DNA from: a bacterium | GTDB lineage: Bacteria > SZUA-79 > Acidulodesulfobacterales > Acidulodesulfobacteraceae | Assembly: GCA_021813595.1 (NCBI GenBank) | Contig: JAKAKF010000222.1 | Span: forward strand, 1 to 36,718 | DNA: 36,718 bases | Reading direction: 5' to 3' | In this document: piece after piece, positions 1 through 36,718 of the stretch | How positions within the stretch are numbered: position 1 is the stretch's first letter | How the letters are laid out: each line of letters starts with the position of its first letter | Notes under the pieces: generated by a model | What the model was told of the DNA's origin: nothing | What the model saw: only the letters and a program-made list of their open reading frames with translations | Databases searched by the model: none | Program-made: the position numbers and the translations under genes

Positions 1-369
1 CCCAAGCATTAAAGACTGCATTAAATCCCCGCCGTCCGTTACGTAAAACGCTCCTCCTACCAATATAATAGAAAGCAAAAGTCCTATTATTATCAATATA
101 ATGGAAAGATACGACGATTTAAAAACCGTTAAAAAATCAAGCTCGATACCTCCCTGAAACATTATTAAAACTAAGACTAAAGTGCTTAAATAAGGCGCAA
201 ACGAAAGAAAAACGCTTTGATTAAATATATGGTAAATAGGCCCTAGTAAAAGTCCCGCAGCCATTAAAAAAAGAATTGAAGGAATTTTCGTGTATTCAAA
301 AAGTATTTCGCCTATGAATCCGATGACTATAATAATGCCGAATATACCGATAGCTATGCTTGGAGACAT
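1..369 (-). CDS. Cation:proton antiporter, N-terminal part (truncated by window edge)
   Basis: This minus-strand reading frame starts at an ATG at 369 and runs without a stop off the left edge, giving the first 123 residues. The protein begins MSPSIAIGIFGIIIVIGF and is almost wholly hydrophobic. It has at least three membrane segments, with GLLLGP after the first two and an FQGGIELDF motif near residue 75. That pattern (re-entrant GP turn, then a loop with F-x-G-G/A-x-x-D/E) is typical of the Na+/H+ exchanger superfamily (CPA1/NhaP or CPA2/KefB type), inner-membrane proteins that exchange Na+ or K+ for protons. The family is a good fit; the subfamily and ion cannot be decided from this fragment. 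No Shine-Dalgarno sequence precedes the ATG. It is divergent from the acetyltransferase gene at 603, across a 233-bp AT-rich gap. Confidence 0.72.
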   Translation of the reverse strand, partial: MSPSIAIGIFGIIIVIGFIGEILFEYTKIPSILFLMAAGLLLGPIYHIFNQSVFLSFAPYLSTLVLVLIMFQGGIELDFLTVFKSSYLSIILIIIGLLLSIILVGGAFYVTDGGDLMQSLMLG

Positions 370-507
370 TTTTAAAAATTTAATAATTAATAAATTTGAT
401 AAATAAAAATGCTATATTTATTTTTATGCGGGAAATATCATTTATATTATATATTTTTTGACTTTCAATATCAAATTTTATATTTTGCATATTTCTTATT
501 TCATCTT

Positions 508-540
508 TTTCAATATGCTATTAAACTTTCAATATGCTAT
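508..540. repeat. Direct repeat of 14 bp in a divergent intergenic region
   Basis: TTTCAATATGCTAT occurs at 508-521 and again at 527-540, a 19-bp period. A shorter relative, CTTTCAATAT, lies at 462-471. The repeats sit in the 233-bp AT-rich gap between the divergent antiporter and acetyltransferase genes, so they could bind a regulator. This is only inferred from position; no known operator is recognised. The rest of the gap shows nothing else I can support. Confidence 0.4.
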
Positions 541-602
541 AATTGCATAACGAAATTTTATGAATTTTATGAATTTATTTTTTATAACTCTGCAAATTTA
601 GA

Positions 603-1751
603 ATGATAAAAATAATACAAAACATAAATGAACTAGAATCTATAGAATCCGAATGGAACGATTTATTCGAGGAAAGTTCGGGTTCTAATGTATTCCAATC
701 TTTTGATTGGAACTATATATGGCTGAAACACTTTTTGCGAAAAAACGATAATATCTTTATAATCGCCGTTTATAACGATAAAGAAAATGGAAAGCTTGAA
801 GCTATAGCGCCTTTTTTTATAAGAAGATTTTTTTTGTTTTTAAAATCGCTTATGTTTATAAGTTACGATTATTCGGATTATTTAGATATTATAATAAGAA
901 AAAACTGCGACAAAGAAAAAATTTATGCTGAAATATTCAATACCGTCTTATTAAAAAACAAATCCAATAAAATTGCCGATATAATATATCTCAAGCAAGT
1001 TTCAAAAAAAACTTTAAATCTTATATCCGAATATTTACAAAAAATAAAAAAAATAAGTTTAAATTTCAAGGAAAGCGGCAATTGCTATTATTTTAACCTT
1101 CCCGATAATATAGAAGAATATATGAAGCGATTTAATTCTAAACAACGGTATAATATTTTAAAAAGAGTCGAAAAAGCCGACGACGTTAATATAAAATATT
1201 CTGCCTGTTCGTCTGTAAATACATACAAATCTTTATTTGAAAAGTATTTAAATATTTTTTTTGAACTTCACCAGAAAAGATGGCAAGGTAAAGGTAAAAG
1301 GGGCGTTTTTTATAATGACGACATAAAAAGTTTTTTTAAAGAATTATTTATTTCATTATTTAATAAAAACAGAATTACGCTATCGACTCTTAAAATTAAT
1401 GACGGCAATATTATCGCTTCGGCAGTCTGTTTTGATTATGCGGACAAAAAACAGATATATTTGCCCGGATTCGATACCGCATATTCAGGCTATCATCCGG
1501 GCATAGTTCTAATTTATAACGATATAAAAGAATCTATAAATAAAAAATATAAAGAACTTGATTTTTTAAAAGGCGGTGAAGAATATAAGCAAAGATTCGG
1601 TGCGATAAAAAGAGAAAATTATAAATTGTATTTATATAAAAATAAAATTTATTTTTATATTTATAAAATTAATATATTTTTTGAAAATGAAGTTAAGGAA
1701 AAAACCGTTAATATAGTTAATAAAATGTTAATTTTTTTAAAAAAAAAATAA
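603..1751 (+). CDS. GNAT-type acetyltransferase, CelD/BcsL (FemAB-like) family
   Basis: A 382-residue soluble protein. The middle and C-terminal parts carry the hallmarks of the CelD/BcsL acetyltransferase_6 domain (FemAB/GNAT fold): KQRYNILKRVEKA around residues 180-192, FFELHQKRWQGKGKRGVF in the centre, and the terminal signature DFLKGGEEYKQRFGA near 320-335. Family members transfer acyl or aminoacyl groups and often serve exopolysaccharide or cell-envelope synthesis; the substrate here cannot be told. There is no signal peptide or membrane segment. The ATG at 603 is the first start compatible with the conserved N-terminus. No Shine-Dalgarno sequence is visible and the upstream 230 bp are very AT-rich. 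It converges on the zinc-ribbon gene. Family assignment is good; the role is unknown. Confidence 0.78.
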   Translation: MIKIIQNINELESIESEWNDLFEESSGSNVFQSFDWNYIWLKHFLRKNDNIFIIAVYNDKENGKLEAIAPFFIRRFFLFLKSLMFISYDYSDYLDIIIRKNCDKEKIYAEIFNTVLLKNKSNKIADIIYLKQVSKKTLNLISEYLQKIKKISLNFKESGNCYYFNLPDNIEEYMKRFNSKQRYNILKRVEKADDVNIKYSACSSVNTYKSLFEKYLNIFFELHQKRWQGKGKRGVFYNDDIKSFFKELFISLFNKNRITLSTLKINDGNIIASAVCFDYADKKQIYLPGFDTAYSGYHPGIVLIYNDIKESINKKYKELDFLKGGEEYKQRFGAIKRENYKLYLYKNKIYFYIYKINIFFENEVKEKTVNIVNKMLIFLKKK

Positions 1752-1808
1752 AAACTGAGATTTTATAAGAAATATATAAAGGTCGGAATAAAATATTCTA
1801 TCTAATAG

Positions 1809-2351
1809 TTAAAAGGACGATAATATTTCGGATACCGCCGGAGGAAGAAAACCTGCGCTAATAACGCCGTAATGAACTAATAATGAAAATACAAAAAATA
1901 AAAACACAATCCCCAATAGTATTACCATTGAAATCTGGAACGGGGAAGCGCCTTTTTTTTCGCTTGACTTTTTTTTACCGCCGCTGACGTCTTTAACGAT
2001 GTCGGGTTTAGCGGACTCTTCCGCTACTGCGCTGTTTATCTCCGATATAATAGACTTCATAAAGTCTTCCGGTATATCGGAAAGATTATTATTATTAGTT
2101 TGGGCGTCGTCTTTTTCGGGCGCGGCATTACTCGATACACTTTCAACGCTATTAGCATCTATAAATGTTTTATCGGTTTTTTCGTCTGCGCTGCTTGAAA
2201 ACACGGCGGTATTATCTTTAACGACTCCCGTTTTTTTATTAAGCGTAAAAACGTTAGAGCAAACCCTGCATTTTACCTTGATATCGCCGTCGGGAATAAG
2301 CGCTTCGTTTAATTCGTAATGCGTTCCGCAATAAGGACAATTAATATCCAT
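1809..2351 (-). CDS. Zinc-ribbon (MJ0042-type) single-pass membrane protein
   Basis: A 180-residue protein with an N-terminal zinc ribbon: MDINCPYCGTHYEL, then KCRVCSNVF, so the ligands are C5, C8, C28 and C31. This is the MJ0042/zinc_ribbon_4 finger common at the N-terminus of delta- and alphaproteobacterial membrane proteins. A long acidic, Ser/Asp-rich low-complexity stretch follows (about 45-120), then a basic KKKSSEKK patch and one transmembrane helix at about 138-161. The Cys domain should therefore lie in the cytoplasm, with only a short periplasmic tail. Function is unknown; such proteins are often called zinc-ribbon domain-containing without a defined partner. No Shine-Dalgarno sequence is seen. 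It is divergent from dciA over 70 bp. Confidence 0.75.
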   Translation of the reverse strand: MDINCPYCGTHYELNEALIPDGDIKVKCRVCSNVFTLNKKTGVVKDNTAVFSSSADEKTDKTFIDANSVESVSSNAAPEKDDAQTNNNNLSDIPEDFMKSIISEINSAVAEESAKPDIVKDVSGGKKKSSEKKGASPFQISMVILLGIVFLFFVFSLLVHYGVISAGFLPPAVSEILSSF

Positions 2352-2356
2352 ATGAC

Positions 2357-2383
2357 TTTAATTTTAATTTTAATTTTAATTTA
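2357..2383. repeat. Hexanucleotide AT tandem repeat
   Basis: About four copies of the unit TTTTAA run through 2357-2383, between the divergent zinc-ribbon gene and dciA. It is a short simple-sequence tract in a promoter-sized gap. Slippage could in principle change promoter spacing, but in a genome this AT-rich it may be chance. Confidence 0.45.
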
Positions 2384-2421
2384 TTGAATTTTTTTGTATT
2401 ATAAGCAATAATATTACAATA

Positions 2422-2748
2422 ATGAAATTAAATCAACAATTAAATTTAAAAGAAGTCCTGCTTGCCGCATTAAAAAGCAAATTGAATTCGTCCGACTATT
2501 GCGCCCTTTTATTATACGAGAAATGGGAATCGATATGCGGAAAGGAAATAAGCGAAAAAACTAAACCCAAATCTTTATACAAAAACGTTTTAACGGTAAG
2601 CGTCGAAAATCCGGTATTAATATTTGAACTTGGATTTATAAAGAACGAATTTATAACAAAAATAAATGAATTTTTCTCGTCCGAAATAAACGGTTTGCAT
2701 TTAGACAAAACGATAAAAATTAAAAACATCCGGTTCGTAAATAAATAA
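2422..2748 (+). CDS. dciA: DciA-like (DUF721) protein, putative replicative helicase loader
   Basis: A 108-residue protein matching the DUF721/DciA pattern. An N-terminal helical segment leads to EKWESICGKEISEKTKP, the family's W-x-x-I/V-x-G-x-x-I/L block. Next comes SLYKNVLTVSVENPVLIFEL, which corresponds to L-x-V-x-x-x-x-x-W-x-x-E-L, and a terminal strand IKIKNIRFV. DciA loads the replicative helicase DnaB at the origin in bacteria lacking DnaC or DnaI. The usual W of the second block is replaced here by I/F, which occurs in divergent members. It is convergent with dnaJ, only 22 bp apart, leaving no room for a separate terminator. The family call rests on motif layout alone. Confidence 0.68.
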   Translation: MKLNQQLNLKEVLLAALKSKLNSSDYCALLLYEKWESICGKEISEKTKPKSLYKNVLTVSVENPVLIFELGFIKNEFITKINEFFSSEINGLHLDKTIKIKNIRFVNK

Positions 2749-2770
2749 TTATATCAATTAATTATTATGT

Positions 2771-3868
2771 TTATATTATAGATTTTATCTTATCTAAGAA
2801 AGATTTTTTAAGCGGATGCGTTTCTTCTTTATTTTCTGCCGCAAGTTCTTCGAAAAGTTTTTTTTGTTTATGAGTAAGATTGGTCGGCGTTTCAACTACT
2901 ATGTTAATATACTGATTCCCCCTCTGTCCTCCGCTGATTTTCGGAGCCCCTTTTCCTTTAATGGTAAACTGTGTTCCGCTTTGAGTTCCGGGCGTTATTT
3001 TTATAGTAGATTTTCCGTCAACGGTAGGAACTTCTATTTCGCTTCCAAGCGCAGCCTGCGAAAAACTTATAGGCATAGAAATAAAAATATCGCTGCCCTG
3101 CCTTTTAAATAAACTGTGAGGTTCAACCGTGATATCGACATAGAGGTCTCCGTTGGGACCGCCGAAAAGTCCCGACGAGCCTTCTCCCGACACCTTAAGC
3201 CTGTTTCCGTCGTCGATGCCCGCGGGTATTTTGATATCGAGTTTGCGCTCTTTTATTACCCTGCCTTCGCCTTTACATGCCGGACAAGGATTTTCTATTA
3301 TCTCGCCTTCCCCGCCGCACTTATAACATGTCCTCGCAATAGAAAAGAAACCCTGCTGCTGCCTTATTTCGCCGGTGCCGTGGCACACAGGACAAGTAAC
3401 TCTGTTTGTGCCTTTTTTGGCGCCCGTTCCTCCGCATGTAGAACATGTTTCATATCTGTTGTATTTTATCTGCTTAGATACGCCTAATAATGATTCTTCA
3501 AATTTTATTTTTACGCCGTATCTTAGATCTTCCCCACGCTTACGTCTTGTTTTTTTATTTGACTGCGAAAAAATATCGCCGAAAAAATCGCCGAATATAT
3601 CTCCGAAACCGAAACCGCCCCCTCCGCCCGAAGCAAATGCGCCGACGCCTTCATGTCCGAATCTGTCGTATGCCGCTCTTTTCTCTTCGTCGCATAAAAT
3701 ACTGTATGCCTCGTTTATTTCTTTGAACTTTTCTTCGGAATCTCCGTCGCCCTGGTTTTTATCGGGATGATATTTTTGAGCCAGCTTTCTGTAAGCCTTT
3801 TTTATTTCATCTGCGTTTGCGTTTCTGTCTATTTCTAAAATTTCGTAATAATCTCTTTTATATGCCAT
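2771..3868 (-). CDS. dnaJ: Chaperone protein DnaJ (Hsp40)
   Basis: A 365-residue full-length type I Hsp40. The J domain (residues 1-70) contains YHPDKNQGDG with the HPD triad that triggers DnaK ATPase. A Gly/Phe-rich segment (GGGGGFGFGDIFGDFFG) follows. The zinc centre holds four repeats: CSTCGGTG, CPVCHGTG, CYKCGGEG and CPACKGEG. The C-terminal substrate-binding region follows with KIPAGIDDGNRLKVSGEG. All catalytic and zinc residues are present. It is the last gene of the hrcA-grpE-dnaK-dnaJ cluster, 104 bp after dnaK; a strong hairpin lies in that gap, so its expression relative to dnaK may be reduced. It delivers unfolded clients to DnaK in the cytoplasm. Confidence 0.97.
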   Translation of the reverse strand: MAYKRDYYEILEIDRNANADEIKKAYRKLAQKYHPDKNQGDGDSEEKFKEINEAYSILCDEEKRAAYDRFGHEGVGAFASGGGGGFGFGDIFGDFFGDIFSQSNKKTRRKRGEDLRYGVKIKFEESLLGVSKQIKYNRYETCSTCGGTGAKKGTNRVTCPVCHGTGEIRQQQGFFSIARTCYKCGGEGEIIENPCPACKGEGRVIKERKLDIKIPAGIDDGNRLKVSGEGSSGLFGGPNGDLYVDITVEPHSLFKRQGSDIFISMPISFSQAALGSEIEVPTVDGKSTIKITPGTQSGTQFTIKGKGAPKISGGQRGNQYINIVVETPTNLTHKQKKLFEELAAENKEETHPLKKSFLDKIKSII

Positions 3869-3909
3869 ATTTTATTTAATTGAAATAAATTTATAAGTAT
3901 TTTCGGAAA

Positions 3910-3946
3910 AACCTCCTTTGCTTTATTTTATAAAGCAAAGGAGGTT
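3910..3946 (-). terminator. Strong hairpin between dnaK and dnaJ (attenuator or processing site)
   Basis: A perfect 16-bp inverted repeat: AACCTCCTTTGCTTTA at 3910-3925 and TAAAGCAAAGGAGGTT at 3931-3946, with a 5-nt loop. In the transcription direction of dnaK the hairpin is followed by a short T run before CCG, so it resembles a weak intrinsic terminator. Its distal arm on that strand contains AAAGGAGGTT, a near-perfect ribosome-binding sequence about 40 nt from the dnaJ start, too distant to act directly. It probably lowers dnaJ relative to dnaK, or protects the dnaK mRNA 3' end. Confidence 0.65.
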
Positions 3947-3972
3947 GCATTAATTTTTATATTTTGTTTAAA

Positions 3973-5898
3973 TTATTCATTCTTTTTGTCTTTTACTTCT
4001 TCGTATTCTGCTTCTACCACGTTGTCGTCGGCAGGTTTAGATTGCTGTTCTTCCCCGGTGCCTGCACCGGTTCCGGCAGTTCCGGTTTCAGCCGCAGTTT
4101 TCTTGTAAATAGATTCTGCTATGCTATGCGACAACTTTTCTAATTCTTCCGTTATGCTCTTTATAGATTCTATATTATCTCCCTCTAAAGCCTTCTTAGC
4201 CTCGGCTATTTTTTCTTCCGCCGCCATTTTTTCTGAAGATTCTATTTTATCGCCGGAATCTTTCAATGTTTTTTCTACGGAATACACCAATCCGTCTAAG
4301 TGATTCCTTACTTCTATCAATTCTTTCTTTCTTGAATCTTCGTCTTTATGAAGTTCGGCTTCTTTAATCATCCTGTCTATTTCTTCCTTTGACAATCCGC
4401 TTGAAGCGGTTATCTTTATAGACTGTTCCTTGCCCGTTCCAAGGTCTTTAGCTGAAACATGCACTATACCGTTTGCGTCTATATCGAACGTAACTTCTAT
4501 CTGCGGAACTCCTCTTGGAGCCGGCGGAATACCGGTCAATTCAAACCTTCCCAAGCTCTTATTGTCGGATGCCATTTCTCTTTCGCCCTGCAGAACGTTT
4601 ATAGTAACTGCGGGCTGGTTATCGGCCGCCGTCGAAAATATCTGGCTTTTCCTAGTCGGAATAGTCGTATTTTTTTCGATCAATTTTGTGCTTACTCCGC
4701 CGAGCGTTTCTATGCCGAGAGACAGAGGCGTAACGTCAAGCAGTAAAACGTCTTTAACGTCTCCCTTGAGAACGGCGCCCTGAATCGCGGCTCCGACTGC
4801 GACGACTTCGTCGGGATTAACTCCTTTATGGGGTTCCTTACCGAAAAATTCCTTAACCGCCTGTTGGACTTTCGGCATTCTGGTCTGTCCGCCGACAAGC
4901 ACTACTTCGTCAACCTGAGACGTATTTAAACCCGCATCCTTTAATGCAGTTTTTACAGGCGACATAGACCTTTCGATTAATTCACCCGTAAGCTGTTCTA
5001 ATTTTGCACGGGACAGTTTCATATTAAGATGTTTAGGCCCGCTTGCGTCCGCAGTAATAAACGGTAAATTTATATCCGTTTCGAGAGAAGACGAAAGTTC
5101 GATTTTTGCTTTTTCAGCCGCTTCTTTTAATCTTTGAAGCGCCATTTTGTCTTTTCTTAAATCTATGCCCTGGTCTTTTTTGAATTCATCGGCTATATAG
5201 TCTATTACTTTCTGGTCGAAATCTTCTCCTCCTAAAAAGGTATCGCCGTTAGTAGATTTGACTTCGAATACTCCTTCTCCTAGTTCCAGTATCGATATAT
5301 CGAAGGTTCCTCCGCCTAAATCGTAAACGGCTATTTTTTCTTCTTTCTTTTTGTCTAATCCGTAAGAAAGGGACGATGCCGTAGGCTCGTTTATAATCCT
5401 TAAAACATCCAACCCTGCTATTTTGCCCGCATCTTTAGTAGCTTGTCTTTGCGAATCGTTAAAATATGCCGGAACGGTAATAACCGCTTCGGTTACGGGT
5501 TCTCCGAGATAATCTTCCGCAGTTTTTTTCATCTTAGTTAAAATAATAGAAGATATTTCCGCAGGAGAATACTTCCTTCCTTTAATCTCAACCCAAGCAT
5601 CGCCGTTTTCGCTCGGCACTATTTTATAAGGACATACCTTTTTAAACGCCTGAACTTCCGGAGAATCATATTTCCTACCGATAAGCCTTTTTACTGCGTA
5701 AACGGTATTTTCAGGATTAGTAACGGCCTGCCTTTTTGCCGCCTGCCCCACCAATCTTTCTCCGCTGTCGGTAAATGAAACAACTGAAGGCGTTGTCCTT
5801 GCTCCTTCAGAATTTGCTATTACGGTAGGTTCTTTGCCTTCCATAACCGCAACGCAAGAGTTTGTAGTTCCCAAATCGATTCCTATAACTTTTCCCAT
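3973..5898 (-). CDS. dnaK: Molecular chaperone DnaK (Hsp70)
   Basis: A 641-residue full-length Hsp70. The nucleotide-binding domain starts [18 protein letters not shown] and contains the phosphate-2 motif [15 protein letters not shown] and the adenosine motif [14 protein letters not shown]. The hydrophobic linker [19 protein letters not shown] leads to the substrate-binding domain with [17 protein letters not shown]. The helical lid ends in a Gly/Thr-rich disordered tail and an acidic [11 protein letters not shown] terminus, the usual bacterial DnaK ending. It carries out ATP-driven folding with DnaJ and GrpE, both encoded next to it. A good Shine-Dalgarno sequence (AAGGAGAA) lies 7 nt before the ATG. 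Nothing is missing or unusual. Confidence 0.98.
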
Positions 5899-6007
5899 GG
5901 TTAAATTCTCCTTAAATCTATATGATTTTAATTTTTTATCTATTTCCTATTTTTTATTATATCTTATATTTAAACAATAAATAAATATAAATGTAAATTT
6001 ATAAAAT

Positions 6008-6685
6008 TTAATTTTTAGATTTGGCTATAGAAACCATAGCCGGTCTCAAAAGCCTGTCTTTAAACATATATCCTTTTCTTTTTTCTTCAATTATAGCTCC
6101 ATCGGGTTTTCCTGAATTTTCTACCATTTCCACGGCATCGTGAAAATTTGCGTCAAAATTTTTTCCGACGGTTTCTATAACTTCAGCTCCGTAATTTTTT
6201 AAAATTTTAATAAATTCTTCGTATGCCAATTTGACCCCTTCCACGAAAGATTTTAAATTTCCGGAAGCGTCCTGTTCTATATATGCCGCGGAGTGGCTTA
6301 TAGCCAGATCCAAAAAATCGAGAACCGGCAGCAAATCCCTTAATATTTTTTCGTTGGAATATTTTAGAGCCTCTTCTTTTTCCCTATTGTTTCTTTTTCT
6401 AAAATTTTCCATTTCGGCTAAACTCTTAAGATAGTTTGCATTTGCTTCATCGTTTTCTTTTTTTAAATTTTTAAGGGCATTTTTTAAATATTTTAAAGTT
6501 TTTTCAGCTTCAACGAGATTTTTAGGGTCGGGAATCATGTCAATATCGGCGTCCGTTTCTATAATTATATTCTCCTGTCCATAAGGTTCCGCTTCCATCT
6601 TTTTGCCTAATTCCGATTCTATTTCGGAATCGCCGGCTTCCCCCTTTATTCTTTCATATTCCATATTTTCTTCGTCTAAAAGCAT
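6008..6685 (-). CDS. grpE: Nucleotide exchange factor GrpE
   Basis: A 225-residue GrpE. The N-terminal 60 residues are acidic and variable. A long helical segment (about 60-110) holds the dimerisation coiled coil with YLKSLAEMENFRKRNNREKE. The C-terminal beta domain carries GVKLAYEEFIKILKNYGAEV and FDANFHDAVEMVEN, ending RLLRPAMVSIAKS; all are standard family signatures. GrpE releases ADP from DnaK. The ATG at 6685 has a GGAG 9 nt upstream. It sits between hrcA and dnaK with about 100-bp gaps on each side, in the classic hrcA-grpE-dnaK order. Confidence 0.95.
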   Translation of the reverse strand: MLLDEENMEYERIKGEAGDSEIESELGKKMEAEPYGQENIIIETDADIDMIPDPKNLVEAEKTLKYLKNALKNLKKENDEANANYLKSLAEMENFRKRNNREKEEALKYSNEKILRDLLPVLDFLDLAISHSAAYIEQDASGNLKSFVEGVKLAYEEFIKILKNYGAEVIETVGKNFDANFHDAVEMVENSGKPDGAIIEEKRKGYMFKDRLLRPAMVSIAKSKN

Positions 6686-6777
6686 TAAATATATCTCCTT
6701 TATTTAATTTGAACGCACGCAATAATTTTAAATTAGTTAAATTTGTCTATTTTTAATATTTTACTTCATATTTTATT

Positions 6778-7860
6778 TTATATGATGCCGCCTAAAAATT
6801 CAGATACAAAATCTATTATAGGAATAACATGGGAATAATTCATTCTTAAAGGACCTATTATTCCTATAGACCCCCTAATCATATTTGTTTCGCTTATATA
6901 AGGCGCCGTTATAAGAGAAAGACCGGATATTTCAGACCACTCCTCTTCCGAACCTATGAATATCTGCTTTGTTTTGGAATTTTTAGTATGACCGAGAAGT
7001 TTTATTATATTTTTTTTGTCCGAAATTGTCTTTATAAGAAATTTTATCTGTTCGTTATTGGAAAATTCAGGCTCTTCCAATAAATCTCCTTCCGGGCCCA
7101 CGAAAAGACAGTTATCGTAATGCTCATAATCCCAATAATCCGACACGTTTCCAATGGAAGAAAAAATTTCCATATTTAAAATAGAATAAAAATTTTCCTT
7201 ATCGCTATACATTTCTTCTATTATTATTTCTTTTAACTCGTCTAAACTGCAATTTTTCTTTTCGATTATTTCGTTTAATTTATTAGAATAGCGCGTTAGT
7301 TCGTTTTGTTTTATATCTTTAGTTATATAAAACGATTTATTTTCCGTAACGCCGTTCGCAAAAACTATAATAGCAAGTATATTCTTTTCTTTTATTCTGA
7401 TAAATTCTATATGTAAAAGATTAGCCTCGGACATATCCGGCGCCAGAACTACGCCTGCGTAATGGGACAAATCTGAAAGCAGTATGGAAACCTGATTTAA
7501 TATTCCGTTTAAATCTTTTTTTGCCGAAGTTAATCTTATTTCTATATCTTCTTTTTCCTTAAGTGTAATTTTTTCGGTCTTCATCAAACTGTCGACATAA
7601 AACTTATATCCTTTAGCCGTCGGAATCCTGCCGGCGGAAAAATGCGGCTGATAAATATAGCCGGCTTCTTCCAGCGAAGCCATAATATTTCTTATAGAAG
7701 CCGAGCTTAAATTAAGTTTGCTGCTTTCGGCGATAAATTTAGAACCTACAGGACTTGCCGTTCCGAAATACCCTTCTATTATGCCGAGCAGTATTTCTCT
7801 GCTCCTTTCGTTTAAATCGTTATAATTAAATTTTTCTGCTTTTTCTTCTAAAGTTTTCAT
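6778..7860 (-). CDS. hrcA: Heat-inducible transcription repressor HrcA
   Basis: A roughly 360-residue HrcA. The N-terminal winged helix reads LNERSREILLGIIEGYFG, TASPVGSKFIAES, then LNLSSASIRNIMASLEEAG and IYQPHFSAGRIPTAKGYKFYVD, all strongly conserved in the family. The C-terminal GAF-like domain ends ITAPYISETNMIRGSIGIIGP and MNYSHVIPIIDFVSE. HrcA binds CIRCE and represses this operon until GroEL activity drops. Three in-frame starts exist: TTG at 7893, ATG at 7881 and ATG at 7860. I prefer 7860 because it leaves the usual short lead before the DNA-binding domain, but none has a Shine-Dalgarno sequence. It is the first gene of the operon and therefore autoregulated. Confidence 0.93.
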   Translation of the reverse strand: MKTLEEKAEKFNYNDLNERSREILLGIIEGYFGTASPVGSKFIAESSKLNLSSASIRNIMASLEEAGYIYQPHFSAGRIPTAKGYKFYVDSLMKTEKITLKEKEDIEIRLTSAKKDLNGILNQVSILLSDLSHYAGVVLAPDMSEANLLHIEFIRIKEKNILAIIVFANGVTENKSFYITKDIKQNELTRYSNKLNEIIEKKNCSLDELKEIIIEEMYSDKENFYSILNMEIFSSIGNVSDYWDYEHYDNCLFVGPEGDLLEEPEFSNNEQIKFLIKTISDKKNIIKLLGHTKNSKTKQIFIGSEEEWSEISGLSLITAPYISETNMIRGSIGIIGPLRMNYSHVIPIIDFVSEFLGGII

Positions 7861-7934
7861 ATATATTTGCAATAAATGCATACAATTCGGCAACTAAACT
7901 AAAATAAAAATTATCTATAATTATTTGCCGCCGA

Positions 7935-7961
7935 TTAGCACTTAAACATATAGAGTGCTAA
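7935..7961 (-). promoter_or_regulatory. CIRCE operator (HrcA binding site)
   Basis: On the minus strand this reads TTAGCACTC, nine bases, then AAGTGCTAA. The CIRCE consensus is TTAGCACTC-N9-GAGTGCTAA, so only one position differs. It lies directly downstream of the predicted -10 box, across the expected transcription start and about 75 bp before hrcA, exactly where HrcA would block initiation of hrcA-grpE-dnaK-dnaJ. Confidence 0.95.
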
Positions 7962-7966
7962 TTATT

Positions 7967-7995
7967 ATTTAACCAATATTTTAACATTTTGTCAA
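7967..7995 (-). promoter_or_regulatory. Sigma-70-like promoter of the hrcA operon
   Basis: Minus strand: TTGACA at 7995-7990, a 17-bp spacer, then TTAAAT at 7972-7967 (four of six bases of the -10 consensus). The expected start falls at about 7960, inside the CIRCE element. A perfect -35 with optimal spacing directly next to CIRCE makes this the likely heat-shock operon promoter. Confidence 0.75.
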
Positions 7996-8071
7996 GTTTT
8001 ATTCTATATTAAAATTCGACCTATTAACAATATCTAAACAATATCTAACGACAAAACAAAAACTTTTTTTC

Positions 8072-8100
8072 TTTACAATTTTTTCATAAAAGCATAAAAT
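8072..8100 (+). promoter_or_regulatory. Sigma-70-like promoter of resB
   Basis: TTTACA at 8072-8077, a 17-bp spacer and TAAAAT at 8095-8100, with five of six bases matching in each box. The predicted transcription start, 6-8 bases downstream, coincides with the resB ATG at 8107, which would make the message leaderless. It is divergent from the hrcA promoter. Confidence 0.6.
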
Positions 8101-8106
8101 ATAAAA

Positions 8107-9462
8107 ATGCTTTCAAAATTAAACAAATTTATTTCTTCGGTTAAACTCGCCGTTTTTCTTTTTATAACAATCGCCGTTCTTGCCATGATAGGTACGTTTA
8201 TAAATCAAGGCGATTCGGTAAAACAGTATAAAGCAATTTTCTCTCCGACGGCTTATCACGTATTATACTGGCTCGGCTTTTTAAATATTTACGATTCATG
8301 GTATTTCATCGCGCTTACTCTGCTTCTGATAGTCAATCTTATAGCCGCATCTATCAATATGTTTCCGCATACTATAAAAGCGGTTTTCGGTCCTTACCCC
8401 TCTTTTCAAGAAATATCGGAAAAGAAAAACCCTAAAGCGGTATACGAGGCATTCGAAACAAAAAAGAAACCGAAAGAAGCAAAAGAAGCTATAGGTAAAA
8501 AATTCGGGGAACAGTTATATGAAAAAATAAGCGAAAATGGCAATAAAACAGAATTATACTATTCCAAAAATTCTATTTTTAGATTTTCTCCTTACATTGC
8601 CCATATAAGCGTAATAATAATTATTATAGGAGTATTGTTAAACTTTAAATACGGATTCAGGTCATATACCAACATTAAAGTTGGAGAAAAAACCAACGTT
8701 ACGTACCTTTTAAAAAATAACAAGCCGATTAAGCTTCCTTTCACGATAAGACTTGACAGATACCGCACGACTTATTATCCCGACGGGATCCCTAAGGCTT
8801 ACATAAGCAAAATTAGCATAATCGAAAAACATATAAGAATTTTGACAAAAAATATTGAGGTAAACCATCCCTTAACTTATAAAGGGATTACTATATATCA
8901 GGCAAGCTATGGGCATTATAAACCCGATAAATACGGTATTTTAGTAGTTAATTTACGACATATTAAATCTTTTAAAAAAATAATATATGCATCGGCTGGA
9001 AAATATTATAATTCTAAAATAAATAACATTAAATTTATGCTAACCAGGGTTAATATAAAAGGTAAAATGTCCTATTTTCCCTATATAATTAAACTAAATA
9101 ATAAAAAAATTTTAAATTTTAGGATTATACGGGTTAAAAATCACAATTTCCCTCTTATTATAGCAAGATATAAAAATATAGGCTTCATAATGACTCCGCA
9201 ATTAAAAACTTATTATTATAGCGGCGTCGAAATATCTAAAAATACATACGTATCTATAGTTTGGATAGGATGCATAATTCTTGTGATTTCTTTATTTTTT
9301 TCATTTTTCTTTAACCATGAAGAGACGTGGATATCGCTATACGGCATTAATGACGGTAAAAAAACAAAGATTGAAATAATTTCTATACCGAAAAAGAAAT
9401 TTAATTCTTTTTACAAGAAATTCGCTCAAAAAATTAATGAACTAAAAAAATACTTAAATTAA
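8107..9462 (+). CDS. resB: Cytochrome c biogenesis protein ResB (Ccs1), System II
   Basis: A 451-residue inner-membrane protein of the ResB/Ccs1 family. Two N-terminal membrane helices (KLAVFLFITIAVLAMIGTFI, about 13-33; SWYFIALTLLLIVNLIAASI, about 70-90) and a third (HISVIIIIIGVLLN) precede a large periplasmic domain with the family's NHPLTYKGITIYQASYG block. A last helix near 400-420 follows. ResB works with CcsA to carry haem across the membrane and attach it to CxxCH motifs of apocytochromes. There is no Shine-Dalgarno sequence and a promoter ends 6 bp upstream, so translation may be leaderless. ccsA follows after 35 bp. The nearby kinase at 12343-14169 carries a CxxCH that would be a client. 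Confidence 0.93.
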   Translation: MLSKLNKFISSVKLAVFLFITIAVLAMIGTFINQGDSVKQYKAIFSPTAYHVLYWLGFLNIYDSWYFIALTLLLIVNLIAASINMFPHTIKAVFGPYPSFQEISEKKNPKAVYEAFETKKKPKEAKEAIGKKFGEQLYEKISENGNKTELYYSKNSIFRFSPYIAHISVIIIIIGVLLNFKYGFRSYTNIKVGEKTNVTYLLKNNKPIKLPFTIRLDRYRTTYYPDGIPKAYISKISIIEKHIRILTKNIEVNHPLTYKGITIYQASYGHYKPDKYGILVVNLRHIKSFKKIIYASAGKYYNSKINNIKFMLTRVNIKGKMSYFPYIIKLNNKKILNFRIIRVKNHNFPLIIARYKNIGFIMTPQLKTYYYSGVEISKNTYVSIVWIGCIILVISLFFSFFFNHEETWISLYGINDGKKTKIEIISIPKKKFNSFYKKFAQKINELKKYLN

Positions 9463-9497
9463 TTTAAACACGTTAAGAGTTGCCAGAGGTTATAACT

Positions 9498-10394
9498 ATG
9501 ATTTCTCCGAATATATCCGTACTTGACGGTTCCTTATATTTTACTGTTTCGCTTCTTTTCATTTTTGTTTCTTTTATTGGTTATTTTATTTTTTTATTTA
9601 CCGGAAACAAAACTATCACAAAAATATCCTTCGTTATATTAATTGCAGGCTTCATAATTCAAACCGCTGCATTTATTATAAGATGGATATATGCCTATAA
9701 GATAGGGATAGACACGCCGCCGTTGGTCGATTTATACGACTCGATGGTATTTTTTGCATATGTTATTGAAGCCGGTTATATAATATTAAGAATTTTTTAC
9801 GATTTTGACGCCCTTGGCTTTATAATTACGTTTATAGCATCGGCGGCGCTTGCTTTTGCCACTTTTTATCCGCTTTCTACAAGCGCAATAGAACCTACTA
9901 TTCCCGCGCTGCAAAGTTACTGGCTTTTATATCATATTATGACTTTATTCGTAGCTTACGGCGCATTTGCGGCTTCATTCGGATTGGGAATTCTTTATTT
10001 AATAAAAAATAAGAAAGATAAAGGCAACAAAAAACGGGAAAATAGATTTTTGTCGCTTTTGCCCGAATCTGCAGTAATAGAAGAATCTATTTATAAGGTG
10101 ATATCGGTCGGACTCGTTTTTTTAACCGCAGGAATAGTAATAGGCGCCGCATGGGCGGACAGCGCTTGGGGCGGTTACTGGAGCTGGGATCCTAAAGAAA
10201 CATGGTCGCTAATAACGTGGATAGCATACATTTTATTTATTCATGCCAGATTTACCAAAGGATGGGGCGGCAAAAAAATGGCATGGATCGCCGTCATCGG
10301 ATTTGCGGTCGTTATATTTTGCTATCTCGGCGTAGATTTGATAATACCGGGACTGCATTCTTATGCGACGCCGGGGTCGACTCCAATCTTATAA
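9498..10394 (+). CDS. ccsA: Cytochrome c biogenesis protein CcsA (CcsB/CcmF-like haem handling), System II
   Basis: A 298-residue polytopic protein with about eight membrane helices. The family's haem-binding WWD motif is present near the C-terminus as WGGYWSWDPKETWSL. Histidines flank it: LLYHIMTLFVAYGAF in the earlier helix and IPGLHSYATPG near the end, the usual external haem ligands. With ResB it makes the System II cytochrome c synthetase. I start it at the ATG at 9498 because AGAGG lies 8 nt upstream; a TTG at 9480 is in frame but has no such site. It directly follows resB. No CcsX/ResA thioredoxin is in the window. Confidence 0.93.
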   Translation: MISPNISVLDGSLYFTVSLLFIFVSFIGYFIFLFTGNKTITKISFVILIAGFIIQTAAFIIRWIYAYKIGIDTPPLVDLYDSMVFFAYVIEAGYIILRIFYDFDALGFIITFIASAALAFATFYPLSTSAIEPTIPALQSYWLLYHIMTLFVAYGAFAASFGLGILYLIKNKKDKGNKKRENRFLSLLPESAVIEESIYKVISVGLVFLTAGIVIGAAWADSAWGGYWSWDPKETWSLITWIAYILFIHARFTKGWGGKKMAWIAVIGFAVVIFCYLGVDLIIPGLHSYATPGSTPIL

Positions 10395-10429
10395 AGGTTC
10401 TAAACAATTTAATTAAATTCTTCAATTTT

Positions 10430-11758
10430 ATGAATAAAATCGAAAAAAATAAAATTAAAACAATAATAGAACCTTTTAAACCTTATATTTACGATGTTAA
10501 TTTGTCCGGAGAAATTAAAAATCTTACGGCTCCTCCATATGACGTAATAAGCAAAGAACTGCAAGACGAATTATATCAAAGGTCGCAATACAATATAATA
10601 AGGCTGGAATACGGAAAAGAATTACAAGGCGACGACGCTAAGGAAAATAAATATACAAGGGCGGCACGCTTATTTTATGAATGGACGGGCAAGGGCATTT
10701 TAAAAAGAGCCAAAAAAAGTACGATTTACGTTTACTCGCAAATTTTCAATATTGAGGGAATAGAATATGAAAGAACCGGTTTTATGTCTCTCTTTAAACT
10801 TCCGGAATCTAAAGAAAATAACTCTATATACGGACATGAAGCTACACTATCCAAGCCTAAAGAAGATCGCTTTAAGCTGATGGAAACCGCAAACGCTAAT
10901 TTCAGTCCTATTTTTTCAGTATTTGAAGACGATAATCAAAAAGTTTTGAATATTTTAAAAACAGCGGTATCGAAAAAAGAAGTTAAAAAAATATTCGATT
11001 TCATAGACGATAGCGGAATTAGAAACATGCTTTATGCAATAGAAGATGAAGAAATCATATCCGATATTCAAAATAAGATGGGCGATAAATCGGTTTATAT
11101 CGCTGACGGACATCACAGATTTGAAACATGTATTAATTACAAGGATTACGTTAAAAAAAACGGATTAGATAAAAAAGGTATTAACGCCGATTCTTGCCTT
11201 ATGTTTTTTGCGCCTTCCGGCCAGAAAGGATTGGTTATTTTACCTACGCATAGAGGCATAAAAGGAAAAAATATAAATATTGAAAATTTTATAGAAATTT
11301 TAAGTAAATATTTCATATTTAAAGAAACTAATGCAGGCGACCTTATAAATGAAAATAAAAAAACCGGCGAAAAAAACGTTTCTTTCGGTTTTGCCCATAA
11401 ATCAGGAAGAAATTTTATACTCTCGTTTAAAAACGAAACAGCGGACTCAAAAGCAATAAACCCTTTAGACAATCTCGACGTATCCATTCTTCAGGAATAT
11501 ATTTTAAAAAAAGCTTTAGAAATAACGCAGGAAGAAATCGATAACCAAAAATATCTCGTATATGAAAAAGATGCCAAAAAGGCTTTAGAAAAAGTTAAAA
11601 AAGGGGAACTAGAAGCCGTATTCTTTATGAATCCTACCAAGATAGAGGACGTAATAAAAATAGCTTCCGTAAACCTTAGAATGCCTCAAAAATCAACATA
11701 CTTTTATCCTAAACTAATCAGCGGATTGCTTATTAACCCGCTGATTAAGCAAAGTTAA
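10430..11758 (+). CDS. DUF1015 family protein
   Basis: A 442-residue soluble protein of the DUF1015 family (COG4198). It opens IIEPFKPYIYDVN, then TAPPYDVISKELQDELY, the characteristic APPYDV block. It later has SIYGHEATLSKPKEDR and the strictly conserved YIADGHHRFETCINY near the middle, whose His and Arg suggest a catalytic or ligand site. The family's biochemical function is not established; in other genomes it often lies near serine-biosynthesis genes. The open frame extends upstream to 10202 inside ccsA, but the homology starts after the ATG at 10430, so I use that start. It follows ccsA by 35 bp and may share its transcript. Confidence 0.87.
   Translation: MNKIEKNKIKTIIEPFKPYIYDVNLSGEIKNLTAPPYDVISKELQDELYQRSQYNIIRLEYGKELQGDDAKENKYTRAARLFYEWTGKGILKRAKKSTIYVYSQIFNIEGIEYERTGFMSLFKLPESKENNSIYGHEATLSKPKEDRFKLMETANANFSPIFSVFEDDNQKVLNILKTAVSKKEVKKIFDFIDDSGIRNMLYAIEDEEIISDIQNKMGDKSVYIADGHHRFETCINYKDYVKKNGLDKKGINADSCLMFFAPSGQKGLVILPTHRGIKGKNINIENFIEILSKYFIFKETNAGDLINENKKTGEKNVSFGFAHKSGRNFILSFKNETADSKAINPLDNLDVSILQEYILKKALEITQEEIDNQKYLVYEKDAKKALEKVKKGELEAVFFMNPTKIEDVIKIASVNLRMPQKSTYFYPKLISGLLINPLIKQS
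11715..11747 (+). terminator. Hairpin at the 3' end of the DUF1015 gene
   Basis: TAATCAGCGG (11715-11724) and CCGCTGATTA (11738-11747) form a 10-bp stem with a 13-nt loop, inside the last codons of the DUF1015 gene. The only T run (GGCTTTTT) is about 18 nt further on, so intrinsic termination is doubtful; it may protect the mRNA 3' end. A second weak AT stem (AAATTAA/TTAATTT, 11757-11776) covers both convergent stop codons. Confidence 0.35.
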
Positions 11759-11769
11759 ATTAAGGCTTT

Positions 11770-12300
11770 TTAATTTCCGTAGCTGCCGTCCGGAGACATT
11801 GAGGGCATAACAGCCTCCTGCAATATGGAATTATTTTCGTAAATATACTGCATTATATAAATTACTTTCCCTACATTTCTTCCGTACTGCAATTTTTCGT
11901 AAACGTTAGGTACGTATTTTAGAGTTTTAAACAGTATCGGATAACCGTAAAGATTTTTTTCTATTAAAGTGCTTAAAGGTATTACCGCAGAATTATTAGA
12001 AATAGCAAACTCCAGCCAGCATACTCCGCCGGCATTAAAAACCGCTTCGTATTTAACTTTGTTTATCTTATATTCATATGCCGTTATACCGGAATTTTTA
12101 TAATTATACTGAGACAGGTCCGGCTGTATAATATAAAGTTTTTTCAAAGAAATCTTCCGCATTTTGTATTTTGACTGCATATTTTTTAAAGTGCCGCCTA
12201 CCGCCGCGTAAACTTTATTGCAGTTAATAAAATTTAACGCAAACAGCATACCCGCCGCAATAAATGCAAAAATTAAATTTTTTTTAATAATAATTTTCAT
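11770..12300 (-). CDS. Secreted protein of unknown function
   Basis: A 176-residue protein with a clear Sec signal peptide: KK near the N-terminus, a hydrophobic core (LIFAFIAAGMLFALNF) and probable cleavage after KVYA near residue 32. The mature part is Tyr/Lys/Asn-rich with a single cysteine (GGVCWLEF) and no domain I recognise. AAGGAGC lies 8 nt before the ATG. It starts 43 bp downstream of the cytochrome-kinase stop and ends the signalling operon, so it may be an extracytoplasmic partner of the kinase's periplasmic cytochrome domain. That link is inference from position only. Confidence 0.6.
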   Translation of the reverse strand: MKIIIKKNLIFAFIAAGMLFALNFINCNKVYAAVGGTLKNMQSKYKMRKISLKKLYIIQPDLSQYNYKNSGITAYEYKINKVKYEAVFNAGGVCWLEFAISNNSAVIPLSTLIEKNLYGYPILFKTLKYVPNVYEKLQYGRNVGKVIYIMQYIYENNSILQEAVMPSMSPDGSYGN

Positions 12301-12342
12301 TTTCTAGCTCCTTATTTTAGATTTATAATTTGTTTAATTGTT

Positions 12343-14169
12343 TTATTTTAAACTTTCCAACCAGCCCGCAATCTGAGCGACTTCTTCTGCCGGCATATTT
12401 GGATTAGGCGGCATTGAAGAACTCGGATGCGTAATCTGATTTTCTATCTGCGCATAACTTAATTGCGAACCGATGTGGGAAAGGCTGTAACCGCCCTGTT
12501 TTCCTTTACCTAATATAACGTGGCAGTAAAAACATCCAGACATATCGAAATCTTCATAACCTGGACCGCTAAATACCGAAGCTTGAGATTGCGGCTGAGG
12601 CTGCGGTATCGGCCGAAATCGAGGCGCTGTTTTTGGTACAGTCTTGCGATAATAACGATAATGATGAACGGCAGTATTTTGATTCGGCGTAGGCAAAATA
12701 TATGTATTATTAGACGTCTTATTGACATGCTTCTTACCTGTAATTTTATTTTTGTTTTTACTATTTTTATGATTGTTTTTAGAATGTTTTTTTGATTTTA
12801 ACAGTTTTTTTAAAGCTATTGACTTGCCTGAATTAACGCTTTTATGTTTTTTGCCATAAGAAAGGTACCTAAAATAAAAAAAATAGCCTGCTGCAGCTAA
12901 AATTGACGCAAAAAATATAATTGCCGCTGCTAAAATATATAAATTGATTTTATTTTTAGAACCGTAATTGTTATAATTTACGTTAGAATTTGCGTTAAAA
13001 TTTACATTTGCTGATTCAGCATTTTTATTTGCATCTGTTTTATTATTTAAATATCGATTATTTTTAACTTCAGAAAAATTTGACGACTCTTCGTAATCAG
13101 TCCTGATATTTTCAGGGGGAATATTTTTTGACTGTTCAAATGCAATTGCCTGCTTATCCTCTCTATGCTTAAATTGGTTAGCGGCATCCGGCGCATTTTG
13201 AATTTTAGATATATTTAGTTCTTGTCCGGCTAAAACTTCGGGTTTTTCTAATCCGTCTAAAAGTTTAAGCAATTCCTCCGTATTTTTTATCCTTTCCGGT
13301 ATTTTTACCGTCAGTCCTTTATTCAAAATATCTTTTAATCCTACGCTTATTCCCGTAAAATCTATGCCTAATCCTCCTGCTAATTCGGTAGCTTCAGGAG
13401 GAGGAAATCCTTTTAAAAGAGCGTATAGCGTAGCGCATATTGCATAAACATCAGTATATTCGCCTCTTTTACCCTTACCTCCGTATTGCTCTAAAGGAGC
13501 ATAGCCCGGAGTTAAAATTTTTTCGTAAGTCTTAGTTTTATCCGCCGTAAACACCCTCGAAGAACCAAAATCTATAATTTTAATATCTTCGCCGGTTTTT
13601 ACTATAATATTTTCCGGTTTTATATCCTGATGCAGCATGCCGGCGGCATGTATTATTCCTACTGCTTTAGCTATCTGCTTTATATATTTAACGGCTTCAT
13701 TTTCTTTTACTTTCCCTAAAAGAGATAACAGAGAAGTTCCTTCTATATATTCCATTACGATATAAACGGTGCCGTTTTCTTCGATTACATCGTAAACGTC
13801 CACTATCCAAGGATTTTTTAATTTTGCTATAGATTTTGCTTCATTTTTAAAATTTTCTATATTTTCTTCGTTGTCGCGGGTAGGCGGAATTGTAACTTTG
13901 CTTCCTGTTCTGACGGCTATTCCGTCGGGAAAATATTCTTTTATCGCAACTTTTCTTTCTAATTTTTCGTCATAAGCAAGATAAGTTATTCCAAAACCGC
14001 CCTGCCCTAAGACCTTTTCTATTTTATATTTTAAAAAAACAATACTCCCGCTATCGAGCGGCGTGCAGGAATAGCTTTCTCCCAAAGCGGCAGATATATC
14101 TCCTCCGCAAACCGGACATTTTTCTGCGTTATCGGGTATAACGGAGGAGCAATAAGGACAATCCTTCAT
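12343..14169 (-). CDS. Receptor Ser/Thr protein kinase with C-terminal cytochrome c domain
   Basis: A 608-residue fusion in one uninterrupted frame. Residues 1-25: zinc ribbon (C4, C7, C18, C21). Residues 45-305: Hanks-type kinase with GQGGFG (55-60), K77 in VAIKEY, E110, HQDIKPEN (catalytic D182), DFG (200-202) and GYAPLEQYG (222-230), so it is predicted active. Residues 310-405: Asn-rich linker. Residues 409-433: one membrane helix. Residues 439-530: a very basic, then Pro/Gln-rich linker. Residues 533-608: a mono-haem cytochrome c domain with CFYCH (546-550) and Met candidates in SSMPPNPNMP (M586, M592), ending in the usual helix AQIAGWLESLK. The topology puts the kinase in the cytoplasm and the haem in the periplasm. 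FHA, PP2C and VWA genes precede it; ResB/CcsA are nearby. The ligand or redox signal is unknown. Confidence 0.92.
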   Translation of the reverse strand: MKDCPYCSSVIPDNAEKCPVCGGDISAALGESYSCTPLDSGSIVFLKYKIEKVLGQGGFGITYLAYDEKLERKVAIKEYFPDGIAVRTGSKVTIPPTRDNEENIENFKNEAKSIAKLKNPWIVDVYDVIEENGTVYIVMEYIEGTSLLSLLGKVKENEAVKYIKQIAKAVGIIHAAGMLHQDIKPENIIVKTGEDIKIIDFGSSRVFTADKTKTYEKILTPGYAPLEQYGGKGKRGEYTDVYAICATLYALLKGFPPPEATELAGGLGIDFTGISVGLKDILNKGLTVKIPERIKNTEELLKLLDGLEKPEVLAGQELNISKIQNAPDAANQFKHREDKQAIAFEQSKNIPPENIRTDYEESSNFSEVKNNRYLNNKTDANKNAESANVNFNANSNVNYNNYGSKNKINLYILAAAIIFFASILAAAGYFFYFRYLSYGKKHKSVNSGKSIALKKLLKSKKHSKNNHKNSKNKNKITGKKHVNKTSNNTYILPTPNQNTAVHHYRYYRKTVPKTAPRFRPIPQPQPQSQASVFSGPGYEDFDMSGCFYCHVILGKGKQGGYSLSHIGSQLSYAQIENQITHPSSSMPPNPNMPAEEVAQIAGWLESLK

Positions 14170-14270
14170 ATTAAATTAATTTTGTTTTTTTATCTTAATT
14201 TTAATACCGTTAATCAATTAAATTAATAATATATAAATGATATAAAAGAAACGGCAAAATTAAGCCGAAA

Positions 14271-15890
14271 CTATGCAATACGCTTAATAACAAGGGCGGT
14301 CGCATTATCCGGAGCGCCTTTTTCTATTGCGTAAGAAACAAGCGCATCTGCTATATATTGAGCGCCGAATTTATTTATAGTGCCGCAAACGTCACCATCG
14401 TCGTTTTTTGCCTCCGAGTATTCAATGCCGATGCCGCAAGCCGAACCGCTTAAAATTTTCATTATATCCTTCTCTTCCAACTCCGACCATATTCCGTCGC
14501 ATACTATTAAAACAATATCGCCAATATTTAAATCTTCCGTTTTTTTTCCTATAATTTTTTGTAAATCGTCAAAATATTCGCTCTGCCTGTTTCTTACTAC
14601 TCCCAAGGATTTTAAAATTTTATTTCTGTCAGGGCTTATTCTTGCTTCTTCTTCGGTCATATTGCCGCTTGATACCATAAGCGAAACATATGAATGATCT
14701 TTAGTAAGCCTTTTTAATTTACATTCGGATTCAGCATTAACCCATAGATAAGCCCTTGAATCGCCGACATGAGCCAAAGCAAACGTCTCGTTTTTAAAAA
14801 TAATGCCTATAAAAGTACAGCCGCCGTCTTTTCCTTGAAGCTCGTCGAATACGCTTTTATTTGCCTGCCATGCCGAATCTATTACGATATCGTTAAGGTC
14901 TTTAGAAAAATTTTCGGCGTTCTCGGAACTTTTCAAAAAACCTTTAACGGCAGCCGTGCTTGCATATTCTCCGGCCGCCATTCCGCCCATACCGTCCGCA
15001 AGGCATGCTTTTAACATGACGTTTTTTTCGCTAAAATTTATATTGTTTTCGATAACGTAACCGCAGGCATCTTCATCTACAAGCCTATCCGGATTTAAGC
15101 CTACGGACGAAGATATTCCTATATCGAATCTTACCGCCGCTTTTCTTTCTTCGTTAATATTTTTTAAATAACCGATTGCTTCATCGATATTAAATCTCTC
15201 TTCCCGCCTTGAAAGCGTTTTGGATAAAAATTGAGGGAAACCGGGTATTTTTATATTGTTAATATAATCGGGAACATCGATATCGTAGGTATTTATATTA
15301 TCTCCGGTTAAAAACTTATAAGCAATAAGCCCCAGTATGTAAACCCCCTCTTTTCCAGTTGCGATATCATGCATTAAAACTTCAGGAGCGACGGAATCTC
15401 TCGGTGAAAACATCTTTTTTCCAATTTCCGATAAATCGGGCAGTATATTCAATTTAATTTTGTCGCCGTAAACATATAAAGAATCAGGATTGATATACAG
15501 CAGAGATATTCTTTGTTCGTTAAAAAACTTAATAATTTCCGCCAAATCGGAAATATATTTTACTATTAGGCCGATTTCTTTTTTTGAAGAAGGAATTTTA
15601 AATTCGTATTTCTTATATTCCTTGTCCGCCGAAATTATTATTTCATTGTCAGTACAAAGCAAAATATCGGGCAGGGCGGAACATCCAAGAATGTCTTTCC
15701 ATAAGCCGCAATTACCCCTGTAATACAGAACCGATTCTCCCGCATTATTTTTAGCCGAATGCCATCCTTGTATAAAAGGACCATCGATTTTTAAATTAAC
15801 GCCGGCGGCGTTAATTATATCGCCTTCTTTTAAAAACTGCGTTTCGGAAGCCGCCGAATATATTTTTTCTTCAAGGTTTTGCCTATGCAT
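14271..15890 (-). CDS. PP2C-type Ser/Thr phosphatase with N-terminal degenerate kinase domain
   Basis: A 539-residue cytoplasmic protein. Residues 255-539 are a PP2C phosphatase with its metal-binding acids: RLVDEDACG (269-277), LADGMGGMAAGE (298-308), HVGDSRAYL (374-382), CDGIWSELEEKDI (464-476) and GAPDNATALV (526-535). Residues 105-247 resemble the C-lobe of a protein kinase without the catalytic residues: YINPDSLYV stands where HRDxKPENILV would be and no DFG follows. SVAPEVLMHD and VYILGLIAYKFLTG keep the APE and D-x-Y-x-L-G positions, followed by the terminal helices. This looks like a pseudokinase fused to its phosphatase. It lies between the FHA and kinase genes in the same operon and probably reverses that kinase's phosphorylation. 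No Shine-Dalgarno sequence is seen. Confidence 0.87.
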   Translation of the reverse strand: MHRQNLEEKIYSAASETQFLKEGDIINAAGVNLKIDGPFIQGWHSAKNNAGESVLYYRGNCGLWKDILGCSALPDILLCTDNEIIISADKEYKKYEFKIPSSKKEIGLIVKYISDLAEIIKFFNEQRISLLYINPDSLYVYGDKIKLNILPDLSEIGKKMFSPRDSVAPEVLMHDIATGKEGVYILGLIAYKFLTGDNINTYDIDVPDYINNIKIPGFPQFLSKTLSRREERFNIDEAIGYLKNINEERKAAVRFDIGISSSVGLNPDRLVDEDACGYVIENNINFSEKNVMLKACLADGMGGMAAGEYASTAAVKGFLKSSENAENFSKDLNDIVIDSAWQANKSVFDELQGKDGGCTFIGIIFKNETFALAHVGDSRAYLWVNAESECKLKRLTKDHSYVSLMVSSGNMTEEEARISPDRNKILKSLGVVRNRQSEYFDDLQKIIGKKTEDLNIGDIVLIVCDGIWSELEEKDIMKILSGSACGIGIEYSEAKNDDGDVCGTINKFGAQYIADALVSYAIEKGAPDNATALVIKRIA

Positions 15891-15959
15891 TAAATCACTG
15901 CCGGTTTATTAGTTATATAAGATGTATAATACAAATAGATAATAAATAATTTAATATAT

Positions 15960-16514
15960 TTAGAAGTTGAACATAAAAAGCATATTGCCTAATGATACTT
16001 CGTCTCCGTTATTTAATTCGACCGGTTCTGTAATTCTGGACGAAAATTCCTTAGCCGAAGCAGATTTTACAAAAACGCCGTTTGTGGAACCTGCGTCTGA
16101 AACAAACCATTTGCCGTTTTCAAAAGTAAATTTCGCATGTTTCCTCGATATGTGTTCGTCTCCGGAAAACCCAGACAAATCTATATCTATCGGACCGGCA
16201 GACGAATCGAACCTGCCCGCAATCAAATAATTAGATTTTAAATCAAAAAATTTATCCGTTAAATTTCCGTCTATTTTAAATGTTAAACGCGCAGGTTTAA
16301 ACTCGGCAAGCCGTTCTGGTTTTTCTTTAATTTCCGATAAATTACCGTCGGCACCGGATTGGTTTTCATTTAAGGTTTTAATATTATTAAGCGAAGATTT
16401 ATTTAAGTTTATATTTTCTTCAGGCATTTCAAAATCTATTAATTCGGAACCGTCTATATTGCAAAATTTCTTATCGTCCGTAAACTTTTTTCTACATACA
16501 GGGCATATTTTCAT
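15960..16514 (-). CDS. Zinc-ribbon and FHA domain protein (phosphothreonine reader)
   Basis: A 184-residue cytoplasmic protein. The N-terminus is a zinc-ribbon-like finger, MKICPVCRKKFTDDKKFC (C4, C7, C18; no obvious fourth Cys). A disordered Asn/Glu-rich linker follows (30-70). Residues 75-184 form an FHA domain with AGRFD (99-103), SRKHAKF (123-129) and SDAGSTNGVFV (139-149), the residues that bind phosphothreonine. AGGAGG lies 5 nt before the ATG. It is encoded between the VWA and PP2C genes, so it most likely reads phosphothreonine made by the kinase of this operon. The kinase has a similar N-terminal finger, which suggests a shared docking principle. Confidence 0.88.
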   Translation of the reverse strand: MKICPVCRKKFTDDKKFCNIDGSELIDFEMPEENINLNKSSLNNIKTLNENQSGADGNLSEIKEKPERLAEFKPARLTFKIDGNLTDKFFDLKSNYLIAGRFDSSAGPIDIDLSGFSGDEHISRKHAKFTFENGKWFVSDAGSTNGVFVKSASAKEFSSRITEPVELNNGDEVSLGNMLFMFNF

Positions 16515-16593
16515 TTTATCCTCCTGTTATCATTCTATTATTTTATATTATTCTTTAGATTTTTATAAGAATTAAAGCTCTGCGGTTAATTAA

Positions 16594-17991
16594 TTAAATT
16601 CCGGAAAGTTTTCTAATCTGCTCGTCGGAAAGTTCGTTTTCCTGACTAATTTTTATTGTTTTTGTTTTTGAACCTATCCTTAAAGTTTTCGACGTACCTA
16701 TGCTTATAGTTTTATTTTCTTTTATTTCATCCTGCGCCTTCTCTATTATTTTAGTCATAGCGCTATTGCCGAGCTTAACGGTCATACGTTTTGCCATATC
16801 TAAAGTTTTAGAGGCGTTAGAAGGATCCTCGCCCGCTTCTTTTAATGCTTTTTCCAATAAACTGCCTACGTTTCTTTGCTGAACCCACTGCATTACTTCG
16901 TTATTAACAACCGACGCCTTGGATTCGTCCATGGTAAACTCGACAATAACGTCTTCCGGAGGGTTTTCTCCGCGGTAATTGCCGTCCGGCATATCGTAAG
17001 TTAAACTTAACTGCATAAGACGCGATTTGATGGGTTTGCGTTCAGGCAAAGTAGATTCTATTATAAAAACGCTGTTTCCTTCGGGATTTATGCTGCCGAG
17101 AAAATGAGGTTTTATATTTATATCGACCTCGGAAACTTCGGGATAAACCTTAGTTATCCTGTCGACTGTTACGTCTTTTACGGTATTTAACGTAAGAGAT
17201 AGCCCCGTTAAAGTTTCATTAACGGCATGTTCTAATTCTTTTATCATAATATCAGGTATCTCAGAGGGTTTTATAACTATTCCCGATGCATCGTCTCCGC
17301 CGTTAGCCGAAGCATAGTAAGGTTTGCCTTGCGTTTTATCGGTAATAAAAGAAATAAGATTTTCATTCCAGTCTTCGCCGATTCCAACGGCTATTAACGG
17401 TATATTTAATTTTGCCAGTTCCAGCGACATTTCTTTTACCAAATCCTCGTCGGAGGTCTGCCCGTCGGTAAGCATTATAATCTTTCTATTTCCGGTTTCT
17501 TTAGAAATTAAATCTAAAGCTTCTTTCATTCCTGCGCCCATAGAAGTGCCGCCGCTGTAATTTATAAGTCCGTCTATTGCATTCAATATTAAATCCTTAT
17601 TTTTACTCTCTATATTAACGAAAGGCAGTAAAACGTCGGCTTTATCGTCAAATTTAATAAGGCTTACCCTGTCGGTATTTTTCAATTTTGACGAATTAAC
17701 AAAGTTTTTCAACCCATCTATTAAAATTCCTATTTTAGAATCGCCTCCGGTCACTATATTATAAGTATTGCCGTCTATAGTCTGCGTTTTACCGGTATTT
17801 ACCGGAGAACCGGCGACAATCTCCCTCATGGATCCCGAAGTATCGATTATAAATGCTATAGATAAAGGAGGTTTAAAATCTGTTTTTCGGTTTGCTTCAA
17901 GTTTTAACTCTATGAAAAGTTTTTGATCGGGGGTGTCTGCCATTAGGTAACTTCTATGCGGAATAATTTTTACGTCGAGCAGTTTAGACAT
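16594..17991 (-). CDS. VWA domain protein of a kinase/phosphatase operon
   Basis: A 465-residue soluble protein. Residues 42-250 are a von Willebrand factor A domain with a complete MIDAS metal site: AFIIDTSGSM (D50, S52, S54), the Thr of SGGTSMGAGM, and the Asp of IIMLTDGQTSDE. Residues 250-380 are a beta-rich region as in other bacterial VWA proteins. A helical part follows, and the C-terminal 40 residues hold a Thr/Lys repeat around KTISIGTSKTLRIGSKTKT (T428, T433, T436, T443, T445). No signal peptide is seen, so it is cytoplasmic. It is the first gene behind a perfect promoter, with AGGAG 7 nt before the ATG. VWA-PP2C-kinase triads are known from Ter-type stress systems; here the VWA may be a scaffold or substrate. 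Confidence 0.87.
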   Translation of the reverse strand: MSKLLDVKIIPHRSYLMADTPDQKLFIELKLEANRKTDFKPPLSIAFIIDTSGSMREIVAGSPVNTGKTQTIDGNTYNIVTGGDSKIGILIDGLKNFVNSSKLKNTDRVSLIKFDDKADVLLPFVNIESKNKDLILNAIDGLINYSGGTSMGAGMKEALDLISKETGNRKIIMLTDGQTSDEDLVKEMSLELAKLNIPLIAVGIGEDWNENLISFITDKTQGKPYYASANGGDDASGIVIKPSEIPDIMIKELEHAVNETLTGLSLTLNTVKDVTVDRITKVYPEVSEVDINIKPHFLGSINPEGNSVFIIESTLPERKPIKSRLMQLSLTYDMPDGNYRGENPPEDVIVEFTMDESKASVVNNEVMQWVQQRNVGSLLEKALKEAGEDPSNASKTLDMAKRMTVKLGNSAMTKIIEKAQDEIKENKTISIGTSKTLRIGSKTKTIKISQENELSDEQIRKLSGI

Positions 17992-18038
17992 AAAGTATCT
18001 CCTAATTTTTTATATAACAAATTATACTATTATTTATT

Positions 18039-18066
18039 ATTATATAATTTAAAGAATTTATGTCAA
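18039..18066 (-). promoter_or_regulatory. Consensus sigma-70 promoter of the VWA-FHA-PP2C-kinase operon
   Basis: Minus strand: TTGACA at 18066-18061, a 16-bp spacer and TATAAT at 18044-18039, with both boxes identical to consensus. The expected start is near 18032, about 40 bp before the VWA ATG. Such a perfect promoter suggests steady, strong expression of the signalling operon. Confidence 0.78.
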
Positions 18067-18093
18067 TTTAAATTATTACGTTTAATTATTACG

Positions 18094-18122
18094 TTGCCCA
18101 TAATATTTTTAAATGATATAAT
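18094..18122 (+). promoter_or_regulatory. Probable promoter of the pilB-like gene
   Basis: TTGCCC at 18094-18099, a 17-bp spacer and TATAAT at 18117-18122. The -10 is perfect and the -35 matches four of six. It predicts a leader of about 108 nt. The 245-bp divergent gap holds other AT-rich -10-like boxes (for example near 18144-18149), so the exact start is uncertain. Confidence 0.45.
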
Positions 18123-18236
18123 TTTTTTAAATTTAAATGCATTATAATCTTAATCATATAACATTATAAGATTTGAAAGATTATAAATTTATTAATTATA
18201 CCTAAAAAATATATTTAAAAAATAAAAGATCTTAAA

Positions 18237-20030
18237 ATGGACGCAAATTTAAACTGTTACCCTAAAAAAAATATAGGAGAGCAAAAACTAGGAGAAATTT
18301 TAGTATCTAACGGTTTAATAGAGAAAACGGTTTTAGAATCGGCTTTAAAAAGAGAAAATTTACCGGTCAAACCTTTTCTAAAAATTCTTATAGACGAAAA
18401 CAAAATAAAAGAAAATGAAGTTGTAGATTTTTTATCTAAATTTTATAAAATAGAATACGTCGATATAAACGCCGTAGATATTCCGAAAAATGTTATTAAC
18501 ATAATTCCTCCCGACAAGGCTTTAAAATGCCGCGTTATACCTTATAAAATAGAAAACGGAAATCTTTATTTAGCCACATACGATCCGTCAAGAATAGACG
18601 TTGCCGACGATATAGGATTTATTACGGGATTTCCGGCATTATATTCGGTATCGTCTTATTCGCAAATAATAAATGCAATGTCTAAATACTACAATGCTTC
18701 TTTTCTGCTCGATAAATTTAAAAACGATGAAAATTTATCGAAAAAAGATGCAGAAATCAATGAAATAAGCGACATAACAAAAGATAAAATCAGCGAAAGC
18801 GCGGTAGAAAAATTTATAAATAAAGTCATAAGCGATGCCGTAGAACGCGGGGCAAGCGATATACATATAGAAAATTATAGAAAATTTTCAAGAATAAGAT
18901 TCAGAATAGACGGGAAACTTATCCAATATGCAAATATTTCCTCAATCGCAAAATCGAATATAGTATCCGTGATAAAAATTAAATGCGAGCCTAATTTAGA
19001 TATATCGGAAAAACGATTTCCTCAGGACGGCCGAATTTCCGCATCGGTTTCCGGACAAGAAATAGATTTAAGAGTATCATTGGCGCCGACGCTTTTCGGC
19101 GAAAAAATAGTCATGAGGATATTGAATAAATCGTCTCTGATTTTCGATATAAACAAAGTGGGTTTTTCGCCGGCCCATTTAAACATATTAAAATCGGCAA
19201 TAAATAAGCCTTTCGGTATGATACTAGTTACCGGGCCTACCGGTTCCGGAAAAACTACGACGCTTTATTCTATATTAAGCGAATTGAATAAAAACGAATC
19301 TATAAATATATCGACGGCGGAAGACCCTATAGAATATGATTTTTCAGGAATAAATCAGATACAGATAGACGAAACGCTTAAAAATTCTAAGACCGGCGCA
19401 ACTTTGAATTTTGCCGAGGTTCTCAGATCATTTTTAAGACAGGATCCTGATATAATTATGGTAGGGGAAATAAGGGATTACGAAACGTCTTCTATAGCTA
19501 TTCAGGCTGCGCTGACAGGCCATCTGGTTCTTTCGACTATTCATACGAACAATGCTTCGGCTACCGTAACAAGATTAATAAATATGAATATTGAACCTTT
19601 TTTAATTTCATCAAGTTTAAATCTTATTATAGCGCAAAGGCTTATAAGAAAACTCTGTTTAGAATGCAAAGAAGAACTTGACGAATCCGACGTAAAAAAA
19701 CTCGGAATATCCGCCGCATACAGTGATAACGATAATTACCGTCAAAATAAAAATAATTATTTTAAACTTTATAAAGCTAAAGCAAAAGGATGTCCTACAT
19801 GCAATAATACCGGATATAAAGGCAGAATACCGATATACGAAATGCTTGAAATAAACGATGAAATAAGAGGGCTGATAAACGGTAATGCATCGGAATCCGA
19901 AATAGAAAAGTCGGCAATAAAAAACGGCATGAAAACTCTTTCGGATTCTGCAAAAGAAAAATTTTTAAGCGGCGTTACTTCTTTGGAAGAAATATTGCCG
20001 TATATTAAAAGCAGTAAAAGGAAAGCATAG
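18237..20030 (+). CDS. pilB: PilB/GspE-type assembly ATPase (type IV pilus or type II secretion)
   Basis: A 597-residue hexameric-ATPase family protein. Residues 12-150 form an MshEN-type N-terminal domain beginning KLGEILVSNGLIEKTVLESA, the motif that binds c-di-GMP in some homologues. The ATPase core has Walker A GPTGSGKTTT (333-342), an Asp box around AEDPIEYDF (361-369), Walker B DPDIIMVGEIRD (403-414) and the His box GHLVLSTIHTNNA (428-440). The zinc-binding tetracysteine motif is present: CLEC (474-477) and CPTC further on. It powers pilus or pseudopilus assembly at the inner membrane. No PilT, PilC or secretin lies beside it; pseudopilin-like genes lie 15 kb away. No Shine-Dalgarno sequence is seen. 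PilB versus GspE cannot be settled. Confidence 0.92.
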   Translation: MDANLNCYPKKNIGEQKLGEILVSNGLIEKTVLESALKRENLPVKPFLKILIDENKIKENEVVDFLSKFYKIEYVDINAVDIPKNVINIIPPDKALKCRVIPYKIENGNLYLATYDPSRIDVADDIGFITGFPALYSVSSYSQIINAMSKYYNASFLLDKFKNDENLSKKDAEINEISDITKDKISESAVEKFINKVISDAVERGASDIHIENYRKFSRIRFRIDGKLIQYANISSIAKSNIVSVIKIKCEPNLDISEKRFPQDGRISASVSGQEIDLRVSLAPTLFGEKIVMRILNKSSLIFDINKVGFSPAHLNILKSAINKPFGMILVTGPTGSGKTTTLYSILSELNKNESINISTAEDPIEYDFSGINQIQIDETLKNSKTGATLNFAEVLRSFLRQDPDIIMVGEIRDYETSSIAIQAALTGHLVLSTIHTNNASATVTRLINMNIEPFLISSSLNLIIAQRLIRKLCLECKEELDESDVKKLGISAAYSDNDNYRQNKNNYFKLYKAKAKGCPTCNNTGYKGRIPIYEMLEINDEIRGLINGNASESEIEKSAIKNGMKTLSDSAKEKFLSGVTSLEEILPYIKSSKRKA

Positions 20031-20057
20031 AAAGGAAAAACTAAAAACATTGAATAC

Positions 20058-20094
20058 AAAAAAAAGGGACGGATTTAAAATCCGTCCCTTTTTT
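20058..20094. terminator. Bidirectional intrinsic terminator between pilB and amt
   Basis: GGGACGGA (20066-20073) pairs with TCCGTCCC (20081-20088), extended inward by two A-T pairs. Eight A's precede it on the left and six T's follow on the right, so both strands carry a GC-rich stem followed by a T run. It serves the convergent pilB (+) and amt (-) genes. Confidence 0.95.
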
Positions 20095-20097
20095 ATA

Positions 20098-21456
20098 TCA
20101 GAAATTATAGCCTGACTCGTCATGTTGCGTAATATCTAATCCCATTGCTTCTGTTTCTTTATCTACGCGAAGACCCATAACTTTGTCTATTACTTTAAAA
20201 ATTATATAACTCATCGTAAACGAATACGCCGCAACGCAAACCACGGTCAGCAGCTGAATCCACATTTGACCGGGGTTGCCGTAAAATAAACCTCTTCCTG
20301 CCGAATTAATCAGCGGGTCGGCGAACAAACCCGTTGCAAGCGCTCCCCATGCTCCGCCTATCGCATGAACGTTAAAAGCGTCGAGGGCATCGTCGTAACC
20401 TAATTTAGGCTTTACGAAAACTACCATAGAATAACAAATTACCCCTGCTACGAAACCTATAATGATAGAATCTATTGGATTAACAAAACCGGATGCCGGA
20501 GTTATAGCTACAAGCCCTGCTACTGCGCCGGAAACCATGCCTAGAGTAGTCGGTTTTCCGCTTCTTATCCATTCTGCTATCATCCAGCCTATAGCGGCGG
20601 CTGCCGTCGCGGTATTCGTCACCAAAAATGCCGACGTTGCCAGAGGGTTTGCTTCTAATGCGCTTCCCGCGTTAAATCCGAACCATCCGAACCACAAAAG
20701 AGCGCCTCCCAGAATTGTATAACCTAACTGGTTCGGCTGAACTATATTTTCTTTCATATAACCTTTTCTTTTTCCAAGAACTATCGCTCCCGCAAGACCG
20801 GCTACGCCTGAATTAATATGGACGACCGTTCCGCCGGCAAAATCCAATGCTCCCATTTTTTGAAACAATCCGCCTAAACCCCATACGGCTTGAGCGACCG
20901 GAGCATAAACAACCGTAAGCCATACTATCGTAAATACTACCCATGAAGAAAATTTAATTCTTTCAACCAAAGAACCGCTTACAAGAGCTACCGTTATAAT
21001 TGCGAACATAAGTTGAAACATTACGTAAATATAGGAAGGAATCTTGCCGTCGTATCTTGAATGCTGCGTTTCTTTCATGGCAAATAAACCTATATATTTC
21101 AGGCTTCCTATTACTCCGCCAAAAGAATCGGGGCCGAATGCCAAAGAGTATCCCCATAAGATCCATATAATACTTACCGTACAAATAGCAATAAAACTGA
21201 GCGAAATTGTATTTAAAACATTTTTTCTTCTAACCATACCGCCGTAATAGAAACCGAGCCCAGGCGTCATTATTAAAACCAATGCGGATGAAGCAAGCAC
21301 CCAAGCTATATCTCCGCTGTTAAAAGCCGGAACCTTAGAGCCAGCTGCAAATACGGGGCTTACCCAGGAAAACATAACCAAAAGTAGTCCTCCTAATAAA
21401 GACCATCCGTATATTAAAGGTATTTTAAAATTTTTTAATTTCTTAATGAGATCCAT
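20098..21456 (-). CDS. amtB: Ammonium transporter (Amt/MEP family)
   Basis: A 452-residue ammonium channel. An N-terminal membrane segment, SLLGGLLLVMFSWVSPVFAA, looks like a cleaved signal peptide, as in E. coli AmtB. It is followed by DIAWVLASSALVLIMTPGLGFYYGGMVRRKN. The two pore histidines lie in GGTVVHINSGVAGLAG and in FNVHAIGGAWGALATGLFAD, and GGALLWFGWFGFNAGSAL is the family signature. Eleven helices are expected in the inner membrane. AAGGAGG lies upstream of the ATG. It follows glnB by 108 bp; GlnB/GlnK proteins plug this channel when nitrogen is plentiful. The gene ends directly at a bidirectional terminator. Confidence 0.96.
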   Translation of the reverse strand: MDLIKKLKNFKIPLIYGWSLLGGLLLVMFSWVSPVFAAGSKVPAFNSGDIAWVLASSALVLIMTPGLGFYYGGMVRRKNVLNTISLSFIAICTVSIIWILWGYSLAFGPDSFGGVIGSLKYIGLFAMKETQHSRYDGKIPSYIYVMFQLMFAIITVALVSGSLVERIKFSSWVVFTIVWLTVVYAPVAQAVWGLGGLFQKMGALDFAGGTVVHINSGVAGLAGAIVLGKRKGYMKENIVQPNQLGYTILGGALLWFGWFGFNAGSALEANPLATSAFLVTNTATAAAAIGWMIAEWIRSGKPTTLGMVSGAVAGLVAITPASGFVNPIDSIIIGFVAGVICYSMVVFVKPKLGYDDALDAFNVHAIGGAWGALATGLFADPLINSAGRGLFYGNPGQMWIQLLTVVCVAAYSFTMSYIIFKVIDKVMGLRVDKETEAMGLDITQHDESGYNF

Positions 21457-21564
21457 AATTTCCCATTCCTCCTTAATATTTTATTTTTAAGATACTGCGC
21501 ATTCTCTCCATAGATATGCTAAAAATTTAATAATTTTGCATATTGCATTTTAAAGCGATATTAA

Positions 21565-21927
<363 letters not shown>

Positions 21928-21952
21928 TTATTTTTTTAGGCGGTTCAATCTC

Positions 21953-21970
21953 GCAAAGCCAGTCCGGAGT
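21953..21970. repeat. 18-bp motif shared with the palindromic element at 34350-34445
   Basis: GCAAAGCCAGTCCGGAGT here and GCAAACTCAGTCCGGAGT at 34367-34384 match at 16 of 18 bases, in the same orientation. It lies in the 92-bp gap between the porin stop and glnB. Beside it, at 21977-21994, is AATAAATCTGACACC (GGTGTCAGATTTATT on the minus strand), which resembles ends of small IS200/RAYT-type repeats, although no transposase is present. Confidence 0.45.
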
Positions 21971-21995
21971 AAGTAAATAAATAAATCTGACACCT

Positions 21996-23441
21996 TTAAA
22001 AACTGTATAGAATCATTAAGTTTACGGTGTTCTGCTGAGAGTGCGTCGGCGAACCGTTTGAATCTAAATATACATTATGGTTAGCGCCTTGATGTTCAAG
22101 TTCTAATCGGAACTGCACGTCTTTAAAGTTTTTAAAAGACGGCTGATATGCAAAAGTCAGGGTAGAGTCGATATATGTATAGCCTGTTCCAGGAGTGCTG
22201 GTCATCTCCCACATGCCGTTCTGGTCGTATGCGGCGGTCTCTCTCAAAGTTTCGGCAATCTGTCCGAAGGCGTAATTATGCTGATGGTGTATATAACCCG
22301 CTATGCCGTAAAATCGTGATTTATCGTAAGTATTGCTTGAGGTTTGGACTAAAGCCGGATATTCAACCTGTCCCGCCGTTAAACCGTTATCGTTAAGCAC
22401 GGAATCGTTTATTCCCCCGCCTAAGCCGAGTTCGTAGTCTAAAACGAAAGACCAGTCGGGATTAGGGCTTAATACGCCGTCGATATAGCCGTAAAAACTT
22501 TTATTCAAGTTGTCTTCGTAAAGCTGTCCGTTAGTACCCACCATATAGCTGTTCTCTCCGTAAATGAATCCTCCATTAAACGTCAGCATGCTCGTAGCCG
22601 CATAACTTTCGTTAAGCTCTATAACCGGCAGATTGTCGATAGGAACGGCGGAGTTGTATGTATTTGCTATTCCGAGCGTCGAAGTAAGAGCCGGTATAAA
22701 GTTATAAGTTAAAAACACGCCCGTTAATGTTGCAGGCTCCGCGGCATCCAGCAGTGAATACGTATCGTTCCAGTTCCTTATAGGGTTAAACGCCTCGAAT
22801 CCCAAAAGTTCGTTTTCCTTTCCGATATGAATATCGAGTCCGCTCCCTACCGGCAGGTTTATATTTATATATGCCTTTCTTACATCGTATGGAGTTCTGT
22901 CTTCGAAAGGCGTCGTAAAATATGACGTATCGCCGTAATATGATTTATAAAACTGAATATTCTGTCCGAAATCCAAAGAAATATGGAAACCAACGCCGTA
23001 AGGGTCTGAAGAAGTTCCGGGAGAACGTCTCAAAGTTATGTCTGCGTTATTTACCGCAAAGCCGTCGGGCTGCCAGTTATCGCCATAGTTGCCGTTTCCC
23101 TCGAAGGAAGACGGAGTATTTAACGCTTCCGGTTTCGCAAGGTTATAGGTATAGGAAGCTATCAACGTCCCCAGAAGTTGGATATTAGAAAAATAATTCC
23201 CTGAATTTTGCGCTTTGTTTTCTTTTTTAATCGACTGAATTTCCACTAAAGCCTTGTTTAATTTTTTTTCTATTTTTTTTATTTTTGCGCTTGTTCCTAT
23301 TTTTAAACTTCCGCTTATACTATCTGCATTAGAAACGGCATTTGCCGCATAAACTTTTTTTTGTACGGTAAGCATTAATAAAAATAGCGCTACTGTAAAA
23401 AAAACAGCGCTTAAAATTAATCCTCTAAATTTAAATTTCAT
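21996..23441 (-). CDS. Outer-membrane beta-barrel porin (BBP2/OmpL-like)
   Basis: A 481-residue exported protein. The signal peptide (KFKFRGLILSAVFFTVALFL, cleavage after KVYA near residue 33) is followed by a short coiled coil (KIKKIEKKLNKALVEIQSIK), then a barrel rich in alternating aromatic strands, ending LMILYSF with a terminal Phe, as outer-membrane proteins do. Blocks such as VNNADITLRRSPGT, GFHISLDFGQNI, KAYININLPVGSGLDIHIGK and GVFLTYNFIPALTSTLGIAN follow the BBP2 porin-2 pattern. The ATG at 23441 has GGAGAG 5 nt upstream; the TTG further out does not. It precedes glnB-amt on the same strand behind a sigma-54-like promoter, so it may admit ammonium or another nitrogen source. The substrate is inferred from context only. 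Confidence 0.82.
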   Translation of the reverse strand: MKFKFRGLILSAVFFTVALFLLMLTVQKKVYAANAVSNADSISGSLKIGTSAKIKKIEKKLNKALVEIQSIKKENKAQNSGNYFSNIQLLGTLIASYTYNLAKPEALNTPSSFEGNGNYGDNWQPDGFAVNNADITLRRSPGTSSDPYGVGFHISLDFGQNIQFYKSYYGDTSYFTTPFEDRTPYDVRKAYININLPVGSGLDIHIGKENELLGFEAFNPIRNWNDTYSLLDAAEPATLTGVFLTYNFIPALTSTLGIANTYNSAVPIDNLPVIELNESYAATSMLTFNGGFIYGENSYMVGTNGQLYEDNLNKSFYGYIDGVLSPNPDWSFVLDYELGLGGGINDSVLNDNGLTAGQVEYPALVQTSSNTYDKSRFYGIAGYIHHQHNYAFGQIAETLRETAAYDQNGMWEMTSTPGTGYTYIDSTLTFAYQPSFKNFKDVQFRLELEHQGANHNVYLDSNGSPTHSQQNTVNLMILYSF

Positions 23442-23547
23442 GATCTCTCCTCTTAAATTTTTATTTTTTCTTTTTTTAAATATGCTTGATAAATTCAAAT
23501 GTTTTAGTTCAAATAAATTTTAAAACAACTTACTTTTCTTTTTAATT

Positions 23548-23564
23548 AGCAAAATTTATGCCAA
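23548..23564 (-). promoter_or_regulatory. Sigma-54 (RpoN)-type promoter upstream of porin-glnB-amt
   Basis: Minus strand: TTGGCAT, then AAATT, then TTGCT, with exactly 10 bases between the GG (-24) and GC (-12). This fits the sigma-54 consensus TGGCAC-N5-TTGCW except for the last base of the first half. The expected start is near 23537, about 95 bp before the porin ATG. It lies in a 310-bp gap (23442-23751) that is otherwise AT-rich; I saw no clear NtrC palindrome in it. Confidence 0.7.
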
Positions 23565-23751
23565 ATATTCAAAATAAATAATTTATTTTGTTTGCAATGA
23601 TTAAAACGGGGAAATGTCTCGATTAAGGAATAGAAAAAGTAAGATATTGTAAGTTTAAATATTAAATTAAAGCAGGATTTATATGCTTAAAAATTAGGCA
23701 ATTTTTAATATATATAAATTATTGGTTAAAATTTAGGCAAAAATATATTTT

Positions 23752-24576
23752 TTATTCTAAAATATTTTCTTGCAAAATAACGGGCTCTAAATTATAGGCT
23801 TCGGAAAATGATAGCGCTAAAATTTCGGAAAGATAATCAAAGGTTAATTCTTCGGTGCTTTGTTTATACGGTTTATTTAATTCTTTGCTTCTATTAATTT
23901 CCTGTAGGATGCCGGTAATATTATTAAAATATTCGCTATGATCGCCACGGCCGTCGCCGTCGAATATTTCGATGTGATCCTCCGGCTTGTAATCTACATA
24001 AATAGAACCGTGCTGTAAAAACGCAGAATCGTTTCTTCTCTGAGAATTGCCGCAAATTTTTTTTCCGCCGAACGTTATTTCGTAAGAATGAGCTTTAAGA
24101 AAACAATTAAAATTATTCCTGTCGTTTTTATTATTTTCTTTATTTTTATTCCTATTTATATTTATACTATGACAACTCCCATTATCCGGTTTTAATCCAA
24201 GTTTGATAAAAAAAAGATACAGAAACTCGCTTATTTTTTTATAAGTTTCAATAAGCTTACCCGCAAAAATTCCGTTTTTATAAGATGCGGTCACCGAGTA
24301 TGTTATTTCCGATTTATGAAGAACCGCCCTGCCTCCGGTAGGTCTCGAAACAACGTCGAAACCCTTGCTTTTAGCTTTTTCGATAATTTTATCGTCTATA
24401 TTCTTATCTTTTTGAAAAAAACCTAACGATAACGCAGGAGGATTAAAATAATAAATCCTTAAGGTTGGATCTGCGGAAAAAGCGTCCGCAGTTTTATATT
24501 TATTTAATAAAAAAAGGTCGGCGGACATATTAAAACTGCCGGAATGTCCGCCTGAAATTATAAGGTTGAAACTCAT
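23752..24576 (-). CDS. Lipoate-protein ligase A / lipoyl-octanoyl transferase family protein
   Basis: A 274-residue biotin/lipoate A-B ligase family protein. It has the substrate loop SRPTGGRAVLHKSEITYSV (residues about 77-95, R-x-x-G-G-x-A-V-x-H), the catalytic-lysine region ITFGGKKICGNSQRR, and QHGSIYVDY. An Asn/Lys-rich insertion (INRNKNKENNKNDRNNF) lies before the lysine block and is unusual. The family attaches lipoate or octanoate to carrier proteins; an LplA ligase cannot be separated from a LipM-type transferase by sequence alone. The ATG at 24576 overlaps the gcvH stop by one base (TGATG), so the two are translationally coupled and GcvH is the natural target. Confidence 0.86.
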   Translation of the reverse strand: MSFNLIISGGHSGSFNMSADLFLLNKYKTADAFSADPTLRIYYFNPPALSLGFFQKDKNIDDKIIEKAKSKGFDVVSRPTGGRAVLHKSEITYSVTASYKNGIFAGKLIETYKKISEFLYLFFIKLGLKPDNGSCHSININRNKNKENNKNDRNNFNCFLKAHSYEITFGGKKICGNSQRRNDSAFLQHGSIYVDYKPEDHIEIFDGDGRGDHSEYFNNITGILQEINRSKELNKPYKQSTEELTFDYLSEILALSFSEAYNLEPVILQENILE

Positions 24577-24959
24577 CAAGAATTTTTCAAATATTCTTCG
24601 TATGCCGCCTGATCCATAAGATCGTTAAGCTCGTCTTCGTTAGTCAGTTTAACTTTAAGAAGCCATCCGGCATCGTAAGGTTCTTCATTTACTAATTCAG
24701 GCTCGTCTTTCAAGGAGTCGTTTACGCTGATCACGTGACCGCTTACCGGCGCATAAAGTTCGGAAACCGATTTAGCCGATTCTATAGTACCGAAAGATTC
24801 GTTTTGTTCAAGTTCGTAACCTACCTCAGGCAGATCGACGTATATAATGTCTCCGAGCTGATCCTGGGCATAGTCCGTCACCCCTATAAGAGCGTTATCG
24901 CCGGTTACTTTTACCCAGATATGTTCCGAATTATATTTTAAGCCTTTTGGAAAATCCAT
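24576..24959 (-). CDS. gcvH: Glycine cleavage system H protein
   Basis: A 127-residue lipoyl carrier. It starts FPKGLKYNSEHIWVKVTGD, has ITDYAQ-type sequence (GVTDYAQDQLGDIIYVDLPE), and carries the lipoyl lysine K63 in GTIESAKSVSELYAPVSG, followed by NEEPYDAGWLLKVKL. All of this is typical of GcvH, which shuttles the aminomethyl group between the P, T and L proteins. None of gcvP, gcvT or lpd is in the window, so this is a stand-alone copy paired with a ligase. An AAAGGGGGA ribosome site precedes the ATG. A 206-bp AT-rich gap separates it from accC. Confidence 0.93.
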   Translation of the reverse strand: MDFPKGLKYNSEHIWVKVTGDNALIGVTDYAQDQLGDIIYVDLPEVGYELEQNESFGTIESAKSVSELYAPVSGHVISVNDSLKDEPELVNEEPYDAGWLLKVKLTNEDELNDLMDQAAYEEYLKNS

Positions 24960-25165
24960 AATTCCCCCTTTGCTATCCCTGTTATTATTATTTAGATGAT
25001 TATATTATGTTAATGCCTTTTTATGCTTACAACATATAATAACTATAATGCGTAAATTATTCGGTATTTAATATATATTGCATACGATATATAATTTATT
25101 TAATAATTTTATTAAAATATTTGCAACATAAAATTTATATAATTTAAATAAATTTTAATTATTTT

Positions 25166-26506
25166 TCATCTTTCGATAAATCTCTGTACGTAACCTATAT
25201 CTACTTTTCCGGAAATGAAATCGCTGTCGTTTAATATTCTTTTAAGAAAAGGAATATTTGTTTCGATGCCGTCTATTTCAAATTCGTTCAGGGCGTTCTT
25301 AGCTTTATTTATTGCTCCAAGTCTGTTAGAATCGTGGACTATAAGCTTGGCTATTAACGAATCGTAATAAGGCTGTACGCTATATCCGCAATATCCCAAA
25401 TCGTCCACCCTGACGTTGAATCCGCCGGGCTTGATATAATTAGTTATTAAACCCGGCGACGGTTTAAAATTTATCGGATCTTCGGCGTTAATCCTGAGTT
25501 CTATGCTGTGGCCTTTAATTTTAACGTCTTCCTGTTTTATTTTAAGCCTGTCGCCGTTTGCTATTCTTATCTGTTCCTTAATGATATCGATACCGGTAAC
25601 AAGCTCGGTAACGGGATGTTCGACCTGAACGCGGGTATTTACTTCCATAAAATAAAAATCATCGTTTTTATCCAATAAAAATTCAAAAGTTGCCGCATTT
25701 ACGTAATTTATTTCCTTTACGACTTTTAATATTAATGCGCCCATCTTTTTTCTTGCAGCGGATTTTACGGCGAGAGACGGCGCCTCTTCTATAATTTTTT
25801 GATGTCTTCTCTGAATAGAGCAATCCCTTTCACCAAGATAAACCGCATTTCCGTACTTGTCTGCAAGCACCTGGAATTCTACATGCCTTGGATTTTCGCA
25901 AAATTTTTCCAAATAAACGTCCTGATCGCCGAAAAAAGACTGCGCTTCCTGTCTTGCCTGATGATAAGCCTGAGATAAATGAGCCGGCGTCAAAACCATT
26001 TTAATGCCTCTTCCGCCGCCGCCCATAGAAGCCTTAAGGATTAACGGATATCCTATTTTTTCGGCCGCTTTTTTAATCTCCTCTTCATTATCGTCTATAT
26101 CATCGCTGCCGGGTAAGACCGGAATGCCGAGGCTCTTGACTAATTTTCTGGCATTTCGCTTATTTCCAAGCATATTCATATTTGAAGAAGTAGGTCCGAT
26201 AAATTTGATGCCGCAATTCTCGCAAATTTCGGCAAAATTTGCATTTTCCGATAAAAAACCGTATCCGGGATGTATGGCTTCGCTGTCGGTTATTTCCGCC
26301 GCAGATATAATCGAAGATATATTAAGGTAACTTTTAGAAGAAGGCGGAGGCCCTATGCATATACTCTGGTCGGCATATTTTACGTGAAGACTGTCCCTGT
26401 CGGCAGTTGAATATACGGCAACAGTTTTTATGCCGATTTCTTTGCAAGCCCTTATGATTCTGACCGCAATTTCTCCTCTGTTGGCAATTAAAATTTTTCT
26501 AAACAT
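25166..26506 (-). CDS. accC: Acetyl-CoA carboxylase, biotin carboxylase subunit
   Basis: A 446-residue full-length biotin carboxylase. The pre-ATP-grasp domain opens FRKILIANRGEIAVRIIRAC and has EAIHPGYGFLSENANFA. The ATP-grasp domain carries KASMGGGGRGIKMV and the active-site signature FMEVNTRVQVEHPVTE with the catalytic Arg. RINAEDP and a C-terminal domain complete it. It carboxylates the biotin of AccB (the preceding gene, 89 bp upstream) using bicarbonate and ATP, the first half of malonyl-CoA synthesis. No accA or accD is in this window. No clear Shine-Dalgarno sequence is seen. Confidence 0.97.
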   Translation of the reverse strand: MFRKILIANRGEIAVRIIRACKEIGIKTVAVYSTADRDSLHVKYADQSICIGPPPSSKSYLNISSIISAAEITDSEAIHPGYGFLSENANFAEICENCGIKFIGPTSSNMNMLGNKRNARKLVKSLGIPVLPGSDDIDDNEEEIKKAAEKIGYPLILKASMGGGGRGIKMVLTPAHLSQAYHQARQEAQSFFGDQDVYLEKFCENPRHVEFQVLADKYGNAVYLGERDCSIQRRHQKIIEEAPSLAVKSAARKKMGALILKVVKEINYVNAATFEFLLDKNDDFYFMEVNTRVQVEHPVTELVTGIDIIKEQIRIANGDRLKIKQEDVKIKGHSIELRINAEDPINFKPSPGLITNYIKPGGFNVRVDDLGYCGYSVQPYYDSLIAKLIVHDSNRLGAINKAKNALNEFEIDGIETNIPFLKRILNDSDFISGKVDIGYVQRFIER

Positions 26507-26594
26507 ATTTTATTTTTTTATTTTCTGTTTTTAAGCTTATTTTTTAAGCTTATTTTATATAACTTATATAAAGTTTTATATTCCCCGAATTTTA

Positions 26595-27110
26595 TTAAAG
26601 AGGCTCTACCAAAAACAAAGGCTGTCCAAATTCGACCAATTGTCCGTTTTCAGCAAGAATAGATACTATCCTGCATTTCATATCGACCTCTATTTCATTC
26701 ATAATTTTCATAGCCTCGACTATACAAACAGGACTTCCTTTTTCGACTATAGAATCTACCTCGACGAAAGACGGTTTATCCGGAGAAGGCGACCTATAAA
26801 ACGAGCCTACAAAAGGAGAAACTATCTCTTTAAGACGTTCATTTTTAACTTTAGCCGATACTGCATCGGTTTCCGCCGCTATATTAGCCCTGCTTATAGC
26901 AAAGTTAGCAAGCTCCTCTTGTTCGTAATCGGAAATTTGAGCGCCGCGCTCTTCTTTTTTTCCAATTAATGCATTTCTGCGTCCGCCTTTATAAAATTCA
27001 TCGGAATCAAGGGTAACTTTAAACTCTTCGTCGCCTTTTTTATAGTAAAATTCTTTAATTTTATTAGATTTAATGAATTTAACCAAATCTTTAATGTCTT
27101 TTATATTCAT
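26595..27110 (-). CDS. accB: Acetyl-CoA carboxylase biotin carboxyl carrier protein
   Basis: A 171-residue BCCP. The N-terminal part (IKDIKDLVKFIKSNKIKEF) is the usual accB helical region, followed by a mobile linker (45-95). The biotinyl domain begins IVSPFVGSFYRSPSPDKPSF and has the thumb typical of BCCP. Biotin attaches at K135 in VEAMKIMNEIE. The protein carries the carboxyl group from AccC to the carboxyltransferase. AAAGGAG precedes the ATG. It lies between efp and accC in the widespread pepQ-efp-accB-accC order. Confidence 0.96.
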   Translation of the reverse strand: MNIKDIKDLVKFIKSNKIKEFYYKKGDEEFKVTLDSDEFYKGGRRNALIGKKEERGAQISDYEQEELANFAISRANIAAETDAVSAKVKNERLKEIVSPFVGSFYRSPSPDKPSFVEVDSIVEKGSPVCIVEAMKIMNEIEVDMKCRIVSILAENGQLVEFGQPLFLVEPL

Positions 27111-27174
27111 ATTTTCTCCTTTAACCCGGCAAGACGATATATTTTCATAGAATTACAATCGGGTAACCGATATT

Positions 27175-27744
27175 TTACTGTTTGGCACTTATTCTTTCTA
27201 TATAAGACCTAGTCCTGGTATCGACTTTTATTAAATCGCCTTCGTTTAAAAATAAAGGCACGCTTATAACTAATCCTGTTTCTAAAGTCGCGGGTTTGGT
27301 AGCGCCCGAAACGGTGTCGCCTCTAAGACCAGGTTCTGTTTGAGTTATTTTAACGTCTATAAAATTGGGCGTTTCTATATTTATTGGTTTGCCGTTATAA
27401 TAGAGCACTTTAACGTTTATATTTTCAAGCAAAAAACCGGCGCTTTCGGCGCAGGCTTCTTTGTCTATATGAACCTGATCATACGTTTCGTTGTCCATAA
27501 AAATAAAATCGCTACCCTCGTTGTAGAGATACTGCATATTTTTTTCTTCTATATTTGGCGTTTCAACTTTTTCTCCCGCCCTTAAAGTTCTGTCGATTAC
27601 TTTTCCCGAAATAAGGCTCTTCAGCTTTGTCCTGACGAACGCTCCGCCTTTGCCGGGCTTCACATGCTGAAAGTCGATTATTTCATACGGCTCCTTATCC
27701 ATTTCTATCTTAAGCCCTTTTTTAAAATCCGTAGTAGAATACAC
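27175..27744 (-). CDS. efp: Translation elongation factor P
   Basis: A 189-residue three-domain EF-P. It begins YSTTDFKKGLKIEMDKEPYE and carries VKPGKGGAFVRTKLK, with the tip lysine (K32) that reaches the peptidyl transferase centre and is modified in many bacteria. Domain III ends LINVDTRTRSYIERIS-like (here LIKVDTRTRSYIERIS). It relieves ribosome stalling at polyproline. The start is a GTG at 27744, supported by GGAGG 9 nt upstream and the conserved N-terminus. No modification enzyme (EpmA, EpmB or YmfI type) is in the window. Confidence 0.96.
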   Translation of the reverse strand: MYSTTDFKKGLKIEMDKEPYEIIDFQHVKPGKGGAFVRTKLKSLISGKVIDRTLRAGEKVETPNIEEKNMQYLYNEGSDFIFMDNETYDQVHIDKEACAESAGFLLENINVKVLYYNGKPINIETPNFIDVKITQTEPGLRGDTVSGATKPATLETGLVISVPLFLNEGDLIKVDTRTRSYIERISAKQ

Positions 27745-27897
27745 TTAGCAAAACCTCCGTTATATGTAATATTTTAATTTTAATATACTAATATTTAGTA
27801 TTTATTTTTGCATATTATTTTTATTTTCAACGCATTAATTAATTTAAAACAAAGCGGAATAAAAATCAACTATTAAATTTAAAACTGCATTTTAAAT

Positions 27898-29004
27898 CTA
27901 TAGCAAACTTTCTATACTATGCCGATTTTTTTTAATTCCGGTTATAATCCTTGCTCCTTCGCGTTCTACATAACACATATCTTCAATCCTTATGCCGAAT
28001 TCACCCTCTAAATAAACGCCGGGCTCCACGGTAAACACCATTCCTTCCTTAACCGTATCTAAATTTTTTTTGCCGACGTACGGATATTCGTGTATGTCTA
28101 ATCCTACGCCGTGCCCCAAAGAATGAGTAAAATATTTTCCGTAACCTCGTTTTTCTATATAATCGCGCGCCGTTTTATCTAAACTGCTAAATTTTACGCC
28201 CGGTTTTATTTTTGAAATAGCCTTCTGCTGCGCCGTATAAACCGTGTCGTAAACGTCTAAAAATTTCTTGTCCGGTTTTCCAAGATAAACCGTAAACGTC
28301 TCATCGCTCTTATATCCGTTAATCTCTGCTCCAAAGTCGCATAATAAAACTCCGCGCTTTGAAATAATTTTATCCGCTGAAGGCAAGCCGTGCGGAATAC
28401 TTGAATTTCTGCCGGAGAGCACTATCGTTTCAAATGATTCCGCAGAATAAAAATCTAAAAGATTTTTTTTATAAATTAAAGAAGCTTTTTTCTCGGAAAT
28501 ACCGTCTGATTCATTATGGTAAACAATTTTCTTAAGCATGTCGATAACGGCTTTTTCCGATACGGAAACTGCCTGCATTATATAGTCTAATTCTTTTTTA
28601 TCTTTTACGGATCTGATTTTCGATAAAAAGCCGCCTGCGGGAATAAAATTAAATTTATTTCCCAATTCTTTTGCAAACGATATGTATTCATCGTAAGTAA
28701 TATAATCCGATTCAAACAGTATAGAAGAAAAACCGCTTAAACCGGCTCTTGAAGATATGTCGGAGGCTATATCCTTGAATATTTCTTTTATTTCGATTAT
28801 ATTAACATTTTTAAAACATTCTCTGGAGGCTCTTTCGGAATATCTTGCATCGGTATAAAGAATAATTTCTCCGGAAACCGAAAAATACAGATATCCGCTT
28901 CCCGAAAAATTAGAGATAAAAAAGATATTTGCCGGCTTTTTAATTAAAATTCCCGACGCTTTTTTTTCTGCTATATTTGAAGCAAGTTCCGGCAAATTAA
29001 GCAT
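27898..29004 (-). CDS. pepQ: M24 family aminopeptidase (Xaa-Pro peptidase)
   Basis: A 368-residue creatinase-fold peptidase. The N-terminal domain (1-125) is the creatinase-N type. The catalytic pita-bread domain contains the metal ligands: the two Asp in LLCDFGAEINGYKSDETF, His in THSLGHGVGLDIHEYP, Glu in GMVFTVEPGVYLEG and Glu in GIRIEDMCYVE. It removes N-terminal residues before proline or splits X-Pro dipeptides in the cytoplasm. The gene lies directly upstream of efp on the same strand, a conserved arrangement. The name pepQ versus pepP is by convention; the exact specificity is not shown. Confidence 0.92.
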   Translation of the reverse strand: MLNLPELASNIAEKKASGILIKKPANIFFISNFSGSGYLYFSVSGEIILYTDARYSERASRECFKNVNIIEIKEIFKDIASDISSRAGLSGFSSILFESDYITYDEYISFAKELGNKFNFIPAGGFLSKIRSVKDKKELDYIMQAVSVSEKAVIDMLKKIVYHNESDGISEKKASLIYKKNLLDFYSAESFETIVLSGRNSSIPHGLPSADKIISKRGVLLCDFGAEINGYKSDETFTVYLGKPDKKFLDVYDTVYTAQQKAISKIKPGVKFSSLDKTARDYIEKRGYGKYFTHSLGHGVGLDIHEYPYVGKKNLDTVKEGMVFTVEPGVYLEGEFGIRIEDMCYVEREGARIITGIKKNRHSIESLL

Positions 29005-29058
29005 GGCTTATGATTATTTTATATTCTATTTATTTACTTTATTTATTGTTATATTTAC

Positions 29059-29322
29059 TCAGAGCAGGGAGGAACCTTTTTTGTAGGCATAAGTTTTCTG
29101 CAGAAAATTTTCTAAAACAGATATTGCTTTTTGACTTTTTTTATTATTGTTTTCTTTTTCTGTTTTAATTAAGTTTTGAAGTCTTCTTATGTTGCTCAAA
29201 GATTCTTCGTCAAAAGGATTTTCTTTTAGCAGGTCTATATAAATATTTAATGCTTCTAAATAATGTCCCTGCGATTCATAAATTTCCGCAAATGTTTTTG
29301 TTTTTAGTTGAGTATCCATCAT
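29059..29322 (-). CDS. Small TPR-like protein of unknown function
   Basis: An 87-residue helical protein starting MMDTQLKTKTFAEIYESQGH. The block FAEIYESQGHYLEALNIYID followed by LLKENPFDEESL matches one tetratricopeptide-like hairpin of the kind found near the N- or C-terminus of many deltaproteobacterial proteins (A-x-I-Y-x-x-Q-G-x-x-x-x-A-L-x-I-Y). The rest is Lys/Asn-rich helix. No catalytic residues or membrane segment are seen. I chose the first ATG (29322) over an upstream GTG at 29340, because the recognisable part starts later; no Shine-Dalgarno sequence supports either. It lies between glnD and pepQ, all on the minus strand. Confidence 0.62.
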   Translation of the reverse strand: MMDTQLKTKTFAEIYESQGHYLEALNIYIDLLKENPFDEESLSNIRRLQNLIKTEKENNNKKSQKAISVLENFLQKTYAYKKGSSLL

Positions 29323-29396
29323 AATTAATATTTTTATCACAACATAATACTTTTAGTCAAGCAAATTAAGCGGCGTCAAATTAAACGGCGGTTATT

Positions 29397-32105
29397 TTAA
29401 AGCTTATCTTTAACGGTTTGTTGTATTTTTTTCATTAAAAGCAAATTTCTTATTTTGCCGCCTTGATAATTTTTAACGTAAAACGTATCATATACTTTAT
29501 TTCCCTGCGTCGTAATTTTAGAAACAAAAATATCGATGTTAAATGAATTAAAAATTTTTCCTATATCGTGCAAAAGTCCTTTCCTGTCCAAAGCCTGTAT
29601 TTCTATTACGGTAAATTCATCGCTCATATTATTGTAAATTTCGACGGAAGTTATAACTCTGGGGCCGCTCTTTGCATATAAACTTTCGCTTTTTCTTTTA
29701 TTTTTTAACTTTTCCTCCAATTTTTCCGTTCCGTTGAAAACGTTAAAAAAAGTCTTTCTCAGTTTGTGCCAGTCGATATCTCCGTCAACTTTTTTGTATA
29801 TATGGTTTACAAAAAAAGTATCTACGAATTTACCGTCTTTTCTCGTGTTTATATCCGCACTCAATATATTAAAATCAAAATACGATAAAACTCCCGTAAT
29901 ATCCGAAAATATTGCTTTATTGTCTTCTCCGCAAATTACTATTTCATAATAATCTTCAGTTTCATGCATTTTTGCGACGAAATTAAATCTATGGGATTCG
30001 GTTATTTTCGAAAACAACTTTAAGTGCAGCAAAATATTTTCCTTGCTTTCTCTTGCCAAGTACTTGCCTGGGGAATAAAATTTATTAATAAAATCCGAAA
30101 TAAATTCTTTTAAATCCTTAATATTTTCAAGAAATTTATATCCGTTTTTACCTCTTAACGTTTCGGCGTATTCATATACTTTATTTATATAATAGGCGTC
30201 GTCTTTAAAATATTCTTCGGTATTTTTTAAATACGACAAGGTTCTTTCGTAAAGTTCGACTAACAGCATCTTCCTCCATGAATTAAACCTTGTTTTAGAA
30301 ACGGCCATAGAATCGCAAATACTGACTATAAAAAGAAGTTTTAAGCGCTCTACGTCTTTAACGATACCGGCAACGTATTTAATAGTTGACGGATCATGGA
30401 TATCCCTTCTTTCGGAAGTAAGAGGAAGAACGAAATGATTTAAAATTAAAAATTCTATAGCATCGGAAATATTTGAATTAAAACCTATTCTTTTTGCAAT
30501 TTTAGCTGCTATTTTTGAGCCTATGGACTCGTGATGAGCGGAATATCCTTTGCCGATATCGTGAAGAAGAAGAGAAAAATTTAAAATAAGCATATCTTCC
30601 GGGCTTAAATCCTCAAAGATTTCTTTAAGTTCGTTGTTTACTTTAAAATTTGCCATATTTTCAAGATAATATATACCGTTTAAAGAATGTGCATCGACCG
30701 TATATACATGATAAACGTCGTTAGTAGAGAGGGAATCTATTTTTTCAAACTCAGGAATTAAAGCGACGAGTATTTTAGTTTCATGCATTAACAGCAGCGT
30801 TTGATATACTCTTTTTTTATTCTTTAGTAAATTTATAAAAAAATCTTTTGAAAAATTACCTTTTTTAATTTTAGCGGCGTATTTGTTTCCGCTGATTCTT
30901 AATAAATTAACGGATTCCGCATTTAATCTGTAACCGGATGTTTGATACAAATTTAATAAATTAAAAATATTCCTATATTCGGATAAAAATAGTTCTTTGT
31001 TTTTTACCGCAATCAAACTGTTATTTAAAAAAAAATTATTTTCTAAAATTATTTCTTTTTGTTTTTTTTCCTTATATTTACTTATTAAAATCTTCGGTTC
31101 TATCAGAATATTTATAATTAATTTGGAAATATTATGTATGTTTTTCGCATTTAAATAATAGTCATGCATAAAATACTCTATTTTATTTAAAAATTTGCCG
31201 TCTTTATAATAAAATGCATTGGCTATATTCTCCTGAACGTCGAAAGTAAGCCTGTCATTTTTTTTTCCGGCAAGCAGATGCATCATAATGCGCGTTTTTA
31301 AAATGAATTTTTTTCCTTCATAAAGATCCGTTATATCCTCTTTTTTTAAAGAAGTGTCGGCTTTGTTTGCTTTCAGCGCGGCAATTACCGTTTCTTCGGC
31401 CTTTTTAAATTTATTTTGATATTCAAGGATTTCTCCGCCTCCATCAGGATTAGGAAATATATCCTTAACGCCAAGATAATATATCCATCCGCAATAAGAA
31501 TAATCCCTCAAACCTCCTATAGCCTCTTTAACATCCGGTTCAAGAAGAAAAATGTCGTTGTCGGTCATAACATTGATAAGCCGCCTTTTTCTTAAGCTCT
31601 TCATTATTTCTTTTAAAAAAATTAATTTCGCATCTATCTTTTTAAAATCGGATTTAAATTTATCAAATAAATACTTGTTGCCGGCAATATATCTTGCATT
31701 TATAAAAGACGTATAGGTATTCAAATCACTGCCCATAAGTTCTACCGCTTCGGCGCAGGTCATTACGCTCTGCGCAAGATCTACACCCGCATCCCAGAAT
31801 AAATAAAAAAAATCCTTCAGATCCCTTGCAGAATCCTCTCCGCTTAATCTGTTTTCCGTCAAAATCATTATATCTATGTCCGAATAAGGGCACAATTCTA
31901 AATTTGAGTAACTGCCCCCTGCCACTACACAGTAACCGTCTCTTCCTTTAATAAGGGAAAAAGCTTCGACGATTATGGAATCGTAAAAGAAAGAAATTTC
32001 CTTGGCGGTGTGAAACGAATCGTAATTAAGAAGGTCGTCTTTTAACAGCGCATATTTCGATCTTAGTTTTTGTTTTAATTCCGTTGACGTAATCATCGTA
32101 ATCAT
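29397..32105 (-). CDS. glnD: [Protein-PII] uridylyltransferase/uridylyl-removing enzyme GlnD
   Basis: A 902-residue full-length GlnD. The nucleotidyltransferase domain has GGSYSNLELCPYSDIDIMIL (about 63-82) with the catalytic D-x-D. A DUF294-like helical region follows. The HD hydrolase domain contains VDAHSLNGIYYLENM and LLLHDIGKGYSAHHESIG (about 510-530). Two ACT domains end the protein: EIVICGEDNKAIFSDITGVL and VIEIQALDRKGLLHDIGKIF. It uridylylates PII when glutamine is low and removes UMP when glutamine is high. Its target here is GlnB (21565-21903, Tyr51). GGAG lies 10 nt before the ATG at 32105. Confidence 0.95.
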   Translation of the reverse strand: MITMITSTELKQKLRSKYALLKDDLLNYDSFHTAKEISFFYDSIIVEAFSLIKGRDGYCVVAGGSYSNLELCPYSDIDIMILTENRLSGEDSARDLKDFFYLFWDAGVDLAQSVMTCAEAVELMGSDLNTYTSFINARYIAGNKYLFDKFKSDFKKIDAKLIFLKEIMKSLRKRRLINVMTDNDIFLLEPDVKEAIGGLRDYSYCGWIYYLGVKDIFPNPDGGGEILEYQNKFKKAEETVIAALKANKADTSLKKEDITDLYEGKKFILKTRIMMHLLAGKKNDRLTFDVQENIANAFYYKDGKFLNKIEYFMHDYYLNAKNIHNISKLIINILIEPKILISKYKEKKQKEIILENNFFLNNSLIAVKNKELFLSEYRNIFNLLNLYQTSGYRLNAESVNLLRISGNKYAAKIKKGNFSKDFFINLLKNKKRVYQTLLLMHETKILVALIPEFEKIDSLSTNDVYHVYTVDAHSLNGIYYLENMANFKVNNELKEIFEDLSPEDMLILNFSLLLHDIGKGYSAHHESIGSKIAAKIAKRIGFNSNISDAIEFLILNHFVLPLTSERRDIHDPSTIKYVAGIVKDVERLKLLFIVSICDSMAVSKTRFNSWRKMLLVELYERTLSYLKNTEEYFKDDAYYINKVYEYAETLRGKNGYKFLENIKDLKEFISDFINKFYSPGKYLARESKENILLHLKLFSKITESHRFNFVAKMHETEDYYEIVICGEDNKAIFSDITGVLSYFDFNILSADINTRKDGKFVDTFFVNHIYKKVDGDIDWHKLRKTFFNVFNGTEKLEEKLKNKRKSESLYAKSGPRVITSVEIYNNMSDEFTVIEIQALDRKGLLHDIGKIFNSFNIDIFVSKITTQGNKVYDTFYVKNYQGGKIRNLLLMKKIQQTVKDKL

Positions 32106-32303
32106 TAAGATTTATCTCCGTTATTCCGCTAATATATAATAATCTGTTATAATAATGATAAATTCATTTGGAACGATATATTTAATTTCTGTTTGCTTAA
32201 TACAACTAATACCGCATTGCACAAGCAAAGCTAAATTATTTAAAAGTAATTTTTGACGACTATAATACTGTTGACGATAGTATAATAATTATACAATTAT
32301 TTA

Positions 32304-32312
32304 TGCTATAAT
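32304..32312 (+). promoter_or_regulatory. Extended -10 promoter of the K+ channel gene
   Basis: TGCTATAAT at 32304-32312 is a perfect extended -10 (TGN-TATAAT), predicting a start about 35 bp before the channel ATG. Further upstream, TTGACGACTATAATACTG and TTGACGATAGTATAATAA lie head to tail at 32253-32288, a direct repeat that may add promoter or operator function. The 248-bp gap from glnD holds nothing else I recognise. Confidence 0.5.
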
Positions 32313-32353
32313 ATCTTTAAAAAAAACAAAAAATTTTATATAACTAAATAGAA

Positions 32354-33343
32354 ATGTTTAACGTCATATTAATTTTTTTTCGTAAGTTAAAAATATTAAC
32401 GAATCAGCATAAATCCGATTTAATAAGAATTTTTGTTTTTCTTATAGCTATACTTTTAATTTTTTCTTACTTATTCAGCCGTTACGAAAAAATATCTTTT
32501 TTTAAATCATTTTACTGGGCGGTTACTACCGCTACCACAGTAGGTTACGGCGACGTTACGCCGACAAACGATGCCGGAAGAATTATCGCTATGGGTTTAA
32601 TGATTGCCGGAATAGGAATTTTAGGTCTTTTTTTAGCGACGGTGTCTTCTATTATGTTTGAATTTAAAATAGGGAGGATATTTGGAACCGTGGAAAGCCA
32701 TATTTTTAAGGAACATATCGTTATACTAGGTTACAGCAGTTTAATAAAATCTTCTTTGAAAGATATTTTGGAAACGAAAGACAACGTCACTCTTGTGGCA
32801 AATATCGAAAAATCGCCGGAAAACACCGGTAAATTAATATTTATAAAAGGCGATATCACGGACGAAAAAACGGTTGCAAGAGCTCACATCGATAAAGCCA
32901 AGCTGTGCATTATTTCGGACGAAGACGATGCAAACTCTTTAATAGCCGGCATAAACGTTAGGACGCAATATAAAAATATTTACATAATCGCTTTAATTTT
33001 TAAAAAAGAAACTGAAAGGGCTTTTAAAGAAATAGGCATCAACGAGGTATTTTCCTCCGGTTCGTTTTCAAGCAGGGTTCTTGTTAAATCCATAGAGTTT
33101 AAAGGCGCTTCTAAATTTTTTAACCAGCTTTTAGACGAAAATTTTAAAGAAGGTCTCATAGAAAAAAATTTACCCGGAAATTTAGAAAATAAAGAATTTT
33201 TAGAAGTTATAAAATTTTTTAAAGAAAATAAAGACGAAATTGCCGTCGGAATAAAAAGAAATGAACTGGTTATAATAAATCCCGAAAAAACTTTTGCAGC
33301 GGCGGCAGGCGACAAAGTTATGCTGATCGGCAAAAAAAGCTGA
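32354..33343 (+). CDS. Two-TM potassium channel with RCK (TrkA-N) domain
   Basis: A 329-residue MthK-like ion-channel protein. Helix 1 is about residues 25-42 (IFVFLIAILLIFSYLF), then a pore loop with selectivity filter TTATTVGYGDVTP (56-68) and helix 2 about 74-100. A cytoplasmic RCK/TrkA-N domain begins HIVILGYSSLIKSSLKDIL, and a TrkA-C-like region ends it (RNELVIINPEKTF, GDKVMLIGKK). It is a K+ channel gated by its cytoplasmic ligand domain. The usual Rossmann G-x-G-x-x-G is degenerate (GYSSLIKS), so it may not bind NAD. No Shine-Dalgarno sequence is seen. It is divergent from glnD and 82 bp before purU. Confidence 0.9.
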   Translation: MFNVILIFFRKLKILTNQHKSDLIRIFVFLIAILLIFSYLFSRYEKISFFKSFYWAVTTATTVGYGDVTPTNDAGRIIAMGLMIAGIGILGLFLATVSSIMFEFKIGRIFGTVESHIFKEHIVILGYSSLIKSSLKDILETKDNVTLVANIEKSPENTGKLIFIKGDITDEKTVARAHIDKAKLCIISDEDDANSLIAGINVRTQYKNIYIIALIFKKETERAFKEIGINEVFSSGSFSSRVLVKSIEFKGASKFFNQLLDENFKEGLIEKNLPGNLENKEFLEVIKFFKENKDEIAVGIKRNELVIINPEKTFAAAAGDKVMLIGKKS

Positions 33344-33425
33344 CTTCAGGAACAATGCAGACGGAAGCAACTCGATAAAAGTAACCAAAACTCTTTATTT
33401 ATCTTAAAATTTAGAAAATAATACT

Positions 33426-34316
33426 ATGAATAGAAAATTAGTTTTAATCTTTTCTTGTCCTGATAAAAAAGGAATAGTAGCCGCAGTTTCAAAAGTCCTT
33501 TTTGAAAACGACGGAAATATAGTAGAATCAAACCAGCATTCAGCTAAATCTGTTACAAATCCCCATTTTTATATGAGAATCGTCTTTGAACTGGATAGTA
33601 TTTTTGCCGAAAAAAATCTTGCAAATATAAAAATAAAATTAAACGAACTTAAGAGCATATTCGGCATTGAATATGAATTAAACGATACTTCCGTTAAAAA
33701 AAATGCGGCAATTTTCGTCTCAAAAGAAGACCATTGCCTTTATGAGTTATTGTGGCAGACGAGTTCCGGCGATATTTTTTTGAATATCGGCTGCATATTG
33801 TCAAATCACAAAGTCCTGTCGTCCGTCGCAAATTTTTATAATGTGCCGTTTATATATATTCCGTCAAATTTTGCCGTTTCAGATAATGACGACGATAGCC
33901 TTAGGCTTAAACAGGAACGATTTATTTTAAACGAAATAGCAAAATACGATATTGATTTTATTATACTGGCAAAATATATGAGAATTTTATCGCCTGGTTT
34001 TATTAATTTATTCAATAAAAAGATAATAAACATTCATCATTCTTTTCTGCCGTCGTTTCCGGGAGCCAAGCCTTATCTTCAGGCATACGAAAAAGGCGTA
34101 AAAATAATCGGGGCAACCGCCCATTTCGTTAATGAAAAATTAGACGACGGACCCATAATAGAACAGGACGTCATAAGGATTAACCACGAAGACGACGCGG
34201 AAGAGCTTAAAAAGAAAGGAAAAATTATCGAAAGAACGGTATTGGCAATGGCAGTAAAATTTTTCGTCGAGGACAGAATAATACAATCGGGCAACAAAAC
34301 TATTGTTTTTGCTTAA
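33426..34316 (+). CDS. purU: Formyltetrahydrofolate deformylase
   Basis: A 296-residue PurU. Residues 1-85 are an ACT regulatory domain (VLIFSCPDKKGIVAAVSKVL). The formyl-transferase catalytic domain follows, with IGCILSNHKVL, ILAKYMRILSPGF, and NIHHSFLPSFPGAKPYLQAY, with the catalytic Asn/His, then GATAHFVNEKLDDGPIIEQD with the catalytic Asp. It hydrolyses 10-formyl-THF to formate and THF, supplying formate for PurT and balancing one-carbon pools. It may be co-transcribed with the channel gene 82 bp upstream. No Shine-Dalgarno sequence is visible. The stop lies 145 bp before the convergent repeat-protein gene. Confidence 0.94.
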   Translation: MNRKLVLIFSCPDKKGIVAAVSKVLFENDGNIVESNQHSAKSVTNPHFYMRIVFELDSIFAEKNLANIKIKLNELKSIFGIEYELNDTSVKKNAAIFVSKEDHCLYELLWQTSSGDIFLNIGCILSNHKVLSSVANFYNVPFIYIPSNFAVSDNDDDSLRLKQERFILNEIAKYDIDFIILAKYMRILSPGFINLFNKKIINIHHSFLPSFPGAKPYLQAYEKGVKIIGATAHFVNEKLDDGPIIEQDVIRINHEDDAEELKKKGKIIERTVLAMAVKFFVEDRIIQSGNKTIVFA

Positions 34317-34349
34317 ACAGCTGCCGACGCCTTTTTCAATAGCACGATT

Positions 34350-34445
34350 ATTTATTCGCTAAACCGGCAAACTCAGTCCGGAGTGAAGATGCGGAGGCTG
34401 ACGTTTATAAAAACGAAGCTTTTATGCCGGCCGAAGCGAATAAAT
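34350..34445. other. Compact palindromic element or structured RNA, 96 bp
   Basis: Nested pairings fill the convergent gap after purU. An outer stem is 11 bp and perfect (ATTTATTCGCT 34350-34360 with AGCGAATAAAT 34435-34445). A second stem is CCGGCA (34364-34369) with TGCCGG (34425-34430). Inside are two hairpins: TCAGTCCG (34373-34380) with CGGA-GG-CTGA (34392-34401), and CGTTT (34402-34406) with AAACG (34411-34415), giving a three-way junction. It could be a small non-coding RNA, an mRNA 3' end structure or a miniature transposable element. It matches no riboswitch class I know. Part of it recurs at 21953-21970. Confidence 0.5.
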
Positions 34446-34460
34446 CTGCCCCCTTTAATT

Positions 34461-35264
34461 TTACTGCGGATTTGCTACGGTTACGGAAACCCCGCCCGAT
34501 TGCGAATACGACGGCTCGTTAGGCGCCTGAGTAGTTATCGTAATATTGATGTTGCAGTTATATACGCCGGTTGAAGAGTTCTGCTTGCAAGTAGTACCAG
34601 GACCGCCAGGACCTTTCGGTTTTGGTCTTGCAGGTTGGGGATTAGGTTGAACAATATTATTTAAAATTTCGCCCAAAAAATACCGCAAATCATTTCGCCA
34701 ATTTAAATTTAGCGACTGCTTGGAATTAAGATTGGAAAGCAAAAGATACAATTCGACGTCGGTTAATTTTGATAATAATTTATTTAACTCCTTTTTGCTC
34801 AATGAGTTCAACAGCTTATAAAGTTGACTACTCGTTAATGTGTTCAACAGATAATATAACTGATTCGAATTTAACGGGTGCAGTAGATTATAAAATTGTT
34901 TCGGGGATAACGACGACAAAATTCCGTTAAGCTGACTGGAATTTAGCGGGATTAGAACTCCATACAGGTCTGCCGGACTCAAGATAGATAAAACCGAATT
35001 TAGTTGTTGTCCGCTTAAAAGTGAAAGAACGCTGTTTGTCTGGCTGGGACTCAATGGATATAAAAGGCTGTAAAGGTTTTTATTAGATAAACAGCTTAAT
35101 GCATTATAAACCTGCGTTCCGGTCGTCATGCTCAACAATTGGCTTTGCGTCGGCGCAGAGCAGGTTCCGGCATATACGGGTTTTACAAAACCGATATTTA
35201 CGTAAATTGCGCTAAAAAATAATACTGCTAATATTATCAGCAACTGGATATGACGTCGGTACAT
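34461..35264 (-). CDS. Secreted protein with eleven 12-residue leucine-rich repeats
   Basis: A 267-residue exported protein. The signal peptide is RRHIQLLIILAVLFFSAIYV with cleavage after PVYA near residue 32. Residues 53-184 consist of eleven consecutive units of exactly 12 residues, consensus [YN]-x-L-L-x-x-L-S-x-x-Q-L (for example NSVLSLLSGQQL, YYLLNTLTSSQL, YKLLNSLSKKEL). A Pro/Gly linker (207-224) leads to a Ser/Thr-rich tail with two cysteines. I do not recognise the family; a short-helix solenoid is a reasonable guess. A strong AAGGAGGTGA ribosome site lies 6 nt before the ATG, inside the 3' end of the overlapping pilin-like gene (53-bp overlap). It is probably exported or displayed together with the pilin-like proteins. 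Confidence 0.75.
   Translation of the reverse strand: MYRRHIQLLIILAVLFFSAIYVNIGFVKPVYAGTCSAPTQSQLLSMTTGTQVYNALSCLSNKNLYSLLYPLSPSQTNSVLSLLSGQQLNSVLSILSPADLYGVLIPLNSSQLNGILSSLSPKQFYNLLHPLNSNQLYYLLNTLTSSQLYKLLNSLSKKELNKLLSKLTDVELYLLLSNLNSKQSLNLNWRNDLRYFLGEILNNIVQPNPQPARPKPKGPGGPGTTCKQNSSTGVYNCNINITITTQAPNEPSYSQSGGVSVTVANPQ
34713..35108 (-). repeat. Eleven tandem 36-bp coding repeats
   Basis: The DNA encoding residues 53-184 of the secreted repeat protein is a head-to-tail array of 36-bp units without any spacing change. The nucleotide copies have diverged while the protein pattern [YN]xLLxxLSxxQL is kept, which indicates an old array under protein-level selection rather than a recent expansion. 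Confidence 0.8.
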
Positions 35265-35736
35265 CGGAGTTCACCTCCTTATAAAGAATATTATTTACGG
35301 CGCAATAAACTATTAGTTCATAATTTCCCGTTTTTTGATTTAACTGAAAAAAAGATATTTCGTTTCCAATTCCCTGCGTATTGCAACCAGCCCCCGTATT
35401 AAAACTGCTAAAAACACATATTGGATTAGTTTGTGAAGGCTCATCTGTTGGTTTATTAAATGGGCATACGCCTGATACGGAAAATTTTTGAGTCGGCGTC
35501 GGCGGCATAGCAGCATTCTCCAAATTTCTCCTTATCGTAGCCATTGCTTGCGTCATCGAATTGTTTGAATGGAGATACTGTTCATTGGTCATATAGTCGT
35601 TTATCCCCCACATAACTACTTGATACAGCCCTATGGACAAGATGCCGATAAGCAGAATCGTCATCACTAATTCTATAAGCGTAAACCCATCCCTATTTTT
35701 TTTAATACTATTCAAAGTCTTAATTATCATTTTCAT
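35212..35736 (-). CDS. Type IV prepilin-like protein (PilW/GspJ-like)
   Basis: A 174-residue protein with a class III leader: KKNRDG followed by FTLIELVMTILLIGILSIGLYQVVMW, the prepilin-peptidase cleavage site (G-F-T-L-I-E) and N-terminal helix of type IV pilins. The globular part has Cys pairs (VCPFNKP, NPICVFSS, AGCNTQG, VYCAVNN). Length and the helix-proximal YLHSNNSMTQAMATIRRNLE region suggest a minor pilin of the PilW/GspJ type. It stops at VADNISSIIF, earlier than most such proteins, and its last 53 bp overlap the repeat-protein gene. It lies 76 bp after the other pilin-like gene, with a palindromic repeat in between. Confidence 0.8.
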   Translation of the reverse strand: MKMIIKTLNSIKKNRDGFTLIELVMTILLIGILSIGLYQVVMWGINDYMTNEQYLHSNNSMTQAMATIRRNLENAAMPPTPTQKFSVSGVCPFNKPTDEPSQTNPICVFSSFNTGAGCNTQGIGNEISFFQLNQKTGNYELIVYCAVNNILYKEVNSDVPTSYPVADNISSIIF

Positions 35737-35757
35737 AAAAATTTAAGAATATACCTT

Positions 35758-35806
35758 GTCATTCCTGCGAAAGCCCTGTCGTCATTCCGGCCTTCGCGGG
35801 AATGAC
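35758..35806. repeat. REP-like palindrome between two pilin genes
   Basis: GTCATTCCTGCGAAAG (35758-35773) and the reverse complement of CCTTCGCGGGAATGAC (35791-35806) differ at two bases, so the 49 bp form a hairpin. Within it a second GTCATTCC starts at 35781. The GTCATTCCCGCGAA-type repeat is common as a dispersed palindrome in many proteobacterial genomes. It is GC-richer than its surroundings. Confidence 0.75.
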
Positions 35807-35812
35807 GAATCG

Positions 35813-36355
35813 TTAATAATCCGCATAAACCGTCGAAAGAGTCACGTAGGGGTAATTTGCCGGAGCCGCCGGACAAGAAGTTCCTCCGCCGTTTGCCGCA
35901 AACCAGCCGGTTTGAACTATGGTCTGGATAAAATTGGTCGAACTTCCGCTAATAGTTCTGTTTCCGTTAGTATCTGTAAAATCAACGTTGCTTGCCGTTA
36001 TCTTTGTGTAAAAACATTCGTTGTTTACAACGGTCGGACCCTGAGGCGTAACATAGAAGGTTGACGGACAATTCCAAGTATCCGGATTGCCGCTGTCGCA
36101 TGCGCCTACGGTATTATTAAACGCTCTGCATACTCCGCTGAGCGGCGTTCCCCCGTTCCTGCAGTAATTCAGCGCTGCCATTTCCCGTTTAGCTAAGTTT
36201 AGGGCGGTTTCTTCGTTTACAATGTTTATGCTCTTTGCCGAACCGGCGATGAAGCTTTCGGTTATCGCGCCCATAGCCAGTCCGATTATAATAATCGTAA
36301 AAACTATTTCTATAAGACTGAATCCGTTTTTACCGATATAACCCGTCTTAGCCAT
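35813..36355 (-). CDS. Type IV prepilin-like protein (PilV/GspI-like)
   Basis: A 180-residue prepilin. The leader MAKTGYIGKNG is followed by FSLIEIVFTIIIIGLAMGAI, the type III cleavage site with Glu at position +5. Next comes NIVNEETALNLAKREMAALN, a helix typical of GspI/PilV-type minor pilins (A-x-x-L-A-x-x-x-M). The globular part has several cysteines (NYCRNGG, GVCRAF, WNCPSTF, NECFYTK, TSCPAAP). I chose the ATG at 36355 because it gives a normal 11-residue leader; an in-frame ATG at 36406 would give 28 residues and neither has a Shine-Dalgarno sequence. It is first of three minus-strand genes that may form one export module. Confidence 0.82.
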   Translation of the reverse strand: MAKTGYIGKNGFSLIEIVFTIIIIGLAMGAITESFIAGSAKSINIVNEETALNLAKREMAALNYCRNGGTPLSGVCRAFNNTVGACDSGNPDTWNCPSTFYVTPQGPTVVNNECFYTKITASNVDFTDTNGNRTISGSSTNFIQTIVQTGWFAANGGGTSCPAAPANYPYVTLSTVYADY

Positions 36356-36640
36356 TTTATTCCGCTTGCGTACATTCTGCCTTGCGTTACGCCCGATTTT
36401 ATCCATTTTTATAATTGTAATTATTATAATATTAACTTATTGAATTATTTTTAAATTATATCCTAATTTTAAATAAATGTAAAAAATGTAAAATATCGTT
36501 AATATCGTTAATATTTTTCGTTTTTTTCGCTATTATTTTCTTCCATTTTTTTTAAAATGTAATATAATAAGGATTTTATATAATTTTAAATATAAATAAA
36601 CTCAATAAATTTTATTTAGTATATTTCAATATCTTACATT

Positions 36641-36718
36641 ATGAATAAACTAAGTACGGGCAATGCTAAAAAAGCTTTAACCGAAAATAAACCCCTTAAA
36701 GCTCTCGGCATAGTTTTC
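36641..36718 (+). CDS. kup: Probable Kup-type potassium transporter, first 26 codons (cut by window end)
   Basis: An ATG at 36641 opens a plus-strand frame that runs off the right edge. The 26 residues begin MNKLSTGNAKKAL and end KPLKALGIVF. Kup/HAK K+ uptake proteins start with such a short polar lead followed by L-x-A-L-G-(I/V)-V-(F/Y)-G-D-I-G-T-S-P, so the end fits the first membrane helix of that family just before its signature. The evidence is thin because the diagnostic part is outside. The upstream 285 bp are AT-rich with a small tandem ATATCGTTA repeat (36493-36510) and a TATAAT at 36563-36568. Confidence 0.5.
   Translation, partial: MNKLSTGNAKKALTENKPLKALGIVF

Follow-up and report, generated by a model that had tools for sequence, protein, structure and literature searches.

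The minus strand of the window, by which we mean the whole stretch of 36,718 nucleotides that was analysed, encodes a receptor Ser/Thr kinase with a predicted cytochrome c head. The reading that we favour, with a probability of roughly one in two, is that of a transmembrane redox-receptor kinase, in which the head senses how reduced or oxidised the periplasmic electron carriers are and controls the kinase in response. From N- to C-terminus the protein comprises a zinc ribbon, a Hanks-type kinase, a disordered stretch, a membrane helix, a linker and a mono-haem cytochrome c (Table 1). The kinase chassis is known; what is new is a receptor Ser/Thr kinase with a putative cytochrome c sensor, and the reuse of its head beside Hsp70.

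Table 1. Positions in the window of the kinase gene, its parts and its neighbours.
Feature	Positions	Strand	Details
Receptor Ser/Thr kinase with predicted cytochrome c head	12343..14169	-	608 aa, one frame
Zinc ribbon, N-terminal	14107..14160	-	residues 4-21; CPYC 4-7, CPVC 18-21
Hanks-type kinase domain	13255..14028	-	residues 48-305; K77, E110, HQD 180-182, N187, DFG 200-202
Single membrane helix	12880..12942	-	residues 410-430, from hydropathy
K/N- then P-rich linker	12571..12864	-	residues 436-533; disordered, fast-evolving, probably periplasmic
c551/c552-type mono-haem cytochrome c head (predicted)	12346..12570	-	residues 534-608
Haem-attachment motif CFYCH	12520..12534	-	residues 546-550
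Axial Met M586 (predicted), in SMPP	12412..12414	-	invariant, 24/24
Secreted partner	11770..12300	-	176 aa; signal peptide by eye; invariant Cys-Trp (94-95)
PP2C-type phosphatase	14271..15890	-	539 aa; long N-terminal part without Pfam match
FHA-domain protein	15960..16514	-	phosphothreonine reader by family
von Willebrand A (VWA) domain protein	16594..17991	-
ResB and CcsB/CcsA-type maturation genes (system II)	8107..10394	+	outside the conserved operon

The original prediction described a single continuous frame, and 608 residues are indeed open on the minus strand; frame 1 of the plus strand holds many stops over the same positions. Its residue numbering (K77, E110, D182, D200-G202 and C546-H550) is likewise correct. 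The same frame is open in the nearest genome, G001, where the kinase gene is 99% identical and two further matches exceed the Pkinase cut-off, and in relatives from separate metagenome-assembled genomes, which argues against an assembly join. A frameshift join is ruled out by the shared frame together with selection on the head, and a chance CxxCH by the invariant haem residues (24/24 aligned sequences) and a head dN/dS of about 0.05-0.10.

The aligned sequences come from a protein search with the window kinase, in which the 7,990 candidates sharing most words were scored, 4,538 reached E≤1e-3 and the best 120 were listed. The reference alignment takes the best 25 of the 4,538 (P0001-P0025) minus P0011, giving 24 full-length rows, and CxxCH and MPP are retained in every one of the 23 full-length homologues other than the window kinase. 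P0011, which has 394 residues, stops just past the helix and may be truncated by its contig, is alone among the best 25 matches in being without the head, so that the earlier check for homologues in close relatives that have no cytochrome domain speaks mostly for the prediction. The other 95 of the best 120 include five with a CxxCH, none of them cytochrome-like, and the 79 further kinases among the matches listed in a second kinase-led search (7,980 candidates scored, best 120 listed) include three, again none cytochrome-like; all eight motifs sit among paired CxxC motifs of zinc-ribbon type. Both searches scored the top word-sharing candidates, and cytochrome heads on unrelated kinases could therefore be missed.

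Pfam Pkinase matches residues 48-305 with an E-value of 9.1e-40, and K77, E110, D182, N187, D200, F201, G202 and the glycines G55/G57/G58/G60 are invariant in all 24 aligned sequences. The Hanks-type motif set is complete, and phosphotransfer is predicted. The arginine of the HRD motif, dispensable for Hanks-type membership, is absent: the catalytic loop reads HQD, with Q181 in 24 of the 24 aligned relatives, implying a non-RD kinase whose activation-loop control may differ from that of PknB-type kinases. Ahead of the kinase, the four zinc-ribbon cysteines are invariant (24/24), and the Pfam match to Zn_Ribbon_1 in the window kinase scores under its gathering cut-off. For the kinase part, dN/dS is about 0.10, 0.08 and 0.12 between the window and the related loci L001, L002 and L003, and 0.13 between the window and L005.

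The conservation of the head is equally marked in its haem-binding positions. The C-terminal CFYCH of the original prediction is borne out by C546, C549 and H550, which are invariant in the 24 aligned sequences, with F547 and Y548 varying. The distal methionine that it proposed can be placed at M586, invariant together with P587 and P588; M592, a second candidate, is found in at least 90% of the 24, not in all. Other residues of the head that are invariant in the 24 include G537, F541, G556, G560, L563, G567 and W603. Pfam Cytochrome_CBB3 matches residues 545-604 at E 3.9e-5, its 24.3 bits falling just short of the gathering score, 27, and when the relatives are scanned singly at E≤0.01, 17 of the 24 match PF13442 and 14 match PF00034. 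A search of profile libraries with the head region, suggested at the outset as a check, went further: a profile of 13 heads matches solved cytochromes c-551 and c-552, with a best E-value of 1.7e-5. At E≤0.01 it takes in 17 different solved sequences, most of them of these two kinds. M586 aligns with the methionine of the mPP motif in the solved cytochromes 2d0s and 5xec, for which the alignments were printed. No match to PF11845 (DUF3365/Tll0287, sCache_heme) was found in the window kinase with Pfam at E≤1. The sequence evidence thus supports the head as a class I c-type cytochrome of the c551/c552 type. Its dN/dS is about 0.08, 0.05 and 0.10 between the window and L001, L002 and L003 (dS is saturated against L005), and purifying selection on the head is as strong as on the kinase. 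Since CxxCH and MPP are conserved and c-type maturation genes are present, the head probably carries covalent haem and lies in the periplasm.

Structure prediction was also proposed as a check. With the 24-row alignment AlphaFold folds most of the kinase well and the activation loop poorly; the head has a pLDDT of 41-50, and the full-protein model yields no usable head. The model places the helix at 404-439. Both linkers of the window kinase are disordered, the outer one with a pLDDT of about 30 over residues 441-530, and this outer linker evolves fast, with dN of 0.40-1.01 and dN/dS of about 0.3-0.7 in four comparisons (about 0.37, 0.30, 0.31 and 0.70 for the window against L001, L002, L003 and L005). 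Within 20 residues of the helix, Lys and Arg are equally or more frequent on the C-terminal side in 14 of the 24 aligned sequences and less frequent in 10, so the positive-inside rule is ambiguous here and lends the topology no support. The head and outer linker probably lie in the periplasm, and conservation, profiles and selection all support the architecture proposed at the outset: a cytosolic kinase, one helix and a c-type cytochrome outside.

The kinase gene belongs to a row that reads, on the minus strand, VWA, FHA, PP2C, kinase and secreted partner, with intergenic gaps, counted from the partner end, of 42, 101, 69 and 79 bases, the 42 separating the kinase from the downstream partner. 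This order recurs in L001, L002 (where the FHA gene is split over two frames), L003 and L099. The partner stands 3.4 kb off in L094-095, no FHA gene was recognised in the row of L005/L098, and the kinase lies in two frames in L097; L003 and L005 are two copies within one genome. Flanking genes differ in L005/L098, L094-095, L097 and L099 while the row persists. ResB and CcsA lie about 2-6 kb away in the window, G001, L001 and L002, and are neighbours in G003 too, where there is no kinase at the locus; the L003 stretch ends inside the next gene and is uninformative on this adjacency. As general operon partners ResB and CcsA were rejected, and they are placed outside the unit because the row is kept without them where the flanks differ. 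A search for ResB matched 24 of the 30 family genomes, among them 11 of the 13 with the head; it gave no match in the two other head-bearing genomes, G002 and G030. A Pfam scan of ten neighbouring window genes revealed no structural gene of type VI secretion (T6SS), and the FHA protein scores 29 against the TagH model, for which the cut-off is 120.

Two side observations concern the genes of this row. The first 270 residues of the PP2C protein, which have no Pfam match at E≤10, resemble a degenerate kinase C-lobe by eye. In G001 (L124, on G001:C43, 8879-10848) the VWA and T2SSE genes are shortened, encoding 379 and 270 residues compared with 465 and 597 in the window, and face each other over a 17-base gap, as if the stretch between had been lost.

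At E≤0.01 neither Pfam nor NCBIfam assigns the secreted partner to a family, its profile finds no solved structure at E≤1, and AlphaFold gives no usable model (mean pLDDT 55.6); it has no evident cofactor site besides the one invariant Cys-Trp. Its distribution follows that of the head closely. Among the 30 family genomes the specific head occurs at 14 places in 13 genomes (E≤1.1e-27; next match 9.9e-12) and the partner at 15 places in 14 (E≤1.1e-41; next match 1.3e-9). Both are present in 12, the head alone in one (G024, whose 8 kb contig yielded no partner), the partner alone in two (G003 and G027) and neither in 15, a co-occurrence with a Fisher p of 1.7e-5, uncorrected for shared descent. 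Nine of the 14 head loci, a head remnant in G029 included, have the partner within 0.5 kb downstream; the distance is 1.2 kb in G005 and 3.4 kb in G017, while the two genes of G009 and those of G030 sit close to contig ends and may be adjacent.

Retention of the head, so regular among the nearest proteins, breaks down at family level, where the search found no specific head in 17 of the 30 genomes, in one of which (G021) the kinase gene is cut by the contig end. The system is therefore dispensable. In places it appears to be in the course of loss, since G029 keeps just the head remnant, with a shortened VWA gene on one side and the partner on the other, and G028 has its kinase in two frames. 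In G003 (L096, 11218-13462) the T2SSE gene and those from VWA to kinase are missing between an ammonium transporter and the retained partner; this gap is either a natural deletion or an assembly gap.

The head is not confined to kinases. The helix-linker-cytochrome module also ends the 400/418-residue proteins of G005 (L022/L101) and G024 (L024/L102), whose heads are about 60% identical to that of the window and whose first ~190 residues match no family (this first part was searched alone for G005). In both genomes the gene stands after genes for GrpE and Hsp70, which Pfam recognises in G005 at E-values of 3.4e-20 and 5e-116, and is followed by genes for a small membrane protein and a TPR protein. 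The G005 row then continues with the secreted partner, which shares 68-72% identity with its window counterpart. The GrpE-Hsp70 paralogue row with the module fusion occupies L101:11142-16281 in G005 and L102:2623-7298 in G024. The protein database supplied two more proteins of this Hsp70-side type, P0202 and P0203. The search with an Hsp70-side head scored 16 candidates and gave four matches of its own kind, the query included; it missed even the kinase heads, and is therefore silent on further architectures. In head trees the four Hsp70-side heads cluster (100/100 in one tree, 84/60 in the other), among or beside the kinase heads, and a branch with 100/99 support separates them and 10 kinase heads from P0025 and the free-standing cytochromes. 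That one head occurs on two quite different proteins, in G005 with the same companion, hints at a plug-in module that senses redox state on the outer side of the membrane. Tentatively, the portable head and its dedicated partner could provide a redox input both to the kinase operon and to the operon of GrpE, Hsp70 and the 190-residue domain, with the redox state of the carriers controlling phosphorylation in the one and chaperone action in the other.

Where the head came from can be approached through kinases that are without it. A search of 386 genomes with P0025, scoring three candidates per genome, listed G142 and G279 as the best matches outside the family, with E-values of about 1e-85. 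Each has a row of VWA, PP2C and kinase genes, the VWA and PP2C proteins being 32-33% identical to those of the window and the kinase part 43-46% (49% to the P0025 kinase). Neither kinase has a CxxCH, and that of G279 (L117) ends in Sel1 repeats, without helix, linker or cytochrome; no partner or FHA gene was recognised within the 6 kb taken. The existence of a headless relative of the row outside the family makes the kinase and row a wider chassis and the cytochrome the changed part, and the chassis seems older than the head. Taken together, the protein resembles an established kinase chassis fitted with an exchangeable redox head of c551/c552 type. Plasmid records gave part matches only, none of the 724 covering 80% of the query.

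P0025 itself comes from one metagenomic contig, and no match listed from the 386 genomes covers it in full. In the tree its head falls between the module clade and the free-standing cytochromes of the family, nearer to the latter, a position that allows either one or two recruitments of the head. The free-standing relatives in the family are small cytochromes, one of which (L077) shares its stretch with a cytochrome b gene, and the head query also picks up short cytochrome c reading frames in many of the family's 30 genomes; the kinase head may have been drawn from such small cytochromes c. Two of them stand side by side in G001 (L123, G001:C4:110800-113000). Separately, L089, L090 and L093, from genera g2 and g5 of the family, encode 599-608-residue membrane proteins that have two CxxCH close to the C-terminus; the second of these motifs falls within a domain of small-cytochrome type. 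Named relatives among the matches are Candidatus Acidulodesulfobacterium sp. (P0006) and Candidatus Acididesulfobacter guangdongensis (P0021). The part of PMC6776010 considered here describes the lineage, from acid mine drainage, as facultative, sulfate-reducing and oxygen-respiring, and perhaps as oxidising sulfide and iron.

How might such a protein work? In the redox-receptor reading the zinc-ribbon kinase would sit in the cytosol with its own PP2C phosphatase, FHA reader and VWA protein from the same row, and the helix and a flexible tether of ~100 residues would hold a low-spin His/Met cytochrome of c551 type in the periplasm. The His/Met iron would be six-coordinate and would cycle between two redox states. 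The head could trade electrons with the periplasmic cytochrome pool, dock on the secreted partner, or both, and the oxidised, reduced or docked form would gather or separate kinase molecules and so set phosphorylation. Because a disordered tether of this length cannot transmit a mechanical push across the helix, the reading has to assume clustering or docking; we infer clustering as the switch, as we do the redox signal and the role of the partner.

The original prediction left the signal open between the redox state of the haem and a ligand such as CO, NO or sulfide. Redox state fits better, given an invariant axial methionine and the fact that the head's closest free-standing relatives are small cytochromes. 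An axial methionine usually gives a closed, six-coordinate haem, and in a ligand sensor, of the sort proposed for NO in sCache_heme receptors, NO, CO or sulfide would have to displace it in order to switch the kinase, which we consider unlikely. The part of a preprint considered here does report sensor-like binding of NO by a periplasmic c-type haem domain of a signalling receptor (PMC12889525), and that of PMC6776010 has the host organisms turning over sulfide; the window head, however, groups with c551/c552-type cytochromes and not with the Cache family of sCache_heme, and the invariance of M586 in 24 of 24 sequences makes gas sensing less likely. The nearness of ResB and CcsA in the window, G001, L001 and L002 could instead point to a checkpoint on maturation or haem supply, the head being read as apo or holo and the kinase reporting on cytochrome c assembly. 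That is rather unlikely, given the four sets of loci in which the row is kept without adjoining maturation genes, and an invariant methionine and so many conserved head residues exceed what a bare attachment site needs.

The direction of flow might also be reversed. A helix, a long disordered linker and a cytochrome recall cytochrome c-y, a membrane-anchored carrier, and the kinase, the Hsp70-side protein or both might serve to position a tethered electron carrier, an effector rather than a sensor, whose electrons would go to a respiratory complex or the secreted partner. The head belongs to an electron-carrying kind of protein, and the same module is present on an unrelated protein; however, the partner offers no evident cofactor site apart from its Cys-Trp, and a dedicated phosphatase and FHA reader beside a kinase typify signalling, and we regard this inside-out arrangement as improbable. 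Least probable by some way is a pure recognition module, in which the cytochrome fold would be a docking surface for the partner and redox irrelevant: the co-occurrence of head and partner and the nature of the linker suit docking, but a docking surface alone needs neither haem attachment nor an axial methionine, and both are invariant.

The redox-receptor kinase that we prefer has parallels in known systems. By sequence, the solved chain closest to the window kinase is PpkA (5hnv, E 1.3e-38), a kinase of type VI secretion, of which the ten neighbours scanned here include no structural gene. Below the family members, the matches listed include zinc-ribbon Hanks-type kinases, from other phyla too, that are 34-50% identical over the kinase part; their C-terminal parts vary, and the Pfam accessions listed for them include what we take to be WD40, beta-helix, sulfatase-modifying and TPR families. 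In PASTA kinases HRD is usual, in contrast to the HQD of the window kinase, which has no PASTA match in Pfam and scores 162 bits against the NCBIfam PASTA-kinase model, for which the cut-off is 450. The layout is nevertheless that of the PASTA kinases PknB, PrkC and StkP as outlined in the portion of a review considered here, with a cytosolic kinase, one helix, an outer sensor and a phosphatase gene nearby (PMC6213207). Cytochromes c-551 and c-552 have the same CxxCH, the same mPP methionine and about 80 residues; the window version differs in being the C-terminal head of a membrane-anchored kinase.

As a sensor the closest likeness is to sCache_heme (DUF3365/Tll0287), in which, according to the part of PMC12889525 considered here, a covalent c-type haem outside feeds a cytosolic output; that domain is a Cache fold with an inserted CxxCH, whereas the window head is of cytochrome c type. 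The outputs listed in that part are histidine kinases, MCPs, GGDEF/EAL proteins and cyclases, and Ser/Thr kinases are not named among them (PMC12889525). No cytochrome-c-headed Ser/Thr kinase stands among the papers listed from open-licence full texts, which is a weak sign of absence. The word 'cytochrome' is absent from two main texts, that of the review of Hanks-type kinases (PMC6213207) and that of a paper on Planctomycetota kinases, whose supplement covers 105 accessory domains (PMC11032199), and the part of PMC9448743 considered here has nothing on the window kinase gene.

If the redox reading is correct, c-type haem sensing would extend from histidine kinases, chemoreceptors and cyclic-nucleotide enzymes to the Hanks-type kinases. 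Receptor Ser/Thr kinases are common in bacteria, and few of their signals are known. A sensor cofactor that is titratable, coloured and well understood would let sensor state and kinase activity be measured together. We know of no precedent for a link from a pool of electron carriers to a chaperone; the head beside Hsp70 and GrpE would, if this interpretation holds, be a direct connection from the outer electron-carrier pool to chaperone control inside the cell.
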